From an uncultured Victivallis sp. (GTDB lineage: Bacteria > Verrucomicrobiota > Lentisphaeria > Victivallales > Victivallaceae), in the NCBI RefSeq assembly GCF_944391105.1, contig NZ_CALXSK010000001.1:1-64000 (forward strand): DNA of 64,000 nt, written 5' to 3'. Below, one piece after another: positions 1 through 64,000 of this stretch. The notes beneath the pieces are model-generated. The model was not told the origin of the DNA, made no database searches, and saw nothing but the letters and a program-made list of their open reading frames with translations. The first letter of the stretch is position 1, and the number at the start of each line of letters is the position of its first letter. Both the position numbers and the translations under genes were made by a program.

Positions 1-35
1 TGAAATGCTGAGAGAGTCTTATAAATATGGGAAAA

Positions 36-213
36 GGGCGGCTGCAAAACTATGAGGTTTTGCAACAGCCCCTTTTTGCTCCACTTCGCCGCTTGCCGAG
101 CGGAGACGATGATGCGTGATGTTGCCCGGCTGATTGGTAATTTGAAGGATGGCTGGTACGGGGAGCGACGCGGCCGACAACAGCCGCTTTCTCTCCCCCG
201 AACCCCTCTCTTC
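36..213. repeat. Dispersed repeat element, copy 1 (hairpin plus conserved blocks)
   Basis: An imperfect 15-bp inverted repeat (36-50 with 57-71, two mismatches) is followed by three blocks that recur in the same order and spacing at 6201-6339. Block 1 is 73-107 (35 bp, about one mismatch), block 2 lies around 152-172 and block 3 is 182-213. Between the blocks the two copies differ. The hairpin is followed by a T-run in one direction and TTTTCCC in the other, so it may act as a terminator for the leftward gene ending at 254. On the minus strand the blocks can be read as peptide pieces SASLPVP and [10 protein letters not shown], which also occur in the prepilin leader at 5121-6560. The frame here closes without reaching a pilin, so this copy looks non-coding or a remnant. 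Confidence 0.7.
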
Positions 214-253
214 TACTGTCGCGCGAGAAAGAAAAAATGTTTGTGAGGCGAAT

Positions 254-1237
254 TCAGATGAAGGGACGGCGGTCGAGAACACTCCGGAGCGGGCACACGG
301 TAACGATCTCCCCCGGCAGCGCGAGTTGAAGTTCCGCAACCGCGGTCACCATCCCGAAAAGTGCATGCAGATCGTCGCCGCCTATGGCGTTCTCCCACGA
401 TTCTCCGCACAGGAAGGCGTGGTATTTCCGCGCAAACTCCCGCAGAGTCTCCCGACTCTCCCGGAACCGGTGCGGCGTCTGCCGGGTCGCCCGGTGAAGC
501 GTGAATACCCAGTCCACTTCGAGAAAACTGAACTTCTCCCCGAAAAATTCCAGCAGCTCCCCATCCCGGTAAAGAGCGATGCAGCTGTCGATCATCTTTT
601 CCGGGAACGGGAATGCCCGCCGGGCGTGCAGATAGCAGAACAGATAATGGAAATTCCCGGCGAGATGGCGGGCGAGCTCCTGTTTCCCCGTTGCCGCGCC
701 TCTGCGGCAGATGCCGGTCTCCGGATCGGCGTGCGCGTCGAGATCGTCGAAGTAGTCATTTCGCCATGCGGGAGTCATCATGCCGGTCAAAAAACAGATG
801 GTGTAGAGACCGGCTCCTTTGTGGGATTCGTTCCACGGATTTCCTTCCCAGTCGAGGGAGTCGAGAAACTCCCGGGGAGTCTGTCGTGAAAGGAGTTCCT
901 CCACCGCCGTAACCGGATAGCGGGGCCCGGCCTCAAAGAGTTCCAGTGCAGCCAGACAATGCGCGGTGGTGTGCAACGGATGATGCGTCGCTTCCCGGAA
1001 GAGCCCGGACGCCGGATCCTGAAAATCCTGCAACGTACGGATTGCCGCGGCGCGCTCGTCGGGATCGCGCGTCATCTCGCCGATTGAGTAGAGGATATTC
1101 GCCGCATCGGCACAGCCGTACTCGTTGGGCACGGCATTCATGTCCGGCGGCATGCGGGAATACTCCCCGGGGCGGAGTTTCCGTAACAGGATTGCATTTC
1201 GTACACGTTCGACCACCGGTTGAAAATCAAGCTGCAT
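254..1237 (-). CDS. Hypothetical protein, alpha/alpha-toroid-like
   Basis: A 327-residue protein without signal peptide or membrane segment. It is rich in helix-forming stretches with regularly spaced aromatic and acidic residues (for example DPASGLFREATHHPLHTTAH and SHKGAGLYTICFLTGM). These resemble the repeated hairpins of terpenoid-cyclase or six-hairpin glycosidase toroids, but I see no catalytic signature that would name a reaction. It is the last larger gene of a minus-strand sugar-degradation cluster. The start is preceded by GAAGAAGAAAA, a weak purine-rich site. The start region has been duplicated (see the direct repeat at 1218-1314), so a second ATG with the same first seven codons lies 66 bp upstream but runs into a stop after 18 codons. 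Function unknown. Confidence 0.75.
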   Translation of the reverse strand: MQLDFQPVVERVRNAILLRKLRPGEYSRMPPDMNAVPNEYGCADAANILYSIGEMTRDPDERAAAIRTLQDFQDPASGLFREATHHPLHTTAHCLAALELFEAGPRYPVTAVEELLSRQTPREFLDSLDWEGNPWNESHKGAGLYTICFLTGMMTPAWRNDYFDDLDAHADPETGICRRGAATGKQELARHLAGNFHYLFCYLHARRAFPFPEKMIDSCIALYRDGELLEFFGEKFSFLEVDWVFTLHRATRQTPHRFRESRETLREFARKYHAFLCGESWENAIGGDDLHALFGMVTAVAELQLALPGEIVTVCPLRSVLDRRPFI

Positions 1238-1314
1238 TTTTCTTCTTCACGGGAAATGTCGGCGTCTCGCAAGCCGTCCTTGAGGTTGAAAATCAAGCTG
1301 CATTTTTCTTCTTC
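1218..1314. repeat. 31-bp direct repeat across the start of the gene at 254-1237
   Basis: Positions 1218-1248 and 1284-1314 are identical over 31 bp, with a 66-bp period. On the minus strand each copy contains a purine-rich stretch, an ATG and the codons for MQLDFQP. The downstream copy opens the 327-residue gene. The upstream copy opens an 18-codon reading frame that stops at the downstream ribosome-binding region. This looks like a recent partial tandem duplication that created a short upstream reading frame. Confidence 0.85.
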
Positions 1315-1392
1315 CCATATTGAAGTCACAAAACATTTCATGAACGGCAACCACGACAAACCGGCATCAGACTCATGATGCAAATAATGCGT

Positions 1393-2049
1393 TTAAACAA
1401 ATATCTCGGAGAAGCGTCTGAATATAACCCAGCAAATCACGAAAAAGCCGAACAGGCTCCCGAAAAGAGCGGCGGGAGCCAATGATGAAACCAGCCGCAG
1501 CTCTTTCTTCCGATAACTGATAACAGCATAAACCAACAGGGTAATAAACCAGGCGATGAAACCAAGCAAACTCCAATAGGTATGAAAAATGATCACTCCT
1601 TCCATGTATAAAATCGGCCAAATAATCCCGGCTGAAACAATCTTCCGTTTTCCGGGAGACAGAAGCGCGTAAATCATATAACCTGTGATAGAAAAAAATG
1701 TGATGAACCAATACCATCTCCAGATTTCCGCATGGGAAAACCGCTGAGAAAAATACGGCCACAACGTTACCATTTTCAGAAACAACGGCAGCACAAAGCT
1801 CCAGATTGCCACGGCATATATTCTATATAAGAACGCGTCTATTCTCGAACACAGGGCACGGGAATAGATTTCCATAAACGACACAATGATCGGAGGCAGT
1901 ATAAAAAGACAGTCAACGCATCTTTGAAAGGCATATCTTTCATCATTGCAGGAAAAGGAAAACACGTGATGAGCAATTGAGGCGATTCCCATCACGATCA
2001 GAATATTCGTTACAACGATCATGATCGCTCTTTTCGCAAACTCAGTCAT
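1393..2049 (-). CDS. Hypothetical multi-pass membrane protein
   Basis: A 218-residue, strongly hydrophobic protein with about six predicted transmembrane stretches, including IMIVVTNILIVMGIASIA near the N terminus and FGSLFGFFVICWVIF near the C terminus. Short charged loops separate them. The frame extends 17 codons further upstream, but ATG at 2049 is preceded by GGGGAGGCGTT, a good Shine-Dalgarno site, so I prefer it. Base composition is clearly more AT-rich than the flanking hydrolase genes, which may mean a different origin or weaker codon selection. No family recognised. It lies on the same strand as the neighbouring small membrane proteins but with larger gaps, so co-transcription is uncertain. 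Confidence 0.65.
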   Translation of the reverse strand: MTEFAKRAIMIVVTNILIVMGIASIAHHVFSFSCNDERYAFQRCVDCLFILPPIIVSFMEIYSRALCSRIDAFLYRIYAVAIWSFVLPLFLKMVTLWPYFSQRFSHAEIWRWYWFITFFSITGYMIYALLSPGKRKIVSAGIIWPILYMEGVIIFHTYWSLLGFIAWFITLLVYAVISYRKKELRLVSSLAPAALFGSLFGFFVICWVIFRRFSEIFV

Positions 2050-2156
2050 AACGCCTCCCCGTCCCGCATGAAACCGAAACATATTTGAACAACTATACAC
2101 TGTCGCAGGAGAATTGCAACCTTTGACACAATCGAATTCGATGATTCGAGTTGAAC

Positions 2157-2360
2157 TTACAAAACCGGCAATAAATCAAATGCCAGAACCAGCAGCGACG
2201 ACAGCACTGCAAGAACGATCCTGCCCCAGGCGTATTTTCTACGGGAAGATTTCCAATTTCGGATTTCGTGCCGCATCCCCCCAAAAAAGCAGAAAAAACA
2301 GCGGAACAGGAATCGCGCATGCGAAACCGGGAGTTCCGTTCTCATCGACGTAAAAAACAT
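2157..2360 (-). CDS. Possible small membrane protein
   Basis: A 67-residue frame starting at MFFTSMRTEL, containing a cysteine- and phenylalanine-rich hydrophobic stretch (FLFRCFFCFFGG), a basic linker and a C-terminal transmembrane helix (GRIVLAVLSSLLVLAFDLL). The layout of two helices joined by a positive loop is plausible for a small inner-membrane protein. ATG at 2360 has GGGGA about 10 nt upstream. A shorter version starting at MRHEIRNW (39 residues, one helix) directly follows a run of six G. No homologue recognised, and a chance frame cannot be excluded. Confidence 0.35.
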   Translation of the reverse strand: MFFTSMRTELPVSHARFLFRCFFCFFGGMRHEIRNWKSSRRKYAWGRIVLAVLSSLLVLAFDLLPVL

Positions 2361-2425
2361 CGGTCCGATCCCCGGATTACAATACTCCGCATCCCGGGAA
2401 TTGCAATCTGCCGGATACACCCGGC

Positions 2426-2986
2426 TTAAAGTTTCATTCGCTGAATCGAGAGGAAGAACAGCCCGCCCGGGCGCAGAATATGAAGGATGCCAAATACCGG
2501 TCCCTTCTCGAACCGAAAGGTTTGAAAATCCTCCTCCAGAGAGGTCCGGTAACTCCGGGCATCAGAAGCCGTTCTGTACAAATGAAACATTTCGACCACC
2601 CTCTCCGGCAAAGGAGCATCACCCGTCGGCGCAATCGTGAGAACTTCACTGGCCTTCCATCCCGTAAACTCATCCTCCCCTCGAAACGGAAGCCCACGGG
2701 AGGCGGGATCTCCGTCGAACAACGCCAGCGCCTCCGGCGCCAGTCTGCCGTAGATCCCGGTCGTCTGCCACCCGCGATGGGAATTCGTGAACTGCTGATA
2801 AAAAAGCGTCCCGTCGATCTTCAGATCGCCGAGTCCGAGCTGTTCACAAATGGCGGGAGGAAGAAAATCAAAATCCCCGGCCTCCCCCGTCCGCATATCC
2901 ACGGTGGACCTCAGCAGAAAATATACTGCACAGCCGACCAACAGCAGACCGAAGAGGAGAAAAACGAGAACCGCTTTCCTCTTCAT
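2426..2986 (-). CDS. Hypothetical membrane-anchored protein
   Basis: A 186-residue protein with a short basic N terminus (MKRK) and a strong signal-anchor (AVLVFLLFGLLLVGCAVYFLL). The VGC could serve as a lipobox, but the hydrophobic stretch continues past the cysteine, so an uncleaved anchor is more likely. The soluble remainder (DFDFLPPAICEQLGLGDLKI, then TGIYGRLAPEALALFDGDP) has no motif I can assign. An alternative GTG start at 3016 would add ten residues. It lies about 150 bp downstream of the GH78-like gene on the same strand. Function unknown. Confidence 0.6.
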   Translation of the reverse strand: MKRKAVLVFLLFGLLLVGCAVYFLLRSTVDMRTGEAGDFDFLPPAICEQLGLGDLKIDGTLFYQQFTNSHRGWQTTGIYGRLAPEALALFDGDPASRGLPFRGEDEFTGWKASEVLTIAPTGDAPLPERVVEMFHLYRTASDARSYRTSLEEDFQTFRFEKGPVFGILHILRPGGLFFLSIQRMKL

Positions 2987-3137
2987 CGGCGAAAAAAGAT
3001 GCCTCCCCAAAATCACCGTGCGCCGCCTTCCCGATCAGAAATCACGTTTTCCGGGGAAACCATTCCTTCCCCGTACTACAATACCCCGATCTCCGGTCGA
3101 TTGCAAATCCGGACGGGCTCATCGACATCGATTCCTC

Positions 3138-5102
3138 TCAAAGGCCGATCGCGACCCCGCACGTCCGGGAAACATCCGCACACACCGGATCAAGAATGGT
3201 CCCCGCCGCAAAGTGGTGATAGAGAATATGCGCGCCCCAGGCGTGACAGTCCGATCGCAGCCAGCCGGAGTTCGGAAACACCTCCGGCATGGTGCGCACT
3301 CCCGGCTCTCCTGCGGTTTCCAGATACCGCTCCAGCCGCCGTCGGAAAAGGTCGTCCAGCTGGAATGCGCGGCACGCCTCCAGATAGTAGAATGAAAATG
3401 CGATCCCGCAGGAATCGAGATTCCCCCGTCTCAACACCGGAATCACCGCGCTCTCCCTCAGCGCCAGCAGCGCAAATACCTGCGCATGTTCCGACACGTA
3501 ACTGTGGTTGCGATCCTCCGCAAAACAGCCGCGTTCCGGCATGAAATACGTGTCGCGAACCGCCGCGGCGAGCTGTTCGGCCAGGCGTTCCCGGTTCCGC
3601 GCCTCCTCCGGCGAGCCGAAATTCCGTTCCAGATCGGCCAGATCGTTCAACGCAAGAAGGAAAATCAAATTCAAAGTGCACCCCTCCCCGTTCCGGCATC
3701 CGGGAGGGACTCCCCCCTCCCAGCTCTCCAGCCAGTCGATGAAATTCCAGCCCGGCACGTGAAGCAGCCGGTCCGGGCCGAGACACCCTTTGAGAAAATC
3801 CGCCACCCGCCGCGCCGCCGGGAGCAGTTCCCGGATCACCGCTCCATCCCCGGTGTGTCTGGCGTAGTCGTGCAGCATCTGGATGTAAAACGCCGAAAAC
3901 GCGGGAATGTGAAGCGTGTAATACTCCCCGAACTCCGGCCGGTACGCGGCGGATTCACGGGTCGGATAACGGCATGGGAGCATGCCGGACGCATACTGTC
4001 CCTCCGCAAACTGTCGCAGCACATTGCGCGCCGGCCGGATGTCGTCCGTCAGGCAATAGAATACAAGCAGATCGAAACGACTGTCCGAAATATATTGAAG
4101 CTGTTCATAATAGGGACAATCCATCAGCGTCTCGAACGAACACGCCTGCAGCGTCGCCCACGAACGGCGCAGAAGCCGGGTCATCCGCTCATCGCCGGGT
4201 ACCTCCAGGGAACGCCTGAGCTTCCAGGGATAACCCGTTTGAAAAAAACGGGCTGATTCGAGTTTCACATCTCCATACAGGGTCATTTCAAGCGTCCGTC
4301 CCGCGTGCCACCAGTAATCGCGCCAGCAGACCTCTCCGCCGGTCAGCCGGAACCGGTCGCCCGATCCTGAAAAACACGGATACGGTTCCCCCGGCTTGCT
4401 CTGTTCCGCAAATCCCGGCGGCGGGGTCTCCGCATCGCAACCCGGTTCGGCCCAGCGAAGTCGCACCTCTCCCGTCCCCGAAAACCGGTACTCCCCGTAA
4501 ACGCAGACATAATCATCAAAGAAGAAATACGGTCCGCTGCGGCGGAAGTTGCACACCTCCTCGCTCCGCATCGGCGGCAATTCCGACTTGACAAGCGGAC
4601 GCGGTGAGTTGACGTACTCCGGCTTCCGCCACTGTCCTCCATCACCGGTCAGGGCATGCCAGTTGAACGACTCGTCAGTCAGAATATGGGCATAACTCCC
4701 CCAGTCCGTGTTGCTCGAAACAAAACTGCACCCCATGCAGAGCTGGTATTCCCACTCGGCAGAAAGCAGACCGCTCTCATCGTTCACCAGCAATCCCGGC
4801 ATTACGGACATCTGACCACGGGCGGTCAACCCCGCTCCAAAAGCCAGAAGCCGGGCCGTCAGCACATGCTTCCCCGGGGCGACCGGAATCTCCACCGTCG
4901 ACAGAAACCAGCGTTCCGGCGTCCCGCGCGGCGGCCCGTCAGCTATCGATTCTCCATCGCAGAAGAACCCCACCCGCTCGTCGGCGCTGTACGTGAAACG
5001 CACAACGCCCGGAGCCGTCACCTCAAACCGATTCCGAAACACCGCTAAATACGGCGGAGCCACCCCCCACCCGGAAGGACGCATCCAGATCTGTGCAGCC
5101 AT
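3138..5102 (-). CDS. Alpha-L-rhamnosidase-like glycosidase (GH78-type six-hairpin)
   Basis: A 654-residue protein. The N-terminal 300 residues are beta-rich with jelly-roll character. The C-terminal half has the six-hairpin toroid of bacterial alpha-L-rhamnosidases. The signature LMDCPYYEQLQYISDSR lies at about residues 326-342, and SGWLRSDCHAWGAHILYHH sits near the C terminus as in GH78-related enzymes. No signal peptide is seen, so a cytosolic role in hydrolysing imported oligosaccharides is likely. Its start lies 18 bp downstream of the prepilin stop, which itself follows the large hydrolase gene by 39 bp, so the three probably form one transcript. Substrate specificity cannot be read from sequence; alpha-L-rhamnosidase is the family default and the enzyme may act on another deoxy- or 6-hydroxy sugar. 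Confidence 0.85.
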   Translation of the reverse strand: MAAQIWMRPSGWGVAPPYLAVFRNRFEVTAPGVVRFTYSADERVGFFCDGESIADGPPRGTPERWFLSTVEIPVAPGKHVLTARLLAFGAGLTARGQMSVMPGLLVNDESGLLSAEWEYQLCMGCSFVSSNTDWGSYAHILTDESFNWHALTGDGGQWRKPEYVNSPRPLVKSELPPMRSEEVCNFRRSGPYFFFDDYVCVYGEYRFSGTGEVRLRWAEPGCDAETPPPGFAEQSKPGEPYPCFSGSGDRFRLTGGEVCWRDYWWHAGRTLEMTLYGDVKLESARFFQTGYPWKLRRSLEVPGDERMTRLLRRSWATLQACSFETLMDCPYYEQLQYISDSRFDLLVFYCLTDDIRPARNVLRQFAEGQYASGMLPCRYPTRESAAYRPEFGEYYTLHIPAFSAFYIQMLHDYARHTGDGAVIRELLPAARRVADFLKGCLGPDRLLHVPGWNFIDWLESWEGGVPPGCRNGEGCTLNLIFLLALNDLADLERNFGSPEEARNRERLAEQLAAAVRDTYFMPERGCFAEDRNHSYVSEHAQVFALLALRESAVIPVLRRGNLDSCGIAFSFYYLEACRAFQLDDLFRRRLERYLETAGEPGVRTMPEVFPNSGWLRSDCHAWGAHILYHHFAAGTILDPVCADVSRTCGVAIGL

Positions 5103-5120
5103 TTGCCTGCCGCGCTCCCA

Positions 5121-6560
5121 TCAATTGTCTGTGTATGTGAAATTGTACTGTCCCGACTGCCGCAGATCGTCCGCACTCAGCGCTTCCGCATGGCCGTCGA
5201 GCATCGCCGCATTGCCGAACTTCTGCCCCTTGTGCCGGAGGCTGAACACCTTGACTTCTCCGTATCCCGAACCGGTCGCATGATGCGAACCGTTCATGCT
5301 GTTTTCAATCACGTAATACTGATAACCGTTGTCGGTCCGGGCCGAATCACCGACCAGAATCAGATCGCGCCCCTTCTCCGTCTCAAACTTCAGCGCCCGG
5401 GTCAGACTCCGGGCAAAATAGGAAACCCCGATTCCCGACACCGAATAGGAGTTGTCGGTGATGTTCGGCACGCCATAGGACTGCATATCCAGATGGTCGA
5501 ATGTCGATCCCACCGGGCAGCACCACACTCCGTACTGATTCCACGGGGATTTCTGCGGAAATCCAGACAGATACCCCTTGTCACTCAAAAACTTCGCCCA
5601 CTTGGTTCCATACGGATCCGGCGGCAGCAGAATGCCGCGCGAGTCATCGGCATACTGCAGATGAATCATCCCCATCTGTTTGAGATTGCTCAGACACGCA
5701 GTGCTTCTCGCGCTGTCACGGGCACGGTTCAACGCCGGCAGCAGCATCCCCGCCAGGATCGCGATGATCGCAATCACCACGAGGAGCTCTATCAAGGTAA
5801 ACGCCGCTTTTTTCGTCGCATTGCCGCGTTTTTTGACCGTTGCGGGGTCGTGGGCGGCAGGGGGCGTTTCCACCTTCCGGAACGTTGCTGGGTCGTGGGT
5901 GGCAGGGGGCGTTTCCACCTTCCGGAACGTTGCTGGGTCGTGGGCGGCAGGGGGCGTTTCCACCTTCCGGAACGTTGCGGGGTCGTGGGCGGCAGGGGGC
6001 GTTTCCACCTTCCGGGACGTTGCGGGGTCGTGGGCGGCAGGGGGCGTTTCCGCCGCCCCCCGCACCCCCTGCGTCCGGCAAGGTGCCGGTGCCGCGTACG
6101 GAGCGGTCCCGGACTCGGCTGCGGTCGGCCGGCGCGAGGAGAAAGAGCCGCAAAAACGCGAACGGCTCTTCCCGCTTTTCTGCGGAAAGACCCGTTCGCG
6201 TTTTTGCTCCACCTCGCCGCTTGCCGAGCGGAGACTTTGTTGCGGGGCTATGATGGACCGATGGGACGTTTGAGGGGTGGTCGGTACGGGGAGAGACGCG
6301 CTCTTGCGAGCCGCTTTCTCTCCCCCGGCCCCCTCTCTTGACCGCCCGGCGCAAGCCGGGGAAGAATTGGATACTTGATAAATTTTTGCCACGGGGAGCC
6401 CGATCAAGAGAAGCGCCGCTTCGAGCGTTGCAGAATCATGGGAGGCTGGAGTGTTTCCGGAGCCGGACGCGTACCGCCATTCGACACGGAAAGAGAAAGC
6501 CGGGGCAGGGAACTTCTCGAACGGAAACAGAGCCGGAGAGGATTCATTTTCCATTCTCAT
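5121..6560 (-). CDS. Prepilin-like protein with a ~250-residue repetitive leader
   Basis: A 479-residue protein. Residues from about 254 carry the class III prepilin signal [18 protein letters not shown], followed by a ~200-residue domain ending in the LDGHAEAL tail typical of H-x-DG pseudopilins. Normal prepilin leaders have 6-30 residues; here about 253 residues precede the signal. The leader holds a unique stretch, segments of a dispersed repeat ([17 protein letters not shown]) and five tandem 15-residue units [18 protein letters not shown] at 6560 has AGGAG nine bases upstream and no closer in-frame ATG exists, so translation from there is plausible though unproven. The residue before the signal Phe is Ala rather than Gly. 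It sits between two glycosidase genes with gaps of 39 and 18 bp, suggesting joint expression and a role at the cell surface in polysaccharide use. Confidence 0.7.
5839..6063. repeat. Five tandem 45-bp repeats
   Basis: Units begin near 5839, 5884, 5929, 5974 and 6019. They differ by one or two bases each, except that the last one decays after about 6050. Read on the minus strand in the prepilin frame, the unit encodes 15 residues ([15 protein letters not shown]). The near-identity at DNA level points to recent expansion by slippage or unequal exchange. There are no unique spacers, so it is not a CRISPR array. Confidence 0.9.
6150..6339. repeat. Dispersed repeat element, copy 2 (inside the prepilin leader)
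   Basis: A perfect 16-bp inverted repeat (6150-6165 with 6192-6207), extended inward by a second imperfect stem, abuts conserved block 1 at 6201-6235. Block 2 is at 6281-6300 and block 3 at 6309-6339. Order, orientation and spacing match the copy at 36-213. The stem arms themselves are not conserved in sequence between copies, only the hairpin position. This suggests selection on structure or independent decay. Confidence 0.75.
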
Positions 6561-6599
6561 TGCAGGGGACTCCTTTCTGTAAGTTATTGATTGTCCAAG

Positions 6600-9500
6600 T
6601 TAATCTTCAAACAAAACAACCGGATAGCCGTTGTCGTTTCTGCCGTCATCCAGAATCTCCGTAAGTGCATGATACCCCTCGCGGCAGCGCCCGTCATTGT
6701 CGTTCACGAGCAAATTGAAACGGAACGGAACTCCACGGACGATTCCGAGCGTATCGGCAGGAACCTCCAGGTCGTAAACGGTCTCCTTCTTCTGCTCATC
6801 GCGGCTGACGGCCGCGGCAATCTGATTCAACAATGCCGGACCATCGCACTGAGCGGGATTGAGCCAGCAGAATTTGCGGACGTTCCCCTGATTGTCACGG
6901 GCGACCCCGAACTTCCACATGCCTCCGGTCGCCGTCCGGGAGAAGAAAAACTGCAGCCCGTCTCCCTGATAAATCAGCGTACCGTTCTGATCCTGAAAAT
7001 GAATGTCATCCCGCACCACAGCCCGGATGACGATCCGGTCCGGACTCTTCCACCCGAGCCAGAGTTTGACGGAACAATCCTCCCTCCCCTTCCAGATGCA
7101 CTCCGCGAACATCGGGTCGTTCGGGGAGGTCTGCTGAAAACTCGAACCGTCGCAACGCTCAAAGTCCGCCGGACGGTCAAAGCCGGTACGGGCCCGCAGC
7201 GTGAACCGCGGCGTTATAAACTGCCGGACGGCCGCCTTGCCGAACTCCGTATCGAACGTCAAGGTCAGCGTCAGCGGTTTCTGCAGTCTGCCGGGATCGA
7301 ATTCCATCCGGAAAACGCCGTCTTTCACGGCAAGTTCCCGAGCCTCCTCCCCTTCCGGCTGCCCGATGACGGAGCGCACCACGCCCTTCCCCGCGAGACG
7401 GAACTCCCCGGTATTTCCCGCGGGAACAAACAGTTCGCCTCGAACCACCGGGAGTTCCCGCTGCTCCAGAACCAGCGTCGCCGGAGACGAGGTGACGGGC
7501 AGCAGCAGTTTTCCATCGATCACCTCCACTGGTGCGCGGTTGCCGAACACGTCGACCTGATACACGTCCCCCTGAACATTCTCCAGAACCAGCAGCCGCT
7601 CGGAAACCGGCGGATAAAGCGTCCAGGCCGGCAGCAAAAGTTGTTTTCCCTTCCGGAACAGGTAGACGCTGCACTCGTCGAACGAGAGATCACGCAGCAG
7701 CTCAGCCCCGCGGAAAAGCCGGGTCACGTTGTTGAAGGCGAGATACGCCTCCTTCGGCTCCAGCGCATGATCCAGCAGTCCGAAGTTGTGCTCCTTGTTG
7801 TACGGGTCGCGCCCGAGATCGTACATGTTGTGCCAGACGTGGGCAACCGCCCCGTTCGCCTGCGAAAACACCATCTTTTCAAACAGAACCTCGGCCTGAA
7901 CCTGCCGGGAACAGAAGGACGACGTGATCGCGGTTTCGTTGGCCGCCCACGGAACCGTGATGTTCCACTCCCGGCGAAGTCGCAGGAAATCCCGGATTCC
8001 ACCCGCGTATTCATGGAAAAATCCGTGCAGGTGAATCGGATGAAGGTCATACTTTCCCCGGGCGGCGCGCAGAGCCCGCGGCATGAAATCCGGGAACGTC
8101 ATTTTCGGATGCTGGCCCGGCAGGCAGGTGAACCCGCAGATCGCCACCTTGATTTCCGGATTGACCGACTTGATGACGCCGTAAGCGCGCTTCAGCAGCT
8201 CCGCGTACTCCTCGGGGGTGAAGTTCGCAAATCCCGGCAGCTCCGCCTCGTTCCACACCTCCATGACCCGGATGTTGTCTCTGCCGTAACGTTCGACGCT
8301 GTTGCGCACATACTCCTCCCAGAGCCGGTAGTCCGGCAGCGGGAAGCCGAAACTCGGCAGGATCGGTTCATAGGAGGGCTTCCAGCTCTTTGAAGTCGCC
8401 CAGCGCGGCGGACACCAGAGGATCGGCGCCCAGCGCAGGTGATTCTTCTTCAGAATCCGGCTGTGCGCGTCCGGATAGCTCCAATCCCATTTCCCCTCGT
8501 GCCGTTCGATGTACATCCAGATGATCGACGAACGGTCGAAGTCCGCTCCACAGAGCCGTGCCGCCAGCGCGCAGAGTTCCAGCCGCGGCAGCGCGGGCGT
8601 CAGCAGAACGACCCCGTACTGCATCTTGTCATGTTCCGTCGTTTCGTTCGGCGGCATATAACCGACCCGGCGCGAAAAATACACCGGACGCCCCCCGGCC
8701 CCCGGCAGCGTTCCGGACAGCCGGTACAACCCGAACCGCTCCGGTTCCGGCAGCGGAAATTCGCACGCTTCGCCGGGAGCGAGCGAGAGTGTTTCGATGC
8801 GGTGATCCAGCTCTCGGCCCGCAAGGTCGCTCCAGATCAGCTCCGCCTTCCCGGAGAGAACTTCGCGACCGGAATTGGCGATCCGGTATTTCCCCGGCGT
8901 TCCCTGCTGCCAGACATTGACCGGGGAGCCTGCCCCGAATAAAAAATCCAGTTTCACATGCGGAATCTCATAGGCGAGCTCAACCAACTGAACGTCCTCA
9001 CCGGATTCGACGCAAATTTTCCGCAGGGAAACAGACATTGTATCAAGTTCGTATGGAACCGGATAGATTAATGTGACCCCATCTTTTCCATCCGGTTTTA
9101 CGGTTGCCGCCTTCAACGGTTTCTCCTGTTCTCCATGCTCCAGGAGCAGAATGGCCTGCGGATTCCCGCCGGAACACTTCAGACGCAGGCGGAACTGCCC
9201 GCCGTTCAAAACCGGGAAATTCACCCCCTCGGCATATTCGAACACCCGAACGTCTCCCTCCCGGCCGACCGAGAAGACCTTTCCCGGAACAGCGACCCCC
9301 TCCTTCACCAGGATCGGTTCGCGCTCCTCCGGGAACTTCTCATACGTCATGGAAGAGATTCTCACCTCCCCCGGAGCCGAACCGGCCGGGTAGTCGACCG
9401 CAAACCCGAGCAGTTTCACCGGAAAATCGAGTTTCCGGTTCATCGTCGCCTCCGCCGAACTCTTCCAACTTGCGGCGCGCGCCGTGTCGTTCCCGTCGAT

Positions 9501-9863
9501 CCGGTAGTTCAGTTCCTCCACACCCTCGCCGACGGCGGCGCGGAACTGGAAGATTTCGCCGTCGCGATCCATCAGCCGCAGTGAAAGCGCACTGAGTGTG
9601 CTTTGCGCACTCCTCTTCAGCTTCACGGTCACGGTTGCAATTTGAAACGTTCCAAGCGGCTGCGCCACTGGAAACGTGAACTCCATGAAACGCCGGACCG
9701 CCGGGTCCCAGCTCACCAGCAGACCGTCTCCTTCCGGTGCAACACCGGCCTTCCCGCCAGCCGCCCAGAAATTCGAGCCGGCAAACCTGGAAAAATCAAC
9801 TTCACCGGCAGTACAGCCGAACGCGGCAATGGAGAAAAGCAGAAAATACAACACACGCTTCAT
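6600..9863 (-). CDS. Secreted multidomain glycoside hydrolase (GH39/GH5-like barrel, CBM9-like C terminus)
   Basis: A 1087-residue exported protein. A signal peptide (VLYFLLFSIAAFGCTAGEVD) is followed by a beta-rich region to about residue 400 and then a TIM barrel. The barrel shows the clan-A pattern: acid/base Glu in VMEVWNEAELPGF (about residue 539) and a candidate nucleophile Glu in VPWAANETAI (about 643). The C-terminal ~200 residues resemble a CBM9/DOMON-type sugar-binding domain and end with FRFNLLVNDNDG. The FGC could alternatively be a lipobox. ATG at 9863 is chosen because AGG lies nine bases upstream; two further in-frame ATGs lie at 9872 and 9884. It is the first gene of the transcript continuing into the prepilin and GH78-like genes. 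It has the same architecture as the protein at 37434-41384. Substrate unknown. Confidence 0.85.
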   Translation of the reverse strand: MKRVLYFLLFSIAAFGCTAGEVDFSRFAGSNFWAAGGKAGVAPEGDGLLVSWDPAVRRFMEFTFPVAQPLGTFQIATVTVKLKRSAQSTLSALSLRLMDRDGEIFQFRAAVGEGVEELNYRIDGNDTARAASWKSSAEATMNRKLDFPVKLLGFAVDYPAGSAPGEVRISSMTYEKFPEEREPILVKEGVAVPGKVFSVGREGDVRVFEYAEGVNFPVLNGGQFRLRLKCSGGNPQAILLLEHGEQEKPLKAATVKPDGKDGVTLIYPVPYELDTMSVSLRKICVESGEDVQLVELAYEIPHVKLDFLFGAGSPVNVWQQGTPGKYRIANSGREVLSGKAELIWSDLAGRELDHRIETLSLAPGEACEFPLPEPERFGLYRLSGTLPGAGGRPVYFSRRVGYMPPNETTEHDKMQYGVVLLTPALPRLELCALAARLCGADFDRSSIIWMYIERHEGKWDWSYPDAHSRILKKNHLRWAPILWCPPRWATSKSWKPSYEPILPSFGFPLPDYRLWEEYVRNSVERYGRDNIRVMEVWNEAELPGFANFTPEEYAELLKRAYGVIKSVNPEIKVAICGFTCLPGQHPKMTFPDFMPRALRAARGKYDLHPIHLHGFFHEYAGGIRDFLRLRREWNITVPWAANETAITSSFCSRQVQAEVLFEKMVFSQANGAVAHVWHNMYDLGRDPYNKEHNFGLLDHALEPKEAYLAFNNVTRLFRGAELLRDLSFDECSVYLFRKGKQLLLPAWTLYPPVSERLLVLENVQGDVYQVDVFGNRAPVEVIDGKLLLPVTSSPATLVLEQRELPVVRGELFVPAGNTGEFRLAGKGVVRSVIGQPEGEEARELAVKDGVFRMEFDPGRLQKPLTLTLTFDTEFGKAAVRQFITPRFTLRARTGFDRPADFERCDGSSFQQTSPNDPMFAECIWKGREDCSVKLWLGWKSPDRIVIRAVVRDDIHFQDQNGTLIYQGDGLQFFFSRTATGGMWKFGVARDNQGNVRKFCWLNPAQCDGPALLNQIAAAVSRDEQKKETVYDLEVPADTLGIVRGVPFRFNLLVNDNDGRCREGYHALTEILDDGRNDNGYPVVLFED

Positions 9864-9901
9864 ACGATTCATCCTTATTCTCATTCGAGGTTTTCGTCTA
9901 T

Positions 9902-9962
9902 ATTATACCTCGCCTTTCCAGTGATAACCTTTCCAGAAATGACATTTTATCGTTATAAAATG
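9902..9962. promoter_or_regulatory. Divergent control region: -10 box, direct repeat and palindrome
   Basis: The 278-bp gap between the hydrolase start (9863) and the AraC-family gene (10142) holds a minus-strand TATAAT (9902-9907). A 9-bp direct repeat CCTTTCCAG lies at 9913-9921 and 9928-9936, one and a half turns apart. A perfect 8-bp inverted repeat, CATTTTAT-N4-ATAAAATG, lies at 9943-9962. Direct repeats next to the -35 position are what AraC-family activators usually bind, so these are candidate operators for the neighbouring regulator. No other gene is seen in this gap. Confidence 0.5.
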
Positions 9963-10141
9963 CCACTGTACCGTTTTTTCTTCCGGAAAGCAATGAATTT
10001 TCGGGAAAATCCGCCGTTTTTCGATGCTCCGGCTGAAAATACGGTTGAAAAGCAAACGGGAAGATGCTACGCTAAAAAAAGTCACCCCGCAACAGAAACC
10101 AGAGGTGGGAGTTCACGTTCCTGCCGGAAACGACATGGGCA

Positions 10142-11074
10142 ATGGCGAGTTTTCTGACCAACGATCTGGCACGTTATCTGCCGCGTCACGCGATGCCGCT
10201 CTATGTGGAGGAGGTCGCCCGCGGAGCGCACCCGGCGCGGAAATTTCACGGGCACACCTTCATGGAGCTGGTTCTCGTTCAAAGCGGTCCCGGACTTCAC
10301 CTGATTCAGGCGGATCCGGAACGGCTGCCGCCGCACCGGGACAAAACACCGTCTTCCGAGTTTGCATCCGAGATTCAGGCGGGAGACGTGCTTCTGATCT
10401 ATCCGGGGGTCTCTCACAGTTACGATCGGACCGAAACCCTCGGTCTGGTCAATCTGGTCTACGACCCCCGCAAACTCGCATTGCCGCTGCTCGACGGGGA
10501 GATGATGCCGCTGTTCGACCGTCTGTTCACACCGCGGCGCGCAATCAACCCGGAACTGGTCGCGCGACCGCTTCTGCATCTCTCTCCCGCCGGAAGCGCC
10601 ACGCTGAGCGGAAAAATCGCCGAACTGGCGGAGGAGCTCTCATCGAACCGGCCCGGCCGGAACTTTTACAGTGCGGCGATTTTCATGGAGATCATCGTAA
10701 CGCTCTGCCGTGCGGGGGAAACGGCAGAGGAGGCACCGGTCCCGGAATTCCTGATCGGCGACGCGATCCGTTACATGTACGACCATCTCTTCGAACCGAT
10801 CAAAATCGACGATCTGCTCGGAGTCGTCCACATGTCACGGCGGAATTTCTTCCGCCGATTCCGCAGCGCGACCGGCAGCACCCCGCACGCCTATCTCAAG
10901 GATCTCCGCTTTTCCCACGCGACCCGGCTGCTGTGCCGGACCGACCTCACCATCACCGAAATCGCATTGAAAAGCGGCTTCTGCGACGGGAATTATCTCT
11001 GCCGGCTCTGCCAGGAGCGGACCGGCATGACGGCGCGCCGCTTCCGCGATATGAACCGCTCCAGACCGGAGTGA
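10142..11074 (+). CDS. AraC-family transcriptional regulator
   Basis: A 310-residue regulator. The N-terminal half is a cupin-like sensor (residues ~15-150, with FHGHTFMELVLVQSG and IQAGDVLLIYPGVSHSY). The last ~100 residues are the double helix-turn-helix of the AraC family (IKIDDLLGVVHMSRRNFFRRF, then LTITEIALKSGFCDGNYLCR). Such proteins bind a sugar or similar effector and activate adjacent operons. It is divergent from the hydrolase-prepilin-GH78 cluster, with paired direct repeats between them, so control of that cluster is the natural inference. No strong ribosome site precedes the ATG. The 3' end lies only 13 bp from the convergent gene at 11088. Confidence 0.88.
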   Translation: MASFLTNDLARYLPRHAMPLYVEEVARGAHPARKFHGHTFMELVLVQSGPGLHLIQADPERLPPHRDKTPSSEFASEIQAGDVLLIYPGVSHSYDRTETLGLVNLVYDPRKLALPLLDGEMMPLFDRLFTPRRAINPELVARPLLHLSPAGSATLSGKIAELAEELSSNRPGRNFYSAAIFMEIIVTLCRAGETAEEAPVPEFLIGDAIRYMYDHLFEPIKIDDLLGVVHMSRRNFFRRFRSATGSTPHAYLKDLRFSHATRLLCRTDLTITEIALKSGFCDGNYLCRLCQERTGMTARRFRDMNRSRPE

Positions 11075-11087
11075 TCGGAAATGCCGC

Positions 11088-13610
11088 TCACTCCCGCGGT
11101 TCGAGAAAACGACGATAGTTTTTCGCGAGATCGGTCATCGCCTCCTGGTAGAAGCGGATCTGGTCGCGCGTGCCGCAGACGGAGACCGCACCCGCCGTCC
11201 CCCCGTCCCCGGTCGGATGGGCAAGATCGCCGATCGTCATGAACCCGTTGACCTGAAGATCGCTCAAAGGGCTGATGAAGATGTCCGCGTCCCGCAGGAT
11301 CGACAACCCCATCGATCCGACGAATTCGCCCATCGACTCCGGCATCCACCGCTGCGCGAGCCGGTAGAAGAGCGGGTGGATCATCGAATAGAGCTCCAGA
11401 AGTTCATAACTCTCGCTCGTGCCGTTCCGTGTGCGCCAGAGCCTGCGGTTGAACTCCTTCTGAAAATTCAGAAATCCCGAAAGCGGATTCGCGGGGTCGA
11501 TGTACGCCCCCGCCCGGATGAAAACCAGACTCAGCTCCCGCTCGGCAGGATTCCCGCTCTTCGGCTCCGTGTCGACCGGAAAAAGCATCTTGCAGTTGCG
11601 GAAAAACCGATGCTGCGCCAGCCCCCAGACCACCATGCCCGCCACCGTCGCGGCGCCCTCCATCAGCGTCGCGTACTTTGCGTTCAATTCACGCCGCAGC
11701 GTCAGCATCGGTCCGAAGTCGAGAAAAAAGCGGTTGCGGAACAGCCGGTTTCCCGCGTAGAGGATCTCCGGCCGCGCCACCGGAGACGACAGCGCCGGAT
11801 ACGGCAGAATCCCCGCACATCCCCAGCTCGTTTTCAACCCCGCAAGACTCTCCTGCATCGGCATGCCGTCGACCGGCACGTGATGGAACTGCATCCACAG
11901 ATCCGCTTCGGCGAAATCCGGCGTGAACCGCGCAACCACGTTCAGCAGTCCCCAGCCGGGATTGCGGTATTTGCGCAGATTCGGACTCGCGATCCGGCGG
12001 GCAAGCTGAAGCTCCCGCTCCTTCGGCAGCAGTTCGCAGTGGAGAAAAGTCGCGGTCAGCAGCCGTTCAACGAGGCTCTTGAGCTCGTGTCGCGCCCCGA
12101 AGCTGAATCCCGGCACTCGACGCGCCCAGCGGCGCATCCGCCCCGCGAGAATCCGCACCTGGTCGCCGCCTTCGTTCGAGCGGAGGCGGTTCACGTTGAC
12201 GACCATGCAGCGCAGCGTCTCGCGGATATGCTCCCGCGTCAGAAGCTGAAAGTTTTCGCGGCTCGTATCGAAATGCATCTCGATCCACAGCAGCTCCCCG
12301 CTCTTGTCGTAGAACGCCTCGGCGATGTCGGTGAAATCGATCTTCCGCCGGCCGAGCCGGAATCTCCCCGGCGCCGCCGTCCAGTGCAGCGCGCTGTGCC
12401 CCCGGATGTACTCCGCCAGATGCTCTGCCAACTCCCGGCGCGCCGCCGGAAAATCCTCCGGCGCGACCTCTTCCCGGCAGTAGCGCAGCCGGAAACACGA
12501 AAGCACGAATTTGGAATATTCATTGCGCAGAAAGATCCCGGTCGCCTTGCGCCAGCCGTTCTCCTCGGCGCGCATGCCGAGTTTTTTCAGCAGTTGCAAA
12601 ACCTTGATGAAAATGAGCAGAAAAACCGTTCCGAAGCTCCAACGGTCCACGAGCCGGGCCATGCGCAGCTTGTACGTTCCGGTCAGCTGGCGCAAGTGGC
12701 TGCCGAACGGCGACGAAGGACGCGGCGGCGGGGTTCTCTCCACCGGAACCGGCGGAGCGGGAGCGCCCGAATCGCACAGAAATTCCGCAATCACTCCGGC
12801 AGTCTCCCCGGGCATCTCCTCCTGAGGGGAGTGTCCGCACTCCGGCAGCACGACGAGCCGGGAGTTCCGGAGACAGCGGTGGAATTTTTCGGCATCTTCA
12901 ACTGAAATGATCCGGTCCTCGGCTCCCCAGATGATCAACGCGGGCAGCGTCCGTTTTTTCAACCCCGCCTGAAAACCGGCCACATTCGGAATGCGGAAGT
13001 GGCGTGCCGCCGCGATCACGCAGTCGCGCGCGCCCGGCAGCCGCATCGCCTCGGCGTACTGCCGGATCAGCTCCTGCGAAATCTTCTCTTCCCGGAAATA
13101 GGCGCGGCTCATGACCAGGTAGACCATGAGCTCCTCGTTTGCGAACCGCAGCAGCGGATTGCGCGGCGAAACCAGCGCCAGCGTGGCGATGAATTCCGGA
13201 ACCTCCGTGAACATCCCGGCCGGGTCGAGCAGAACGAGCTTCACGACCCGTTCACGGATCTCCCCGTCCTCCAGCAGCAGACACGAGATCGCCCCGCCCA
13301 TCGAGTGGCCGACCAGCACAAGATTCCGCAGATCAAGACGGCGGATGAACGCCGCGACGAATGCCGCCTGATCATAGAGCGTCAGATGCTCCGGATCGTT
13401 CTTCGAAGAGTAGCCGAACCCTTTCGCGTCGATCCGGATATAACGATAGTTCTCCGGGAGAAAGTCGAGGAGCGCATCCCAGGTGCAGCCATGTTCGGCA
13501 AACCCGTGGATCAGCAGAACCGGATCCCCCTCTCCTCCGCTGTCGTACCAGGCGATCCGGCTGATCGCCCCCCGGTCGTCCGCGAATTCCGCGTATCTGC
13601 GCTCCCCCAT
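11088..13610 (-). CDS. Fusion of alpha/beta-hydrolase and HHxxxDG-type acyltransferase
   Basis: An 840-residue two-domain protein. Residues 1-280 form an alpha/beta-hydrolase: oxyanion strand LLIHGFAEHG, nucleophile elbow VGHSMGG (Ser103), acid in WGAEDRII (Asp232) and base in CGH (His260). A Pro-rich linker (~282-302) follows. Residues ~310-840 form a larger domain with a hydrophobic segment (GTVFLLIFIKVLQLL) and FHHVPVDGMPM at 575-585. That exact HHxxxDG pattern is the active site of CoA- or carrier-dependent acyltransferases (condensation, CAT and wax-ester-synthase superfamily). A fusion could couple ester or thioester hydrolysis with acyl transfer to a lipid or polyketide-like product. 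The start has GGAG five bases upstream. It is 15 bp downstream of ppdK, so probably co-transcribed. The physiological substrate is unknown. Confidence 0.8.
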   Translation of the reverse strand: MGERRYAEFADDRGAISRIAWYDSGGEGDPVLLIHGFAEHGCTWDALLDFLPENYRYIRIDAKGFGYSSKNDPEHLTLYDQAAFVAAFIRRLDLRNLVLVGHSMGGAISCLLLEDGEIRERVVKLVLLDPAGMFTEVPEFIATLALVSPRNPLLRFANEELMVYLVMSRAYFREEKISQELIRQYAEAMRLPGARDCVIAAARHFRIPNVAGFQAGLKKRTLPALIIWGAEDRIISVEDAEKFHRCLRNSRLVVLPECGHSPQEEMPGETAGVIAEFLCDSGAPAPPVPVERTPPPRPSSPFGSHLRQLTGTYKLRMARLVDRWSFGTVFLLIFIKVLQLLKKLGMRAEENGWRKATGIFLRNEYSKFVLSCFRLRYCREEVAPEDFPAARRELAEHLAEYIRGHSALHWTAAPGRFRLGRRKIDFTDIAEAFYDKSGELLWIEMHFDTSRENFQLLTREHIRETLRCMVVNVNRLRSNEGGDQVRILAGRMRRWARRVPGFSFGARHELKSLVERLLTATFLHCELLPKERELQLARRIASPNLRKYRNPGWGLLNVVARFTPDFAEADLWMQFHHVPVDGMPMQESLAGLKTSWGCAGILPYPALSSPVARPEILYAGNRLFRNRFFLDFGPMLTLRRELNAKYATLMEGAATVAGMVVWGLAQHRFFRNCKMLFPVDTEPKSGNPAERELSLVFIRAGAYIDPANPLSGFLNFQKEFNRRLWRTRNGTSESYELLELYSMIHPLFYRLAQRWMPESMGEFVGSMGLSILRDADIFISPLSDLQVNGFMTIGDLAHPTGDGGTAGAVSVCGTRDQIRFYQEAMTDLAKNYRRFLEPRE

Positions 13611-13625
13611 GCACTCTCCCGGGAG

Positions 13626-16346
13626 TTACTTCCCGTCCGCGATCGCCGATTGCGCCGCCGCCAGCCGCGCAATCGGCACCCGGAACGGACTGCACGAAAC
13701 GTAATTCAGCCCCACCCGGTTGCAGAACTCGACCGACTTCGCCTCGCCGCCCTGCTCGCCGCAGATGCCGATCTTCAGTTCCGGCTTCACGCGACGGCCG
13801 TTCTCGACCGCGAACCGGATCAATTTGCCGACGCCCGCCTGGTCGATCGTCTGGAACGGATCGGCCGCGAGCAGCTTCTTCTCCAGGTAGTCCCCGAGGA
13901 ATCCGCCGATGTCGTCGCGGCTGAAGCCGAAAGTCATCTGGGTCAGGTCGTTCGTGCCGAAGCTGAAGAAGTCCGCCTCCGCCGCCATCTCGTCCGCGAG
14001 CAAACAGGCGCGCGGGATCTCGATCATCGTCCCGACCTTGTACTCGACCGCTTCGAGCCCGAATTTCGCGGCGACCTCGCCGGCGACACGTGCGAGAATC
14101 TTCTTCTGAAAACGGAGTTCCGAGGCGTCGCAGGTCACCGGAATCATGATCTCCGGATGGCATGCAACGCCTTCCTTCTCCAGTTCGACCGAGGCTTCCA
14201 GAATCGCGCGCATCTGCATTTCGGAGACTTCCGGATAAGTGATCCCGAGCCGCACGCCGCGGTGCCCCATCATCGGATTGACCTCGTGCAGATTCTCCGC
14301 GCGTCTGGCGATCTCCTCGACCGTGATACCGAGCGCCGCCGCAAGTTCCGCCCGCGCCGCCGGGGCGCTCGGAACGAACTCGTGCAGCGGCGGATCGAGC
14401 AGCCGGAACGTGACCGGCAGCCCCGCCATCGCCTTGAGCGTGTTCTTCACGTCGTTCTTCACAAACCCGAAGAGGTCCGCAATCGCCGCGACCCTCTCGT
14501 CACGGGTGTGCGCCAGAATCATCCGCCGCAGCGCGAAGAGCGGCTTCTCGCTGTTTTTGCCGTAGAACATATGCTCCGTCCGGAAGAGGCCGATCCCCTC
14601 CGCACCGAAGCTGCGCGCAATCCGCGCATCGTCCGGCGTGTCGGCATTCGCGCGCACGCCGAGTCTTCGGAACTTGTCCACGAGCGCCATGAAGTGCTTC
14701 AGCTGCGGATTCTCGCTCGAATCGATCGTCGTGAGCGCCCCGGCATAGACGTAGCCGCGGCTGCCGTTGATGCTGAGAACATCACGGTCGGTATAAGTCA
14801 CGCCGCCGACCTTCATCGTGCGGTTCGCCTCATCAATCACAAGCGAGCCCGCTCCGACGATGCAGCACTTGCCCCAGCCGCGGCAGACGAGCGCGGCATG
14901 GCTGGTCATGCCGCCGCGGGCGGTGAGAATTCCGGTCGCGGCGCGCATGCCTTCGACATCCTCCGGATTGGTCTCCTCGCGCACCATGACCACTGCTTCC
15001 CCCTTCGCCGCAGCGGCGACCGCCTCGGCGCTGGAGAAAACGATCCGGCCGACCGCTCCGCCCGGCCCGGCCGGAAGTCCCTTCGCGATGATCGACGCCC
15101 CCTTCTCGGCTTTCGGGTCGAGAATCGGATGCAGCAGTTCGTCGAGCTGCGCCGGAGAGACGCGCATCACGGCGGTTTTCTCGTCGATCATCCCCTCTTC
15201 AAGCATGTCCATGGCCATGTTCAACGCGGCCGCGCCGGTCCGCTTGCCGACGCGGCACTGCAGCATGTAGAGCACACCCTCCTGAATCGTGAACTCGATG
15301 TCGAGCATGTCGCGATAATGCGCCTCAAGTTTGTTCCGGATCGCATAAAGCTGTTCGTAAAGAGCCGGATAGAGCTCTTCAAGCGACTTCAAATGTTTGT
15401 TCTGCTCGTTGCAGGTATCCTTGTTGAGCGGATTCGGGGTGCGGGTTCCGGCGACGACGTCCTCGCCCTGCGCGTTGATGAGCCACTCACCGTAGAACTT
15501 GTTCTCGCCCGTGGCCGGATTTCGCGTGAAGGCCACGCCGGTCGCGGAGGTTTCGCCCATGTTGCCGAAGACCATGCTCTGCACATTGACCGCAGTGCCC
15601 CAGTCGTCCGGAATCCCTTCGATGCGGCGGTAGGAGACCGCTTTTTTGCCGTTCCAGCTCTTCAGCACGGCGCAGATGCCGCCCCGGAGCTGCTGCATCG
15701 GATCGTCGGGGAACTCCGCGCCGAGCGTCTCCCGCACTTTCGCCTTGAACGCCGAACAGAGCTGTTTGAGATCCTCGACGGTGAGATCGGTGTCGCTCGC
15801 ATAGCCTTTTTCGGCTTTGAGGTCGTCGAGCATCTCGTCGAGCTGTTTGCGGATCGCCCTGCCCTCCCCGGGCTCGATTCCCTCGGCCTTCTCCATCACC
15901 ACGTCCGAATACATCATGATCAGCCGCCGGTAGGCGTCGTAGACGAACCGCTCGTTGCCGGTCTTGGCGATGAGTCCCGGAATCGTAGATGTCGCCAACC
16001 CGACGTTCAACACGGTCTCCATCATGCCGGGCATCGAACTGCGCGCGCCGGAACGGCAGGAGACCAGCAGCGGATTGGCCGGATCGCCGAACTTCATACC
16101 CATGACCGACTCGACCCGGGCGAGCGCCGCCTGAACCTGTTTCTCCAGACACGCGGGCAGCCGGCCGCCCTCCCGGAAGTAATCGACACAGCATTCGGTC
16201 GTGATCGTGAATCCCGGGGGTACCGGCAGCCCGAGCGAAGCCATTTCCGCCAGATTCGCGCCTTTGCCGCCGAGCAGCTCTTTCATCGAACCGGAACCTT
16301 CGGAATCCCCTCCCCCGAACGAATACACATATTTCTTCTCCGCCAT
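13626..16346 (-). CDS. ppdK: Pyruvate, phosphate dikinase
   Basis: A 906-residue cytosolic enzyme, full length for the family, interconverting pyruvate + ATP + Pi and phosphoenolpyruvate + AMP + PPi. The N-terminal nucleotide-binding domain opens with YSFGGGDSEGSGSMKELLGG and GANLAEMASLGLPVPPGFTI. The central phosphohistidine domain has GGMTSHAALVCRGWGKCCIVG with the catalytic His. The C-terminal PEP-binding barrel carries FFSFGTNDLTQMTFGFSRDD and GICGEQGG with the catalytic Cys. It is typical of anaerobes with PPi-linked glycolysis. A purine-rich GGAAGAGGGAAGA precedes the ATG. The hydrolase-acyltransferase fusion follows 15 bp downstream. Confidence 0.97.
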   Translation of the reverse strand: MAEKKYVYSFGGGDSEGSGSMKELLGGKGANLAEMASLGLPVPPGFTITTECCVDYFREGGRLPACLEKQVQAALARVESVMGMKFGDPANPLLVSCRSGARSSMPGMMETVLNVGLATSTIPGLIAKTGNERFVYDAYRRLIMMYSDVVMEKAEGIEPGEGRAIRKQLDEMLDDLKAEKGYASDTDLTVEDLKQLCSAFKAKVRETLGAEFPDDPMQQLRGGICAVLKSWNGKKAVSYRRIEGIPDDWGTAVNVQSMVFGNMGETSATGVAFTRNPATGENKFYGEWLINAQGEDVVAGTRTPNPLNKDTCNEQNKHLKSLEELYPALYEQLYAIRNKLEAHYRDMLDIEFTIQEGVLYMLQCRVGKRTGAAALNMAMDMLEEGMIDEKTAVMRVSPAQLDELLHPILDPKAEKGASIIAKGLPAGPGGAVGRIVFSSAEAVAAAAKGEAVVMVREETNPEDVEGMRAATGILTARGGMTSHAALVCRGWGKCCIVGAGSLVIDEANRTMKVGGVTYTDRDVLSINGSRGYVYAGALTTIDSSENPQLKHFMALVDKFRRLGVRANADTPDDARIARSFGAEGIGLFRTEHMFYGKNSEKPLFALRRMILAHTRDERVAAIADLFGFVKNDVKNTLKAMAGLPVTFRLLDPPLHEFVPSAPAARAELAAALGITVEEIARRAENLHEVNPMMGHRGVRLGITYPEVSEMQMRAILEASVELEKEGVACHPEIMIPVTCDASELRFQKKILARVAGEVAAKFGLEAVEYKVGTMIEIPRACLLADEMAAEADFFSFGTNDLTQMTFGFSRDDIGGFLGDYLEKKLLAADPFQTIDQAGVGKLIRFAVENGRRVKPELKIGICGEQGGEAKSVEFCNRVGLNYVSCSPFRVPIARLAAAQSAIADGK

Positions 16347-16442
16347 TCTTCCCTCTTCCTCCGTACTTCTGCTGTTGTCTGTGACTGTTCTTCAATACGG
16401 GGCCGCAACAGCGTCCGGATGCGGCCGTTCCGCCGATGTTTC

Positions 16443-16853
16443 TCAGTAGAATTTGTCGATCACTCTGATGATCTGATGTTTCTGCGGATTCTTCTCAAGG
16501 CCGAGGAACATGAACGATCCGCGCACCTCAACCGGGAACGGAATTCCCTGAATGTAGGTCCGCCCCTCTTCCGCGATCTTTTTCACCCGCTTTTCCTGCA
16601 CGGTCGACGAACGGTCGTATTTGTAGACGCCGACCTCGCAGTCCGCAACCTTCACGGCGCAGCCGCTCGTGGCGCGGAACGGTTCGCCCGGCAGCGGCCG
16701 GACCCCCTCGACCTTCACCCCTTCGCGCTCAAGGTAGACCGCGAAATCCTCCGGCCTCAGATAGTTGTTGTCATAAGTCGTACAGCCCGCCAGGAAAGCG
16801 GCGCAGACGAACGCCGACACCGTGACAAAAAGTGTTCTTCCGTTCATTTTCAT
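16443..16853 (-). CDS. Putative lipoprotein
   Basis: A 136-residue protein with a lipoprotein signal (FVTVSAFVCAAFLAGCTTYD; lipobox LAGC). The mature part contains a short beta-rich domain (YLEREGVKVEGVRPLPGEPF, CEVGVYKYDRSS) and ends with HQIIRVIDKFY. The frame is open far upstream, but only the start at 16853 (or 16847) puts a signal sequence at the N terminus; GGGGAATGG lies just ahead of it. Likely anchored to the inner or outer membrane. No family recognised. It lies about 100 bp upstream of ppdK on the same strand but probably has its own promoter. Confidence 0.75.
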   Translation of the reverse strand: MKMNGRTLFVTVSAFVCAAFLAGCTTYDNNYLRPEDFAVYLEREGVKVEGVRPLPGEPFRATSGCAVKVADCEVGVYKYDRSSTVQEKRVKKIAEEGRTYIQGIPFPVEVRGSFMFLGLEKNPQKHQIIRVIDKFY

Positions 16854-16962
16854 CCATTCCCCGTCAAAATTATTTCCCGAAAAATCTTCCGGCACGACCA
16901 CATAATCTAATCCCCGCCGCGCCGGAATACAAGTTCCCCCGCGGACAAATTTCGCACGCCGC

Positions 16963-18060
16963 TCAACGGCTCCCGGTTCGAGCGGCGAAGTGGGGAGAAT
17001 CCCCCCACTCGTCGTAAGCGATCCGCTCCCCGATGGCAGTGATCGCACGCTCGAGCGATACCCGGGCGGAATCGGCATTCTCATCGGTGCCCGGCTTGTT
17101 TTCATAAAGCAGATACCCTTTGCGGTATGCGAGATCCCCGACGTTCGGCATGATGACGTTCGCACCGGCAAGAAGTCCGAGCTCCCTCCCGTCCGGCGCG
17201 AGCGCCTGCAGCGCGGTCGTGCTCGCGATGTTCACGTTGCGCAGCAGAAGCCGGGTGACGGCGATCATCTTGAGGCCCGCTTCCAGCTGCCGGTTCGCAT
17301 CGCTGCCGGTTTCCGGAAATTCCCGCCCGAGCGGCGTATCGTGGTGGACAAGATACGGCCCCATTCCGATCATGTCGACGTCGAGCTTCTGAAAAAAGCG
17401 GAGGTCACGCACAAGATGCGACACCGTCTGCCCCGGCAGCCCGATCATCACACCGGTTCCGACCTGATACCCCGCCTCGCGCAGAAATCCGAGCGCGGCG
17501 ACCCGCTCGTCGTAACGGTGATCCGCCGGGTGAAGCCGGGCGTAAAACTCCGGATCGGAACTCTCGATCCGCAGCAGATAACGGTGTGCTCCCGCGGCGA
17601 ACCAGCGGCGGTACGTCTCCAGCGTCTGTTCTCCGAGCGAAAGCGTGATCCCGAGTCTTCCGCCGTCGATTGCCTTGATCTGCCGAACCGTCTCTTCGAT
17701 GAAGTCGATCCAGGCAGGATCGTTCCGTTCCCCCGCCTGAAGCACAATCGATCCGTAGCCGAAGCGGGCGGTGAGCCGGGCCGCCTCAAGAATCTCTTCG
17801 CGACTCATGGTGAAGCGGGAAACCTTCCCGTTGCCGCTGCGGATGCCGCAGTAGTAACAGTTTTTCCGGCAGATGTTGGAGATCTCCACAAGTCCGCGCA
17901 ACCGGACCCGGTTTCCGACATACCGGAGTTTCACGGCGTAGGCGGCGCGGAAAAGCGCCTCAAGTTCGGCGGGTTCCCCGAGCCCCAGCAGGAACGCGAG
18001 CGCCCCGTCGTCGAGACGTTCTCCGGCGACGGCGGCGGCAAGTACGGTTTCGAGTTTCAT
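16963..18060 (-). CDS. hydE: [FeFe] hydrogenase H-cluster radical SAM maturase HydE
   Basis: A 365-residue radical SAM enzyme. The cluster motif CRKNCYYC (CxxxCxxC) lies near residue 65 in the context EISNICRKNCYYCGIRSGNG, as in HydE and the related BioB/ThiH group. Further HydE-like features are IVLQAGERND, LRIESSDPEFYARLHP, TGVMIGLPGQT and MGPYLVHHDTPLG. HydE acts with HydF and HydG to build the diiron subcluster of [FeFe] hydrogenase. The second of two adjacent ATGs (18060) has the better spacing to GGAGGAG; 18063 is the alternative. hydF lies 3.4 kb away on the same strand, separated by tRNA genes and an unrelated glycosidase on the opposite strand. No hydG or hydrogenase structural gene is in the window. 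Confidence 0.93.
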   Translation of the reverse strand: MKLETVLAAAVAGERLDDGALAFLLGLGEPAELEALFRAAYAVKLRYVGNRVRLRGLVEISNICRKNCYYCGIRSGNGKVSRFTMSREEILEAARLTARFGYGSIVLQAGERNDPAWIDFIEETVRQIKAIDGGRLGITLSLGEQTLETYRRWFAAGAHRYLLRIESSDPEFYARLHPADHRYDERVAALGFLREAGYQVGTGVMIGLPGQTVSHLVRDLRFFQKLDVDMIGMGPYLVHHDTPLGREFPETGSDANRQLEAGLKMIAVTRLLLRNVNIASTTALQALAPDGRELGLLAGANVIMPNVGDLAYRKGYLLYENKPGTDENADSARVSLERAITAIGERIAYDEWGDSPHFAARTGSR

Positions 18061-18090
18061 CATGCTCCTCCACGGCTGAATGCGGCAGAT

Positions 18091-18119
18091 AATGTAGCAC
18101 TCCGGAGAAAAATATGCAA
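18091..18119 (-). promoter_or_regulatory. Candidate promoter of hydE
   Basis: On the minus strand TTGCAT (18114-18119) is separated by 17 bp from TACATT (18091-18096), about 30 bp ahead of the hydE start. Sigma-70-like. Confidence 0.5.
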
Positions 18120-18148
18120 CTTTTTCGAAATTTTCTTCATTCGGGGAT

Positions 18149-18176
18149 TTGCATTCTGCCGGATTGGTGATATCTT
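18149..18176 (+). promoter_or_regulatory. Candidate promoter of the tRNA-Asp pair
   Basis: TTGCAT (18149-18154), 16-bp spacer, TATCTT (18171-18176). The predicted start of transcription is about 20 bp ahead of the first tRNA. Confidence 0.5.
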
Positions 18177-18204
18177 AAGGGACGTTGCGAAAACCGACGG
18201 ATGC

Positions 18205-18281
18205 GGGGGAGTAGCTCAATTGGTTAGAGTACCACCCTGTCACGGTGGATGTTGCGGGTTCGAGCCCCGTCTCTCTCGCCA
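18205..18281 (+). tRNA. tRNA-Asp (GTC), copy 1
   Basis: A 77-nt cloverleaf with encoded CCA. Acceptor arm GGGGGAG pairs with CTCTCTC, including two G-U pairs. The D-arm is GCTC...GAGT, the anticodon stem ACCACCC/GGTGG flanks the loop CTGTCAC (anticodon GTC), and the T-arm has TTCGAGC. The 3' end reads G-CCA. Identical to the copy at 18335. Confidence 0.95.
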
Positions 18282-18334
18282 CTTTTTTCAAAGGTGCGAC
18301 GCATCCGGAAAGTTGACGCATACCGCAGATATGC

Positions 18335-18411
18335 GGGGGAGTAGCTCAATTGGTTAGAGTACCACCCTGTCACGGTGGATGTTGCGGGTTCGAGCCCCGT
18401 CTCTCTCGCCA
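18335..18411 (+). tRNA. tRNA-Asp (GTC), copy 2
   Basis: Identical in all 77 positions to the copy 130 bp upstream, and followed by a T-run (18413-18419) suitable for termination. A few flanking bases (ATGC before, ACTTTTTT after) are also shared, so the pair arose by tandem duplication. Confidence 0.95.
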
Positions 18412-18515
18412 CTTTTTTTGTCTGAATTCCATTTCATTTTTTCGTGTCATCGCTCGTTTTTCCGGAAAAAACGCCCCCTCGGACGTGATTATTCGTAAAT
18501 TTTCTGCTTTACGGG

Positions 18516-18544
18516 TTGACTTCCGTTGTTTTTGGCGTCATAAT
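18516..18544 (+). promoter_or_regulatory. Candidate promoter of the GH78-like gene at 18631
   Basis: TTGACT (18516-18521), 17-bp spacer, CATAAT (18539-18544), about 85 bp ahead of the ATG. A close fit to a sigma-70 promoter. Confidence 0.65.
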
Positions 18545-18630
18545 ACATAGGGAAGAGTATTGAGGAAACCAAAAGCCGACGTGCGACCGCGGCGACCGCG
18601 GGGCACCCGATACGACAGGGAGGTGCGCTT

Positions 18631-21462
18631 ATGACGGAGACCAAAATGCCGACCCGGATCACGGGAGAATGGATCTGGAAGAATTCGCTTCTGAACCGCC
18701 CCGACAGCTTTCTCCTGATGCGCAAGGAGTTTGTCTGCACGACGGTCAATCTCGACACGCTCCTCTGGATCAGCGCGAACTGCGCCTATCAGCTTTTCAT
18801 CAACGGCCGCTTCGTCGGCTTCGGACCGCGCGCCCACCAGAACTGCGGCGTCAGCTACGTCGACATGCATGAGGTGACCTATTACCTCGAATCCGGAATC
18901 AATGTCATCGCCGTGCTCGTCTACTACAACGCCGACCAGGGCGGCCACAACCGACACTCGCCCGGACTCTGGTGCCAGATGGAAGCGCAGGGAAAACTTC
19001 TGCTGTGCAGCGACCAGACCTGGGTTGTACGCGAGGGGAACTGTTACTGCGCACCGCGAGCACGCCTCTCGAAGGATCAGGGATTGAGCCAGTTCTTCAA
19101 CGCGGATGACTGCCCGCTGAACTGGACGACCCCGGTCTTTCTGACCGACGGACAATGGAAGCACCCGGACTACTCCACGATCGTCGGAGACGACTTCGGC
19201 AGCAAACTCGAACCACACCCGCTCGCGCCTCCCGGAATCGCGGTGGAAAATCCGGTGCCGGCCCCCTTTGCCCGCGGAAAACTCGTTCAGCCGCCGAACT
19301 GGACGCAGGTCACATTCGAGGACGCCGACGGCAACGGCATGGAAACCTATGCCGCCAACACCTTTTTGTTCAGCGAAATCGATGAAAGTCTCCCGGCGCG
19401 CGTCTATTCCGACGACCCGATGAAACTCTTCTGCAACAACCGTCTCGTGCTCAACACTTCCGAAGCGATGGGCGTGGAAGTGAAGCTCCCGCTCAAAGCC
19501 GGGTGGAACCGGTTGCTGCTCGTCCAGAATCCCGGACGCCATGCGATGGGCATGGTCATGATGATCCCCTCCGACGACGGCCGCGAATTCTGGTTCAGCC
19601 GGGCCCCGGAAAAGCAGGCATCCGAAGGCTGGAACACCGTAGGCCCCCTGAAACTGTCGCTTGAAGAGGCGACGCCGTCACTGAAATTCGGACGTCTCGT
19701 ACAGGACAATTACGTTCCGGAACTCGAATACCTCACCGATCCGGACGCGTATTTGTCACAAAGCCGTTTCGAAGCGGAAACCCTTCCCGCCGACGAGGAG
19801 GAGGCGAAACTTGCCTGGAGCCGTCCGCTTCAGACCGGCGACTTCGCGCTCTACCGGCTCGACATGGTCCGCTACGGCTTTGTCCGGGTCACGCTGGAGG
19901 CGGCGGCGGGAGACCTGGTCGACATCACCATCGGCTGTCGCCGCACGGAAAACGGCTTCATCTCCGCAGGCAAGGAGGTGCGGGGAACCGGTACCATCCG
20001 CTGCCGAAACGCCCGGAACGTCTACCTGACCTTCATCCCGACGGACTGTTTCTACATCATGATCTCCGTCCGGCACACCTCCGGCAGCGTCAAGGTGCTC
20101 GGCATCAGCTTTGAGGAACTCGTGCGGAACGAGCGGCAGGAAACCACCTTCCGCTGCTCCGACGAACTTCTGAACCAGTTCTGGGAGATCGGCCGGCAGA
20201 CGCTGCGTCGTTCCGCCGCCTTCGTTCCGCTGGCGGAATCCCGCGCCGACAACGACTGCTACATGCTCGACGCCTACATCGACGCGGTCAACATGAGCGT
20301 GACCTTCGGCGATTACGAGTACGCCTCCGCCCGGCTGCGGCAATTCCTTGACGCGCAACTCGAAAACGGCGACATTCCGGCGCTGACGTTCGGTTCGCGG
20401 CATGCGTCACAGGTTCATCAGCTCTTCTTTCTGCCGGTCTGGATCTACTACAATTACCGGTTCACCGCGAACATCACCCGCCTCAGGGAGACGATTCCGA
20501 GCCTCGACCTGACGCTCGAATACTTCGAAGCGATGATCGACGAAAATACCGGGCTGCTCGTCGATACGGAGACCCGGTTCAGCTTCGACAGCCGCATCAG
20601 CTCCGGGGAGTTCCGGGCAGGAGAGATTCCGACTTACATCAACGCGCTCTTCTGCCGCTTCCTGCTTTCGGCCGCGGAAATCTACCGGACGGTCGAGGAG
20701 GAGGAGAAGGCAGCCCACTGCTACGACCTCGCAGGCAAAGTCGCCGAAGAGTTGCGCAACCGCAATTTCGACCCCGCCTGCAGCCTCTTCTGCCGCTGGT
20801 CGCTGGAGAGCGAACGCATGCCGGACCACAACCTGTTCGCGAACTTCTGCGCGATGTTCGGCGGAGTTCTGCCGCTCTCGTCGTTTGAATATTTCTTTTA
20901 CAGCTTCTTCAACTACGATCCTCCATTCGACCGCAGTGACGAATCGCGCCACCCGTACTTCCATTTTCTCTTCATGGAGATGATGTTCGCGCTGGGGCAG
21001 AAGGAGTGGCCGTTCCGCTACTTCCGCGACTACTGGTCGAAACGGATGTGTCCGGAAGCGAACGCCTGGCGGGTCGACTTCGAACACGACGATCCGGCGC
21101 CGACGAAGTTCTCCGAAGGGAGCTGCGTCTCGCCGAACATCTTCCTCGTGCGTGAAATCCTCGGGATCCGCATCGCAGAGGCGGGTCACTCGGTCATTTA
21201 CTTCAATCCTGCGTTTCACCAGGTCGACTGGGCCGAATCGGTGTTTCCGATGGCCCGCGGCCGGCTGAAAGTCAAATGGGCGGTGCAGGAGGACGGCTCG
21301 CTCGACGTCACACTCGATTCGAGCTTCCCGGTGAAGATCCTTCCGGAGATGAGTCACAAACAGCTTGCGAACACCGTATTCCGCCTCGGGGAGAAGGTGA
21401 CGCTGCTGAATCCCACCCCCGAATACGACATCGATGACGGAGACGGGGACGGGGAGAATTGA
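18631..21462 (+). CDS. Alpha-L-rhamnosidase-related protein (GH78-like, divergent active site)
   Basis: A 943-residue protein without signal peptide. The N-terminal beta domain (LLWISANCAYQLFINGRFVGFGPRA) is the galactose-binding-like jelly roll of GH78 proteins. A second beta domain lies at ~230-500. The six-hairpin region starts near CSDELLNQFWEIGRQTLRRS. In bona fide GH78 enzymes this helix is followed by a DCPxREQ-type motif; here the equivalent segment reads FVPLAESRADNDCYMLDAYID, so key residues are replaced. It may have changed specificity or lost activity. It ends with an acidic tail (DIDDGDGDGEN). GGGAGG precedes the ATG and a good promoter lies at 18516. It converges with hydF, leaving only 3 bp between stops. 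Confidence 0.8.
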   Translation: MTETKMPTRITGEWIWKNSLLNRPDSFLLMRKEFVCTTVNLDTLLWISANCAYQLFINGRFVGFGPRAHQNCGVSYVDMHEVTYYLESGINVIAVLVYYNADQGGHNRHSPGLWCQMEAQGKLLLCSDQTWVVREGNCYCAPRARLSKDQGLSQFFNADDCPLNWTTPVFLTDGQWKHPDYSTIVGDDFGSKLEPHPLAPPGIAVENPVPAPFARGKLVQPPNWTQVTFEDADGNGMETYAANTFLFSEIDESLPARVYSDDPMKLFCNNRLVLNTSEAMGVEVKLPLKAGWNRLLLVQNPGRHAMGMVMMIPSDDGREFWFSRAPEKQASEGWNTVGPLKLSLEEATPSLKFGRLVQDNYVPELEYLTDPDAYLSQSRFEAETLPADEEEAKLAWSRPLQTGDFALYRLDMVRYGFVRVTLEAAAGDLVDITIGCRRTENGFISAGKEVRGTGTIRCRNARNVYLTFIPTDCFYIMISVRHTSGSVKVLGISFEELVRNERQETTFRCSDELLNQFWEIGRQTLRRSAAFVPLAESRADNDCYMLDAYIDAVNMSVTFGDYEYASARLRQFLDAQLENGDIPALTFGSRHASQVHQLFFLPVWIYYNYRFTANITRLRETIPSLDLTLEYFEAMIDENTGLLVDTETRFSFDSRISSGEFRAGEIPTYINALFCRFLLSAAEIYRTVEEEEKAAHCYDLAGKVAEELRNRNFDPACSLFCRWSLESERMPDHNLFANFCAMFGGVLPLSSFEYFFYSFFNYDPPFDRSDESRHPYFHFLFMEMMFALGQKEWPFRYFRDYWSKRMCPEANAWRVDFEHDDPAPTKFSEGSCVSPNIFLVREILGIRIAEAGHSVIYFNPAFHQVDWAESVFPMARGRLKVKWAVQEDGSLDVTLDSSFPVKILPEMSHKQLANTVFRLGEKVTLLNPTPEYDIDDGDGDGEN

Positions 21463-21465
21463 TTC

Positions 21466-22710
21466 TCAGTTGCCGCGCCGAAACGCCTCCAGCGCCTCCG
21501 GGAACGGGGAAAGCACCCGCTCAAGCACGCCGTGGCAGGTGGAGATCGCCATGCCGTAGTTCGTAATCGGCACGCCGCTGCGGCGGGCGTTTTCGATCCG
21601 GCGCAGGGTTTCGCGCCGGTTCAACATGCAGCTCCCGCAATGGATCACAAGCTGATACTTTGAGAGGTCGGCGGGATAGTCGCGCCCCGCACCGACCGTG
21701 ACGTGCAGTTCTCCGCCGACAAACTTCGCCAGCCAGCGTGGAATCTTCACCCGGCCGATGTCGTCGTCGCTCGCATGGTGCGTACACGCTTCGGCGATGA
21801 AAACCCGGTCGCCGGGCCGCAGCGAGCGGATTCGTCCGGCTCCGGCCGCCAGCACATTCATGTCCCCCTTGAGCCGGGCGAAGAGAATCGAAAAAGTCGT
21901 GCAGGGAACATCCGCCGGCGTCTCGCGCACCATGAGGTCGACCACCTGCGAGTCACAGACCACGAGCGCAGGTTTTTCGCGCAGATTCGCAAGGGCGCTC
22001 CTGTACGCGCTCTCCTTGACCACGTAACAGAGTGCATCCGAATCGAGTGCATCGCGGACGGCCTGCACCTGCGGCAGGATCAGTCTCCCCTTGGGAGCCT
22101 GAATGTCGACCGGGACGATGAGCACGACGGTGTCCCCGGGTTTCACGAGGTCTCCGAGCAGCGGCGGCGGCGTGAGAAAATCCTCCGGGCATCCCGCGAG
22201 CAGCGCATCCTTGAGCAACGGCAGCACGCGTTCGCGTTCGGCCTCTCCGCCGTTCGAGGAGACGCAGAGCGGTTCAAATCCGGTCGCCTCGCGCAGCTTC
22301 GCCAGGAACTCCGGCGCGGGCGCGGTCTGATCGCACTTGTTCACGATCGGGATCAGACTGACTTTGCGGTCCCGGGCAACCGCGAGCATCCGCTCTTCGG
22401 GGGCGCCCCAGACGCCCGCGCCGGTCACGAGCAGAATCACGTCGGCACGGTCGAAGGCGCGGCCGGAACGTTCGATACGGCGGTTGCCGAGTTCAGTCTC
22501 GTCATCGATTCCGGCGGTATCGAGAAAAAGAACCGGTCCGAGCGGGCGCAGTTCCATCGCTTTCTCGACCACGTCGGTGGTGGTGCCGGGAACGGGTGAA
22601 GTGATGGCGACATCCTGTCCGGCGATCAGATTCATAAAGCTCGATTTGCCGGAATTCGTACGTCCGGCGACGGCGATCTGGAGGCGCATGGAGCGCGGTG
22701 CGGTTTCCAT
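21466..22710 (-). CDS. hydF: [FeFe] hydrogenase H-cluster maturation GTPase HydF
   Basis: A 414-residue scaffold GTPase. The N-terminal Era-like GTPase domain shows the P-loop GRTNSGKSS (~16-24), the switch TTTD, the DTAG box (FLDTAGID) and NKCD. The C-terminal cluster-binding domain has the HydF pattern EACTHH and later HCGSC, which supplies the [4Fe-4S] ligands. HydF receives the diiron subcluster assembled by HydE and HydG and passes it to the hydrogenase. Length fits the family. GGGGAG lies ten bases before the start. It is transcribed divergently from the DUF2062 gene and is not adjacent to hydE, which lies 3.4 kb downstream on the same strand. Confidence 0.95.
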   Translation of the reverse strand: METAPRSMRLQIAVAGRTNSGKSSFMNLIAGQDVAITSPVPGTTTDVVEKAMELRPLGPVLFLDTAGIDDETELGNRRIERSGRAFDRADVILLVTGAGVWGAPEERMLAVARDRKVSLIPIVNKCDQTAPAPEFLAKLREATGFEPLCVSSNGGEAERERVLPLLKDALLAGCPEDFLTPPPLLGDLVKPGDTVVLIVPVDIQAPKGRLILPQVQAVRDALDSDALCYVVKESAYRSALANLREKPALVVCDSQVVDLMVRETPADVPCTTFSILFARLKGDMNVLAAGAGRIRSLRPGDRVFIAEACTHHASDDDIGRVKIPRWLAKFVGGELHVTVGAGRDYPADLSKYQLVIHCGSCMLNRRETLRRIENARRSGVPITNYGMAISTCHGVLERVLSPFPEALEAFRRGN

Positions 22711-22794
22711 TTCTGACAGACTCCCCTTTCAGATTGAAACTCAAATGCAATTGTTTAAAATACCATGGAAAAGGGAAAAAGTAAAGTCGCCCGG

Positions 22795-22823
22795 TTGAAA
22801 AATCCCCGGTACGCCTGTATAGT
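22795..22823 (+). promoter_or_regulatory. Candidate promoter of the DUF2062 gene
   Basis: TTGAAA (22795-22800), 17-bp spacer, TATAGT (22818-22823), 45 bp ahead of the ATG at 22868. Confidence 0.6.
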
Positions 22824-22867
22824 GGAAAAACGTTACACCATGAAATCTCCGGCGAGAGGAAACTGCG

Positions 22868-23395
22868 ATGTCCGGCAAACGACGCGGTGCGATTCAGAAA
22901 ATTCGCAGAAGCATCCGCTTCTACTATTTGAAAATCATGCGGAACAACGGCTCTCCGGAATATATCGCGCGCGGGGTTGCGGTGGGGATTTTCATCGGAT
23001 TCTTTCTGCCGATCGGAGTGCAGTCGCTTCCGGCGATCGCACTGGCATGGCTGCTCAAGGGGGCGAAGATTCCGGCATTTCTGCTGACGTTCCACAGCAA
23101 TTACGTCACGTCGTTCTTCTTCTACCCGGTGCAGTGTTACGTCGGAAGCTGGCTGCTGCTCAATCCGCTGCGCTGGCGGGTGCTGACGGAGAAACTCCAT
23201 TCGCTGGTCGAAGAGCCGTCGCTTGCAGCGTTCTTCGAACTCGGGACTCCGCTGGTGCTCTCGTTTTTCGCGGGGGGACTCTTTTTCGGAGTGCTCACGG
23301 CGATACCCGGCTACCGTCTCACGGTCCGTCTGGTCCTCCGCTTCCGGGCGGAACGCGCGAAAAGACGGGCAAAAGCCACCGGAAAAAAGTTGTAA
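22868..23395 (+). CDS. DUF2062 domain membrane protein
   Basis: A 175-residue inner-membrane protein with a basic N terminus and the DUF2062 hallmark GSPEYIARGVAVGIFIGFFLPIG, followed by about two more hydrophobic segments (TSFFFYPVQCYVGSWLLL and LVLSFFAGGLFFGVLTAIPG) and a very basic C-terminal tail. DUF2062 proteins often occur with lipid or glycosyltransferase genes but have no settled function. GAGAGGA lies eight bases ahead of the start. The gene is followed by the phospholipid genes psd and pssA, so a role linked to membrane lipids is a reasonable but unproven inference. Confidence 0.85.
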   Translation: MSGKRRGAIQKIRRSIRFYYLKIMRNNGSPEYIARGVAVGIFIGFFLPIGVQSLPAIALAWLLKGAKIPAFLLTFHSNYVTSFFFYPVQCYVGSWLLLNPLRWRVLTEKLHSLVEEPSLAAFFELGTPLVLSFFAGGLFFGVLTAIPGYRLTVRLVLRFRAERAKRRAKATGKKL

Positions 23396-23417
23396 AAACG
23401 GCGTGGACGGTTATATT
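23390..23417 (+). promoter_or_regulatory. Candidate promoter of psd-pssA
   Basis: TTGTAA (23390-23395, overlapping the upstream stop codon), 16-bp spacer, TATATT (23412-23417), about 50 bp before psd. Confidence 0.4.
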
Positions 23418-23467
23418 ATGTTACGATTTCAGGCAGATCATTCAACGATAAGGATTCAAACGGCGTA

Positions 23468-24172
23468 ATGATGACTTTGACCAGATACGGAATTCGGGAG
23501 TGGGGAAGCGCGCTGCTGGTCACGGTGGCGGTGCTGATCGGCTGTTATTTTCTGGGCAGATACGTCCATCCCGGCTGGGGATGCGGAGTCGGCGCGGCAG
23601 CGATCGTGGTGTTTGTCGCGTTTGCCGCATTTTTCCGGAATCCGAAGCGGACGATTCCGACGGATCCGAAGCTGCTGGTCGCCCCGGCGGACGGGGTGGT
23701 GCGCGACATCGGCGTGGTTGACGACTTCCATGTTCCTCCGTTCGAAGGGCGCGCGCTGCGGATCGGAATTTTTCTCTCTGTGCTGAACGTTCACGTGAAC
23801 CGTTCGCCGGCGGAATTCGACGTGACGGGGAAACTCTACCGCGAAGGAGAGTTCCTCGATGCGCGCCACCCCGAGTGCGCAGTCCGGAACGAAGCGATGA
23901 CCATCTCCGGAACCGCGAACGCCGACGGGAAGAGTTTCCCGATGGCCGTCCGTCAGATCTCCGGGAAAATCGCGCGTAAAATCGTCTGCCCGGTCGATCC
24001 GGGCCGCAAACTGCGGCGCGGCGAAGTTTACGGGATGATCAAATTCGGCTCGCGCACGGAACTCTATCTGCCGGTCGGCGAGTTCGACGTCAAGGTGAAA
24101 GTCGGCGACAAGGTCCGCGGAGGAGAAACCGTCATGGCCGTCGCCGCCAACGGCGGGAGCGACAACAAATGA
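23468..24172 (+). CDS. psd: Phosphatidylserine decarboxylase proenzyme (short form)
   Basis: A 234-residue membrane-associated enzyme converting phosphatidylserine to phosphatidylethanolamine. An N-terminal hydrophobic hairpin (ALLVTVAVLIGCYFLG and GCGVGAAAIVVFVAFAAFF) precedes RNPKRTIP, PADGVV and the histidine-containing VLNVHVNRSPAEFDV typical of the family. The conserved KFGSRTEL near the C terminus contains the Gly-Ser pair at which the chain self-cleaves to form the pyruvoyl group. The short length matches the non-E. coli type found in many anaerobes. Two adjacent ATGs (23468, 23471) are possible starts. The stop overlaps the pssA start by four bases, implying translational coupling. 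Confidence 0.95.
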   Translation: MMTLTRYGIREWGSALLVTVAVLIGCYFLGRYVHPGWGCGVGAAAIVVFVAFAAFFRNPKRTIPTDPKLLVAPADGVVRDIGVVDDFHVPPFEGRALRIGIFLSVLNVHVNRSPAEFDVTGKLYREGEFLDARHPECAVRNEAMTISGTANADGKSFPMAVRQISGKIARKIVCPVDPGRKLRRGEVYGMIKFGSRTELYLPVGEFDVKVKVGDKVRGGETVMAVAANGGSDNK

Positions 24173-25011
24173 AGCAGCGGTTCCGCAACCTGCTGAAAAC
24201 GAACCGATGGCTCAAATATGTGCCGAATTCGCTGACGCTGTGCAACTCTCTGTGCGGATTTCTTGCGATTCTCATCACACTGCGGGCGTATGAGCGGGGG
24301 GTGGACCGGCTCGACGTATTTTTCTGGAGTGCGGTCATCATCTGCTGCGCGATGATCTTCGATTCGCTCGACGGGCTTGCCGCGCGAATCTTCAACGCGG
24401 CAAGCATGCACGGACTTCAGATGGATTCGCTCGCGGACATGGTGACGTTCGGCGTTGCGCCGGCGACGCTGGTCGCGGTCATGACTCACTCGCTGCGGAC
24501 GCCGAACCACATCGGCCGCACGGAGGAGATCATCATCTATCTGCTCTGCTCGGTCTACGTCGGCGGCGCGGCGCTGCGGCTGGCGACCTACAACGTTCAC
24601 GCGATGCTCGAAAAGAAATCCAGTGATAAATTCAGCGGACTGCCCTCCCCCGGTGCGGCGATCGGCATCTGCGCGGTGGTGGCCTACGCGTGGTCGTGTG
24701 ACATCGATCTCACGAAATACGCGTTTCTGCTCCCGGCCTATGCGGCGATTCTCGGACTGCTGATGGTCAGCCCGATTCCCTACACGCACGCGGCCAAGTG
24801 GCTGCTCTCCGTGCGGCGCAACCGGAAACGGGAACTGCTGCTGGCGGCGATGCTGCTGGTGGTGGTGTTCTTCCGGTTCGGCGGGCTGGCCGTGATTGTG
24901 ACACTTTATATTTTCGCGGGGCCGATTCTGGCGCTGTTCCGGTTCTTCCGCCGCCGGGCGACGGAGAAGGGACAGACGGCGGACGCGGATCCGGCTGGAA
25001 AGGCGGGTTGA
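24169..25011 (+). CDS. pssA: CDP-diacylglycerol--serine O-phosphatidyltransferase
   Basis: A 280-residue integral membrane enzyme that makes phosphatidylserine from CDP-diacylglycerol and serine, the step before Psd. The CDP-alcohol phosphatidyltransferase motif reads DSLDGLAARIFNAASMHG followed by LQMDSLAD, matching DGx2ARx8Gx3Dx3D. There are about eight hydrophobic segments, and a basic cytosolic tail at the C terminus. The start codon overlaps the psd stop (ATGA). The next gene begins four bases after its stop, so psd-pssA-SDR form one unit. Confidence 0.95.
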   Translation: MKQRFRNLLKTNRWLKYVPNSLTLCNSLCGFLAILITLRAYERGVDRLDVFFWSAVIICCAMIFDSLDGLAARIFNAASMHGLQMDSLADMVTFGVAPATLVAVMTHSLRTPNHIGRTEEIIIYLLCSVYVGGAALRLATYNVHAMLEKKSSDKFSGLPSPGAAIGICAVVAYAWSCDIDLTKYAFLLPAYAAILGLLMVSPIPYTHAAKWLLSVRRNRKRELLLAAMLLVVVFFRFGGLAVIVTLYIFAGPILALFRFFRRRATEKGQTADADPAGKAG

Positions 25012-25014
25012 TTC

Positions 25015-25989
25015 ATGCGTTTTCTCATCACCGGCGGAGCCGGTTTCATCGGCGGCCATCTGGTCGAAACTCTGCTTGCGGACGGGCACGAAGCGGTCGT
25101 GGTGGACGACTATTCGACCGGTTCGCCTCGCAATCTGGCAAAAGTCGCCAACCATCCGAAACTGCGGGTCATCGAAGCGGACATTCTGGAAAGTGCGGAA
25201 CTGCTCGACGCGGAAATCGCGGCGTGTGACACGGTGTTCCACCTTGCCGCGGCCGTCGGCGTCGAACTGGTGGTCAAGGATCCGGTCCGCACAATCACCA
25301 CGAATGTTCACGGCACGGAAAATGTGCTGAAACCGGCGGCGAAGTACGGTCGCCGCATCATCGTCGCCTCCACCAGCGAGGTTTACGGAAAATCCACGCA
25401 TCCGGAATTCACCGAAACGGACGATCTGCTGATCGGGTCCCCGTACCATTCGCGCTGGTCGTACGCCTGCAGCAAACTCCTGGACGAGTTTTACGTCATG
25501 GCGTTTCACCGTGCGGTGAATCTGCCGGGGACGGTGGTTCGTTTCTTCAACACGGTCGGGCCGCGCCAGACCGGCATGTACGGGATGGTGATTCCGCGCT
25601 TCGTCGGGCGGGCGCTCTCCGGAGAGCCGCTGCAGGTCTACGGGAACGGGAAGCAGTCGCGCTGTTTCTGTCACGTCGCCGACGTGGTGCGTGCCCTGCG
25701 GCTGCTCGTCGACCGGCCGGAATCGTTCGGACGGATCTACAACATCGGAGGCCGCCGCTCGATCACGATTGCAGAACTCGCACAACTTGTGATCGAACGC
25801 ACCGGGAGCAGCTCGAAAATCGAATATCTCTCCTACGACAAGGCATACGCCAAGGGATTCGAGGACATGATGCGCCGGATGCCGAACACCGGGGCGATCC
25901 GGCAGCTGACCGGCTGGCAGCCGGAACACACGCTCGAAGAGGTCATCGACGACGTGCGCGACTGCCTGCTCGCCGAACGACGCGGCTGA
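25015..25989 (+). CDS. NAD-dependent nucleotide-sugar epimerase/dehydratase (extended SDR)
   Basis: A 324-residue extended short-chain dehydrogenase. The Rossmann motif is TGGAGFIG at residues 6-13, D35/D36 (VVVDDYSTG) select NAD, and the active site shows the Ser/Thr of VASTSEVYG and YACSK (YxxxK). RFFNTVGPRQTG and the histidine-containing FCHVADVV are typical of GalE and UDP-glucuronate decarboxylase-like enzymes. It probably supplies a nucleotide sugar for LPS or exopolysaccharide; the exact reaction cannot be fixed. It is translationally close to pssA (3 bp) and converges on the acyltransferase at 26012. Confidence 0.88.
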   Translation: MRFLITGGAGFIGGHLVETLLADGHEAVVVDDYSTGSPRNLAKVANHPKLRVIEADILESAELLDAEIAACDTVFHLAAAVGVELVVKDPVRTITTNVHGTENVLKPAAKYGRRIIVASTSEVYGKSTHPEFTETDDLLIGSPYHSRWSYACSKLLDEFYVMAFHRAVNLPGTVVRFFNTVGPRQTGMYGMVIPRFVGRALSGEPLQVYGNGKQSRCFCHVADVVRALRLLVDRPESFGRIYNIGGRRSITIAELAQLVIERTGSSSKIEYLSYDKAYAKGFEDMMRRMPNTGAIRQLTGWQPEHTLEEVIDDVRDCLLAERRG

Positions 25990-26011
25990 GCGGACAGACT
26001 CCACCACGCGT

Positions 26012-27046
26012 CTACTGCGAATCGGCTTTCCCCTGCTCTTCCGCGCGAACGTCGCGCGCGGTCTTGCGGTAGAAATGGGGACCGACAACCTTCGCGTAAT
26101 AGGGATACCGTTTTTTCAGCGTTTCCGGGCAGTCCGGCTCGATGTTCTGGAATCTGCGATAGAACCAGAGATACTGATCCGGGTAGCGGCGGATGTACGA
26201 TTCGGAGATCCGCATCAGGTCCTGAAGGACCTCGGTCTCGTCCCGGTACTCCGCAAACGGCTTCGGCAGATAGTCGGAGTGGGCGTAGACGCGCCCGTCC
26301 TCGTGGCGGACGCTCGTACCGTAGACGATGACCGCCGGGATGTCGTGCGCAAGGCAGTATTTCATGAGGTGCGCCGGGGCGGTGCTGCTCGGGACCGGCA
26401 GTCCGAAAAACTCGACGAAACTGCCGCCGTCGCGGACGCGGGTGTTCTGGTCGATCAGAGTGCCGACGCCGCGGCCTTCGCGCAACGCCCGGGTCGCGGC
26501 CCGAATCGCGCCGTTGGAGAAGATGATTTCAAGACCTTTGACCTTTTCGCGGTTGCCGCTGTTGAGCAGCCGGTTCAGATAGGGGTTGCGGACGGGTTTC
26601 GCGATGGCGACCATATCGACGCCGGCGTAATAGGGCGCCATGACGCCGGAGGCCTCCCAGCTGCCGAGATGGGGATTCACGAAGATGATCCGTTCATGTC
26701 GGGCGACGTGTCCCTTGAGCCGTCCGGTGATGTCTTCGGGAAGAACATAGCAGCGTTCGATGCGGTCCGGCCTGCCGTTAAGCCAGATAAATTCAGCCAT
26801 GTTCAGTGCGAGATTATGAAGCGACCGTCCGGCGACGGCGGCGACTTCGGCGGAGGAGTATTCGGGGAACGCGGTTCGGATATTCGCCCGCACGAGCTTG
26901 CGGATCGAGGGGATGAGATTCATCGCACTGCCGCAAATCCACGCGACACCTTTGACCACGCAATAGGGCATGAGCCGCAGGAGTTTGTAAGGAATCAGAA
27001 TCGCGAGATAAACCAGAAAATCCCGAATTTTCGTCAAGAAGCGCAT
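26012..27046 (-). CDS. LpxL/HtrB-family lipid A-type acyltransferase
   Basis: A 344-residue protein with an N-terminal membrane anchor (FLVYLAILIPYKLLRL) and the acyltransferase motif FVNPHLGSWEASG, where HLGSWE provides the HxxxxE catalytic dyad of the lysophospholipid acyltransferase superfamily. GVGTLIDQNT and FFGLPVPSSTAPAHL are typical of the LpxL/LpxM branch that adds secondary acyl chains to lipid A. The basic, tyrosine-rich YPDQYLWFYRRF near the C terminus is also characteristic. It acts at the cytosolic face of the inner membrane. Its own transcription unit, convergent with the SDR gene. With the GT9 gene at 58402 it supports an LPS-bearing cell envelope. Confidence 0.9.
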   Translation of the reverse strand: MRFLTKIRDFLVYLAILIPYKLLRLMPYCVVKGVAWICGSAMNLIPSIRKLVRANIRTAFPEYSSAEVAAVAGRSLHNLALNMAEFIWLNGRPDRIERCYVLPEDITGRLKGHVARHERIIFVNPHLGSWEASGVMAPYYAGVDMVAIAKPVRNPYLNRLLNSGNREKVKGLEIIFSNGAIRAATRALREGRGVGTLIDQNTRVRDGGSFVEFFGLPVPSSTAPAHLMKYCLAHDIPAVIVYGTSVRHEDGRVYAHSDYLPKPFAEYRDETEVLQDLMRISESYIRRYPDQYLWFYRRFQNIEPDCPETLKKRYPYYAKVVGPHFYRKTARDVRAEEQGKADSQ

Positions 27047-27121
27047 TCCTCACACCTTTCTTCATAAGTTTGGACGGCGGAAAATATACACGCGGGGAGA
27101 ATTTTTTTCCAGTCGAGGCCC

Positions 27122-27150
27122 AAAAAAAACGGCGCGGAAACCCGCGCCGT
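27122..27150 (-). terminator. Rho-independent terminator of the prepilin gene at 27171
   Basis: A perfect 9-bp GC-rich stem (27129-27137 with 27142-27150, 4-nt loop) is followed on the minus strand by eight T (27129-27122). It lies 21 bp past the prepilin stop. Confidence 0.93.
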
Positions 27151-27170
27151 CAATCGCCACCGGAGAGTAA

Positions 27171-27815
27171 TTACCGCCAGCTGACGATATCGTCATCCCT
27201 ACCGGATCCGATACCTTCCGCCGCATTCCGACCACTATCATCGGTTCCATTCGGTCCCCAGGAATAAATTGCAACCTTTCCTGCAATGGATTTGTCGCTG
27301 TCATACGGCATTTCGATCCTATCGGCAAATTCGACATCAATCATGATGACATAACGATTGCCCCAGGGATCCCGCCAGAGATAAGGCAAATTTACTGTAT
27401 CGGTGCCATCCTCGCTGGGATCATAACTGGGCTTCGGATCGAGGAACTGGATCCGGCGTTTGTTGATATTAAGGCTGCTCGAATTACTAAAGATAGCATT
27501 CTTGGGGTCAGACAATTCCACGATAAATCTATCATAAGCAGAGGTATTGGTGTCTCCACCGATTGTAATGAAGGTCTGTCCGGAAGCAGGTGATGGCATA
27601 CCATAACTGGAATCCCCGGCTTTCACCATCTGCTGGTAGGTGTTTTCAACGCCTTTGAGCGCCATCATGATGGTGTTCATGTCGGCTTTGGCCTGGGTTT
27701 CGCGCCCCTTCTGCTGACCGAGCATGACCGCCGGGAGCAACAGGCCGGCGAGGATCGCGATGATGGCGATCACCACCAGCAGTTCCGTCAAAGTGAACGA
27801 ATTTCGTGTTCTCAT
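27171..27815 (-). CDS. Prepilin-like protein (GspG-type)
   Basis: A 214-residue protein with a short leader MRTRNS and the prepilin signal [20 protein letters not shown] starting at residue 7. The residue before Phe is Ser, not the usual Gly. The domain after the helix resembles major pseudopilin GspG: helix with QAKADMNTIMMALKGVENTYQQ, then LPYLWRDPWGNRYVIM, and a terminal IYSWGPNGTDDSG...DDDI, which in GspG forms the calcium site. It lacks the H-x-DG tail of the other three pilin-like proteins here. Monocistronic, with its own promoter (27887-27915) and terminator (27122-27150), divergent from another prepilin. No other type II secretion gene is in the window. Confidence 0.9.
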   Translation of the reverse strand: MRTRNSFTLTELLVVIAIIAILAGLLLPAVMLGQQKGRETQAKADMNTIMMALKGVENTYQQMVKAGDSSYGMPSPASGQTFITIGGDTNTSAYDRFIVELSDPKNAIFSNSSSLNINKRRIQFLDPKPSYDPSEDGTDTVNLPYLWRDPWGNRYVIMIDVEFADRIEMPYDSDKSIAGKVAIYSWGPNGTDDSGRNAAEGIGSGRDDDIVSWR

Positions 27816-27886
27816 GATTCAAATTTCCCGTATTTACCAACTTCCATTTGTCAGGACACCGACAGCAGGTACACGTCCTTTATTGT

Positions 27887-27915
27887 ATAGTAAGTTCTTT
27901 TTCGCGATTTTTCAA
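27887..27915 (-). promoter_or_regulatory. Candidate promoter of the GspG-like gene
   Basis: On the minus strand TTGAAA (27910-27915), 17-bp spacer, TACTAT (27887-27892), about 70 bp ahead of the ATG. Confidence 0.5.
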
Positions 27916-27965
27916 ATCGCAATCGGCTTTTTTCTCGAAAAATCATCGGAAATAGAGGAAACGGC

Positions 27966-27994
27966 TTGACAAATTGCTTTTGGCCGGTTAGGTT
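27966..27994 (+). promoter_or_regulatory. Candidate promoter of the prepilin at 28060
   Basis: Perfect -35 TTGACA (27966-27971), 17-bp spacer, weak -10 TAGGTT (27989-27994). It lies back-to-back with the minus-strand promoter in the 244-bp gap between the two prepilins. Confidence 0.5.
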
Positions 27995-28059
27995 ATTCAT
28001 CGGGTATCCTTGTGAATCCATTTGAAATACGATAGTTTTGTCATACGGAAGGGACAACC

Positions 28060-28755
28060 ATGAAACAGCAGCGTTACAATTTTACGCTCACAGAACTGCT
28101 CGCGGTCATCGCAATCATCGCGATCCTCGCCGGATTGCTGCTCCCCGCGATCAACGGCGCGCGCGAGCGTGCCAAAACCGCCAAGTGCCTGAGCAATCAG
28201 AAACAGGCAACCTCGTTCATCAGCCTTTACATGAACGAATCGAATCAGCGCTTTCTTTCCTCATCCGAGACAGGAAATCAAAACATCTGGGGCGTGACGC
28301 TCTACTGGAAAAAGCTGAATCAGGATCCGAACGTGCTGCGCTGCCCCTCCTTCGTCAATTACAGCAATTCGAACGCGGCTGACGATAACACCCGGATCAT
28401 CAGCGATCTGAATCAGACCTTCGGCGCCGTGTACACCACGTCGGCAGAAGGGTTTGACTTCCGCGGCACCAAGCACCTTTATGCGGGTAATATTCAGGTT
28501 TCCCCCACCGCGATGGTGATGGGTGGCTGCTCCATCTCGGGCACGACCGCCTCGCATCTGCTCAATTTGTCCGGCAGTTCCAACGGGCAGGCTTATCAGA
28601 TTCATAACGGCAGAAGTTTCTGCAATTTCTTCTTTCTCGACGGTCATGTCGAAAGCCTGAATCCGGCGGAACTCTCGAACGGAAAACGGTACTATCCGGC
28701 TCAAAATGGAGACGGAGCCGTAGAAATTGCCGACTACACGTTTGCGACGGAATAA
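28060..28755 (+). CDS. Prepilin-like protein with H-x-DG tail
   Basis: A 231-residue protein. The leader MKQQRYN is followed by [20 protein letters not shown]; the residue before Phe is Asn. After the helix comes the conserved [24 protein letters not shown] typical of Lentisphaerota and Planctomycetota pseudopilins. The C-terminal [20 protein letters not shown] carries the His...Asp-Gly-His tail of the H-X9-DG group, here with 11 residues between His and DG. Likely membrane-anchored and exported after leader cleavage; the role of these proteins is unknown. The gene is followed 26 bp later by an AhpD-like gene on the same strand. Confidence 0.9.
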
Positions 28756-28781
28756 GACGTCGGATCAACAGGAGAAAACAA

Positions 28782-29159
28782 ATGGCTGGAGTCAAACTTT
28801 ACAACAAGACCGGGGACGCGAAGGCGGCCAAGATTCAGGAAGGGATCGAGAAGAAGTTCGGTTTTGTCCCGGAAGTGTTTCAGGCGATGGGGCGCAACGG
28901 AGATTTCCTTGACCTGGCCATGCGCATCGCCGAAGCCGCCGGCAAGGGACTTGATCCGAAGACCAAGGAACTCATCATCATCGCGGTCAGCGCGGTCAAC
29001 GGCTGTGAATACTGCCTCGACGCGCACCGTTCCGCCGCCCTCGCGGCAGGCGTAACCGATGAGGAGATCACCGCCGCGATCGAAGTCGCCGCTTCGATCA
29101 GCCTCTACAACAACTTCAACAAGGCGATCAGCCTGAAGTCCGACCTGAAGTCAAAGTGA
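28782..29159 (+). CDS. Carboxymuconolactone decarboxylase / AhpD-like protein
   Basis: A 125-residue all-helical cytosolic protein. The redox motif CEYCLDAHRSAA matches the AhpD-type CxxCxxxH active site in the domain segment LIIIAVSAVNGCEYCLDAH. Such proteins reduce peroxides or act as thiol-disulfide relays; a true carboxymuconolactone decarboxylase role is unlikely given the CxxC. The length fits single-domain family members. CAGGAG precedes the ATG by eight bases, and a strong terminator follows at 29180-29210. In an anaerobe it may serve in oxidative defence. Confidence 0.9.
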   Translation: MAGVKLYNKTGDAKAAKIQEGIEKKFGFVPEVFQAMGRNGDFLDLAMRIAEAAGKGLDPKTKELIIIAVSAVNGCEYCLDAHRSAALAAGVTDEEITAAIEVAASISLYNNFNKAISLKSDLKSK

Positions 29160-29179
29160 GGCTTGAAGCTGACGATCGA

Positions 29180-29210
29180 CGCCGGATTTACAGAAAATCC
29201 GGCGTTTTTC
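29180..29210 (+). terminator. Rho-independent terminator after the AhpD-like gene
   Basis: A 10-bp perfect stem CGCCGGATTT/AAATCCGGCG (29180-29189 with 29195-29204), followed by TTTTT-C. Confidence 0.92.
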
Positions 29211-29233
29211 TTTGTAAAAATTCCCTGCCCGGC

Positions 29234-29262
29234 TTGAAAAACTGCAGGTTCGGGGATATTTT
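29234..29262 (+). promoter_or_regulatory. Candidate promoter of rpsO
   Basis: TTGAAA (29234-29239), 17-bp spacer, TATTTT (29257-29262). The leader to the rpsO ATG is about 80 nt, room for the autoregulatory structure known for S15 mRNAs in several phyla, though I could not identify one. Confidence 0.6.
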
Positions 29263-29349
29263 AATCAAATCTGACAACGGTTCAGGTGGTTTCCGCTCTT
29301 TGTCCGGGCGGAAGGCTGCCGGACACGCAATTCTGAAAGGAAGAGAAAG

Positions 29350-29619
29350 ATGGACAAGGCGAAGAGAAGCGAAATCATCAGCAAGTACGGCCGCAAAGAG
29401 GGCGATACCGGTTCCCCGGAAGTCCAGATCGCTCTGCTGAGCGCCCGCATTCTTGAGCTCACCGAGCACCTGAAAGCGAACAAGAAGGATCACAGCACCC
29501 GCCGTGGCCTGCTCGCGATGGTGAGCCTCCGCAAGAAGCTGCTGGCCTATCTGATGCGCGAAAATATCGCGAAGTACATTGAGCTCACCGACGCGCTCGG
29601 CATCCGCCGCGCGAAGTAA
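29350..29619 (+). CDS. rpsO: 30S ribosomal protein S15
   Basis: An 89-residue protein, the standard S15 length. It shows the family features [20 protein letters not shown], the region [20 protein letters not shown] with the 16S rRNA-binding DHSTRRGL, and RKKLLAYL near the end. S15 is a primary binder of the 16S central domain and of bridge B4. GGAAGAGAAAG precedes the ATG. The gene is bracketed by its own promoter and terminator, so it is monocistronic; the frequent neighbour pnp is absent. Confidence 0.98.
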
Positions 29620-29639
29620 TCGGGATCAATGCCGGAAAG

Positions 29640-29670
29640 AGCCGGGGTCGTGATGACTCCGGCTTTTTTT
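29640..29670 (+). terminator. Rho-independent terminator of rpsO
   Basis: A 10-bp stem AGCCGGGGTC/GACTCCGGCT with one G-U pair, a 5-nt loop and a run of seven T, 20 bp past the stop. Confidence 0.93.
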
Positions 29671-29805
29671 CTGCCCCGAAATTTCCGGACGCCGCTAAGA
29701 ACCGGGAAAGGAACAACGTCTTATTGGCGTAACCTGACGGAATGCACTTCGGACAAGGTCACGGCGGAGGCATTCCGCGAATTCAATACGCAGGGAGGAG
29801 CATCG

Positions 29806-31620
29806 ATGGGCAAAGCGGCGAGTTGGCTGACGGCAATGGTTCTGACACTTTCCACAGGAGCGGCGGAACTAATTCTTCCTCCGGAAGCGCTCGAACTCTT
29901 CGTGCCGTACGGCAAATATTATACGCAGTCCGTGATCTCGTACCGGGGAAACGCGATCCGGATCGGCAAAGTCCCCGGACTCCAGATCCAGTCGCTGTTC
30001 TGCCTCTCGGAGCTGAAGCCGGGCGGGCAGCGTTTGCGCTTCACGGGGCGGGCGTTCTCCCCGGAGAGCAGCGCCACCGTCACGCTCACCGCATTCGGTC
30101 TGCACCCGGTCGGGGGAGAGTGCAGCCAGACAAGTTCCCGGCGACAAAACAAGTTTCAATTCCAGCTCCGGCTTCCGGCCGATCAGCAGGGAATCGCGGA
30201 ATTCCCTTTTCAGCTCGACCCGCAGAAACTGCTCTGCCTGGGGTGCGGCAAACCCCTGAATCATTGTCATGTGATGTTTGAACTTGTAATCGACAAAATT
30301 CCGCCGAAATTCAACCCGGATGAGTGGGGATTCGACCTCGCGGAAATCCGGCTGACCGCAACCTCGCCCCTCGCCGCCCGACTGCAGCCGGCAGGTCTGG
30401 CGGCTGAGATCGCGAAAGAGCAAAAGCGGTTTGACCGCTGGCAACAGGAGCATCTTGCCATTCTGAAACGTTATCCGGCGGAGAACCGGTTCGACGCGTC
30501 CGCTTATCCGGAGGAGAAGAGTTCAGTCAATCAGGGGATGCCGCCCGACGCGGTCTATCGTTATTTCACGGAAGCGGAGCTGCAACAGCTCAATCCGCTC
30601 TTTCAGGTGAAGAAACTCGCGGGATGGAACTTTTATCAGGAGAGTGTATACTGGCAGATCTTTCCGGAAATCGCCGGGTTCGAGAACGTGAACCGGGTGT
30701 TTCAGCGCGCAGGCGTTCTCTATGGCTGCGCACCGTATCGGGTCGCGCGCTGGAATCCGGGCGAGGCGAAATGGGAGTATCTGTCGGACGAGTGGAGACA
30801 CCGCCCGGTCAAAACCTTCCCCGATGCGGCGGAGGAGATTTTCATCGAAAACAATACGGGGCGCCGTCTCTCCGATTACAGCGAAGTGAAGCTGCCCGCC
30901 CGTTCGCGGCACGAGTATGCGACGGCGGGGAAACGGACATTCCTGATCGCCCCGGGCCGGAAAGTTCTGCTCGTCGGAGCGGCCGATTTCTCCAACCCGC
31001 AGCCGCTGAAACTGCCGCTGCCGCAGATTTCCGGGGCAAGGGCCGTCGAGATCCGCAACCTCTATCCGTGCGCGGACCGGGAACGGCTGCTCGTGGAGTA
31101 CACGGCATTTCTGCCGAACAACGCAACTCCGGTGCTGATGGAGCTCGACGCCGCCACTCTCACGCTCACGCCGAAACTTCCGGCCATCGCGGGGAATTAC
31201 CACTTGCAGCTCCAGGAAAACAACTGGAGCTTCCTCTCGGGAATCGGAATGCTATTCGACCCCGGCAAAGGGCAGCCGCTGGCCATGCTCCGGGACGCGC
31301 CGCCTTTGCCGGAGGAGGCCGGAGTGACGCTTCCGCGACTCGGAATCACCGCCCGGCAGGCGAAAGCGCTGCGAAAGTCGCTGCGGATCGGAGTCTATGC
31401 CGTGGCGGATGTGCCCGGCGAACAAGGGCTGGTCTGGCTCAACCTCGTCAACCCGGCGGAATCGCTGCGTTTCTTCGGATTGGAACAGCGGCAGAATCTC
31501 GGTTTGAATGAGAATGGAACAGCGCTTCTGGCCGTAATGCCGGACGGGGTTTACGAGATCCGGCCGAAACAGCAGAGAAAAATCGTCTTTTTTTCGGGAA
31601 ACGGCGATTTTTCGCATTGA
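29806..31620 (+). CDS. Secreted protein of unknown function
   Basis: A 604-residue protein with a signal peptide (MGKAASWLTAMVLTLSTGAAE). The frame is open 59 codons further upstream, but ATG at 29806 has GGGAGGAG six bases before it and gives a proper signal sequence. The first ~220 residues are beta-rich (a possible carbohydrate-binding jelly roll). A ~35-residue helical linker (AAEIAKEQKRFDRWQQEHLA) follows. The rest contains repeated short segments reminiscent of a beta-propeller (ISGARAVEIRNLYPCADRERLLVEY, MELDAATLTLTPKLPAIAG). I recognise no catalytic motif. It stands just upstream of the GH2 gene, with an 87-bp gap, so it may take part in the same polysaccharide use. Confidence 0.75.
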   Translation: MGKAASWLTAMVLTLSTGAAELILPPEALELFVPYGKYYTQSVISYRGNAIRIGKVPGLQIQSLFCLSELKPGGQRLRFTGRAFSPESSATVTLTAFGLHPVGGECSQTSSRRQNKFQFQLRLPADQQGIAEFPFQLDPQKLLCLGCGKPLNHCHVMFELVIDKIPPKFNPDEWGFDLAEIRLTATSPLAARLQPAGLAAEIAKEQKRFDRWQQEHLAILKRYPAENRFDASAYPEEKSSVNQGMPPDAVYRYFTEAELQQLNPLFQVKKLAGWNFYQESVYWQIFPEIAGFENVNRVFQRAGVLYGCAPYRVARWNPGEAKWEYLSDEWRHRPVKTFPDAAEEIFIENNTGRRLSDYSEVKLPARSRHEYATAGKRTFLIAPGRKVLLVGAADFSNPQPLKLPLPQISGARAVEIRNLYPCADRERLLVEYTAFLPNNATPVLMELDAATLTLTPKLPAIAGNYHLQLQENNWSFLSGIGMLFDPGKGQPLAMLRDAPPLPEEAGVTLPRLGITARQAKALRKSLRIGVYAVADVPGEQGLVWLNLVNPAESLRFFGLEQRQNLGLNENGTALLAVMPDGVYEIRPKQQRKIVFFSGNGDFSH

Positions 31621-31707
31621 TTTGCCGATATTTCACATTCCAAATTACAAAAGAGACTGTATATTGTATCAGAATGCGCAACTTATCATAAAAAGGAGGA
31701 TATGAAT

Positions 31708-33498
31708 ATGAGTGCGATTCCGCGTCCGGAATATCCCCGCATGCAATTTCGTCGAGAAGATTCCTGGATCAATCTGAACGGAAGCTGGCGCTGCCGGTTC
31801 GACTTCGGAAAAACCGGCGTCGAACGGAGCTGGCAGACCAAAACCAGCACCTATGACCGGGAGATCATCGTGCCGTTCTGCGTGGAGAGTTCGCTCTCCG
31901 GACTCGGCTACACGGACTTCGTCGAGTCGCTCTTCTACGCCCGGCGCCTGACCGTTCCGGAGGCGTGGAAAGGCAAAACCGTGCTGCTCCACTTCGGCGC
32001 AGTCGAATATGCCGCGACGGTCTGGATCGACGGGGTTGAGGCCGGACGCCATCAGGGTGGATCCGCAAGTTTCACGCTTGACGTAACCGAATTTGTAAAG
32101 CCGGGCGTCGAACAGGAACTGGTCGTCCACGTCCTCGATGAACTCCGCTCCGGCTGCCAGGGCGGCGGCAAGCAGTCCTACGCCCCCTACTCCGCCGGCT
32201 GCCACTACACCCGCGTGACCGGGATCTGGCAGACGGTCTGGATGGAGGCCGTCCACCCGGCGGCGCTCGCCTCCTGCCGCATCACTTCCGCGATCGAATC
32301 CGGAAAATTCTCGGTCGAACCCCGTTTCCGGCTCGACCGGCGCGGATACACATTCACGGTGATCGTCGGAGCGGAAGGGAAGGAACTGAACCGCGTAAGC
32401 GGTCCCGCCGTGACCGGATTTCCGATGGAGATCGCGGTTCCCTCGCCGCGGCTCTGGTCGCCGGATGATCCGTATCTCTACGACCTCACGTTTGAACTGT
32501 GCGACGAAACCGGCGCACAGATCGACCGGGTCGAAAGCTACGCGGGGCTGCGCAGAGTGCACATCGAGGGAAATCGCGTCTACCTGAACAATCAGCCGAT
32601 CTTCCAGCGGCTCGTGCTCGATCAGGGTTTCTACCCGGACGGGATCTGGACCGCCCCCTCCGACGAGGCGCTGCGCCATGACATCGAGCTCTCGATGGCG
32701 GCGGGATTCAACGGCGCGCGTCTCCACCAGAAGGTGTTTGAAGAGCGCTTCTTCTACTGGGCGGACAAACTCGGTTATCTGACCTGGAACGAATATCCGA
32801 GCTGGGGACTGAGCTGGGCGCTGCCGGAAGCGCGCTACCGTTATCTCGACGAGTGGCTCGAAATCGTCGAGCGCGACCGGAACCATCCGTCGATCGTGGC
32901 GTGGAGCCCGCTCAACGAAAGCGTGCATCCGAGCGATGAGTGCCTTGCCGTGGCGTTCTCCGCACCCGGGTCGCTCGAGATGTACCGCACGTTCATCCGG
33001 AACATCTATGACCGGACCAAGGCGCTCGATCCGACCCGCCCGGTCAATGATTCGAGCGGTTACATCCACGCGAAAACCGACCTCTGGACGGTGCATCCGT
33101 ACCGGGCGACGGCGGCCGATCTGAAGGCGGCGATCCGTCCGGCGGACTCCGAGGTGATGATCCATGCGCCGAAATACGAGTGCGCCTACGCGGGCCAGCC
33201 GTATGTGATCGATGAATGGGGCGGCTTCAAGTTCATTCCGGAGTCGCGGCGCGCGACGACGCAGGAAGGCTGGGGATACCATGGCATCGACCTCAAAACG
33301 CCGCAGGAGCTCTGCGCGAAAATCGAAGAGCAGGTCGATGTGATGATCAACGATCCGGGCATTGCGGGTTACTGCTACACGCAGCTTACGGACGTCGAAC
33401 AGGAGGAGAACGGCGTCTACTGCTATGACCGCACTCCGAAGGTTCCGGACGGCAGCCTGAAGCCGATCTTCAGCAAGAAGCCGGAATGGTCCATCTGA
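31708..33498 (+). CDS. Glycoside hydrolase family 2 enzyme (beta-galactosidase/glucuronidase-like)
   Basis: A 596-residue protein without signal peptide. The domain order is sugar-binding jelly roll (~20-190; FYARRLTVPEAWKGK, GVEYAATVWIDGVEAG-like), immunoglobulin-like domain (~195-290) and TIM barrel. The GH2 acid/base lies in RNHPSIVAWSPLNES (Glu about 404) and the nucleophile in YVIDEWGGF (Glu about 503). It hydrolyses beta-linked glycosides in the cytosol; beta-galactosidase, beta-glucuronidase or beta-mannosidase cannot be told apart by eye. ATG at 31708 is eight bases from AGGAGG, whereas the ATG at 31702 is only two bases away. A strong terminator follows at 33514. Confidence 0.92.
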   Translation: MSAIPRPEYPRMQFRREDSWINLNGSWRCRFDFGKTGVERSWQTKTSTYDREIIVPFCVESSLSGLGYTDFVESLFYARRLTVPEAWKGKTVLLHFGAVEYAATVWIDGVEAGRHQGGSASFTLDVTEFVKPGVEQELVVHVLDELRSGCQGGGKQSYAPYSAGCHYTRVTGIWQTVWMEAVHPAALASCRITSAIESGKFSVEPRFRLDRRGYTFTVIVGAEGKELNRVSGPAVTGFPMEIAVPSPRLWSPDDPYLYDLTFELCDETGAQIDRVESYAGLRRVHIEGNRVYLNNQPIFQRLVLDQGFYPDGIWTAPSDEALRHDIELSMAAGFNGARLHQKVFEERFFYWADKLGYLTWNEYPSWGLSWALPEARYRYLDEWLEIVERDRNHPSIVAWSPLNESVHPSDECLAVAFSAPGSLEMYRTFIRNIYDRTKALDPTRPVNDSSGYIHAKTDLWTVHPYRATAADLKAAIRPADSEVMIHAPKYECAYAGQPYVIDEWGGFKFIPESRRATTQEGWGYHGIDLKTPQELCAKIEEQVDVMINDPGIAGYCYTQLTDVEQEENGVYCYDRTPKVPDGSLKPIFSKKPEWSI

Positions 33499-33513
33499 AC
33501 AGGACGACTCCTC

Positions 33514-33550
33514 AACGGCTCCCCGCATTCCGGGGGGCCGTTTTTATTTT
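33514..33550 (+). terminator. Rho-independent terminator of the GH2 gene
   Basis: A 12-bp stem (AACGGCTCCCCG with CGGGGGGCCGTT, one T-G pair), a 5-nt loop, then TTTTTATTTT. Confidence 0.92.
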
Positions 33551-33675
33551 GCGCGGGCCCGGGAAAAATGACGACGAACTTCCTTCCGGGCAACAGGAAA
33601 ACGCGGAAAAACAACGCGGGAAACTTGTAATCATGGGAAAGCGTGGTATTGTACTTTCAGGAAGAGAAAAGGGTG

Positions 33676-34011
33676 ATGTCCATGAAGATCAGCGTCCGAA
33701 ACGTCGCAAAAGTTCTCCTCTGGACAGGGATTTCCTGGGTATGGCTGCAGGGAACAATGATCGTGTTCGCCCTCTATCTGGCGCTTTCGACGGCTTTGAA
33801 CGGCGGGCATCCGTGGCCATGCAACGCCCTGCTGATCGTCGGAGTGATCCCGCTCGTGATCGCGGGGGCCCTGGGGGCGGGAATCCTTCTTTTCGCCCGG
33901 ATGTTCATCGACCTCCGGACATTGTTCCGCTGCCGGGAGTTCTACATGGGAATCGGAATCACGCTTGTCATCTGCGCGGCGATGATCGCAGCGGCAGTTC
34001 TCATCTCATAA
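33676..34011 (+). CDS. Small hypothetical membrane protein
   Basis: A 111-residue protein with three hydrophobic helices (VWLQGTMIVFALYLALSTAL, ALLIVGVIPLVIAGALGAGILLFA and GIGITLVICAAMIAAAVLIS) and a short basic loop (DLRTLFRCREF). The start at MSMKISVRN is preferred over the upstream one at 33643 because it follows AAAAGGGTG and directly opens the basic N terminus; 33682 is also possible. No family recognised. It stands alone between the GH2 terminator and hslO. Confidence 0.65.
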   Translation: MSMKISVRNVAKVLLWTGISWVWLQGTMIVFALYLALSTALNGGHPWPCNALLIVGVIPLVIAGALGAGILLFARMFIDLRTLFRCREFYMGIGITLVICAAMIAAAVLIS

Positions 34012-34304
34012 ACGGGGCGTACGGAATGTCACCGGAAAGACCGCAGAGTGATCCGGCAGGCTCCCGGAGACGAGCGGGGTGCGTCTCAGCCGAACTTCTC
34101 CTTGCAGAAGAGTTCCGGTTTTCCACCCGGTTCCGTCGCAGAACAGCAATGATCGGAAGGGATGAATCATCAGGAGTCCGCAGCCGAGGTGTATCTTCAC
34201 CGCGGCGGAACGTTCCTTCACAATCGCCGGAATGGATTGCCGATCGAATCGGCCGGTTCAAGATTTTTCGAAGCAAAAGCGGCAAACAACAGGCGGGAAC
34301 TCAT
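34006..34304 (-). other. Possible broken small gene in the 379-bp gap before hslO
   Basis: On the minus strand ATG at 34304 (AGGA six bases upstream) opens a 28-codon frame (MSSRLLFAAFASKNLEPADS...) that stops near 34218. An overlapping frame, open from further upstream, continues past that stop with protein-like text (IVKERSAAVKIHLGCGLLMI, then TLLQGEVRLRRTPLVSGSLP) to 34006. A single frameshift would join them into ~100 residues. This could be a decayed gene or chance in GC-rich DNA. Nothing else is seen in the gap except the hslO promoter. Confidence 0.25.
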
Positions 34305-34332
34305 TTGATTCCTCGCACTTTCGTGATATAGT
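34305..34332 (+). promoter_or_regulatory. Candidate promoter of hslO
   Basis: TTGATT (34305-34310), 16-bp spacer, TATAGT (34327-34332), 58 bp ahead of the ATG. Confidence 0.6.
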
Positions 34333-34390
34333 AAAACACGATACAGGATCATCACATCACCTTCATGCCAAATCGGGAGAAAAATAAAAA

Positions 34391-35278
34391 ATGAAGAGCG
34401 ATCTGCCGGATTTCATGCTGCGCGCGGTTTTCAAAGAACCGGCCATTCAACTCGTGGTCGGGAATTTCCGGGAACTTGCGTCACAGGGAATCGTCCGCCA
34501 CGACGCGGATCCGGTAGCCGGCAGACTTCTGGCGGAAGCGCTCTCCTCGGCGGCGCTGATGACCGCACTGCTCAACGACGGCGAACGCTACTCGATCCGG
34601 ATCGGCTGCACCGGGCCGCTCGGCGCGCTCGTCGTGGATGCAAAGTCCGATGGAGCTGTCCGCGGCCTCGTGCAGAACCCCCACGTGATGGAGAACGCCG
34701 ACTCGGTTGAAGTCGCCTGCGGCGAAGGGGGCGCGGATGTGAAGCTGACCCGCTCGAAAGACGGTAAAGTTCTCAGTTCCGGCGAGTCCCGCAGCAGTTT
34801 CATCCTGCCGGGCTCGGCGCTCGGGTACCATCTCTCGGTCAGCGAGGAGCATGAAACCGAGATCCGTTGCGAAATTGAACTGCGGGCCGAACCTGCCGAT
34901 CCGGTCAAAGCCGCTTTCGGTGTGCTGATTCAGGTACTGCCCGGCTGCGACCTTGCGGAATTCGACCGGATTCGGACCCGGCTTCAGATGTCGGAAGCTG
35001 GTGAAATCATGAGAAACTGCATGGGGAAACCCGAAGAGGGACTCCGCGTGCTTCTCGCCTTCCTGCTCGAACGGCTTGAATTGCCGGAATTCGCTCTCCG
35101 TACACTCCCCCCCGCGCGGTTCGAATGCGGCTGTTCGGCGGAATCGCTCAAAAAGGCGGCTCTCCAGATGCTCGGGAGGGAGGAGATCGAAAAACTGCTC
35201 GCGGAAAATCCGAACCCCACGCTGCAGTGCCACTTCTGCAATGCGAAGTATCACTTCTCAGCGAACGATCTGCTGTAA
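34391..35278 (+). CDS. hslO: Redox-regulated chaperone Hsp33
   Basis: A 295-residue cytosolic holdase activated by oxidative unfolding. The N-terminal substrate-binding domain contains LLAEALSSAALMTALLNDGER and YSIRIGCTGPLGALVVDAKSDG. The C-terminal zinc switch has the four cysteines in the family arrangement: CGC (in RFECGCSAESL) and, about 30 residues later, CHFC (LQCHFCNAKYHF). All four ligands are present, so redox sensing should be intact. The length fits the family. Its own promoter lies at 34305. Alongside the AhpD-like protein it suggests that this presumed anaerobe meets oxidants. Confidence 0.95.
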   Translation: MKSDLPDFMLRAVFKEPAIQLVVGNFRELASQGIVRHDADPVAGRLLAEALSSAALMTALLNDGERYSIRIGCTGPLGALVVDAKSDGAVRGLVQNPHVMENADSVEVACGEGGADVKLTRSKDGKVLSSGESRSSFILPGSALGYHLSVSEEHETEIRCEIELRAEPADPVKAAFGVLIQVLPGCDLAEFDRIRTRLQMSEAGEIMRNCMGKPEEGLRVLLAFLLERLELPEFALRTLPPARFECGCSAESLKKAALQMLGREEIEKLLAENPNPTLQCHFCNAKYHFSANDLL

Positions 35279-35334
35279 CACTCCGGCCGCTTTTCCATCC
35301 GCGGAAAAAAATGCTCTTTTTTTCTTTCCGGCAC

Positions 35335-35363
35335 TTGCTTTTTGCCGATTTTTTTGGTATAAT
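35335..35363 (+). promoter_or_regulatory. Strong candidate promoter of the GntR/LacI-type regulator
   Basis: TTGCTT (35335-35340), 17-bp spacer rich in T, perfect TATAAT (35358-35363). Confidence 0.75.
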
Positions 35364-35368
35364 AAAAA

Positions 35369-35387
35369 TGTATTCATAATCGATACA
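35369..35387 (+). promoter_or_regulatory. Candidate operator for autoregulation
   Basis: Inverted repeat TGTAT-N9-ATACA immediately downstream of the -10 box, overlapping the expected transcription start and 22 bp before the regulator ATG. The position fits a repressor site. Confidence 0.45.
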
Positions 35388-35409
35388 ATTTTCAAAAAGC
35401 GGCGTTGTC

Positions 35410-36492
35410 ATGTTGAAATCCAGCAAAAGCGATGAACTTTGTGCCATGCTGCGACAGCGGATCGCCTCGATGGAAGACGGGGCTCCCTTTCCGACCGTTC
35501 GGCAGCTGATGGCGGAATATGGCGTCAGCCAGTCGACAGTGACTCCGGCGATCAATCTTCTGAAGGAAAAAGGACTGCTGAAGGCGTATGTCGGGCGCGG
35601 GAGCTTTGTGTGCAGGAAAAAGGCGGCTCCGCGGCTGCTGCTGCTCCAGAACAACTGGCCGGCGAAAATCTTCCAGCTGATGGCGGACTCGCTCCGGGAG
35701 GGGGCGGAGGCAAACGGTTTCGAGTTTGCCCACGAGCTCTACGATTATCATGAAGACATCACGCAGTCGCTGGCGAACTACGATGCGGATATCATCATTC
35801 TGGACGGGATCGCCAACGATCTTCTGACGCCCGAACAGATTCTGGCGATCTCCCGGAGTCCGGCGCCGGTGATTCTGAGCCGCAACGCGGTCCCCGTCAA
35901 GCAGATCAACTATGTGTGCGGCGACAACAGCGCCGCCGGCTCGAACATCGCGAATTACCTGATCAACATGGGGCATCGCAAACTCGGATTTCTCATCAAC
36001 GAGCCGCACCTCTACACCATTGAAACCTATCGGCGCGGATTTGAAAGCTGTGCGCGGGCTCACGGGTGCAAAGTCACCGTTCTCGACTGTGAAATGCAGC
36101 CCGGCGACCGGCCTGATCAGCAGATTGAAAAATTCATAGAGGAATATGCCGCCGGGAAGTATGACTTTACCGCGCTCTTTCCGGTAAGTTGCAATGGTGC
36201 GGTCATCGCCCGCAAGTTTCTGGACCGGCACGGGATACGCGTTCCTCAGGATCTTTCCCTCATCAGCTCAGGCTGCGAAACCGGAATCGACTGGCTCACC
36301 ATAGTCGATACGGGGATCGATGAGTATAAAGTCCTCATTCCCCGCATGGCGCTCGACATTTTGAACCATAAAACAAAAATTTCCCGGCAGATTGAATTTA
36401 CGCAGAGACTGCTTGAAAGAAAATCCGTCCGGGCTCTGAAATCTCCCGAAACATCAACCCGCAAGACCATTTCCATGACTGTCGTCAACTGA
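35410..36492 (+). CDS. GntR-type HTH regulator with LacI/periplasmic-binding effector domain
   Basis: A 360-residue regulator. Residues 1-70 form a winged helix of the GntR family ([42 protein letters not shown]). Residues ~72-330 form a LacI-type sugar-binding domain ([56 protein letters not shown]). This pairing is known from AraR-type sugar regulators. It probably controls the prepilin and large hydrolase that follow on the same strand (98 and 37 bp gaps), and itself through the palindrome at 35369. No clear Shine-Dalgarno is seen ahead of the ATG. Confidence 0.9.
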
Positions 36493-36589
36493 TCGAAAGG
36501 AAAACATCTGCATCGTAGCCACAATTACAGAAACAACCCGACAACCGAAATCAACACCTATCACAACCCAACAGGAAAAGGATTGCATT

Positions 36590-37396
36590 ATGATGATCAA
36601 TATCTGTAACTGTCAAAAAACACGTGCCAGGCGGGCAAAAACAACGAACTTTTTTACGCTGATTGAACTTCTTGTCGTGATTGCGATCATCGCAATTCTC
36701 GCGTCCATGCTGCTGCCGGCGTTGCAGAACGCCCGGGAACAAGGCAAGAAAATTACCTGCATCAACAATCTGAAACAGGTTTTCAGCGGTCTGGCGCAGT
36801 ATGCCGGCGATTACGGCTACTACCCGGCCGCCAAACCGAAAGTAGTGGAAGGCTGCAACTGGCAGTGGTGGTACTTCAGAGTGGCACCCTACGTCGGAAT
36901 GAATCCGCAACCCAAGACCTGGGAGGAAGCCTCCAGCATCCGTAACGGCGGCGTCTTCAAGTGCGCCTCTCTGCCCACGGACGGGACACTTGAATTCTGC
37001 GGATATTCAATGAATGATTTCCAGATTAATGTGGCTCAGGATGTCTTCGGGATGTCTCCGGCGGTAAAAGATCCGGGCGGCAACAACTCCTACTACGTCA
37101 AACCGGAATCGATCGCTACCAAAAACTGTACGAGCACCATCCTCAAGCCGACTCCCTCAATGCTCGTTTTCGTCTCCGAAATCGGACCGACTGATGGAAA
37201 CCCGAATACAATTCAGCCGGACATCGTCGATGGCGGTTCCCTGAATATGATCGACAAGGAGTGCCTGAATCTCGACAGTTACTCGGCCTCATTCCGCCAC
37301 AATGCGACCAAGCCGGTTCTCTGGTTTGACGGACACGCATCTTCCGTGCGCTACAAGGAAGTCAACTTCCAGATGTCCCATGCGCCATACATCTAA
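36590..37396 (+). CDS. Prepilin-like protein with H-X9-DG tail
   Basis: A 268-residue protein. A basic leader of about 21 residues ([20 protein letters not shown]) precedes [20 protein letters not shown]. The residue before the signal is not Gly. The domain continues with [20 protein letters not shown], and the C terminus has [19 protein letters not shown], an exact H-X9-DG spacing. AAGGA is eight bases ahead of the ATG. It sits between the GntR/LacI regulator and the 1316-residue hydrolase, the same gene neighbourhood as the prepilin at 5121-6560. Probably surface-exposed after cleavage; function unknown. Confidence 0.9.
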
Positions 37397-37433
37397 TCTA
37401 TTGAGTTACAAAAATTTGAGTACTAAAATAACT

Positions 37434-40400
37434 ATGAAACGCCATCATCTTTCTGCGGCAGTGCTGCTGGCACTGTTTCTCGTTGGAATTTCAACCACGC
37501 TGCAAGCCTCGGCGCTCGCAGTCGACCTCAGTGCCGGAATCAGGAAGTACGTTCCCGGCGGCGGCGCGCCGACCGACTACCCCTTCTCCAACAACGGCGT
37601 CGAGGTGAACTGGGAGACCGGCAAATCGAAATACATCGAACTGGTGTTCAACCGTTCGCTCCCCCTCCCCGAGTTCAGCAAGGTCTCCGTCACGGCCAAG
37701 ATCGAAGCGCCCGCGGGATGCCCCGTCCGCAGCATCGGGCTGCGCCTGACCGACAAGACCAACGAGACCTTCCAGTTCTCGAAGAGCATCGACTGTTCGC
37801 AGGGCGGCGTCCAGGAGGTGACCTGGGAGATCTCCGCCGGGCGCTGGCAGAACAGCTGGGGCGGCAACAACGACAAGAATCTCGACCAGCCGCTCAAAAT
37901 CTACGGCATGGGCGTCGACTATTCGCAGGACGTACCCGAAGCGAACTTCCGGATTCTCTCGGTCTCCGCCGAGGTTGCGGATGCGCCGAAATCCGCGCAA
38001 ACCACGGCCCCGGCGCTCGCAGTTGACCTCAGTGCCGGAGTCAAGAAGTATGTTCCCGGCGGCGGCGCGCCGACCGACTACCCCTTCTCCAACAACGGCG
38101 TCGAGGTGAACTGGGAGACCGGCAAATCGAAATACATCGAACTGGTGTTCAACCGTTCGCTCCCCCTCCCCGAGTTCAGCAAGGTCTCCGTCACGGCCAA
38201 GATCGAAGCGCCCGCGGGATGCCCCGTCCGCAGCATCGGGCTGCGCCTGACCGACAAGACCAACGAGACCTTCCAGTTCTCGAAGAGCATCGACTGTTCG
38301 CAGGGCGGCGTCCAGGAGGTGACCTGGGAGATCTCCGCCGGGCGCTGGCAGAACAGCTGGGGCGGCAACAACGACAAGAATCTCGACCAGCCGCTCAAAA
38401 TCTACGGCATGGGCGTCGACTATTCGCAGGACGTACCCGAGGCGAACTTCCGGATTCTCTCGGTCACGGCAGCTGTTTCCGGAGGGGAGAAGACGGTAGC
38501 GACCCGTCCGCTCTACGGATTTGATCTCTCCAATGCGTTCAACCGTTTCTGGGGAACCGGGCGGCCCTGTCTCGGCCCGGACGGACTGCTGGTTTCCGAC
38601 ATCCGCGGGGAAACCTCGTTCGACGACCGGATGAGTTCTTTGTTTTTTTTTCACTCCCGGCCCGTCGCCCTCACGCTTGATGCGGCTCTGAACGCCGGAG
38701 ATGTCCGGTGTTACTGGGTGTTCCGCGATGCGGCCAACAAGCAGTTCAAAACCGCGGAGCTCCCGCTGAAACAGGGAGAAAATCATCTCACCTTCCGGTT
38801 GGAGGAAACTCTTGCCGATGCCAAACTTCCGCTCCGGGTCGAACGTTTCGCGCTGGTCAACTCCGGTTCAATTCCCGGCTCGGTTCTACTGACCGGCAGC
38901 ACCCTGGGCGTCGAACAGCCGCTGGTGGAAGCGGTTGATTTCGAGATTCTCACGGGCAATGCCGTCCACGTGCTGAAGTTCGGGGAAGAAAGCGCGCTCC
39001 GGTTCCGTTTCACCAACACCTCGAATCAGGCCGGAAGATTTTCCATCTCTCTTGAGTTCAAAAGTTTCACGGGGAAAACCCACGTGGAAAACTACACGGC
39101 GTCGCTCCAGCCCGGAGAATCCCGCACCTTCGCTGCGGCCTGGAAACCGGAGGAGTTCGGTCACTGGGATGTGACGGCGACCATCTCCGAAAGCGCCGCA
39201 CCTCAGATGCAGAACCGGACAACACGCAGCTTCGCGTATCTGAAACCCTCGGGTCCGACTCCCGGACATGCACCGGGCTTTCTCTTCAGCGTCTGCACGC
39301 ACAGCGGCCGCTGGAGCCGGGTCGATCAGCTCCGCGAGGTGGAAGCGGCATCGATCTGCGGCGTCAAAGTTGTGCGCGACAGCATCGAATGGGGTGGAAT
39401 TCAGCCGCAGCGCGGAGTCTGGAATTTCGAGAAAATGGATTTTCTCGTGAATGCCTACGAAATGGTCGGCATCGAACACCAGGCGATGTTCGCCTTCACC
39501 GCGCAGTGGGCCGCCACCCCGGAACGGCAGAAGTCGAAGAACTGGCTCGACTGGAATCGCAGCATGCCTGATCTCGACGCCTGGCGCGAATATGTCCGCA
39601 CCGTTGCTGACCGCTATCGCGGCCGCATCCGCTACTGGGAGGTCTGGAACGAGCCGGATCTCGGCGGCTTCAACCAGATGACGCTCGAAGAGTACGTCCA
39701 GCTCCAGAAGGCCACTTACGAGGAACTCTCCACCCACGTCCCCGAGGCGATCGTCATGACCGGCGGATTCGCAACCATGACCGACCATCCCGGAAAAAAG
39801 AGCCCGACGTTCCACCGCGATTACCTGAATCTGGCCAAAGGCGCTTTCGAGGTTCACGCCTACCATGAACACGGTTCGTTCCAGCAGTTCGCACAGGTGG
39901 TCGATGAGCGATTCCTGCCGATGCGTCGGGAGACCGGAACCACCGTACCGTGGTACTCGAATGAAACCGCGATCCATTCACTCAACGGCGCGGAACGCAA
40001 TCAGGCGCTCACACTTTTCAAGAAACTGCTGTTTGCCTGGAGCCGCGGCGCCATCGGCTACACCTGGTACGATCTCCGCAACGACGGATTCGATCCGGTC
40101 GACGGGGAGCACAACTACGGGATGCTCACCAACGACTTTCAGCCCAAGCCGGTTTATTCGGTTTACAACATGCTCGCGGGCCTTTACCGTGATATGAAGT
40201 TCATCCGGCAATTTGAACTCGGAACGAACCTCTGGGCATTTGAATTCTCGAACGGCAGCGAAATCCTGATTCCGGCATGGGATGAATCGGGGTTCGGCTC
40301 GTCGCTGACGCTCGTCGTGAAATCGGATGCGGCGGCGGCTTCGACCGTTGACCTCATGGGCAATGAGAAGCCCCAGGAGCTTCTCGACGGCATGGCGCTC

Positions 40401-41384
40401 CTGACGCTCTCGCCGATGCCGGAAACGCTGCGGCTTTCCGGAGCGAAACATGCGGAAATCGCCGGGAGGCTGCTCGAAGTCTCCTCGGCGGGGGTGGCGA
40501 TTCCGGGTCGGCCGTTCCGGTTCCGTATGAAGCTGTTCAATCCGCTCACCAGCAAGCGGACGTTCCACCTTGCCCTGCAGAACCTGCCCGGTTCGTTTCA
40601 TGCGGCCGTTCCGGAACAGACCATTGCCGTTCCCGCGGGAGAAACCGCCGAAGCGGAGTTTGAACTTACGGTCGATAAAAATTTCAAGGCCGAATACGGC
40701 AGTTCCTCGTCTCTCGGCGTCGCTTACACGCTGGAAGGGACCCCGTGGCAAGGTGCGTTTTCCGTCCCGATCAACTCGGCGGTGGCGATCCCCGCCGGCA
40801 TGAACTTCGAACGTGATCCTGACTTCGTTCTCGCCGACCGTTCGCAGGTCGTCTCTCTGACCGCGGCCGACCCGGCGTTGAACTTCCGCGTCTGGCGGGA
40901 CGCAAATGATTTGAGTGCCAAGATCTTCCTCGGAAAAAGCAACGACGGTCTGCACCTGCGCGTGCTCGTGAAGGACGATAAACACTGCCAGCCGTTCTCC
41001 GGCAGTGAAGTCTGGAAAGGCGACAATATCCAGTTTGCGTTCCAGCTTCCGGGGCAGAGCGGACACTGGGAGTTCGGACTTTCGCTGCTCGACTCCGGGA
41101 AGCCCGAGGTCCACGTCTTCCAGACGCCCACGGGATTCGATCCGGCCGCAGTTGCACAGGCATGCCGTCTCGAAGCAAAATGCATCGGCGACGTCACGAC
41201 TTACGACTTCTCGCTCCCGGAAGCGGCCGCGGGAATGACGCCGGAGATGTTCCGCAGTGGATTCCGGTTCAATCTGCTCGTGAACGACAATGACGGCGAC
41301 GGCCGCGACGGCTGGATCCATATCGCGCCGGGAATCGGAGACGCCAAGAATCCGGACAAGTTCCCCTTCGTCGTATTCGACTGA
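37434..41384 (+). CDS. Secreted multidomain glycoside hydrolase with duplicated N-terminal domain (GH39/GH5-like)
   Basis: A 1316-residue exported protein. Signal peptide HLSAAVLLALFLVGISTTLQASA; then two nearly identical ~150-residue beta domains (~residues 26-177 and 193-344). A third beta region and an Ig-like domain lead to a TIM barrel with acid/base Glu740 (YWEVWNEPDLGGF) and candidate nucleophile Glu844 (VPWYSNETAI), 104 residues apart as in the paralogue at 6600-9863. The C terminus is a CBM9-like domain ending FRFNLLVNDNDGDGRDG. The frame extends upstream, but only ATG 37434 gives a signal peptide. The ribosome site is weak, suggesting coupling to the prepilin 37 bp upstream. A strong terminator follows. 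Confidence 0.88.
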   Translation: MKRHHLSAAVLLALFLVGISTTLQASALAVDLSAGIRKYVPGGGAPTDYPFSNNGVEVNWETGKSKYIELVFNRSLPLPEFSKVSVTAKIEAPAGCPVRSIGLRLTDKTNETFQFSKSIDCSQGGVQEVTWEISAGRWQNSWGGNNDKNLDQPLKIYGMGVDYSQDVPEANFRILSVSAEVADAPKSAQTTAPALAVDLSAGVKKYVPGGGAPTDYPFSNNGVEVNWETGKSKYIELVFNRSLPLPEFSKVSVTAKIEAPAGCPVRSIGLRLTDKTNETFQFSKSIDCSQGGVQEVTWEISAGRWQNSWGGNNDKNLDQPLKIYGMGVDYSQDVPEANFRILSVTAAVSGGEKTVATRPLYGFDLSNAFNRFWGTGRPCLGPDGLLVSDIRGETSFDDRMSSLFFFHSRPVALTLDAALNAGDVRCYWVFRDAANKQFKTAELPLKQGENHLTFRLEETLADAKLPLRVERFALVNSGSIPGSVLLTGSTLGVEQPLVEAVDFEILTGNAVHVLKFGEESALRFRFTNTSNQAGRFSISLEFKSFTGKTHVENYTASLQPGESRTFAAAWKPEEFGHWDVTATISESAAPQMQNRTTRSFAYLKPSGPTPGHAPGFLFSVCTHSGRWSRVDQLREVEAASICGVKVVRDSIEWGGIQPQRGVWNFEKMDFLVNAYEMVGIEHQAMFAFTAQWAATPERQKSKNWLDWNRSMPDLDAWREYVRTVADRYRGRIRYWEVWNEPDLGGFNQMTLEEYVQLQKATYEELSTHVPEAIVMTGGFATMTDHPGKKSPTFHRDYLNLAKGAFEVHAYHEHGSFQQFAQVVDERFLPMRRETGTTVPWYSNETAIHSLNGAERNQALTLFKKLLFAWSRGAIGYTWYDLRNDGFDPVDGEHNYGMLTNDFQPKPVYSVYNMLAGLYRDMKFIRQFELGTNLWAFEFSNGSEILIPAWDESGFGSSLTLVVKSDAAAASTVDLMGNEKPQELLDGMALLTLSPMPETLRLSGAKHAEIAGRLLEVSSAGVAIPGRPFRFRMKLFNPLTSKRTFHLALQNLPGSFHAAVPEQTIAVPAGETAEAEFELTVDKNFKAEYGSSSSLGVAYTLEGTPWQGAFSVPINSAVAIPAGMNFERDPDFVLADRSQVVSLTAADPALNFRVWRDANDLSAKIFLGKSNDGLHLRVLVKDDKHCQPFSGSEVWKGDNIQFAFQLPGQSGHWEFGLSLLDSGKPEVHVFQTPTGFDPAAVAQACRLEAKCIGDVTTYDFSLPEAAAGMTPEMFRSGFRFNLLVNDNDGDGRDGWIHIAPGIGDAKNPDKFPFVVFD
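37511..38465. repeat. Near-identical tandem duplication of a 454-bp domain unit
   Basis: Positions 37511-37964 and 38012-38465 match with about five differences in 454 bp, period 501 bp (167 codons), in frame. A 47-bp linker (encoding AEVADAPKSAQTTAP) separates the copies. Most of the differences I can see lie in the first 60 bp. This is either a very recent duplication or one kept uniform by gene conversion. Confidence 0.93.
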
Positions 41385-41398
41385 TCCGGAAATAAACC

Positions 41399-41437
41399 GG
41401 GCGGACGTTCCAGCTGGAGCGCCCGCCCATTTTTTTT
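41399..41437 (+). terminator. Rho-independent terminator of the hydrolase gene
   Basis: A stem of about 15 bp with one mismatch (GGGCGG...CCGCCC outer arms, TCCAG/CTGGA inner arms), followed by A and eight T. It lies between convergent genes and could also stop the leftward transcript from 42664. Confidence 0.88.
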
Positions 41438-41491
41438 GTTCCGGATATTCTTGTCCCCCAATGCGGTTCCGACCGAATCGGAGGCGGAGGA

Positions 41492-42664
41492 TCATCGCGG
41501 GAAGAGCGCTTTCCGCAACCCCTCCCCCGTGAAGTTGAACGCAAGAACCGCAATGAAAAGCGCAATGCCGGGGAAGAGCGTCAAGTGCCAGTATTCCAGC
41601 GGATTGTCGAACGCCTGCCGCAGCAGTCCGCCCCAGCTTGCCGTCGGCGGCTGCACCCCGAATCCGAGAAAACTCAACCCGCTCTCGGAAAGAATCGCCC
41701 CCGCCACCCCAAATGTGAAACTGATGAGGATCGGTCCGGTGATGTTCGGCAGCAGATGCACCGTCATCGTCCGCCACGCGGAAATGCCGACAACCTCGCA
41801 GCTCAGAATGTACGGCAGCGCGCGCTGCTTGAGCACCTCGCCGCGCACGAGGAATGTCAATCCGATCCAGCCGGTCAGGCCGATCACCGCGATCACCACC
41901 AGAATCGACTGCTCAAACTTGCGGTCCTTCAGGATCGACATCAGAATCAGAAGCAGCAGAAACGTCGGGAAACAGAGCAGAATCTCCACGATCCGCATGA
42001 CCGCCAGGTCAAACCAGCCGCGATAGTATCCCGCCATCAATCCGACCAGCGTACCGATCACCAGAGCGATTGATGTCGCAAAAAGTCCCACCGCCAGCGA
42101 CGCTCGCGCCCCGTAGATCATACGGCTGGCGACGTCCCGCCCGATCTCGTCGGTGCCGAGCCAGTGCGTCCGGTTCGGCTTCTCATAGGGTGTTGCCACG
42201 ATCTCGAAAGGCCCGTAGGGAATGGGCGCGAAAATCGCCCGCTCCCCCGACACAGCCACCGCTTTGCGGAAATCGGTCTTGTCGATGCGCGGCTTCGCCG
42301 TCGCAAATGGGACGATCAGCAGCGCAGCAGCTGCCGCGCAAAGAATCCAGCGCAGCAGCCTCCGCCGGAACACAAGCGCAATCACAAACGCAACCGGCAG
42401 AAAAAGAAGCGTGAAATTGAAAAACTGTTCGATCAGAAACTCCGTCGAATCCGGCGCGAACAGAAACGCCGCGAACGGGAAATACACCCCCTTTTCCCCT
42501 CCCCAGACGACGAGCGGACGCCCGTTCGCCAGAAGCGGCGCCGCAATCGCCGGAATCAGCAGCAGCAGAATTCCGATCACCCCGAACCACCCCTGGGCGT
42601 CGGAGAAAAAACGGCGCCGCGCCGTCGCAAAGAATGAGTGTCGGCCCCCCTCGCCGCCGCTCAT
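41492..42664 (-). CDS. ABC transporter permease, OppC/YejE-like
   Basis: A 390-residue inner-membrane permease of the dipeptide/oligopeptide family. It has an N-terminal OppC-type helix, then an unusual ~100-residue insert with two further helices (FNFTLLFLPVAFVIALVF, ILCAAAAALLIVPFA). The conserved HWLGTDEIGRDVASRMIYGARASL follows, and the permease core carries the EAA-type loop (GISAWRTMTVHLLPNITGPI). The closing FLGFGVQPPTASWGGLL and LFPGIALFIAVLAFNFTGEGL are typical of OppC/DppC. The start overlaps the NUDIX stop by four bases. The partner permease, ATPase and binding protein are not in the window, which is odd for this family. Confidence 0.92.
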   Translation of the reverse strand: MSGGEGGRHSFFATARRRFFSDAQGWFGVIGILLLLIPAIAAPLLANGRPLVVWGGEKGVYFPFAAFLFAPDSTEFLIEQFFNFTLLFLPVAFVIALVFRRRLLRWILCAAAAALLIVPFATAKPRIDKTDFRKAVAVSGERAIFAPIPYGPFEIVATPYEKPNRTHWLGTDEIGRDVASRMIYGARASLAVGLFATSIALVIGTLVGLMAGYYRGWFDLAVMRIVEILLCFPTFLLLLILMSILKDRKFEQSILVVIAVIGLTGWIGLTFLVRGEVLKQRALPYILSCEVVGISAWRTMTVHLLPNITGPILISFTFGVAGAILSESGLSFLGFGVQPPTASWGGLLRQAFDNPLEYWHLTLFPGIALFIAVLAFNFTGEGLRKALFPR

Positions 42665-43170
42665 AAAAGCCCCCGTTCACGCAGCATTTCAAGTTCTGCA
42701 ACGAGGTTCGGCGTAAAAAGTTCCCGGTTTGCCGGGTCGGAGAGTTCCGCCTTCGTCCAGAAACGGATCTCGTCGATCTCCTCGGCCTGAAACCGGAACG
42801 GCCCGGCAGAGGTCAGGCCGTAAACCCGCACATCCTCCGACTCGATCGCATTGCGGATCTTCGAATCGAAGAGATACCGGAGTTCGCCGGGGAAATCCGC
42901 GACACCGAGCTCCTCGCGCAGTTCGCGCCGCGCAGCGGTGAGGTAATCCTCTCCGCAGTCGACGTGGCCACCGACGGCGGTATCCCACTTCCCCGGCTGA
43001 ATGTCCTTGTTCGAGGAGCGTTTCTGCAGCAGAATCCGCTCCCCGTCGGGATGGAAGATCACAACGTGGCTCGTATGATGCAGCAGCGCCGGGTTGCCGT
43101 GGCATTCGCTGCGCAGCGCGCGCCCGACCCGGTTGCCGGCCTCATCATAGATGTCGAAATACTCCGCCAT
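42661..43170 (-). CDS. NUDIX hydrolase (YfcD/IPP isomerase-like branch)
   Basis: A 169-residue cytosolic protein. The NUDIX box is GHVDCGEDYLTAARRELREELG (Gx5Ex7REUxEExGU). The N-terminal MAEYFDIYDEAGN and ECHGNPALLHHTSHVVIF are typical of the YfcD/isopentenyl-diphosphate isomerase-like branch, members of which hydrolyse nucleoside diphosphate derivatives or remain uncharacterised. The 3' end overlaps the permease start (ATGA), implying translational coupling. GGAG lies seven bases before its ATG. It belongs to a long minus-strand run starting at rarA. Confidence 0.92.
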   Translation of the reverse strand: MAEYFDIYDEAGNRVGRALRSECHGNPALLHHTSHVVIFHPDGERILLQKRSSNKDIQPGKWDTAVGGHVDCGEDYLTAARRELREELGVADFPGELRYLFDSKIRNAIESEDVRVYGLTSAGPFRFQAEEIDEIRFWTKAELSDPANRELFTPNLVAELEMLRERGLL

Positions 43171-43191
43171 CCCGCAACTCCGAAACCGTTG

Positions 43192-43548
43192 TTATTTTCC
43201 GGCCTTTGCCTTGAGCCCTTCGGCGTAGGCGGCCATGTTGTCCTTGAGCTTGTCAAGGGACTTCGTAATCTCGGCAATCTCGCCCTGGATTCCCTTGGCC
43301 TTGTCGCTGAGCATATCCTTGAGCGGAATCTCCTTGAGTTCATCGGTCTTGGCGGCGAGTTCCGCGGCTTTCTCCTCGATCGCCTTCTTGTACTCGTCGA
43401 TCACCTTCTGGATCTTCGCGGCATCCCAGCTCGCAATCTCCTGCTGGATCTGTTCCGGCGTCTTGTTCTCGTCGACGCTGCTGCCGCAACCGGCCAGCAT
43501 ACCCGCCGCAACGAACGCACACGCGAGGGTCATTGCAATCTTCTTCAT
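43192..43548 (-). CDS. Small coiled-coil lipoprotein
   Basis: A 118-residue protein with a lipoprotein signal (MKKIAMTLACAFVAAGMLAGC, lipobox LAGC). The mature part is almost entirely charged helix with heptad character (IDEYKKAIEEKAAELAAKTD, then GEIAEITKSLDKLKDNMAAY), recalling Lpp-like or periplasmic spacer proteins. The frame is open 53 codons further upstream, but only ATG 43548 yields a signal peptide. An outer-membrane or peptidoglycan-linked structural role is plausible, not shown. The NUDIX gene follows 21 bp later, and the phosphohexomutase lies 41 bp upstream. Confidence 0.85.
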   Translation of the reverse strand: MKKIAMTLACAFVAAGMLAGCGSSVDENKTPEQIQQEIASWDAAKIQKVIDEYKKAIEEKAAELAAKTDELKEIPLKDMLSDKAKGIQGEIAEITKSLDKLKDNMAAYAEGLKAKAGK

Positions 43549-43589
43549 AATTCCATATCCCTTCTTTTGATTCTTCCAGGTTGAACCAT

Positions 43590-44906
43590 TCAACCGCGGA
43601 TGAGTTTCAACAGTTCCTCGCGCTTCTCTTCCATCAGCGCTTTGGTGTCCGCCTCGACGATCAGCCGCAGCAGCGGCTCGGTGTTCGAGCTGCGGACGTT
43701 GAACCACCAGTTCGGATACTCCGAGGAAATGCCGTCGAGCTCATACATGTTGCCGTCGGCATACCGTTTACGGATCGCATCGAGGATCGGCTTCGTATCC
43801 GCGACCTTCGAGTTGATCTCACCGGACGAGAAGTACTTGCGCAACGGCGCAACAAGTTCGCTCACGGGTTTGTTCTTCTTGCAGACGAGATTCGCGAGCT
43901 TGATGAGCGCGAGTCCCTGGCATTCGGCAGTGAAGTTCTCCTTGAAGTAGTAGTGCCCCGAGAGTTCCCCCGCGAAAACCGCGTCGTTCTCGCGCATCTG
44001 CGCCTTGATGAACGCGTGCCCCACCCGGCTCTGAATCGCCCTGCCGCCGTTTTCGCGGATGCACTCCGGAACCGCGCGGCTGCTGCGCAGATCGTACAGA
44101 ATCGTCGCGGGACCGTCCGAGAGAATGTCCTGCGCAATGAGCGCCGTGAAGAGGTCCATCGGAATGACCTCGCCCTTGTCGTCGATGAAACCGCAGCGGT
44201 CCGCATCGCCGTCGAACGCCGCACCGAAATCCGCGCCGACCTCGACCACCTTCTTCCGGATCGCGTCGAGCGTCGAGAGATGCAGCGGGTTCGCCTCGTG
44301 ATTCGGGAAGGTGCCGTCGAGCGTGTCGTACATCGGAACGATGTCGAAGAGATCCGTAATTCCGCCGATCTCATAGAGCCCCATCGCGTTCGCGTAGTCG
44401 ACCACGACCTTCAGCTTGCGGTCCATCTTCGCGAACTTGCGCAGAAATGCCGCATATTCCGGCTTGATGTCGTAAGTCGTGATTTTTCCAGGGGTTACAT
44501 CCTTCTTCCACGCCTCGGTCTCGACGATCTTCTGGATGTCCATGATTCCGGTCGCGCCGGAAATCGGAACCGCGTTCGCCTTGCAGAGCTTGAAGCCGTT
44601 CCACTCGCCGGGGTTATGACTCGCGGTGATCATCACGCTGCCGTCCGCCTTCAGCGTGCCGTTCGCAAAATAGCTCTGCGGCGTCGAGCAGAGACCGATG
44701 TCGATCACATCCGCCCCCTGTTCGGTCATCCCCTTCGCCAGCGCCTGAAACAGCGGCTCCGAGTGCGGGCGCATGTCACGGCCGACCACAACCTTCTTCG
44801 CGCCGGTGAACGTGATGTACGCACGGCCGATCTTCTCTGCCATGGCGGCGTCGAGGTCGACCGGATAGATCCCGCGGATGTCGTATGCTTTGAAAATACC
44901 AGACAT
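43590..44906 (-). CDS. Phosphomannomutase/phosphoglucomutase
   Basis: A 438-residue alpha-D-phosphohexomutase interconverting hexose 6- and 1-phosphates for sugar nucleotide synthesis. The N terminus FKAYDIRGIYP is diagnostic for the AlgC/ManB group. The catalytic phosphoserine is Ser96 in MITASHNPGEWNG, and the metal site is AFDGDADRCGFID. The sugar-specificity loop and the C-terminal phosphate-binding RSSNTEPLLRL are intact. AAGGAG is eight bases before the ATG. It follows the aldehyde dehydrogenase gene by 17 bp. It probably supplies precursors for LPS and other glycans. Confidence 0.95.
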   Translation of the reverse strand: MSGIFKAYDIRGIYPVDLDAAMAEKIGRAYITFTGAKKVVVGRDMRPHSEPLFQALAKGMTEQGADVIDIGLCSTPQSYFANGTLKADGSVMITASHNPGEWNGFKLCKANAVPISGATGIMDIQKIVETEAWKKDVTPGKITTYDIKPEYAAFLRKFAKMDRKLKVVVDYANAMGLYEIGGITDLFDIVPMYDTLDGTFPNHEANPLHLSTLDAIRKKVVEVGADFGAAFDGDADRCGFIDDKGEVIPMDLFTALIAQDILSDGPATILYDLRSSRAVPECIRENGGRAIQSRVGHAFIKAQMRENDAVFAGELSGHYYFKENFTAECQGLALIKLANLVCKKNKPVSELVAPLRKYFSSGEINSKVADTKPILDAIRKRYADGNMYELDGISSEYPNWWFNVRSSNTEPLLRLIVEADTKALMEEKREELLKLIRG

Positions 44907-44923
44907 GTTTGTTTCTCCTTCTT

Positions 44924-46327
44924 CTATCGGGTTAAAAAACTCATCAATTTCCGTTTCCAGCCGGTGAACGGCGGATAGCGGACCGGCCAGTCGACCAGCG
45001 TCGACTGCTTCATCACCGGCTTATAATGAGTGAATGTATCAAACGTATATTTTCCATGATAACGGCCGATGCCGCTCGCGCCAACCCCGCCGAACGGCAA
45101 CCCCGGACTGATGAAGTGCATCACCACATCATCGAATACCACAGCCCCGGAACTCGTGGTTTCCAGCAGCATTTTCCGAAACGCGCGACTCCCGCCGAAA
45201 CAATAGAGCGCCAGCGGTTTCGGACGCCCCTTCAGCTTCGAAAACAGATCCTCTTCGGAATAAAATTCCATCACCGGCAGAATCGGCCCGAAGATCTCAT
45301 GCTCCATAAGCGGATCCTCCCACGTAATCCCGTCGATCACGGTCGGAGCAATGCAGAAGCGGTTCGGATTGCGCTCCCCGCCCGCAACAAGCCGGCCGTG
45401 ATCCGCAAGTTTCGCAAGCCGTTCATACTGCTTCTCATCGATAATCCACGGATAATCAGAGTTGTTCACCGGATCATCCCCGTAAAATTCCCGGATCCTC
45501 CGGCGCAGCTCAAGTAGAAACGTCTCCCGCACCTCGTGCTGCACAAGCAGATAATCCGGCGCGATGCAGGTCTGCCCCGCATTCGTGAACTTGCCCCAGG
45601 CGATCCGTTTCGCCGCAAGCGCAAGATCGGCCCCCCGGCAGACGATGCACGGACTCTTGCCGCCGAGTTCCAGCGTGACCGGCGTCAATGTCCGGGCGGC
45701 GGCCTCGTAAACACGCCGGCCTGCGGCCTCGCCGCCCGTAAAAAAGATGTAGTCGAACTTCTCGTTCAGAAGCTCGTCGAATCCCAACTCCGAATGGACG
45801 GCGATCATTTCGCCGTTCGGGAAACACTCTTCGACCATCCACAGCAGGAACTGCGTCGTACGCTGCGACTTTTCCGGGAGCTTGAGCACAACCCGGTTCC
45901 CGGCCGCAAGCGCCCCCGCCGCCGGTTCAAGCGCCAGCAACAGGGGGTAGTTCCAGGTTGCGAACACCAGAACCTGCCCGTAGGGCTCCGCCACAATTCT
46001 CCCCCGCGCCGGAAAATTCAACATCGACACGCCCGCACGCTTCGGTTTCGCAAAGCGCGGCAGATTCCGGATCATGAAGCGGAGCGCATCGCACGCGGGC
46101 ATGAATTCCGTCATCGCCGCCTCGAACTGTGACTTGTGCAGATCGGCATTCAAAGCGGAATAGACCTTGTCCCGGTTCGCACGCAGAAAATCGAGCATGT
46201 GCCGCAGCATTTCACGGCGGCGACGCACCGAGTCGCGTCCGCCGGCCAGGAAAAACTCCCGGTTCGCGGCGATCGCCGCAAGAACCGCGTCCCGCTCCCT
46301 GCCGGAACCCTTTTCCCCCATATTCAT
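44924..46327 (-). CDS. Aldehyde dehydrogenase family protein
   Basis: A 467-residue NAD(P)-dependent enzyme of the class 3 / fatty aldehyde branch. The cofactor-binding FATWNYPLLLALEPAAGALA, the general base in LELGGKSPCIV and the catalytic Cys in NAGQTCIAPDYLL are all present. The C-terminal PFGGVGASGIGRYHGKYTFDTFTHYK is typical of this branch. Likely substrates are medium- or long-chain or aromatic aldehydes. Its start overlaps the alr stop by four bases, an unusual pairing, and the mutase follows 17 bp later. Confidence 0.94.
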   Translation of the reverse strand: MNMGEKGSGRERDAVLAAIAANREFFLAGGRDSVRRRREMLRHMLDFLRANRDKVYSALNADLHKSQFEAAMTEFMPACDALRFMIRNLPRFAKPKRAGVSMLNFPARGRIVAEPYGQVLVFATWNYPLLLALEPAAGALAAGNRVVLKLPEKSQRTTQFLLWMVEECFPNGEMIAVHSELGFDELLNEKFDYIFFTGGEAAGRRVYEAAARTLTPVTLELGGKSPCIVCRGADLALAAKRIAWGKFTNAGQTCIAPDYLLVQHEVRETFLLELRRRIREFYGDDPVNNSDYPWIIDEKQYERLAKLADHGRLVAGGERNPNRFCIAPTVIDGITWEDPLMEHEIFGPILPVMEFYSEEDLFSKLKGRPKPLALYCFGGSRAFRKMLLETTSSGAVVFDDVVMHFISPGLPFGGVGASGIGRYHGKYTFDTFTHYKPVMKQSTLVDWPVRYPPFTGWKRKLMSFLTR

Positions 46328-47454
46328 CGCAGATACCGTCTCCTGACCCGCGTGCCGATCGAACAGAGAATGTCATAGGCGTGAGTCCCCTTCAGCTGCG
46401 CCCAGTCGTCCAGCGTGATCCGCTGACCTCCCTGCGTGCCGACGCAGACCACCTCATCCCCGGGTTGCGCCTCCGGCGCGTTTTCAAGCGAAATCGTCGT
46501 ATAATCCATCGAAATCCGCCCCAGCACCGGGCAGAGCTGCCCGTTCACAAGCACGTATCCACGATTCGACAATGCCAGCGGCAGCCCGTCCGCATATCCC
46601 GCCGCAATCGTTCCGACCCGCGTGTCGCGCAGCAGCCGGTGCATGCGCCCGTAGCCGATCGAAGCTCCCTTCGAAAGCGTACGCACCGCCGCGAGCTTCG
46701 TCTTGAGCTCCACCACCGGCGAGAGCCGCATCGACGGATGCACCTCCGGGTCGTAATAACCATACAAATTGATCCCGCATCGCGCCAGCGTGAACGGCAA
46801 CTTCGTGCTCTCCGGGAAGTTGTTCAACGCATCGGACGCGGCAATGTGCACCAGCGGGAATGTCATCCCCTCCGCCGCAAGCTCCGCGAGCAGCGCCTTG
46901 AACGAAGCGAGCTGACCGAGCGTATAATCGTCGTGTCGCAGAAACGCGTTCGAACAGTGCGAATAGATCCCTTCGAGCACCAGATTCGGCAGAGCACGCA
47001 TCGCAAGAATCTCTTTCGCCGCAGTCGCCGCCGGCATTCCAAGCCGCCCCATTCCGGTATCAACCGTTACGGCGCACCGCACCGTCCGCTTCTGTCGAAC
47101 CGCCTCGGCACTGATCTTTCCCGCCATGCCGAGATCATTCAGCGGGCAGACCACGCCGTGCTCCACCGCCGGCGCGATCTCGTTCGGCAGCAGATTCCCG
47201 AGAATCTGCACCGGCAACCCGAGATCGACCAGCTCCAGCGCCTCGTTGATCTCCGCCACACCGAAACAGGCCGCCCCGGCGTCCCGGACAACTTCCGCCA
47301 CGGGCTGCACTCCGAGCCCGTAGGCGTTCGCCTTCAGCACGGCCATGAGTTTCGCGGGAGCGACACGCCGCCGAATTTCGTGGACATTCTCCGCAAGTTT
47401 CTTCAAATCAACTTCAAGATTGACTCGACTCTCCTGTTCCATCTTCACCACCAT
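46324..47454 (-). CDS. alr: Alanine racemase
   Basis: A 376-residue PLP enzyme that makes D-alanine for peptidoglycan. The PLP lysine lies in AVLKANAYGLG (Lys41) and the second catalytic Tyr in GASIGYGRMH. ILGNLLPNEI, TVDTGMGRLGM, ARCGINLYGYY and GRISMDYTTI are family landmarks. The length is normal. Alternative starts exist at MVVK (47454) and MEQES (47442). It lies 53 bp downstream of rny and overlaps the aldehyde dehydrogenase start by four bases, so the three are probably in one transcript. Confidence 0.95.
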   Translation of the reverse strand: MVVKMEQESRVNLEVDLKKLAENVHEIRRRVAPAKLMAVLKANAYGLGVQPVAEVVRDAGAACFGVAEINEALELVDLGLPVQILGNLLPNEIAPAVEHGVVCPLNDLGMAGKISAEAVRQKRTVRCAVTVDTGMGRLGMPAATAAKEILAMRALPNLVLEGIYSHCSNAFLRHDDYTLGQLASFKALLAELAAEGMTFPLVHIAASDALNNFPESTKLPFTLARCGINLYGYYDPEVHPSMRLSPVVELKTKLAAVRTLSKGASIGYGRMHRLLRDTRVGTIAAGYADGLPLALSNRGYVLVNGQLCPVLGRISMDYTTISLENAPEAQPGDEVVCVGTQGGQRITLDDWAQLKGTHAYDILCSIGTRVRRRYLR

Positions 47455-47507
47455 CTGCGCATCCGGCGTCCTCCCGCAGGCGCGGGAGAATCCGCCGTCA
47501 AAACCGA

Positions 47508-49151
47508 TTACTTCGCATACTCCACAGAGCGGGTTTCGCGGATGATCGTCACCTTGATCTGGCCCGGATAGGTCATCTCCTTTTCGATCCGTCCGCAGAT
47601 ATCGCGGGCAAGAATCTGCGCCTCGCCCTCGCTGACCTTCTCCGGGATCACCACCACGCGGATCTCGCGCCCCGCCTGCAACGCAAAACAGGACTCGACC
47701 CCCGCAAATTCGTGTGCAATCGACTCAAGCTGCTCCAGACGCTTCAGATAAAGTTCCGTCGTCTCGCTGCGGGCGCCCGGACGCGACGCGCTCAACGTAT
47801 CGCAGGCGCTGATCAGAATGTCGTACAGACTGTCCGGCTCGATCTCACCATGGTGGGCCGCAACCGCGTGAACCACATCCTTGGCCTCGTTGTGCTTGCG
47901 CAGCAGATCCGCACCGATCTGCGCATGCGGCCCCTCGACCTCGTGGTCGATCGCCTTGCCGAGGTCGTGAAAGAGTCCGATCCGCTTCGCCTTCTGCTCG
48001 TCGAGCCCGATCTCCGCCGCGATCATCCCCATGAAATACGCCGTCTCGAGAGAATGCTGCAACACGTTCTGCGAAAAGCTGTAACGATATTTCAAACGTC
48101 CGAGCAGCTTCATGATCTGCGGCGAAACGCCCTGAATGCCGGTCTCCAGCACAGCCGCCTCGCCGACCTGGTAGAGCTCCTCCTCGAGTTCCTTGCCGAT
48201 CTTCTTGGCGAGCTCTTCGACGCGGGTCGGGTGAATCCGCCCGTCGCTGATGAGCCGCTCCATCAACTGCCGCGCAACCTCCTTGCGAACCGGATCGAAG
48301 CAGCTGATCACCACCGCTTCCGGCGTGTCGTCGATCAGAATGCTCACCCCCGTCGCCGCCTCGATCGCACGAATGTTGCGCCCCTCCCGGCCAATGATCC
48401 GCCCCTTCATCTCGTCATTCGGCAGCGGAATCGTCGCAGTCGTGCGCTCGTAGGTGCAGTCACTCGCATAACGCTGAATCGCATAAGTCAGAATCCGGCG
48501 CGCCTCGCGTTCGCTCCTGGCCTTCGCCTCCTCAAGCTGATTCCGGACCATGAGGCCGGACTCGTTCTTGATTTCATTTTTGAGTTTCTCAAGCAGCATC
48601 CCGCGCGCTTCCTCGCGCCCGAGCTGCGCAATGCGCTCAAGTTCATCGATCTGCCGGGAAATGCTCTTCGACAGCTCCTGCTCGCGGTTCGAAAGCCGTT
48701 CACGCAGCGTTTCGATCTCCTTTTCCTGCTTTTCAAGATTTTTCGCCTTGGCGTCCATCGAATCGGCGCGGCGGTCGAGCAGCTCCTCGCGCTGGGCGAG
48801 CCGCTTCTCATTGCTCGCCTGTTCGCGACGGCGCTCCTTGATCTCCTGTTCGCAGTCCTCGCGCATCTTCAGCGTCTCGCCCTTTGCGGAAACGCGGGCG
48901 TCACGCAGAATATGTTCGGCCTCGCGCTGCGCATCCTGCCGGATCTTGTCGGCCGCCTTGCTCGCAACCCCCTTCTGCATTTTCTGAATCCAGGTGTTCA
49001 AAAAAATACCTGCTGCGATGCCCATCACACAGAAAATGCACGCCACCGCAATCAGCGCCCAGTAGGAGACGACTCCCCCCCCGGTCACAAGATCCGGCTC
49101 CGCAACCCCGATCGACACCCGGGCTGCCGCTGCCCACAAAAGTTTGTCCAT
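47508..49151 (-). CDS. rny: Ribonuclease Y
   Basis: A 547-residue membrane-anchored endoribonuclease that starts bulk mRNA decay. It has one N-terminal transmembrane helix (YWALIAVACIFCVMGIAAGIFL) and a long coiled coil (~60-230, many K/E/R heptads). A KH domain contains GRIIGREGRNIRAIEAATG, and an HD domain contains IGLFHDLGKAIDHEVEG and AAHHGEIEP. All metal-binding His/Asp residues of the HD site appear present. The length is close to the usual ~520; the N terminus carries about 25 extra residues ahead of the helix. It is 61 bp after fau and 53 bp before alr. Confidence 0.96.
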   Translation of the reverse strand: MDKLLWAAAARVSIGVAEPDLVTGGGVVSYWALIAVACIFCVMGIAAGIFLNTWIQKMQKGVASKAADKIRQDAQREAEHILRDARVSAKGETLKMREDCEQEIKERRREQASNEKRLAQREELLDRRADSMDAKAKNLEKQEKEIETLRERLSNREQELSKSISRQIDELERIAQLGREEARGMLLEKLKNEIKNESGLMVRNQLEEAKARSEREARRILTYAIQRYASDCTYERTTATIPLPNDEMKGRIIGREGRNIRAIEAATGVSILIDDTPEAVVISCFDPVRKEVARQLMERLISDGRIHPTRVEELAKKIGKELEEELYQVGEAAVLETGIQGVSPQIMKLLGRLKYRYSFSQNVLQHSLETAYFMGMIAAEIGLDEQKAKRIGLFHDLGKAIDHEVEGPHAQIGADLLRKHNEAKDVVHAVAAHHGEIEPDSLYDILISACDTLSASRPGARSETTELYLKRLEQLESIAHEFAGVESCFALQAGREIRVVVIPEKVSEGEAQILARDICGRIEKEMTYPGQIKVTIIRETRSVEYAK

Positions 49152-49212
49152 TCCCTCTTCCCTTTTCCATTGCGGGCCCTCCCCCCCCCGGAAGCGCCCT
49201 TGTCAAAAAAAA

Positions 49213-49782
49213 TTATAAAAACTCCAGGATCTCTTTCTCCGTCACCGCAAAATCGACCGGCCGGTCGTGCGGTTCCCGAGGAAGACTCTCCGTCAACTGA
49301 CAGCCGTAGACAACCGCGACGACCGCCCCGCTCTCCCCGGCCAGCATCCGGTCGTAAAACCCTCCGCCGCGCCCGAGCCTGACTCCCCGGCGGTCACACG
49401 CCACCGCCGGCGTCAGAATAAGCATTTGCGCCAGAATTCCGGCCGGCGCCGCCGGAAGCTCCGGACGGGGTTCGAGAAGCCCGAACTTCGCCCTGACGAG
49501 CTCGCTGCCGGGCTCTTCCACCCCGGCCAGCTCATATTCGTTTCCCTCCGCCACATAGCGCGGAAAGTAAAACCGTTTTCCCTTTTCGTTCAAAAGCGAA
49601 CTCAGATCCGGCTCTGTTCCGTCGGTGGCGTAGAGCGCCACATGTTCCGCCTCGCGATAGCACGCCATACTGCGGATGTTCCGACAGATCGCCGCATCAG
49701 CCGCGCGCCGCTCCTCCGGACCGATCGCACGCCGCAGCGCCAGAAACCGGGAACGCAACTCCTTCTTATCCAATCTATCCAT
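49213..49782 (-). CDS. fau: 5-formyltetrahydrofolate cyclo-ligase
   Basis: A 189-residue enzyme that converts 5-formyl-THF to 5,10-methenyl-THF using ATP. The signature LGRGGGFYDRML near residue 140 binds the substrate, and the N-terminal KKELRSRFLALRRAIGPEER is typical. The start overlaps the end of rarA by eight bases, so the two are translationally coupled. In proteobacteria this gene (ygfA) follows the 6S RNA gene; here a structured RNA candidate lies upstream of rarA, in the same neighbourhood. Confidence 0.93.
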   Translation of the reverse strand: MDRLDKKELRSRFLALRRAIGPEERRAADAAICRNIRSMACYREAEHVALYATDGTEPDLSSLLNEKGKRFYFPRYVAEGNEYELAGVEEPGSELVRAKFGLLEPRPELPAAPAGILAQMLILTPAVACDRRGVRLGRGGGFYDRMLAGESGAVVAVVYGCQLTESLPREPHDRPVDFAVTEKEILEFL

Positions 49783-51136
49783 TCGCGGCGACCTCTTTTC
49801 TGTACTGCCGGAGACTGCGCCAGTACTCGACCCGCTCCCGAATCTTCGACTCGTACCCGATCTGCCCGGGTTCGTAGTAGCGTTTTTCGACCGTCAGATA
49901 CTCCTGATCGGCGAATCCGCCGGTATCGTGCGGATTCACATAACCCGTCCCGTGCCCGAGCAAGGCCGCCCCTTTGTAGTGCGCGTCCCGCAACGCGAAC
50001 GGCACCGGCAGAACCCGTTTTTTTTCGACATCCTCCGCTGCCAGCTCCCCCGCCCGGAAGGATGCGTTGCTCTTCGGGGCCGTCGCACAATAGGTCACGG
50101 CCTGCGATAGAATGATCCTCGCCTCCGGAAGCCCGATCATCTCAACCGCGCGCATCGCATCGACCGCAACCGAAAGCGCCCGCGGATCGGCATTCCCGAC
50201 ATCCTCCGAGGCGAAGATCACGATCCGCCTCGCGATGAAGCGGATATCCTCCCCCGCCTGAAGCATCAGCGCCAGATAGTAAAGCGCCGCATCCGGATCA
50301 CTTCCCCGCATGCTCTTGATGAAGGCCGAGGCCGTATCGTAGTGCCCGTCATCGCCGTAGGAAACCATCTTGCGCTGGACGGAAGCCTCCACCGCGGCGA
50401 CGCCAACCCGAACCACGCCGTCCGGATCGGCCGGCGTGGTCAATACGGCGATTTCGAGCGCATTGAGCGTCCGCCGCGCATCCCCCTCGCAAACCGCGGC
50501 GAGAAACGCCGCCGCCTCGTCGGCCAATTCGATGTTCCGCCCCGCAAATCCGCGCTCATCGGCAAGGGCGTTCGCAATCAGCCGGAGCACTTCGGCTTCC
50601 GCAAGCGGCCGAAGTTCGAACACCAGCGAACGCGAAAGCAGCGCGCCGACCACATGAAACTGCGGATTGAACGTGGTCGCTCCGACCAGGCGAACGTTCC
50701 CGTTCTCCACATCCGGCAGCAGGGAGTCCTGCTGCGACCGGCTGAAACGATGGATCTCGTCGACGAAAAGGATCGTTCTGCGACCGCCGGAGCGCCTGCG
50801 GGCCACCGCGGCAGTGATCTCACGCCGGATATCCGCCACGCTTGAAGTCACCCCGGAAAGCCGGACGAACACCGAATTGCTCAAATTCGCGATGATCTCC
50901 GCAAGAGAGGTTTTCCCGGTTCCGGGCGGCCCGTAGAGAATGATCGAGCTGAAACGGTCCGATTCGATCGCCCGGCGGAGCAGACAGCCGCTCCCGAGCA
51001 GATGTTCCTGACCGATGTATTCGGAGAGCGAACGGGGACGCAGACGCGCGGCCAGCGGCATGTCCAGCCGGAGAGTTCCCTCTCCGACGGTGGCGGGCCG
51101 CGCCTCGTCGCTCCATTCAAACAGACCATCTTCCAT
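49775..51136 (-). CDS. rarA: Replication-associated recombination protein A (AAA+ ATPase)
   Basis: A 453-residue clamp-loader-like ATPase acting at stalled forks. PLAARLRPRSLSEYIGQEHL near the N terminus is diagnostic for the RarA/MgsA/WRNIP1 group. Walker A is GPPGTGKTS, Walker B is LFVDEIHRF, and sensor 1 is VGATTFNP. The C-terminal tetramerisation and MgsA domains contain MRGSDPDAALYYLA, IVIFASEDVGNADP and YVNPHDTGGF. The length is typical. GGAG lies about nine bases before the ATG. It is the first protein gene of the minus-strand run down to 41492. Transcription may start at the promoter at 51451 and pass through the structured RNA. Confidence 0.96.
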   Translation of the reverse strand: MEDGLFEWSDEARPATVGEGTLRLDMPLAARLRPRSLSEYIGQEHLLGSGCLLRRAIESDRFSSIILYGPPGTGKTSLAEIIANLSNSVFVRLSGVTSSVADIRREITAAVARRRSGGRRTILFVDEIHRFSRSQQDSLLPDVENGNVRLVGATTFNPQFHVVGALLSRSLVFELRPLAEAEVLRLIANALADERGFAGRNIELADEAAAFLAAVCEGDARRTLNALEIAVLTTPADPDGVVRVGVAAVEASVQRKMVSYGDDGHYDTASAFIKSMRGSDPDAALYYLALMLQAGEDIRFIARRIVIFASEDVGNADPRALSVAVDAMRAVEMIGLPEARIILSQAVTYCATAPKSNASFRAGELAAEDVEKKRVLPVPFALRDAHYKGAALLGHGTGYVNPHDTGGFADQEYLTVEKRYYEPGQIGYESKIRERVEYWRSLRQYRKEVAANG

Positions 51137-51301
51137 TTCTGCGATTCTCCGAAAAACAGTTCCTTACCTGCAATGCGAAGAATCCGGAAAAAGAGATGAC
51201 CGAACCAGCCCGGCAGGGCAGACGGGTACGCACCTGAAAACCCGCCCGGCGCCCGGGGAAATCCCCCGTTCTCCGTTCCGTCACGACACGCCTCCGGCAT
51301 T

Positions 51302-51446
51302 GGAAGCGCCTATGTGAAGGCGGAGATGGTCCGCCGTGCCCCTCTCATCCTGTTCCGGTCGCGCAACCGCGACCTTCGCATTGTTTTATTCCACGCGGCT
51401 CCGCCGGAGCGGTCCGCTATCTAAAAAGCGCACAATTCAACGCTTC
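51302..51446 (-). ncRNA. Structured RNA candidate upstream of rarA, 6S-RNA-like
   Basis: The minus-strand transcript can fold into a single long hairpin. The closing stem GAAGCG/CGCTTC is 51441-51446 with 51303-51308. GGCGGAG/CTCCGCC is 51399-51405 with 51319-51325. CCGCGTG/CACGGCGG is 51392-51398 with 51331-51338, one bulge. A large A-rich internal bubble is capped by GGTCGC/GCGACC (51369-51374 with 51357-51362). A rod with a central bubble is the 6S RNA plan. In Bacillus subtilis and proteobacteria 6S genes sit near rarA or fau homologues, which are the next two genes here. At about 145 nt it is shorter than usual, and the 3' end is not defined. It may instead be a structured 5' leader of rarA. 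Confidence 0.4.
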
Positions 51447-51450
51447 TAAT

Positions 51451-51456
51451 ATTATA
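51451..51456 (-). promoter_or_regulatory. Extended -10 promoter for the structured RNA / rarA run
   Basis: The minus-strand TGC-TATAAT has its TATAAT at 51456-51451. It lies just upstream of the structured RNA candidate and 315 bp before the rarA start. The -35 region is weak (TTTATT at 16 bp), consistent with an extended -10 promoter. Confidence 0.6.
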
Positions 51457-51725
51457 GCACAAAATGCGGCAGAATAAAAATCCCTTTCCCCCGGTTTCCA
51501 TAAAAAAACCGAAAAAAAATCAGACCGCCTCCCTTTCCTTATCCGAAATCGGCGGCGTCCATGGCAGGACCGGCCTCTCCCCCCCAACGCATCCTCCATG
51601 CGCCTCCTCTGCCACCGCGGGGATTCACAATGCGAATCAACCGAAAAAAATGCCGTCTCAACCGAAAATGACACTTGATTTTTTCTCGTTTGCACCCCAT
51701 GTTAAATCACAAAACGAATGTTTTA

Positions 51726-51740
51726 ATTCACATTATGAAT
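51726..51740 (+). promoter_or_regulatory. Candidate operator at the IclR-family gene start
   Basis: Inverted repeat ATTCA-N5-TGAAT overlapping the start codon, in an AT-rich stretch. A related CGAATG lies just upstream at 51715-51720. The rest of the gap 51457-51725 shows no gene or clear promoter. Confidence 0.35.
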
Positions 51741-52497
51741 GATGATAAAAGTTCTGCAAAAAACCTTCGCGATTCTGGAGTACATTGCGGTCAGTCCGCA
51801 TCCGGTGACGCCGGGCGAACTGGTTGAAGTGCTGAATCTTCCACAGCCGACAGCGGCCCGCATTCTGCGCGACCTGGCCGAACTCGGCTATCTGGAACAA
51901 TCCGGAGCGCGCAAGGGATACCGTCCGGGACCGGTTTTCTATCTCATTGCCGGGGGAAAACTCTATGATGACGAGTTCATGCGTTTCGCCCGCACGGAGA
52001 TCCGGGAGTGCGCCAGGGAACTCGGACAATCCGTGCTGTTCGCAGTCCGCCGCCGCAACAGCCGCCTCATCCTCTGTCACTACAATTACAATCCCCGCTT
52101 CCGCATCGATACACGGGCAATGCGGTTTCACGACCTCTACGTCACGGCCAGCGGCCGCATGCTGCTGGCGTTCGCTCCGGAAGGGGAGCTCGACACATTC
52201 ATTCGGGAAAACGGGCTGCCGGCGCCGGAAGTGTGGCCCGGGGCCGCGGACGGCATCGATATCCTGAAGCGGGAACTCGGCCGGATTCGAACCGACCGCT
52301 GTCTGGAACTCCAGCGCAGCTTCTGCGGGAATTTCCACATCTATGCCCGTCCCGTTTTCCGCGGACGGGCGTTTCTCGGGGCCGTTGCCGCGAACTGGGA
52401 CGTGGATGCCCCGGAAAATCTTTCCGCACAATACCGCCGGGGTGTCACCACTCTCGCACAGACGTTGACCAATTCCGGCACTGCGGCAGTCGGCTGA
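51739..52497 (+). CDS. IclR-family transcriptional regulator
   Basis: A 252-residue regulator. The N-terminal winged helix (VLQKTFAILEYIAVSPHPVT, then LPQPTAARILRDLAELGYLE) is typical of the family. The C-terminal GAF-like effector domain has LYVTASGRMLLAF and, near the end, FRGRAFLGAVAANWDV. Such proteins usually repress or activate adjacent catabolic genes. The DUF6259-like hydrolase begins 44 bp downstream on the same strand. Two adjacent ATGs (51739, 51742) could be used, and no clear Shine-Dalgarno is seen. Confidence 0.88.
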   Translation: MMIKVLQKTFAILEYIAVSPHPVTPGELVEVLNLPQPTAARILRDLAELGYLEQSGARKGYRPGPVFYLIAGGKLYDDEFMRFARTEIRECARELGQSVLFAVRRRNSRLILCHYNYNPRFRIDTRAMRFHDLYVTASGRMLLAFAPEGELDTFIRENGLPAPEVWPGAADGIDILKRELGRIRTDRCLELQRSFCGNFHIYARPVFRGRAFLGAVAANWDVDAPENLSAQYRRGVTTLAQTLTNSGTAAVG

Positions 52498-52541
52498 CCG
52501 CCCCTTTCTTTCGCCATCACAACCCTCAAGGAGAGAAGATC

Positions 52542-54551
52542 ATGCATATCCTCAACAATGGAATCGTGGAGATCTCGTTCGACGACCGTGCACGCCTGAT
52601 TTCCCTGCGGAACTCCGCCACCGGCCGGGAGTGGGCCGGCGGCGGCGGACTCTGGCGCATCATCTTTGAACACGGCAGGGTGCAGGAAGAGGAGATGACG
52701 GCGGAATCCGCCCGGGAGATTTCGGTTTCCCGCGAAGCGGAGACACTGCGGCTGCGCTGGAGCGGGATGCAGTGCGCAGCGGGCTCCTTCGACTTCCGCA
52801 TCGAGGCGGTTGTCCGTCTGGAAGGAACGCAGGTGTGTTTCGATGCCCGGCTTGAAAACCGGACAAAAGACGCGATTCTGCGCGAATTCCAGTTTCCATT
52901 CGTGAAAAACGTGAACCTCGGCCCCGGCACCGAACTCCTGACCTCCGCCGTATGCGACGGCATCCGCTACCGCGATATTCCGGCGTTGCAGGAGTCGTCG
53001 CGTACCGGCTATGTCGGACAGGACAACAAGGCGCTCGAATTCTCCTGTCTCTACCCCGGCCTTGCGGCGGCGAACTGTTTTCTCCTCGCCGAACCGGAAA
53101 ATACGCTTGCTGTGATGAGTCTCGACCCGACTTTCCAATGCACGCTGCATCTGCTGCGTAAACGGGGAGAGGAGATCGATGCGGGAGTCGTAAAGTATCC
53201 GTTCCTGCGCCCCGGCGAAACAACAACCGTAACCGGATACCGCCTCGCCCCCGTCGCGGGAGACTGGCACCGGGCGGCGGATCTCTATCGAAACTGGTGC
53301 GACACCTGGCGTGTGACTTCGGAAAAACCCTCCTCAATCCTCCACTCCAACGGCTGGCATCGACTCATCCTGCGCCACCAGTACGGGAAACAGCTGTTTC
53401 ACTACCGCGACCTGCCGAAGATCCTGAAGTCGGGGCTTGAGGCGGGCATCGATACGCTTTTCCTGTTCGGCTGGCACGAGGGCGGACACGACTCCCGCTA
53501 TCCCGAATACGATTTCGCCGAAGACGAGGGCGGGCACGATGAACTCAAAAAACAGATTGCCGCCTTTCAGGCGAACGGCGGACACGTGATTCTCTACTTC
53601 AACGGACAGCTCATCGACACCGCCACCGACTTCTATGAGAAAACCGGAAAACGAATTTCCGTCAAGCTCCCCTCCGGACGCGAACATACGGAAGTCTATC
53701 CCTTCGGAGGAGACGGAACGGCACTGCGAATTTTCGGCAACAAGGTGTTCGTGACCGCCTGCCCCGGAACAGACGAGTGGCTCGACGTGCTGAAACATCT
53801 GGCCGACCAGGCGATCGAACTCGGTTGCGACGGAGTGTTCTTCGATCAGCTCGGCTACATTTCGCGTCCCTGCTGCGATCCGACCCATGGGCACCGCGTT
53901 CCGTTCATGGAAGTGACCGCCGCCAAGGCGGAGATGATCCGCAAGCTGCGGGAATATGTCAAGCGCCAGCGTCCGGAGATGAGTTTCGGAATCGAATGGT
54001 TCAATGATGTGACCTCCCGACACGTCGATTTTGTCCACAACATCTACGATGACGGCAACCCCGGCCATTACCCGGAGTTCATGCGGTATCTGTTTCCGGA
54101 AGTCGTCATCACCGACCGCGGCATCCGGGACGACACGAACATCGAACGGCGGGTGAACCGGGCGGTTCGTCTCGGACTGCGCAGCGACGTCGAGATTTAC
54201 CGCTGCCGTGCTCTCATCGACGAAACTCCGCATTACAAGGCGTACCTGACGAAGGCGAACGCGTTCCGGGAACGGAATCGCGACCTTGTTCTGAACGGAC
54301 GCTTCCGGGATACGCTCGGAGCCCGGTGCGACAATCCGGCCGTGGAATATTCGGTGTTCGAGGCTCCGGGGCGGCTGGGGGTGATTCTCTGCTCTGCGGA
54401 AACGGCGGAACGGGGAGCGGTCACTGTTCCGGGGGGACGTTTCCGCCGGTTCGACCGGATCACGGCCGGGTCGGTGGACGCAGGTTCGGCGGAACAGATC
54501 CGTTTCGAACTGCCGCCCGACTCCCTGCTTCTGCTCGAATTTGAACGATAA
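52542..54551 (+). CDS. DUF6259-like glycoside hydrolase-fold protein
   Basis: A 669-residue cytosolic protein (no signal peptide). A beta-supersandwich domain (~1-260; LNNGIVEISFDDRARLISLR) resembles those of GH31/GH36 enzymes. A TIM barrel follows, with HSNGWHRLILRHQYGKQLFH, TLFLFGWHEGGHDSRYPEYD, LGCDGVFFDQLGY and FGIEWFNDVTSRHVDF, and a small C-terminal beta domain. The barrel carries Asp and Glu candidates (FFDQ, GIEW) but I cannot assign a catalytic pair. It resembles proteins catalogued as DUF6259 in Lentisphaerota and related phyla, from memory. The start has AAGGAG about nine bases upstream; the frame is open back to 52008, overlapping the IclR gene, which I reject. Confidence 0.82.
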   Translation: MHILNNGIVEISFDDRARLISLRNSATGREWAGGGGLWRIIFEHGRVQEEEMTAESAREISVSREAETLRLRWSGMQCAAGSFDFRIEAVVRLEGTQVCFDARLENRTKDAILREFQFPFVKNVNLGPGTELLTSAVCDGIRYRDIPALQESSRTGYVGQDNKALEFSCLYPGLAAANCFLLAEPENTLAVMSLDPTFQCTLHLLRKRGEEIDAGVVKYPFLRPGETTTVTGYRLAPVAGDWHRAADLYRNWCDTWRVTSEKPSSILHSNGWHRLILRHQYGKQLFHYRDLPKILKSGLEAGIDTLFLFGWHEGGHDSRYPEYDFAEDEGGHDELKKQIAAFQANGGHVILYFNGQLIDTATDFYEKTGKRISVKLPSGREHTEVYPFGGDGTALRIFGNKVFVTACPGTDEWLDVLKHLADQAIELGCDGVFFDQLGYISRPCCDPTHGHRVPFMEVTAAKAEMIRKLREYVKRQRPEMSFGIEWFNDVTSRHVDFVHNIYDDGNPGHYPEFMRYLFPEVVITDRGIRDDTNIERRVNRAVRLGLRSDVEIYRCRALIDETPHYKAYLTKANAFRERNRDLVLNGRFRDTLGARCDNPAVEYSVFEAPGRLGVILCSAETAERGAVTVPGGRFRRFDRITAGSVDAGSAEQIRFELPPDSLLLLEFER

Positions 54552-54616
54552 TTTCGAGGACGGAGTTGAAAAATCCCGCAGTGTCCGCTATACTATGTCA
54601 GAAGCGGAAGGAGCGT

Positions 54617-55315
54617 ATGAAACGGATTCTGACAACTTTGTTTGCCGCGGCACTGCTGACGGAGGCAGTCGCCGTGGAGCGGAAAGCGATCAACCAGATC
54701 AACCCGGATGAGCTTGTCGCAGAGACCCAGCAGGACGTGGCACAGAGCCGGGAGCAGATTGCCTTTGTCTGGTACCTGCCGCTGGAATACTGGCAGGCCA
54801 CGCTCAACCGCAATCTCGATCTCACCCCCGAAGAGAAGGAGCGCATTCTGCGGACGGTGACCGGTCTCACGGTCATCGCCGTCGTCCGGGGGGAGTGTCC
54901 GCAGAGCGGCCCGGTCCGCTACTACAGCCGGAGAGAACTGCAGAAAACCGTGCGGTTCTTTCGGGTTGATGCGAACGGGGAACGGTATCCGCTGCAGCCG
55001 TACCAATCGGTCACAGCCCCGGTCAGAATGCTCATCGGGTCGATCACGCCCGTTCTCGGCGGAACCATCGGCAGCCTCGGCGAGAATCTTCATTTCTTTG
55101 TGTTCAACGACCAGACCGGCAACCGGGAACGGCTGCTGGATCCGGCGCAGCCCGGCGGACTGATCGTCGAGCTTGCGGGAAAGGAGAACAAGCTCCAGGC
55201 TGAATTCGAGTTTCCGTTGAACTCGCTCTACGTTCCGCGCAAGTGCCCGAACGGCAAACCCGCTCACATCAGCTGGCGTTACTGCCCGTGGACCGGGAAA
55301 AAGCTGCCGGAATAA
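54617..55315 (+). CDS. Secreted protein with C-terminal half zinc ribbon
   Basis: A 232-residue protein with a signal peptide (MKRILTTLFAAALLTEAVAV). The body is beta-rich (LTVIAVVRGECPQSGPVRYY, VTAPVRMLIGSITPVLGGTI, ENLHFFVFNDQTGNRERLLD). The tail PRKCPNGKPAHISWRYCPW places two cysteine units (CP and YCPWTGKKLPE) like a degenerate zinc-ribbon or rubredoxin knuckle. AAGGAG lies six bases ahead of ATG 54617; an in-frame ATG at 54566 lacks a signal sequence. A 10-bp inverted repeat (55295-55329) spans the stop codon. Function unknown. Confidence 0.78.
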   Translation: MKRILTTLFAAALLTEAVAVERKAINQINPDELVAETQQDVAQSREQIAFVWYLPLEYWQATLNRNLDLTPEEKERILRTVTGLTVIAVVRGECPQSGPVRYYSRRELQKTVRFFRVDANGERYPLQPYQSVTAPVRMLIGSITPVLGGTIGSLGENLHFFVFNDQTGNRERLLDPAQPGGLIVELAGKENKLQAEFEFPLNSLYVPRKCPNGKPAHISWRYCPWTGKKLPE

Positions 55316-55456
55316 TGCCGCTTTTTCCCCGCCGGTTCCCGCCCCGCCCCAAACGGCACGCATATTCTCACGTTGCATCCGGAGAATTGATGAATGGTCT
55401 TCATTCCTGACAGGCATCCGTTTTCCGGAAATCGCGTTTTTTTCCGGGAAACGCCG

Positions 55457-55485
55457 TTGACTTTCCCCGTCATTCGCGGTATTTT
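55457..55485 (+). promoter_or_regulatory. Candidate promoter of the zinc-ribbon membrane protein
   Basis: TTGACT (55457-55462), 17-bp spacer, TATTTT (55480-55485), 30 bp ahead of the ATG. Confidence 0.6.
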
Positions 55486-55514
55486 ATGCGGATAACAACC
55501 GCGGAGAATACGAT

Positions 55515-56738
55515 ATGCCCGATGCCGAACGGCTCAATCGCTGCCCGCGCTGCGGCAGCCGGTGCGAAAACATCAAAGTCTGCAAGATCCTCCGGATCAC
55601 CTGCCTGATCGCAGCGGTCGACTGGCGGGAAGCCATGATCGCCGGGTGTCCCGAATGCCTGCGGAGGGAACTGAAAAAACTTCTGTGGAACTCTCTTCTC
55701 CCGGCCAATCTGCTCTGGCCGTTCTTCGTCCTCCCGGCAACACTCCTCGCCCGGAAATCCCTGAATAAGCCCGGACATTCACCGGAATGGCGGACCCTCG
55801 TCGAAGGGGTCGAGCGCAACGAAGCTGAAATCGCGGCCAACGCGGCACAAAACCCGGCTTTCCCGGCCAGTCCCCTCCCGGCAGCGACCAACACGCGGCA
55901 TGGCCACGGCACGCCTTACCGTACGCCGGACGGCAAGTGCGGCAAAGGGTTCCTCCTTGCGGCGGTGGCGTGGGCGCTCTTCGTGCTTCCCGCCCTGGGG
56001 TTTCTCTATGCGCTGGTGAACTTTTTCGTCCCGTACATTGCAGTCGTCATCGCTGCGCTCTTCGTCTTTGCGGCGCTGAACGGCTGCGGCATCGCATTGC
56101 TCGCAAAATGGTGCGGCTGCCACTCCAGAAGGATGGAATGCCTCGCGGCGTTCGCACTTGGAGTCTGGTCGGTTTATCTCGCCTGGGTCGGATGGATCTG
56201 GATTCTGAACGACTTCTGGAGTCTCGGACTCATCTTCGACCCGCTGCGGCTCGGACGCGTGATCGGATTTCTCGCGGAAGACGGCATCCGCGGCATGGGG
56301 GAGCGGCTTGTCGGCGCCTGGGAGTGGTACGGCTACTGGGCGCTGGAAGCGCTCGTGCTCATTCTCACTCCTGTGGCCATCGTCCGAAAACCGCGCACGC
56401 CGGAGCTGCGCTGCGATCGCTGCGGCCGGGAACTCACACACTTTTTCTCGCTGCGGCAGCGGGCTCTCCCGCCGGATCCGCTGCGACTTCGCGAAGAGCT
56501 CGAACGCGGCACGTTCACGGAATTCGAAGCTCTGCCGTTGCGCAACGGCAACAGCTACCTGGAAACCGAAATTCTTCACTGCCCCGATTGTCGGGATGAC
56601 TATGTCGCGCGAACCGTGGCCGTGGCCGAGCGCATCGATTCCAGCTGCCGCCCCTCCGCCATCCGGGTGCTGTTCGCACCTCCCGTCCACCTGGGGGCCC
56701 GCGAAACAGCGGAACTCTCCCGGCGGCGTCGGCAATAG
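55515..56738 (+). CDS. Membrane protein with N- and C-terminal zinc-ribbon motifs
   Basis: A 407-residue protein. The N terminus has a CPRCGSRC knuckle and later CPEC, a four-cysteine zinc ribbon split by ~35 residues. A hydrophobic segment follows (LLWPFFVLPATLLA). The middle contains about five transmembrane helices (FLLAAVAWALFVLPALGFLY, FVPYIAVVIAALFVFAAL). A second CDRCGREL and CPDC pair lies at ~300-360 in the cytosol. GGAG is nine bases before the ATG. No family recognised; zinc-ribbon membrane proteins often act as regulators or assembly factors, which is only a guess here. It converges on the gene at 56746 with a 7-bp gap. Confidence 0.78.
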   Translation: MPDAERLNRCPRCGSRCENIKVCKILRITCLIAAVDWREAMIAGCPECLRRELKKLLWNSLLPANLLWPFFVLPATLLARKSLNKPGHSPEWRTLVEGVERNEAEIAANAAQNPAFPASPLPAATNTRHGHGTPYRTPDGKCGKGFLLAAVAWALFVLPALGFLYALVNFFVPYIAVVIAALFVFAALNGCGIALLAKWCGCHSRRMECLAAFALGVWSVYLAWVGWIWILNDFWSLGLIFDPLRLGRVIGFLAEDGIRGMGERLVGAWEWYGYWALEALVLILTPVAIVRKPRTPELRCDRCGRELTHFFSLRQRALPPDPLRLREELERGTFTEFEALPLRNGNSYLETEILHCPDCRDDYVARTVAVAERIDSSCRPSAIRVLFAPPVHLGARETAELSRRRRQ

Positions 56739-56745
56739 AGCGGAT

Positions 56746-58380
56746 TTACTGCGCTCCGCGCCTCCCCGATGGCAACAACGGCCGGAACGTCTCAAGTCCG
56801 CTCGTTACAAGCATTTCAAGAACAGCATCGAGATTGTCGCGGTCAACGGGAAGAAGATTCGCCGTTTCCCCTCGCGCGACTCTCACAGCATCGTCCTCCG
56901 GCGACCGGAGCTCTTCCGGAAGCAGTGAGGCGAGATCGAGATGGTCGCGTTTGAGTGCGGCAATCCCGGCTCCGAGCAGCCTCCCGTCGCGGATCGCCTC
57001 GAACGCTTCGTGGAACTCCATCGCGGTGATCTCCGTCACGAAAATCGCTGGACGCTCCTCTTTCGGGCGCTGCCATAACGCTGTACCGGTCCATGCTTTC
57101 CAGCCTGCGCTGAACGAAAAGAATGCAGCCGCGTCCCCGACTTTTCCGAACGACGCATCCAGCGCGGCGGAAGTCAGTCCGTCCGCGAAAAAGACCGGCG
57201 TCACGCCGGCGGCCTCGGCCTGTTCCCGGAGCGGCCCGGTCACAATCTCCGCCGCCTCGTCATATTCCGTCGAACGGCCGAAACGCTCCGAAACGCCGAT
57301 GACGACCCGCTTACCTGCGCAATGCTTCTTCATAACCTGAACGAGAAACGGGATTTTCGGCACATGGCTGCGCAGGAGCTGGCGTCTCACCTCCCATTGG
57401 TAGCCGTTCATCTCCAGAAGCCGGTCGAAACTTCTGCGCTCAGGACTCCGGAGCCCGAGCAGATCAAGCAGAATCGAAACATACCTCGAGGTATAAACCG
57501 TCACGATCGCCGCCCATGGAATCCACTCGGGGAACAATTCGCACAACCCGGTCACAGCCAGGAGCAGATAAAGCAGATACCTCGTTACCAACCGGTTGCG
57601 TGCAGCTACGGCAGCTTCTCGCTCCTGCGGAGACGGCTCTCCCGGATTCGGAATCGCCGCCTCCATCCGGATCCTCCACGGATTGGCAAAACACTGCACG
57701 ATCCGGTTTGCGGAACGCAGCGCGATCCAACCGAACAGCGCCTGAGCGAACGTCACGTAACGCGCGCCCGCCAGACCGACCGCAATCCAGAATGTGACCA
57801 GCCCGAAGTAAGTCGTCAGAAATAAATAGAGCCGGACCGGAGTCGTGAGCTTCCGCACAGGGCGCCAGAGCGGTTTGCGCAGCGGCTTCCCTGGACTGCG
57901 GTCGAACTCTTCCAGCAGAGAATCGTCCCAGTCGTGCCCCTGCGGAGACCAGTCGCCGGAAGCGGCGGCGCGACCATCGCCGCCGCGCACAATGAGTTTT
58001 TTCTCCACAAGGTCGGCTGCCGCCACGATTTCGCCGTCGGCCTCGAGCCGGACCCGCCTGCCGTCCGGCGCCCAGACAAAACGGAAACAGCGGAAACGCC
58101 GCCCCGCCTCCTCCCGCGTGAACACCTGCACCCGGTCGAAAGGAGGCTCGGGGAACGTACAGCTGCACGCCTCAAGCCAGATTCCCGCCGCATCGACCCG
58201 CAGCCGCAGCAACGGCGGATTCCCGGATTCATATCCGAACCCGTTCGGGAAACCATAGACTGTCACGGGTTTCAAGGCGTTCCAGTGAAACGGCTCTTCA
58301 CCGCAGAGGGAGAAAACCATCTCCGCATCCGCCCCGCTGCCGCCACAGAAATAAAACAGCATGCACCCGAGCCGATCCAC
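56746..58380 (-). CDS. Large membrane protein of unknown function
   Basis: A 544-residue protein that starts with GTG at 58380, supported by GGGAGG five bases upstream. Residues 1-160 look like a soluble beta domain (VTVYGFPNGFGYESGNPPLL, WLEACSCTFPEPPFDRVQVF). The middle has about four transmembrane stretches (LYLFLTTYFGLVTFWIAVGL, TRYLLYLLLAVTGLCELF). The C-terminal ~200 residues are soluble (RVVIGVSERFGRSTEYDEAA, AIFVTEITAMEFHEAFEAIR). I recognise no domain. It starts 21 bp after the GT9 gene, so it is probably co-expressed with an LPS glycosyltransferase, which hints at an envelope role. Confidence 0.75.
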   Translation of the reverse strand: MDRLGCMLFYFCGGSGADAEMVFSLCGEEPFHWNALKPVTVYGFPNGFGYESGNPPLLRLRVDAAGIWLEACSCTFPEPPFDRVQVFTREEAGRRFRCFRFVWAPDGRRVRLEADGEIVAAADLVEKKLIVRGGDGRAAASGDWSPQGHDWDDSLLEEFDRSPGKPLRKPLWRPVRKLTTPVRLYLFLTTYFGLVTFWIAVGLAGARYVTFAQALFGWIALRSANRIVQCFANPWRIRMEAAIPNPGEPSPQEREAAVAARNRLVTRYLLYLLLAVTGLCELFPEWIPWAAIVTVYTSRYVSILLDLLGLRSPERRSFDRLLEMNGYQWEVRRQLLRSHVPKIPFLVQVMKKHCAGKRVVIGVSERFGRSTEYDEAAEIVTGPLREQAEAAGVTPVFFADGLTSAALDASFGKVGDAAAFFSFSAGWKAWTGTALWQRPKEERPAIFVTEITAMEFHEAFEAIRDGRLLGAGIAALKRDHLDLASLLPEELRSPEDDAVRVARGETANLLPVDRDNLDAVLEMLVTSGLETFRPLLPSGRRGAQ

Positions 58381-58401
58381 TTGAGCCTCCCGCAGCCGGT
58401 G

Positions 58402-59544
58402 CTACTTCGCAGCGGCTTTCCGCACCCGGCAGGTTGTTTCCGCTACGATCGCATCCATCTCGGCGATCACCATCGCAGGCGTGATCGCCCGGATGCACTT
58501 CTGCGTTCCCAAAGGGCATTCCCGGCGGAAGCAGGGAGAACACTCCTGCTTCTCATAGAGCAGCCGCCAGTTTGCACCGATCGGACCGGTCGCGGTATAG
58601 TCGGTCGGACCGAACACCGCAACTCCCGGCCGTCCCAGCGCGGCCGAGAGGTGCATGATCCCCGAATCGTTCGCCACAGTGAGCAACGAATTCCTCAGAA
58701 GATGCATGAGTTCGATCAGGGAAGTCCGCCCGGACAGATTGTACGCCTTGCGCACATCCAGCCCGGCGATGACCTCGTCGCCGATCGCACGCTCGGACTC
58801 CGAACCGAGCACCACTGCGATCCCTCCCTGTGAAATCCAGTGAGCGGCCACTTCACGGAAGCATTCGCCCGGCCACCGCTTCGCCGCACCATAGGCCGCT
58901 CCCGAGGCGATCGTCAGCAATTTCGGATGTCCGCAGAGCGCCGTGATCGGAGCTGGCAGCTCGTCCACCTCGGGCGTCAGCCGGAATTCCGGCAGCGCGC
59001 CGTCCCAGGCGGGGGCGCCGAGAGCGGAAGCGATTGCAAGATAGCGGTTCGCATGGTGGATCTCCGCCGGCGCCCGATCCGGCCGGGGTGGAAACGCGAA
59101 AGCGCGGCGCAGCAGAAACGACCGGCAGCGCGCCTTCGCACCGTAGAGATTCGGAACGCCGGCCAGATACATCGTCAACGCATCGCGGAACGAGTTGTTG
59201 AACAGCACTCCGATCCCGAACCGCTGCCGCCTGAGCGCGAGAAACTCTTCACGGCTCCACGCCTTGTGCACCTGTTCCAGACCGAGCACGCCGTCCACAA
59301 ACGGCAGCGCATGATAGAGCGCCCTCTGCCCGGCCGGCGCGAGGCAGTAAAGTGCGCAACTCTCCGGAACGATCTTCCGCAGCTGCCCGAGCGCAGGCAG
59401 CGCCATCACCGCGTCGCCGAGATGGTTCGGCATACGCACGACCATCCCGTTGCGCCACTGGTCGTGACGGAGCGGAATCACCTTGAACTGCGGCGACGGG
59501 AAATCCCGCCGGATATCCAGAAAATGAACCGGGCGCGCCTCCAT
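58402..59544 (-). CDS. GT9-family glycosyltransferase (heptosyltransferase II-like)
   Basis: A 380-residue peripheral inner-membrane enzyme. MVVRMPNHLGDAVMALPALGQL matches the N-terminal NxLGD-type loop of ADP-heptose:LPS heptosyltransferases. Further family features are IASGAAYGAAKRWPGE, LSGRTSLIELMHLLRNS and VANDSGIMHLSAALGRPGVAVFGPTDY. It probably transfers heptose or a related sugar to the LPS core. A C-terminal cysteine group (CSPCFRRECPLGTQKC) matches the cysteine-rich tail of many WaaF homologues. AAGGAG lies ten bases before the ATG. Divergent from mreB. Confidence 0.93.
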   Translation of the reverse strand: MEARPVHFLDIRRDFPSPQFKVIPLRHDQWRNGMVVRMPNHLGDAVMALPALGQLRKIVPESCALYCLAPAGQRALYHALPFVDGVLGLEQVHKAWSREEFLALRRQRFGIGVLFNNSFRDALTMYLAGVPNLYGAKARCRSFLLRRAFAFPPRPDRAPAEIHHANRYLAIASALGAPAWDGALPEFRLTPEVDELPAPITALCGHPKLLTIASGAAYGAAKRWPGECFREVAAHWISQGGIAVVLGSESERAIGDEVIAGLDVRKAYNLSGRTSLIELMHLLRNSLLTVANDSGIMHLSAALGRPGVAVFGPTDYTATGPIGANWRLLYEKQECSPCFRRECPLGTQKCIRAITPAMVIAEMDAIVAETTCRVRKAAAK

Positions 59545-59767
59545 ATTGCGCGATCTCCTTCAATAATGGAAAAAGAAAACAACATTTGTTTTGCCGGGGT
59601 AAAATACCATGAAACAAAGTGTTTTTCAATCTCCCGGCCGAAAATCTGCGCACTTTTGCAAGAAAATCCAAGTTTGTGCTTGCATTTTCCGGCAAAACAA
59701 GGTTTATTATATTAATTGAGAATTATTTTGTGTGTCAAATTTCCATACAATTCAGGATACAGGTTCG

Positions 59768-60793
59768 ATGAGCACTCAATGCGTGGCAAAACTTTTCTCG
59801 ACCCACATCGGAATTGACCTCGGTACTGCAAACTGCCTGGTCTACGTGCGGGATCTCGGGATCGTTCTGAACGAGCCGTCCGTCGTTGCCATCAAAGAGA
59901 GCACCCACGAAGTGCTGAACGTCGGCAGCGAAGCCAAGAGCATGCTCGGAAAATGCCCGGGCAACATCCGCGCGATCCGCCCGATGAAAGACGGCGTCAT
60001 CGCAGATTTCGAGATCACGGAGGAGATGCTCCGCTATTTTATCCAGAAGGCGATCCGTTATGTGCCGTGGCGCAAGCGGCTGCTGAGCCCCCGTGTTCTT
60101 GTGGCCGTCCCCTCCGGCATCACCGAGGTGGAAAAACGGGCCGTCAAGGATTCGGCCAAACGGGCCGGAGCCGGCGAAGTCGTGCTCATCGAAGAACCGA
60201 TGGCCGCCGCAGTCGGCGTCGGACTGCCCGTTGCGGAACCCGCCGGCAGCATGATCGTCGACATCGGCGGCGGGACAACTGAAGTGGCGGTGATTTCGCT
60301 CTCCGGCATCGTCGGAGCCAAAAGCGTGCGGGTCGGCGGCGATGAACTCGACTCGGCGATCACTCAGCACCTGCGCAAAGTCTACAACCTCATGATCGGG
60401 GAGCTGACCGCTGAACAGATCAAGATCCGGATCGGCAGCGCCTATCCGGTCAAGGATGACGAAAGTCTTGAAGTCAAAGGTCTCGATCTGGTTTCCCGCG
60501 TGCCGAAAACCGTCCGGATCACCGCGGCGGAGATCCGCATGGCGCTCCAGGAACCGGTCACGACGATCATCGAGGCGGTCCGGGCAACGCTGGAACGGTG
60601 TCCTCCCGACCTCGCTGCGGATCTCATCGACCGAGGGATCATGCTCGCAGGCGGTGGCGCCATGCTGAGCGGTCTCGATAAACTTTTAACCGAAGAAACG
60701 GGGTTGCCCGTGTTCGTTTCCGAGGAACCGCTCAACGCGGTGGCCAAGGGAACCGGTGTCATGCTCCAGGAAGACAGCATCTGGTCTGCGTAA
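59768..60793 (+). CDS. mreB: Rod shape-determining protein MreB
   Basis: A 341-residue bacterial actin. Phosphate-1 motif IGIDLGTANCLVYV, phosphate-2 IVDIGGGTTEVAVISL and adenosine motif IMLAGGGAMLSG are present, as are the family features NEPSVVAI and VAVPSGITEVEKRAV. MreB forms membrane-bound filaments directing lateral cell-wall synthesis. ATG 59768 gives the usual N terminus (MSTQCVAKLFSTHIGIDLGT); a GTG at 59732 would add 12 residues. The usual partners mreC and mreD do not follow; instead a DUF2156 gene starts 2 bp after the stop. AT-rich DNA at 59680-59714 (TTGCAT ... TATTAT) may hold the promoter. Confidence 0.96.
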   Translation: MSTQCVAKLFSTHIGIDLGTANCLVYVRDLGIVLNEPSVVAIKESTHEVLNVGSEAKSMLGKCPGNIRAIRPMKDGVIADFEITEEMLRYFIQKAIRYVPWRKRLLSPRVLVAVPSGITEVEKRAVKDSAKRAGAGEVVLIEEPMAAAVGVGLPVAEPAGSMIVDIGGGTTEVAVISLSGIVGAKSVRVGGDELDSAITQHLRKVYNLMIGELTAEQIKIRIGSAYPVKDDESLEVKGLDLVSRVPKTVRITAAEIRMALQEPVTTIIEAVRATLERCPPDLAADLIDRGIMLAGGGAMLSGLDKLLTEETGLPVFVSEEPLNAVAKGTGVMLQEDSIWSA

Positions 60794-60795
60794 GA

Positions 60796-61692
60796 ATGAA
60801 AATTGATCTGAACTCTCTGCGTCCCGTAGAACTCTCTGACCGTGAACTCTTTGAATCGAAACTTGCGGAACTCTCTTCTCAGAGTTGCGAATGCAGTTTC
60901 GCGAATCTGTTCATGTACCAGCAGCCATACGGAATTGAATTTGTCGAACACGACGGGCGCATCGTCGTCTATGAACGGGTGAGCCGGACGATCCACTATC
61001 CGATCGGCCGCTGGACCATGCCGGAAGAGTTGCGGAAGATTTCCGACGCGTTCGTCGAGGCGGGACTCACCGACGGGGGAATCTACGATGTTCCGGAGGA
61101 GTTTCTCGACCGTCATCCCGATTGCGACCAGTTCTTCGAGCTGGAGTACGACGAGGGGGCGATTGACTATCTCTATTCCATCGAGAAGATCGCGACTTTC
61201 TCCGGTCCGAAACTCCGGAAAAAGCACAATCTGGTCAAGCAGTTCCAGACCAACTGGCCTTATGCCGAGGTGCGGGAGATCACCCGGGAGGAGCTTCCCG
61301 CCGCCGCGAAGCTCGCACGGGAGCTGAATTCGCGCCTTCCTCCGTGTGAATTCCTTGAGGAGGAGGAGCTTGCGATGAACCGTGCATGGGAGAACTTCGA
61401 CGAACTCAAGCTCGGCGGGATCATCCTCTACGCGGAACCGGGGTATGCGGCAGGATTCTCGGTTTACAGCATGCTCTCTCCGGATACGGTGGACATCCAC
61501 TTTGAAAAGGCGGATCACTCCGCAAAGGGAGCTCCTCAGACGCTCACCTGGCAGCTCGCGATCAAGCTGCGCAACAAGGCGAAATTCATGAACCGCGAAC
61601 AGGATATGAACGAAGAGTCATTGCGTCATGCGAAACGTTCGCTCGACCCGGAACGGTTCTTCAAGCGCTACTTCCTGCGCGGAATCAACTGA
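60796..61692 (+). CDS. DUF2156 (phosphatidylglycerol lysyltransferase C-terminal-like) protein
   Basis: A 298-residue cytosolic protein with the tandem GNAT-like fold of DUF2156. Family landmarks: ECSFANLFMYQQPYGIEF, DYLYSIEKIATFSGPKLRKK followed by HNLVKQF, GFSVYSMLSPDTVDIHFEKA and MNREQDMNEESLRHAKRSL. In MprF this domain transfers lysine from tRNA to phosphatidylglycerol; stand-alone versions lack the flippase and may modify another acceptor. The start lies 2 bp after mreB, so it is translated with it. Substrate unknown. Confidence 0.9.
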   Translation: MKIDLNSLRPVELSDRELFESKLAELSSQSCECSFANLFMYQQPYGIEFVEHDGRIVVYERVSRTIHYPIGRWTMPEELRKISDAFVEAGLTDGGIYDVPEEFLDRHPDCDQFFELEYDEGAIDYLYSIEKIATFSGPKLRKKHNLVKQFQTNWPYAEVREITREELPAAAKLARELNSRLPPCEFLEEEELAMNRAWENFDELKLGGIILYAEPGYAAGFSVYSMLSPDTVDIHFEKADHSAKGAPQTLTWQLAIKLRNKAKFMNREQDMNEESLRHAKRSLDPERFFKRYFLRGIN

Positions 61693-61709
61693 TCGAAAGG
61701 CACTGCGCC

Positions 61710-63872
61710 ATGGGAGACGCGGGCTTGAGCAGGTTCGGAAAAGCTGGAGTCATCGTGCTTCTCCTGGCGGAGACTGCCGCCGCCGCTGTTGCAATCCGTT
61801 ACTTCTTCTGGAGTCTCAGCGTCTACGACCCGATTTACCGGGTTCTCTACCATCGGCCGGTCCCGGCATCGGGCACGATCCTGGCCGTTACTGCGGCGAT
61901 TCTTCTGCTGATCCTTCTGCCGCTCCGCAGCGGGGGAACAGCCGGGCTGCATCGCAGCGCGAAAGAGTGGTTTCCGCTCATCGGCGCGGGAGCGCTGCTG
62001 TTGTTTCCCGTCAACTCTACGCCGATTGTGCTGCTTGCGGCAATTCTCCTCATTGCCTGGGGGTTCTACCGGCACGGCGCGGGAGTCGCGGAGCTGCCGT
62101 CCTCCGCGCCCCGGTTCCATCTGTCGTCCAGAGGGGGGCTGTTTTTTTCGCTTCTGCTTGCGGTCGCGGGCTGTCTCTGGGGATTTTACATGCAGAAACG
62201 CGCCTGCGACACTCTTTTTCTCTACTATTCCGACTGGGGAATCTATGCGGAACATTATCTGAAGCTGGCGTTTTCCGGAAGTGCGACGCTGCATGACTGG
62301 CTTGTGGCGGGAGGCCACTGGAACGGCGCGATGAACCTGCTGATGACGGCGGCGCTCCGTCTCGCACCCGTACCGGAAACCGTGTTTCTCATGAACAGCG
62401 CCATGATTTATTCCGCCGTTCCGCTGGTCTATCTGCTGGGGAGGCAGTTGAAACTGCCTCCCGGGGCGGCGGCGGCATTTTCCGTTTTATTTTTCTTCAC
62501 TCCGGTGGTGAGCAATCAACCGCTGTCGCTGTTTTACGGATTTCATCCGATCAATCTGCTGCCGAGTTGTTTTCTGCTTTTCTTTCTTTTCCGGGAGCGG
62601 AAAAGGAACGTGGCGGCAGCGGTGATCGCGCTGCTCACGCTCTGCATTCAGGAGACCGCGACGATTTTCTGGTTCGGTTATGCGCTTGTGCTCGCGGCGG
62701 AACGGAAATACCTCCGGGCTGTGCTGCTCGGCGGCGCGATGGTGCTGCTCTTCTACTGCCTCAGTCACTGGGTGATCCCGGGGGCGGGAACGGCTTCCGG
62801 CGAAAATTACAATCAGATGTTCCACTACTCCCAGCTCGGAAACACGCCGCTGGAGGTGGTGCTCTCTCCCATTCTCAAGCCGGGGGCGTTCTGGCGGACA
62901 CTTCTGGCGCTGAACAATCTGGAGTTTGTGCTGTTTCTTTCTTTACCGTTTCTCTTTTTCCTGCGCAGCTCTCCGAAGTTGCTGCTCGCGGGAGTGCCGC
63001 TGCTGGCCGGAGTCTGCCTGCAATCGAGCCGCGATCTTCAGAACACGGTGCTTCAATACGGAGTCGAGTTGAACTGCCTGGTGGTGACGGCGGCGATTTT
63101 CGGTGCGGGAAGGCTGTTTGCGGCGCGCGGCAAACGACAATTGTTCGGGGCGTTCACCGCAGTGCTCTTCGGGGTTTTCGCACTTTACCTGCTGACGGGG
63201 CGGAGCGCATTTCTCGGGAAGTACCCATTCTCCATCATCGCCGAGCGTCCGGAAAGCGGCAAAGTCATCGATTATCTGAAATCCGCCCTGCCGCCCGGCG
63301 CGACGGTGCACGCCACGCAACGTCTGCGGGCGCAGCTGCTGTTCGATCATCCGACCCGCGCACCGGAGGAACCGGCAGAACCGGAAGCATACTATCTGCT
63401 GGAAGCACAGCCGGGAGCGGAGAGTGAACGGATCCATGAGACGCTTCTGAAGGATCCGGCGATTGTGCCGGTCACATCTGCGAACTGGTACGGGTATGAA
63501 TTCGTCGTATTCCGCAAACTGTCGTCCCCCGTTGCGCCTCCTGCTCTGCCGTTCCTGTTCAAAATGACGCAGGAGGAGTATGAGAAATCCGGAATCCCGC
63601 TCAAATTCGATTCCGAAACCTTCTCCGTGCGGCTGCAGATGTCGGAACGTGCGTTGCGTTTTCTCTTCCGGCTTGAGCAAAAGGCGGAAGGGAAGTTCCG
63701 TTTTCTGATCCGCCTCGCCGTTGGAGAAAACCAGTTTGTCCGGTCGGTCACGTTCGCCAATGGGCTTCGGGCCGTCTCCCTGGTCGAACCGGGGACCGTG
63801 TTTCTGGTCGAAATCCCGATCTCCACGAACGCCGGGCAGCTCGCGGTCGATATCCGGGAAGAGCGCCGCTGA
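61710..63872 (+). CDS. DUF2079-like polytopic membrane protein
   Basis: A 720-residue protein with about 12-13 transmembrane helices in the first 500 residues and a ~200-residue extracytoplasmic C-terminal domain. YYSDWGIYAEHYLKLAF and LCIQETATIFWFGYALVLAA recall DUF2079 proteins, which resemble GT-C type polyprenyl-linked sugar transferases, with the acidic residue after the first large loop. The C-terminal domain is beta-rich (FLFRLEQKAEGKFRFLIRLA). AAAGG lies ten bases ahead of the ATG. It is 17 bp after the DUF2156 gene in the mreB operon. A role in envelope glycosylation is plausible; the assignment rests on topology and short motifs only. Confidence 0.75.
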   Translation: MGDAGLSRFGKAGVIVLLLAETAAAAVAIRYFFWSLSVYDPIYRVLYHRPVPASGTILAVTAAILLLILLPLRSGGTAGLHRSAKEWFPLIGAGALLLFPVNSTPIVLLAAILLIAWGFYRHGAGVAELPSSAPRFHLSSRGGLFFSLLLAVAGCLWGFYMQKRACDTLFLYYSDWGIYAEHYLKLAFSGSATLHDWLVAGGHWNGAMNLLMTAALRLAPVPETVFLMNSAMIYSAVPLVYLLGRQLKLPPGAAAAFSVLFFFTPVVSNQPLSLFYGFHPINLLPSCFLLFFLFRERKRNVAAAVIALLTLCIQETATIFWFGYALVLAAERKYLRAVLLGGAMVLLFYCLSHWVIPGAGTASGENYNQMFHYSQLGNTPLEVVLSPILKPGAFWRTLLALNNLEFVLFLSLPFLFFLRSSPKLLLAGVPLLAGVCLQSSRDLQNTVLQYGVELNCLVVTAAIFGAGRLFAARGKRQLFGAFTAVLFGVFALYLLTGRSAFLGKYPFSIIAERPESGKVIDYLKSALPPGATVHATQRLRAQLLFDHPTRAPEEPAEPEAYYLLEAQPGAESERIHETLLKDPAIVPVTSANWYGYEFVVFRKLSSPVAPPALPFLFKMTQEEYEKSGIPLKFDSETFSVRLQMSERALRFLFRLEQKAEGKFRFLIRLAVGENQFVRSVTFANGLRAVSLVEPGTVFLVEIPISTNAGQLAVDIREERR

Positions 63873-63949
63873 ACAACGCAACGCAACAGCGGACCATGCT
63901 GAAAATCGCCTGCCGGAGTGTCCCGTTGCGGTCCGGATTATGCGCAGAG

Positions 63950-63987
63950 GAGCCTCATCGCAAAGCGCAATCTCTGCGATGAGGCTC
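63950..63987. terminator. Perfect 13-bp stem-loop near the right edge
   Basis: GAGCCTCATCGCA (63950-63962) pairs with TGCGATGAGGCTC (63975-63987) across a 12-nt loop, 78 bp past the DUF2079-like gene. No T-run is visible before the window ends, so it may be a terminator, an operator-like palindrome or an mRNA end structure. Confidence 0.5.
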
Positions 63988-64000
63988 GATTCATGGAGAG

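Follow-up and report, generated by a model that had tools for sequence, protein, structure and literature searches.

What does an enzyme do that joins a complete alpha/beta-hydrolase to a large domain with the HHxxxDG motif of acyltransferases? The question is raised by a gene in a stretch of 64,000 nucleotides from an uncultured Victivallis sp. (hereafter referred to as the window). A first-pass annotation of this DNA had described the gene product as an intact hydrolase with GHSMGG, Asp232 and His260, followed by a Pro-rich linker and a large domain carrying HHVPVDG, an order for which it knew of no described enzyme. All of these elements were recovered in our analysis, and a search of the open-access literature yielded no report of such a fusion.

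Architecture and conservation of the fusion gene

The fusion is encoded by a single open reading frame of 840 aa with an ATG start on the minus strand of the window (11088..13610); all coordinates of its parts given below refer to the same strand. The N-terminal domain (aa 1-280, 12771..13610) matched the Pfam family Abhydrolase_1 (PF00561) over aa 30-265 with E=3.3e-28 and carries the nucleophile Ser103 within the GHSMGG motif (13302..13304), the catalytic acid Asp232 (12915..12917) and the catalytic His260 (12831..12833), and is on these grounds an alpha/beta-hydrolase. Asp232 and His260 are invariant among the 32 aligned fused members. In a Foldseek search with this domain, the human monoacylglycerol lipase ABHD6 ranked first and the bacterial membrane phospholipase A 6i8w fourth, with many esterases and C-C hydrolases scoring nearly as high. 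The hydrolase is followed by the Pro-rich linker (aa 281-316, 12663..12770), which is disordered in the structure model over aa ~281-312 (pLDDT < 50 at aa 282-312), and by the C-terminal half of approximately 525 aa (aa 317-840, 11091..12662). This half opens with a hydrophobic helix (aa 326-343, FGTVFLLIFIKVLQLLKK, 12582..12635) and contains the HHVPVDG catalytic motif at aa 576-582 (11865..11885).

The ATG of the fusion gene lies 15 nt past the stop codon of ppdK on the same strand (window 13610-13626), and the two genes may be co-transcribed. The position next to ppdK, which the first-pass annotation had put forward, is thus real in the window, but it carries no information about function: ppdK was found beside the domain gene at only three other loci, all of them in the genus Victivallis, and a functional link to ppdK was rejected because the neighbour is confined to this genus. 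On the opposite strand, a 310-aa open reading frame (10142-11074) ends just past the 3' end of the fusion gene; its translation suggests a possible regulator of the AraC type whose N-terminus is cupin-like.

Hydrolase and C-terminal domain share one open reading frame at about 40 loci, which rules out a sequencing, frame or assembly error as the source of the fusion and, equally, two separate genes joined by mistake. The C-terminal domain as such was detected in 55 of 388 genomes in a phylum-wide search, all belonging to the same order and distributed over 29 genera, and in 68 of the 137 genomes included in a survey of this order, the Victivallales. The relatives carrying it include Victivallis vadensis, members of the Victivallaceae and other Victivallales/Lentisphaerota, and as a stand-alone domain it is encoded by frames of some 510-710 aa. 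A Phycisphaerales genome holds a domain that is 29% identical; in a survey of 294 genomes from the phylum of this relative, the domain was found only in the starting genome. One Victivallis genome lacking a working copy contains a stop-ridden remnant of the domain (G144:C78:4983-5240); the LCAT-like gene introduced below is also missing from this genome.

Identity of the C-terminal domain

An HMM search of both halves of the protein recovered Abhydrolase_1 for the N-terminal half, and none of the families Condensation, WS/DGAT and AATase, which had been named as candidates in the first-pass annotation, for the C-terminal half. The C-terminal domain of the window had no Pfam match, no NCBIfam model naming it and no sequence match in the PDB, and a profile built from 43 relatives retrieved nothing credible from the PDB either. 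Condensation was the best of the weak Pfam families among the domain members, touching two of the 43 with a best E-value of 0.002, the domain of the window not being one of the two. Alignment by hhalign to 18 condensation domains of an Archangium genome gave a probability of 4.6 with the HHxxxDG motifs in register, and alignment to one WS/DGAT member gave a probability of 1.5 over 26 columns around the motif. Membership of the window's domain in Condensation (PF00668) and in WS/DGAT (PF03007) was not supported by these profile comparisons, the latter family showing no match beyond the motif.

The AlphaFold2 model of the C-terminal domain was confident (pLDDT 86.8, pTM 0.86) and returned a BAHD enzyme as best Foldseek match (prob 1.00, E 3.5e-10), besides carnitine acyltransferases, choline acetyltransferase and condensation and epimerisation domains, with the PKS-releasing condensation domain 6cgo among the best matches. 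As the TM-scores reached only 0.3-0.47, with rmsd values of 10-15 Å, the fold match is a distant one. The second His (His577), Asp581 and Gly582 of the HHxxxDG motif are invariant in 43/43 aligned relatives, and the first position of the motif is His in 33 of them. Based on the predicted fold and the HxxxDG motif, we assign the domain to the CAT superfamily, as an unnamed family outside the named families tested; the CAT-like fold, on which the first-pass proposal hinged, is supported by both AlphaFold2 and Foldseek. The helix at aa 326-343 is conserved, forms a helix in the model and exceeds all other stretches of the window protein in hydrophobicity, and it probably makes contact with the membrane.

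An LCAT-like gene partner and other genomic contexts

The sole widespread shared neighbour of the domain gene across the Victivallales is a gene of the LCAT family coding for approximately 500 aa (PF02450, E=5e-9). In its product, a hydrophobic N-terminus is followed by an invariant Cys20, and the protein resembles an exported lipoprotein. Residues Ser220, Asp424 and His462 are likewise invariant, and we take them to be a catalytic triad as in LCAT and PDAT. At 33 loci, the LCAT-like gene is located on the same strand at a distance of at most 400 nt, either upstream or downstream of the domain gene, and at 18 of these loci the two genes overlap by 4 nt. In the absence of an adjacent copy, one is generally found elsewhere in the same genome; among 20 such unlinked loci, no genes were conserved around the LCAT-like copy.

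The two genes also go together at the level of genomes. In the 137 Victivallales genomes, both were present in 64, the domain alone in 4, the LCAT-like gene alone in 2 and neither in 67 (raw Fisher p=2e-31, for genomes of one order that are not independent and with kinship ignored), and both genomes with the LCAT-like gene alone are assemblies of less than 80% completeness. The same table for the 388-genome phylum sample reads 50/5/2/331. Joint absence occurs within genera, for example in three Victivallis genomes that are 94-99% complete, G144 being one of them. Outside the order, one locus (L138) has the domain and the LCAT-like gene side by side, and the Phycisphaerales genome mentioned above has an LCAT-like gene as well. 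In the genome of the window itself (G000) and in that of its nearest relative (G002, 94% identical), no LCAT-like gene was detected even at a loose threshold, so that any two-step scheme involving this gene is incomplete in the species of the window; the cultured Victivallis vadensis (DSM 14823) has both genes.

Two further contexts were found in other phyla. In two Omnitrophota MAGs (L150:4942-7602 and L151:4864-7602), an HpnA/SdmB/OleD-like extended SDR, whose HpnA match lies below the HpnA cut-off, is fused to the front of the domain, and the preceding gene codes for an SRPBCC domain and a homologue of the cyanobacterial acyl-ACP reductase (6jzq, E=1.6e-36); this locus is possibly an ester- or ether-lipid operon. 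In an Archangium MAG (L155:1-5095), a stand-alone domain lies between a fragment of a KR/PfaA-like synthase gene, which it directly follows with a short overlap, and a P450 gene downstream. The Omnitrophota, Archangium and LCAT contexts are all suggestive of chemistry on acyl chains and lipids.

The Omnitrophota locus bears on the idea, already raised in the first-pass annotation, of a wax-type ester synthase. According to this idea, the domain would be a wax-ester/triacylglycerol synthase that makes storage lipids by esterifying fatty alcohols or diacylglycerol, with the hydrolase and the LCAT-like enzyme mobilising or transferring acyl chains. The combination of HHxxxDG and a hydrophobic helix would suit such an enzyme, the dehydrogenase fusion following an acyl-ACP reductase homologue resembles a set leading from acyl via aldehyde and alcohol to ester, and the LCAT family includes the triacylglycerol-making PDAT enzymes. 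However, acyl-ACP reductase was absent from 26 Victivallales genomes under conditions in which control genomes were positive, and no WS/DGAT protein (PF03007) was found in 31 genomes; 14 control genomes were also empty in the latter search, yet the model does find a member in G392. In addition, the domain is not WS/DGAT by profile, and an exported-looking LCAT-like lipoprotein would be odd for a cytoplasmic storage lipid. As neither acyl-ACP reductase nor WS/DGAT was found, the route is disfavoured in the Victivallales, and we regard wax-ester or triacylglycerol synthesis as an unlikely explanation for the domain, wax-ester synthesis being possible in the Omnitrophota.

The Archangium locus, in turn, would suit a condensation-like or release enzyme that takes an acyl chain from the carrier protein of an iterative synthase, with the hydrolase editing or releasing it as a thioesterase. 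Condensation being the best of the weak Pfam families and 6cgo being among the best folds are in line with this proposal. Against it, the LCAT-like gene is the only widespread recurrent neighbour in the Victivallales; among the neighbours annotated there, a subset of the total, no carrier-protein or synthase gene recurs and no recurrent cluster with adenylation or carrier domains is seen, the KR/PfaA-like gene occurring only in Archangium. We consider such a role improbable.

The fused hydrolase itself has a history of decay. Its Ser-Asp-His triad is intact in most fused members, but the nucleophile has been lost in seven (L042, L058, L059, L061, L083, L115 and L135), with Gly in its place in one clade and Phe in L042. 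Asp and His are kept in the five of these that were aligned, and the Ser-lost hydrolases are likely pseudo-enzymes. At least 22 full-length members have no hydrolase at all. In a tree built by a quick method and rooted at the midpoint, the whole hydrolase domain is lost in a number of lineages, among them the rumen clade; the topology would fit a single gain of the fusion once the L138 lineage had branched off, with decay thereafter. Since HxxxDG is kept throughout while the hydrolase decays, in the Ser-lost members as well as in those without a hydrolase, the acyltransferase appears to be the core of the protein and the hydrolase an accessory. Of the 29 members whose hydrolase is missing or defective, 26 had the LCAT-like gene as a neighbour, compared with 6 of the 32 members with an intact one (raw p=2e-8); on the tree, this difference comes down to no more than 5 independent pairs and is not significant. 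The remaining proposal, a self-contained transacylase in which an acyl chain released from one lipid by the fused hydrolase would be re-used by the CAT-like half, can appeal to the single fusion origin with which the tree is compatible, to the mostly intact triad and to the short, flexible linker, but is very doubtful, and the first-pass notion of an enzyme that "recycles its own acyl donor" can hardly be maintained in general, given the many members without nucleophile or whole hydrolase, the re-activation that a free fatty acid released by the hydrolase would need before use by the CAT-like half, and a full-length model (pTM 0.72, no error matrix) in which the relative placement of the domains is not interpretable.

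A candidate envelope-lipid pathway and its relation to known systems

The reading that we favour, at about even odds, is drawn by analogy to the PapA and Chp proteins: the domain would be a lipid O-acyltransferase associated with the membrane, and a transacylase of lipase fold would process its product. The C-terminal domain would be the functional core and act on the cytoplasmic side of the membrane, where the His of HxxxD would move an acyl chain from CoA or a carrier thioester to a hydroxyl group of a lipid or glycolipid. In most cases, the LCAT/PDAT-like lipoprotein, placed outside the inner membrane, would then trans-esterify or remodel the acylated product. The fused hydrolase might serve as an accessory lipase or deacylase that acts on this lipid in the cytoplasm, a function that can be lost.

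The finding that half of the genomes sampled from the order carry the domain, almost always together with the LCAT-like gene, leads us to propose, tentatively and with rather less than even confidence, an undescribed envelope-lipid pathway in the Lentisphaerota and scattered phyla. In this pathway, a new CAT-superfamily acyltransferase would work with an exported LCAT-like transacylase, the acyltransferase having been joined, in separate fusions, to a lipase and to a hopanoid/olefin-type dehydrogenase. As no searched family model of Pfam or NCBIfam names the domain, an apparent lipid enzyme is at present invisible to annotation in half of the sampled Victivallales. The close link to the LCAT-like gene defines a candidate pathway of two genes that lends itself to testing in bacteria of the gut and rumen.

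Compared to BAHD enzymes, carnitine and choline acyltransferases and NRPS condensation domains, the C-terminal domain shares the predicted fold and the HHxxxDG motif, but it differs in that Pfam and PDB profile searches are blind to it, in TM-scores below 0.5 and in an extra N-terminal part with the hydrophobic helix. With WS/DGAT (PF03007), it has in common HHxxxDG and a likely lipid substrate, whereas no profile similarity extends beyond the motif. The fused hydrolase has ABHD6 and the phospholipase A 6i8w among its best fold matches, but within a broad superfamily in which others score close. The partner encoded in trans resembles LCAT and PDAT in its PF02450 match and in the conserved Ser, Asp and His, and is distinguished from them by being bacterial, lipoprotein-like and missing from the genome of the window.

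The closest parallel in terms of logic is provided by the mycobacterial acyltrehalose and sulfolipid systems PapA3 with Chp2 and PapA1/2 with Chp1. In the former, trehalose receives an acyl chain from PapA3 in the cytosol, and the product then undergoes trans-esterification at the periplasmic face by Chp2, a protein of alpha/beta-hydrolase fold (PMC4183827). Here, in contrast, the second enzyme is LCAT-like rather than cutinase-like, an extra hydrolase is fused to the first, and neither an MmpL nor a Pks gene recurs as a neighbour; the parallel is one of organisation. Common to both would be an HHxxxDG step followed by a transacylase of alpha/beta-hydrolase fold acting on one lipid. The fold superfamily of the acyltransferase is known; what appears to be new is the unnamed family, its fused architecture and its strongly linked, unexpected LCAT-like partner.
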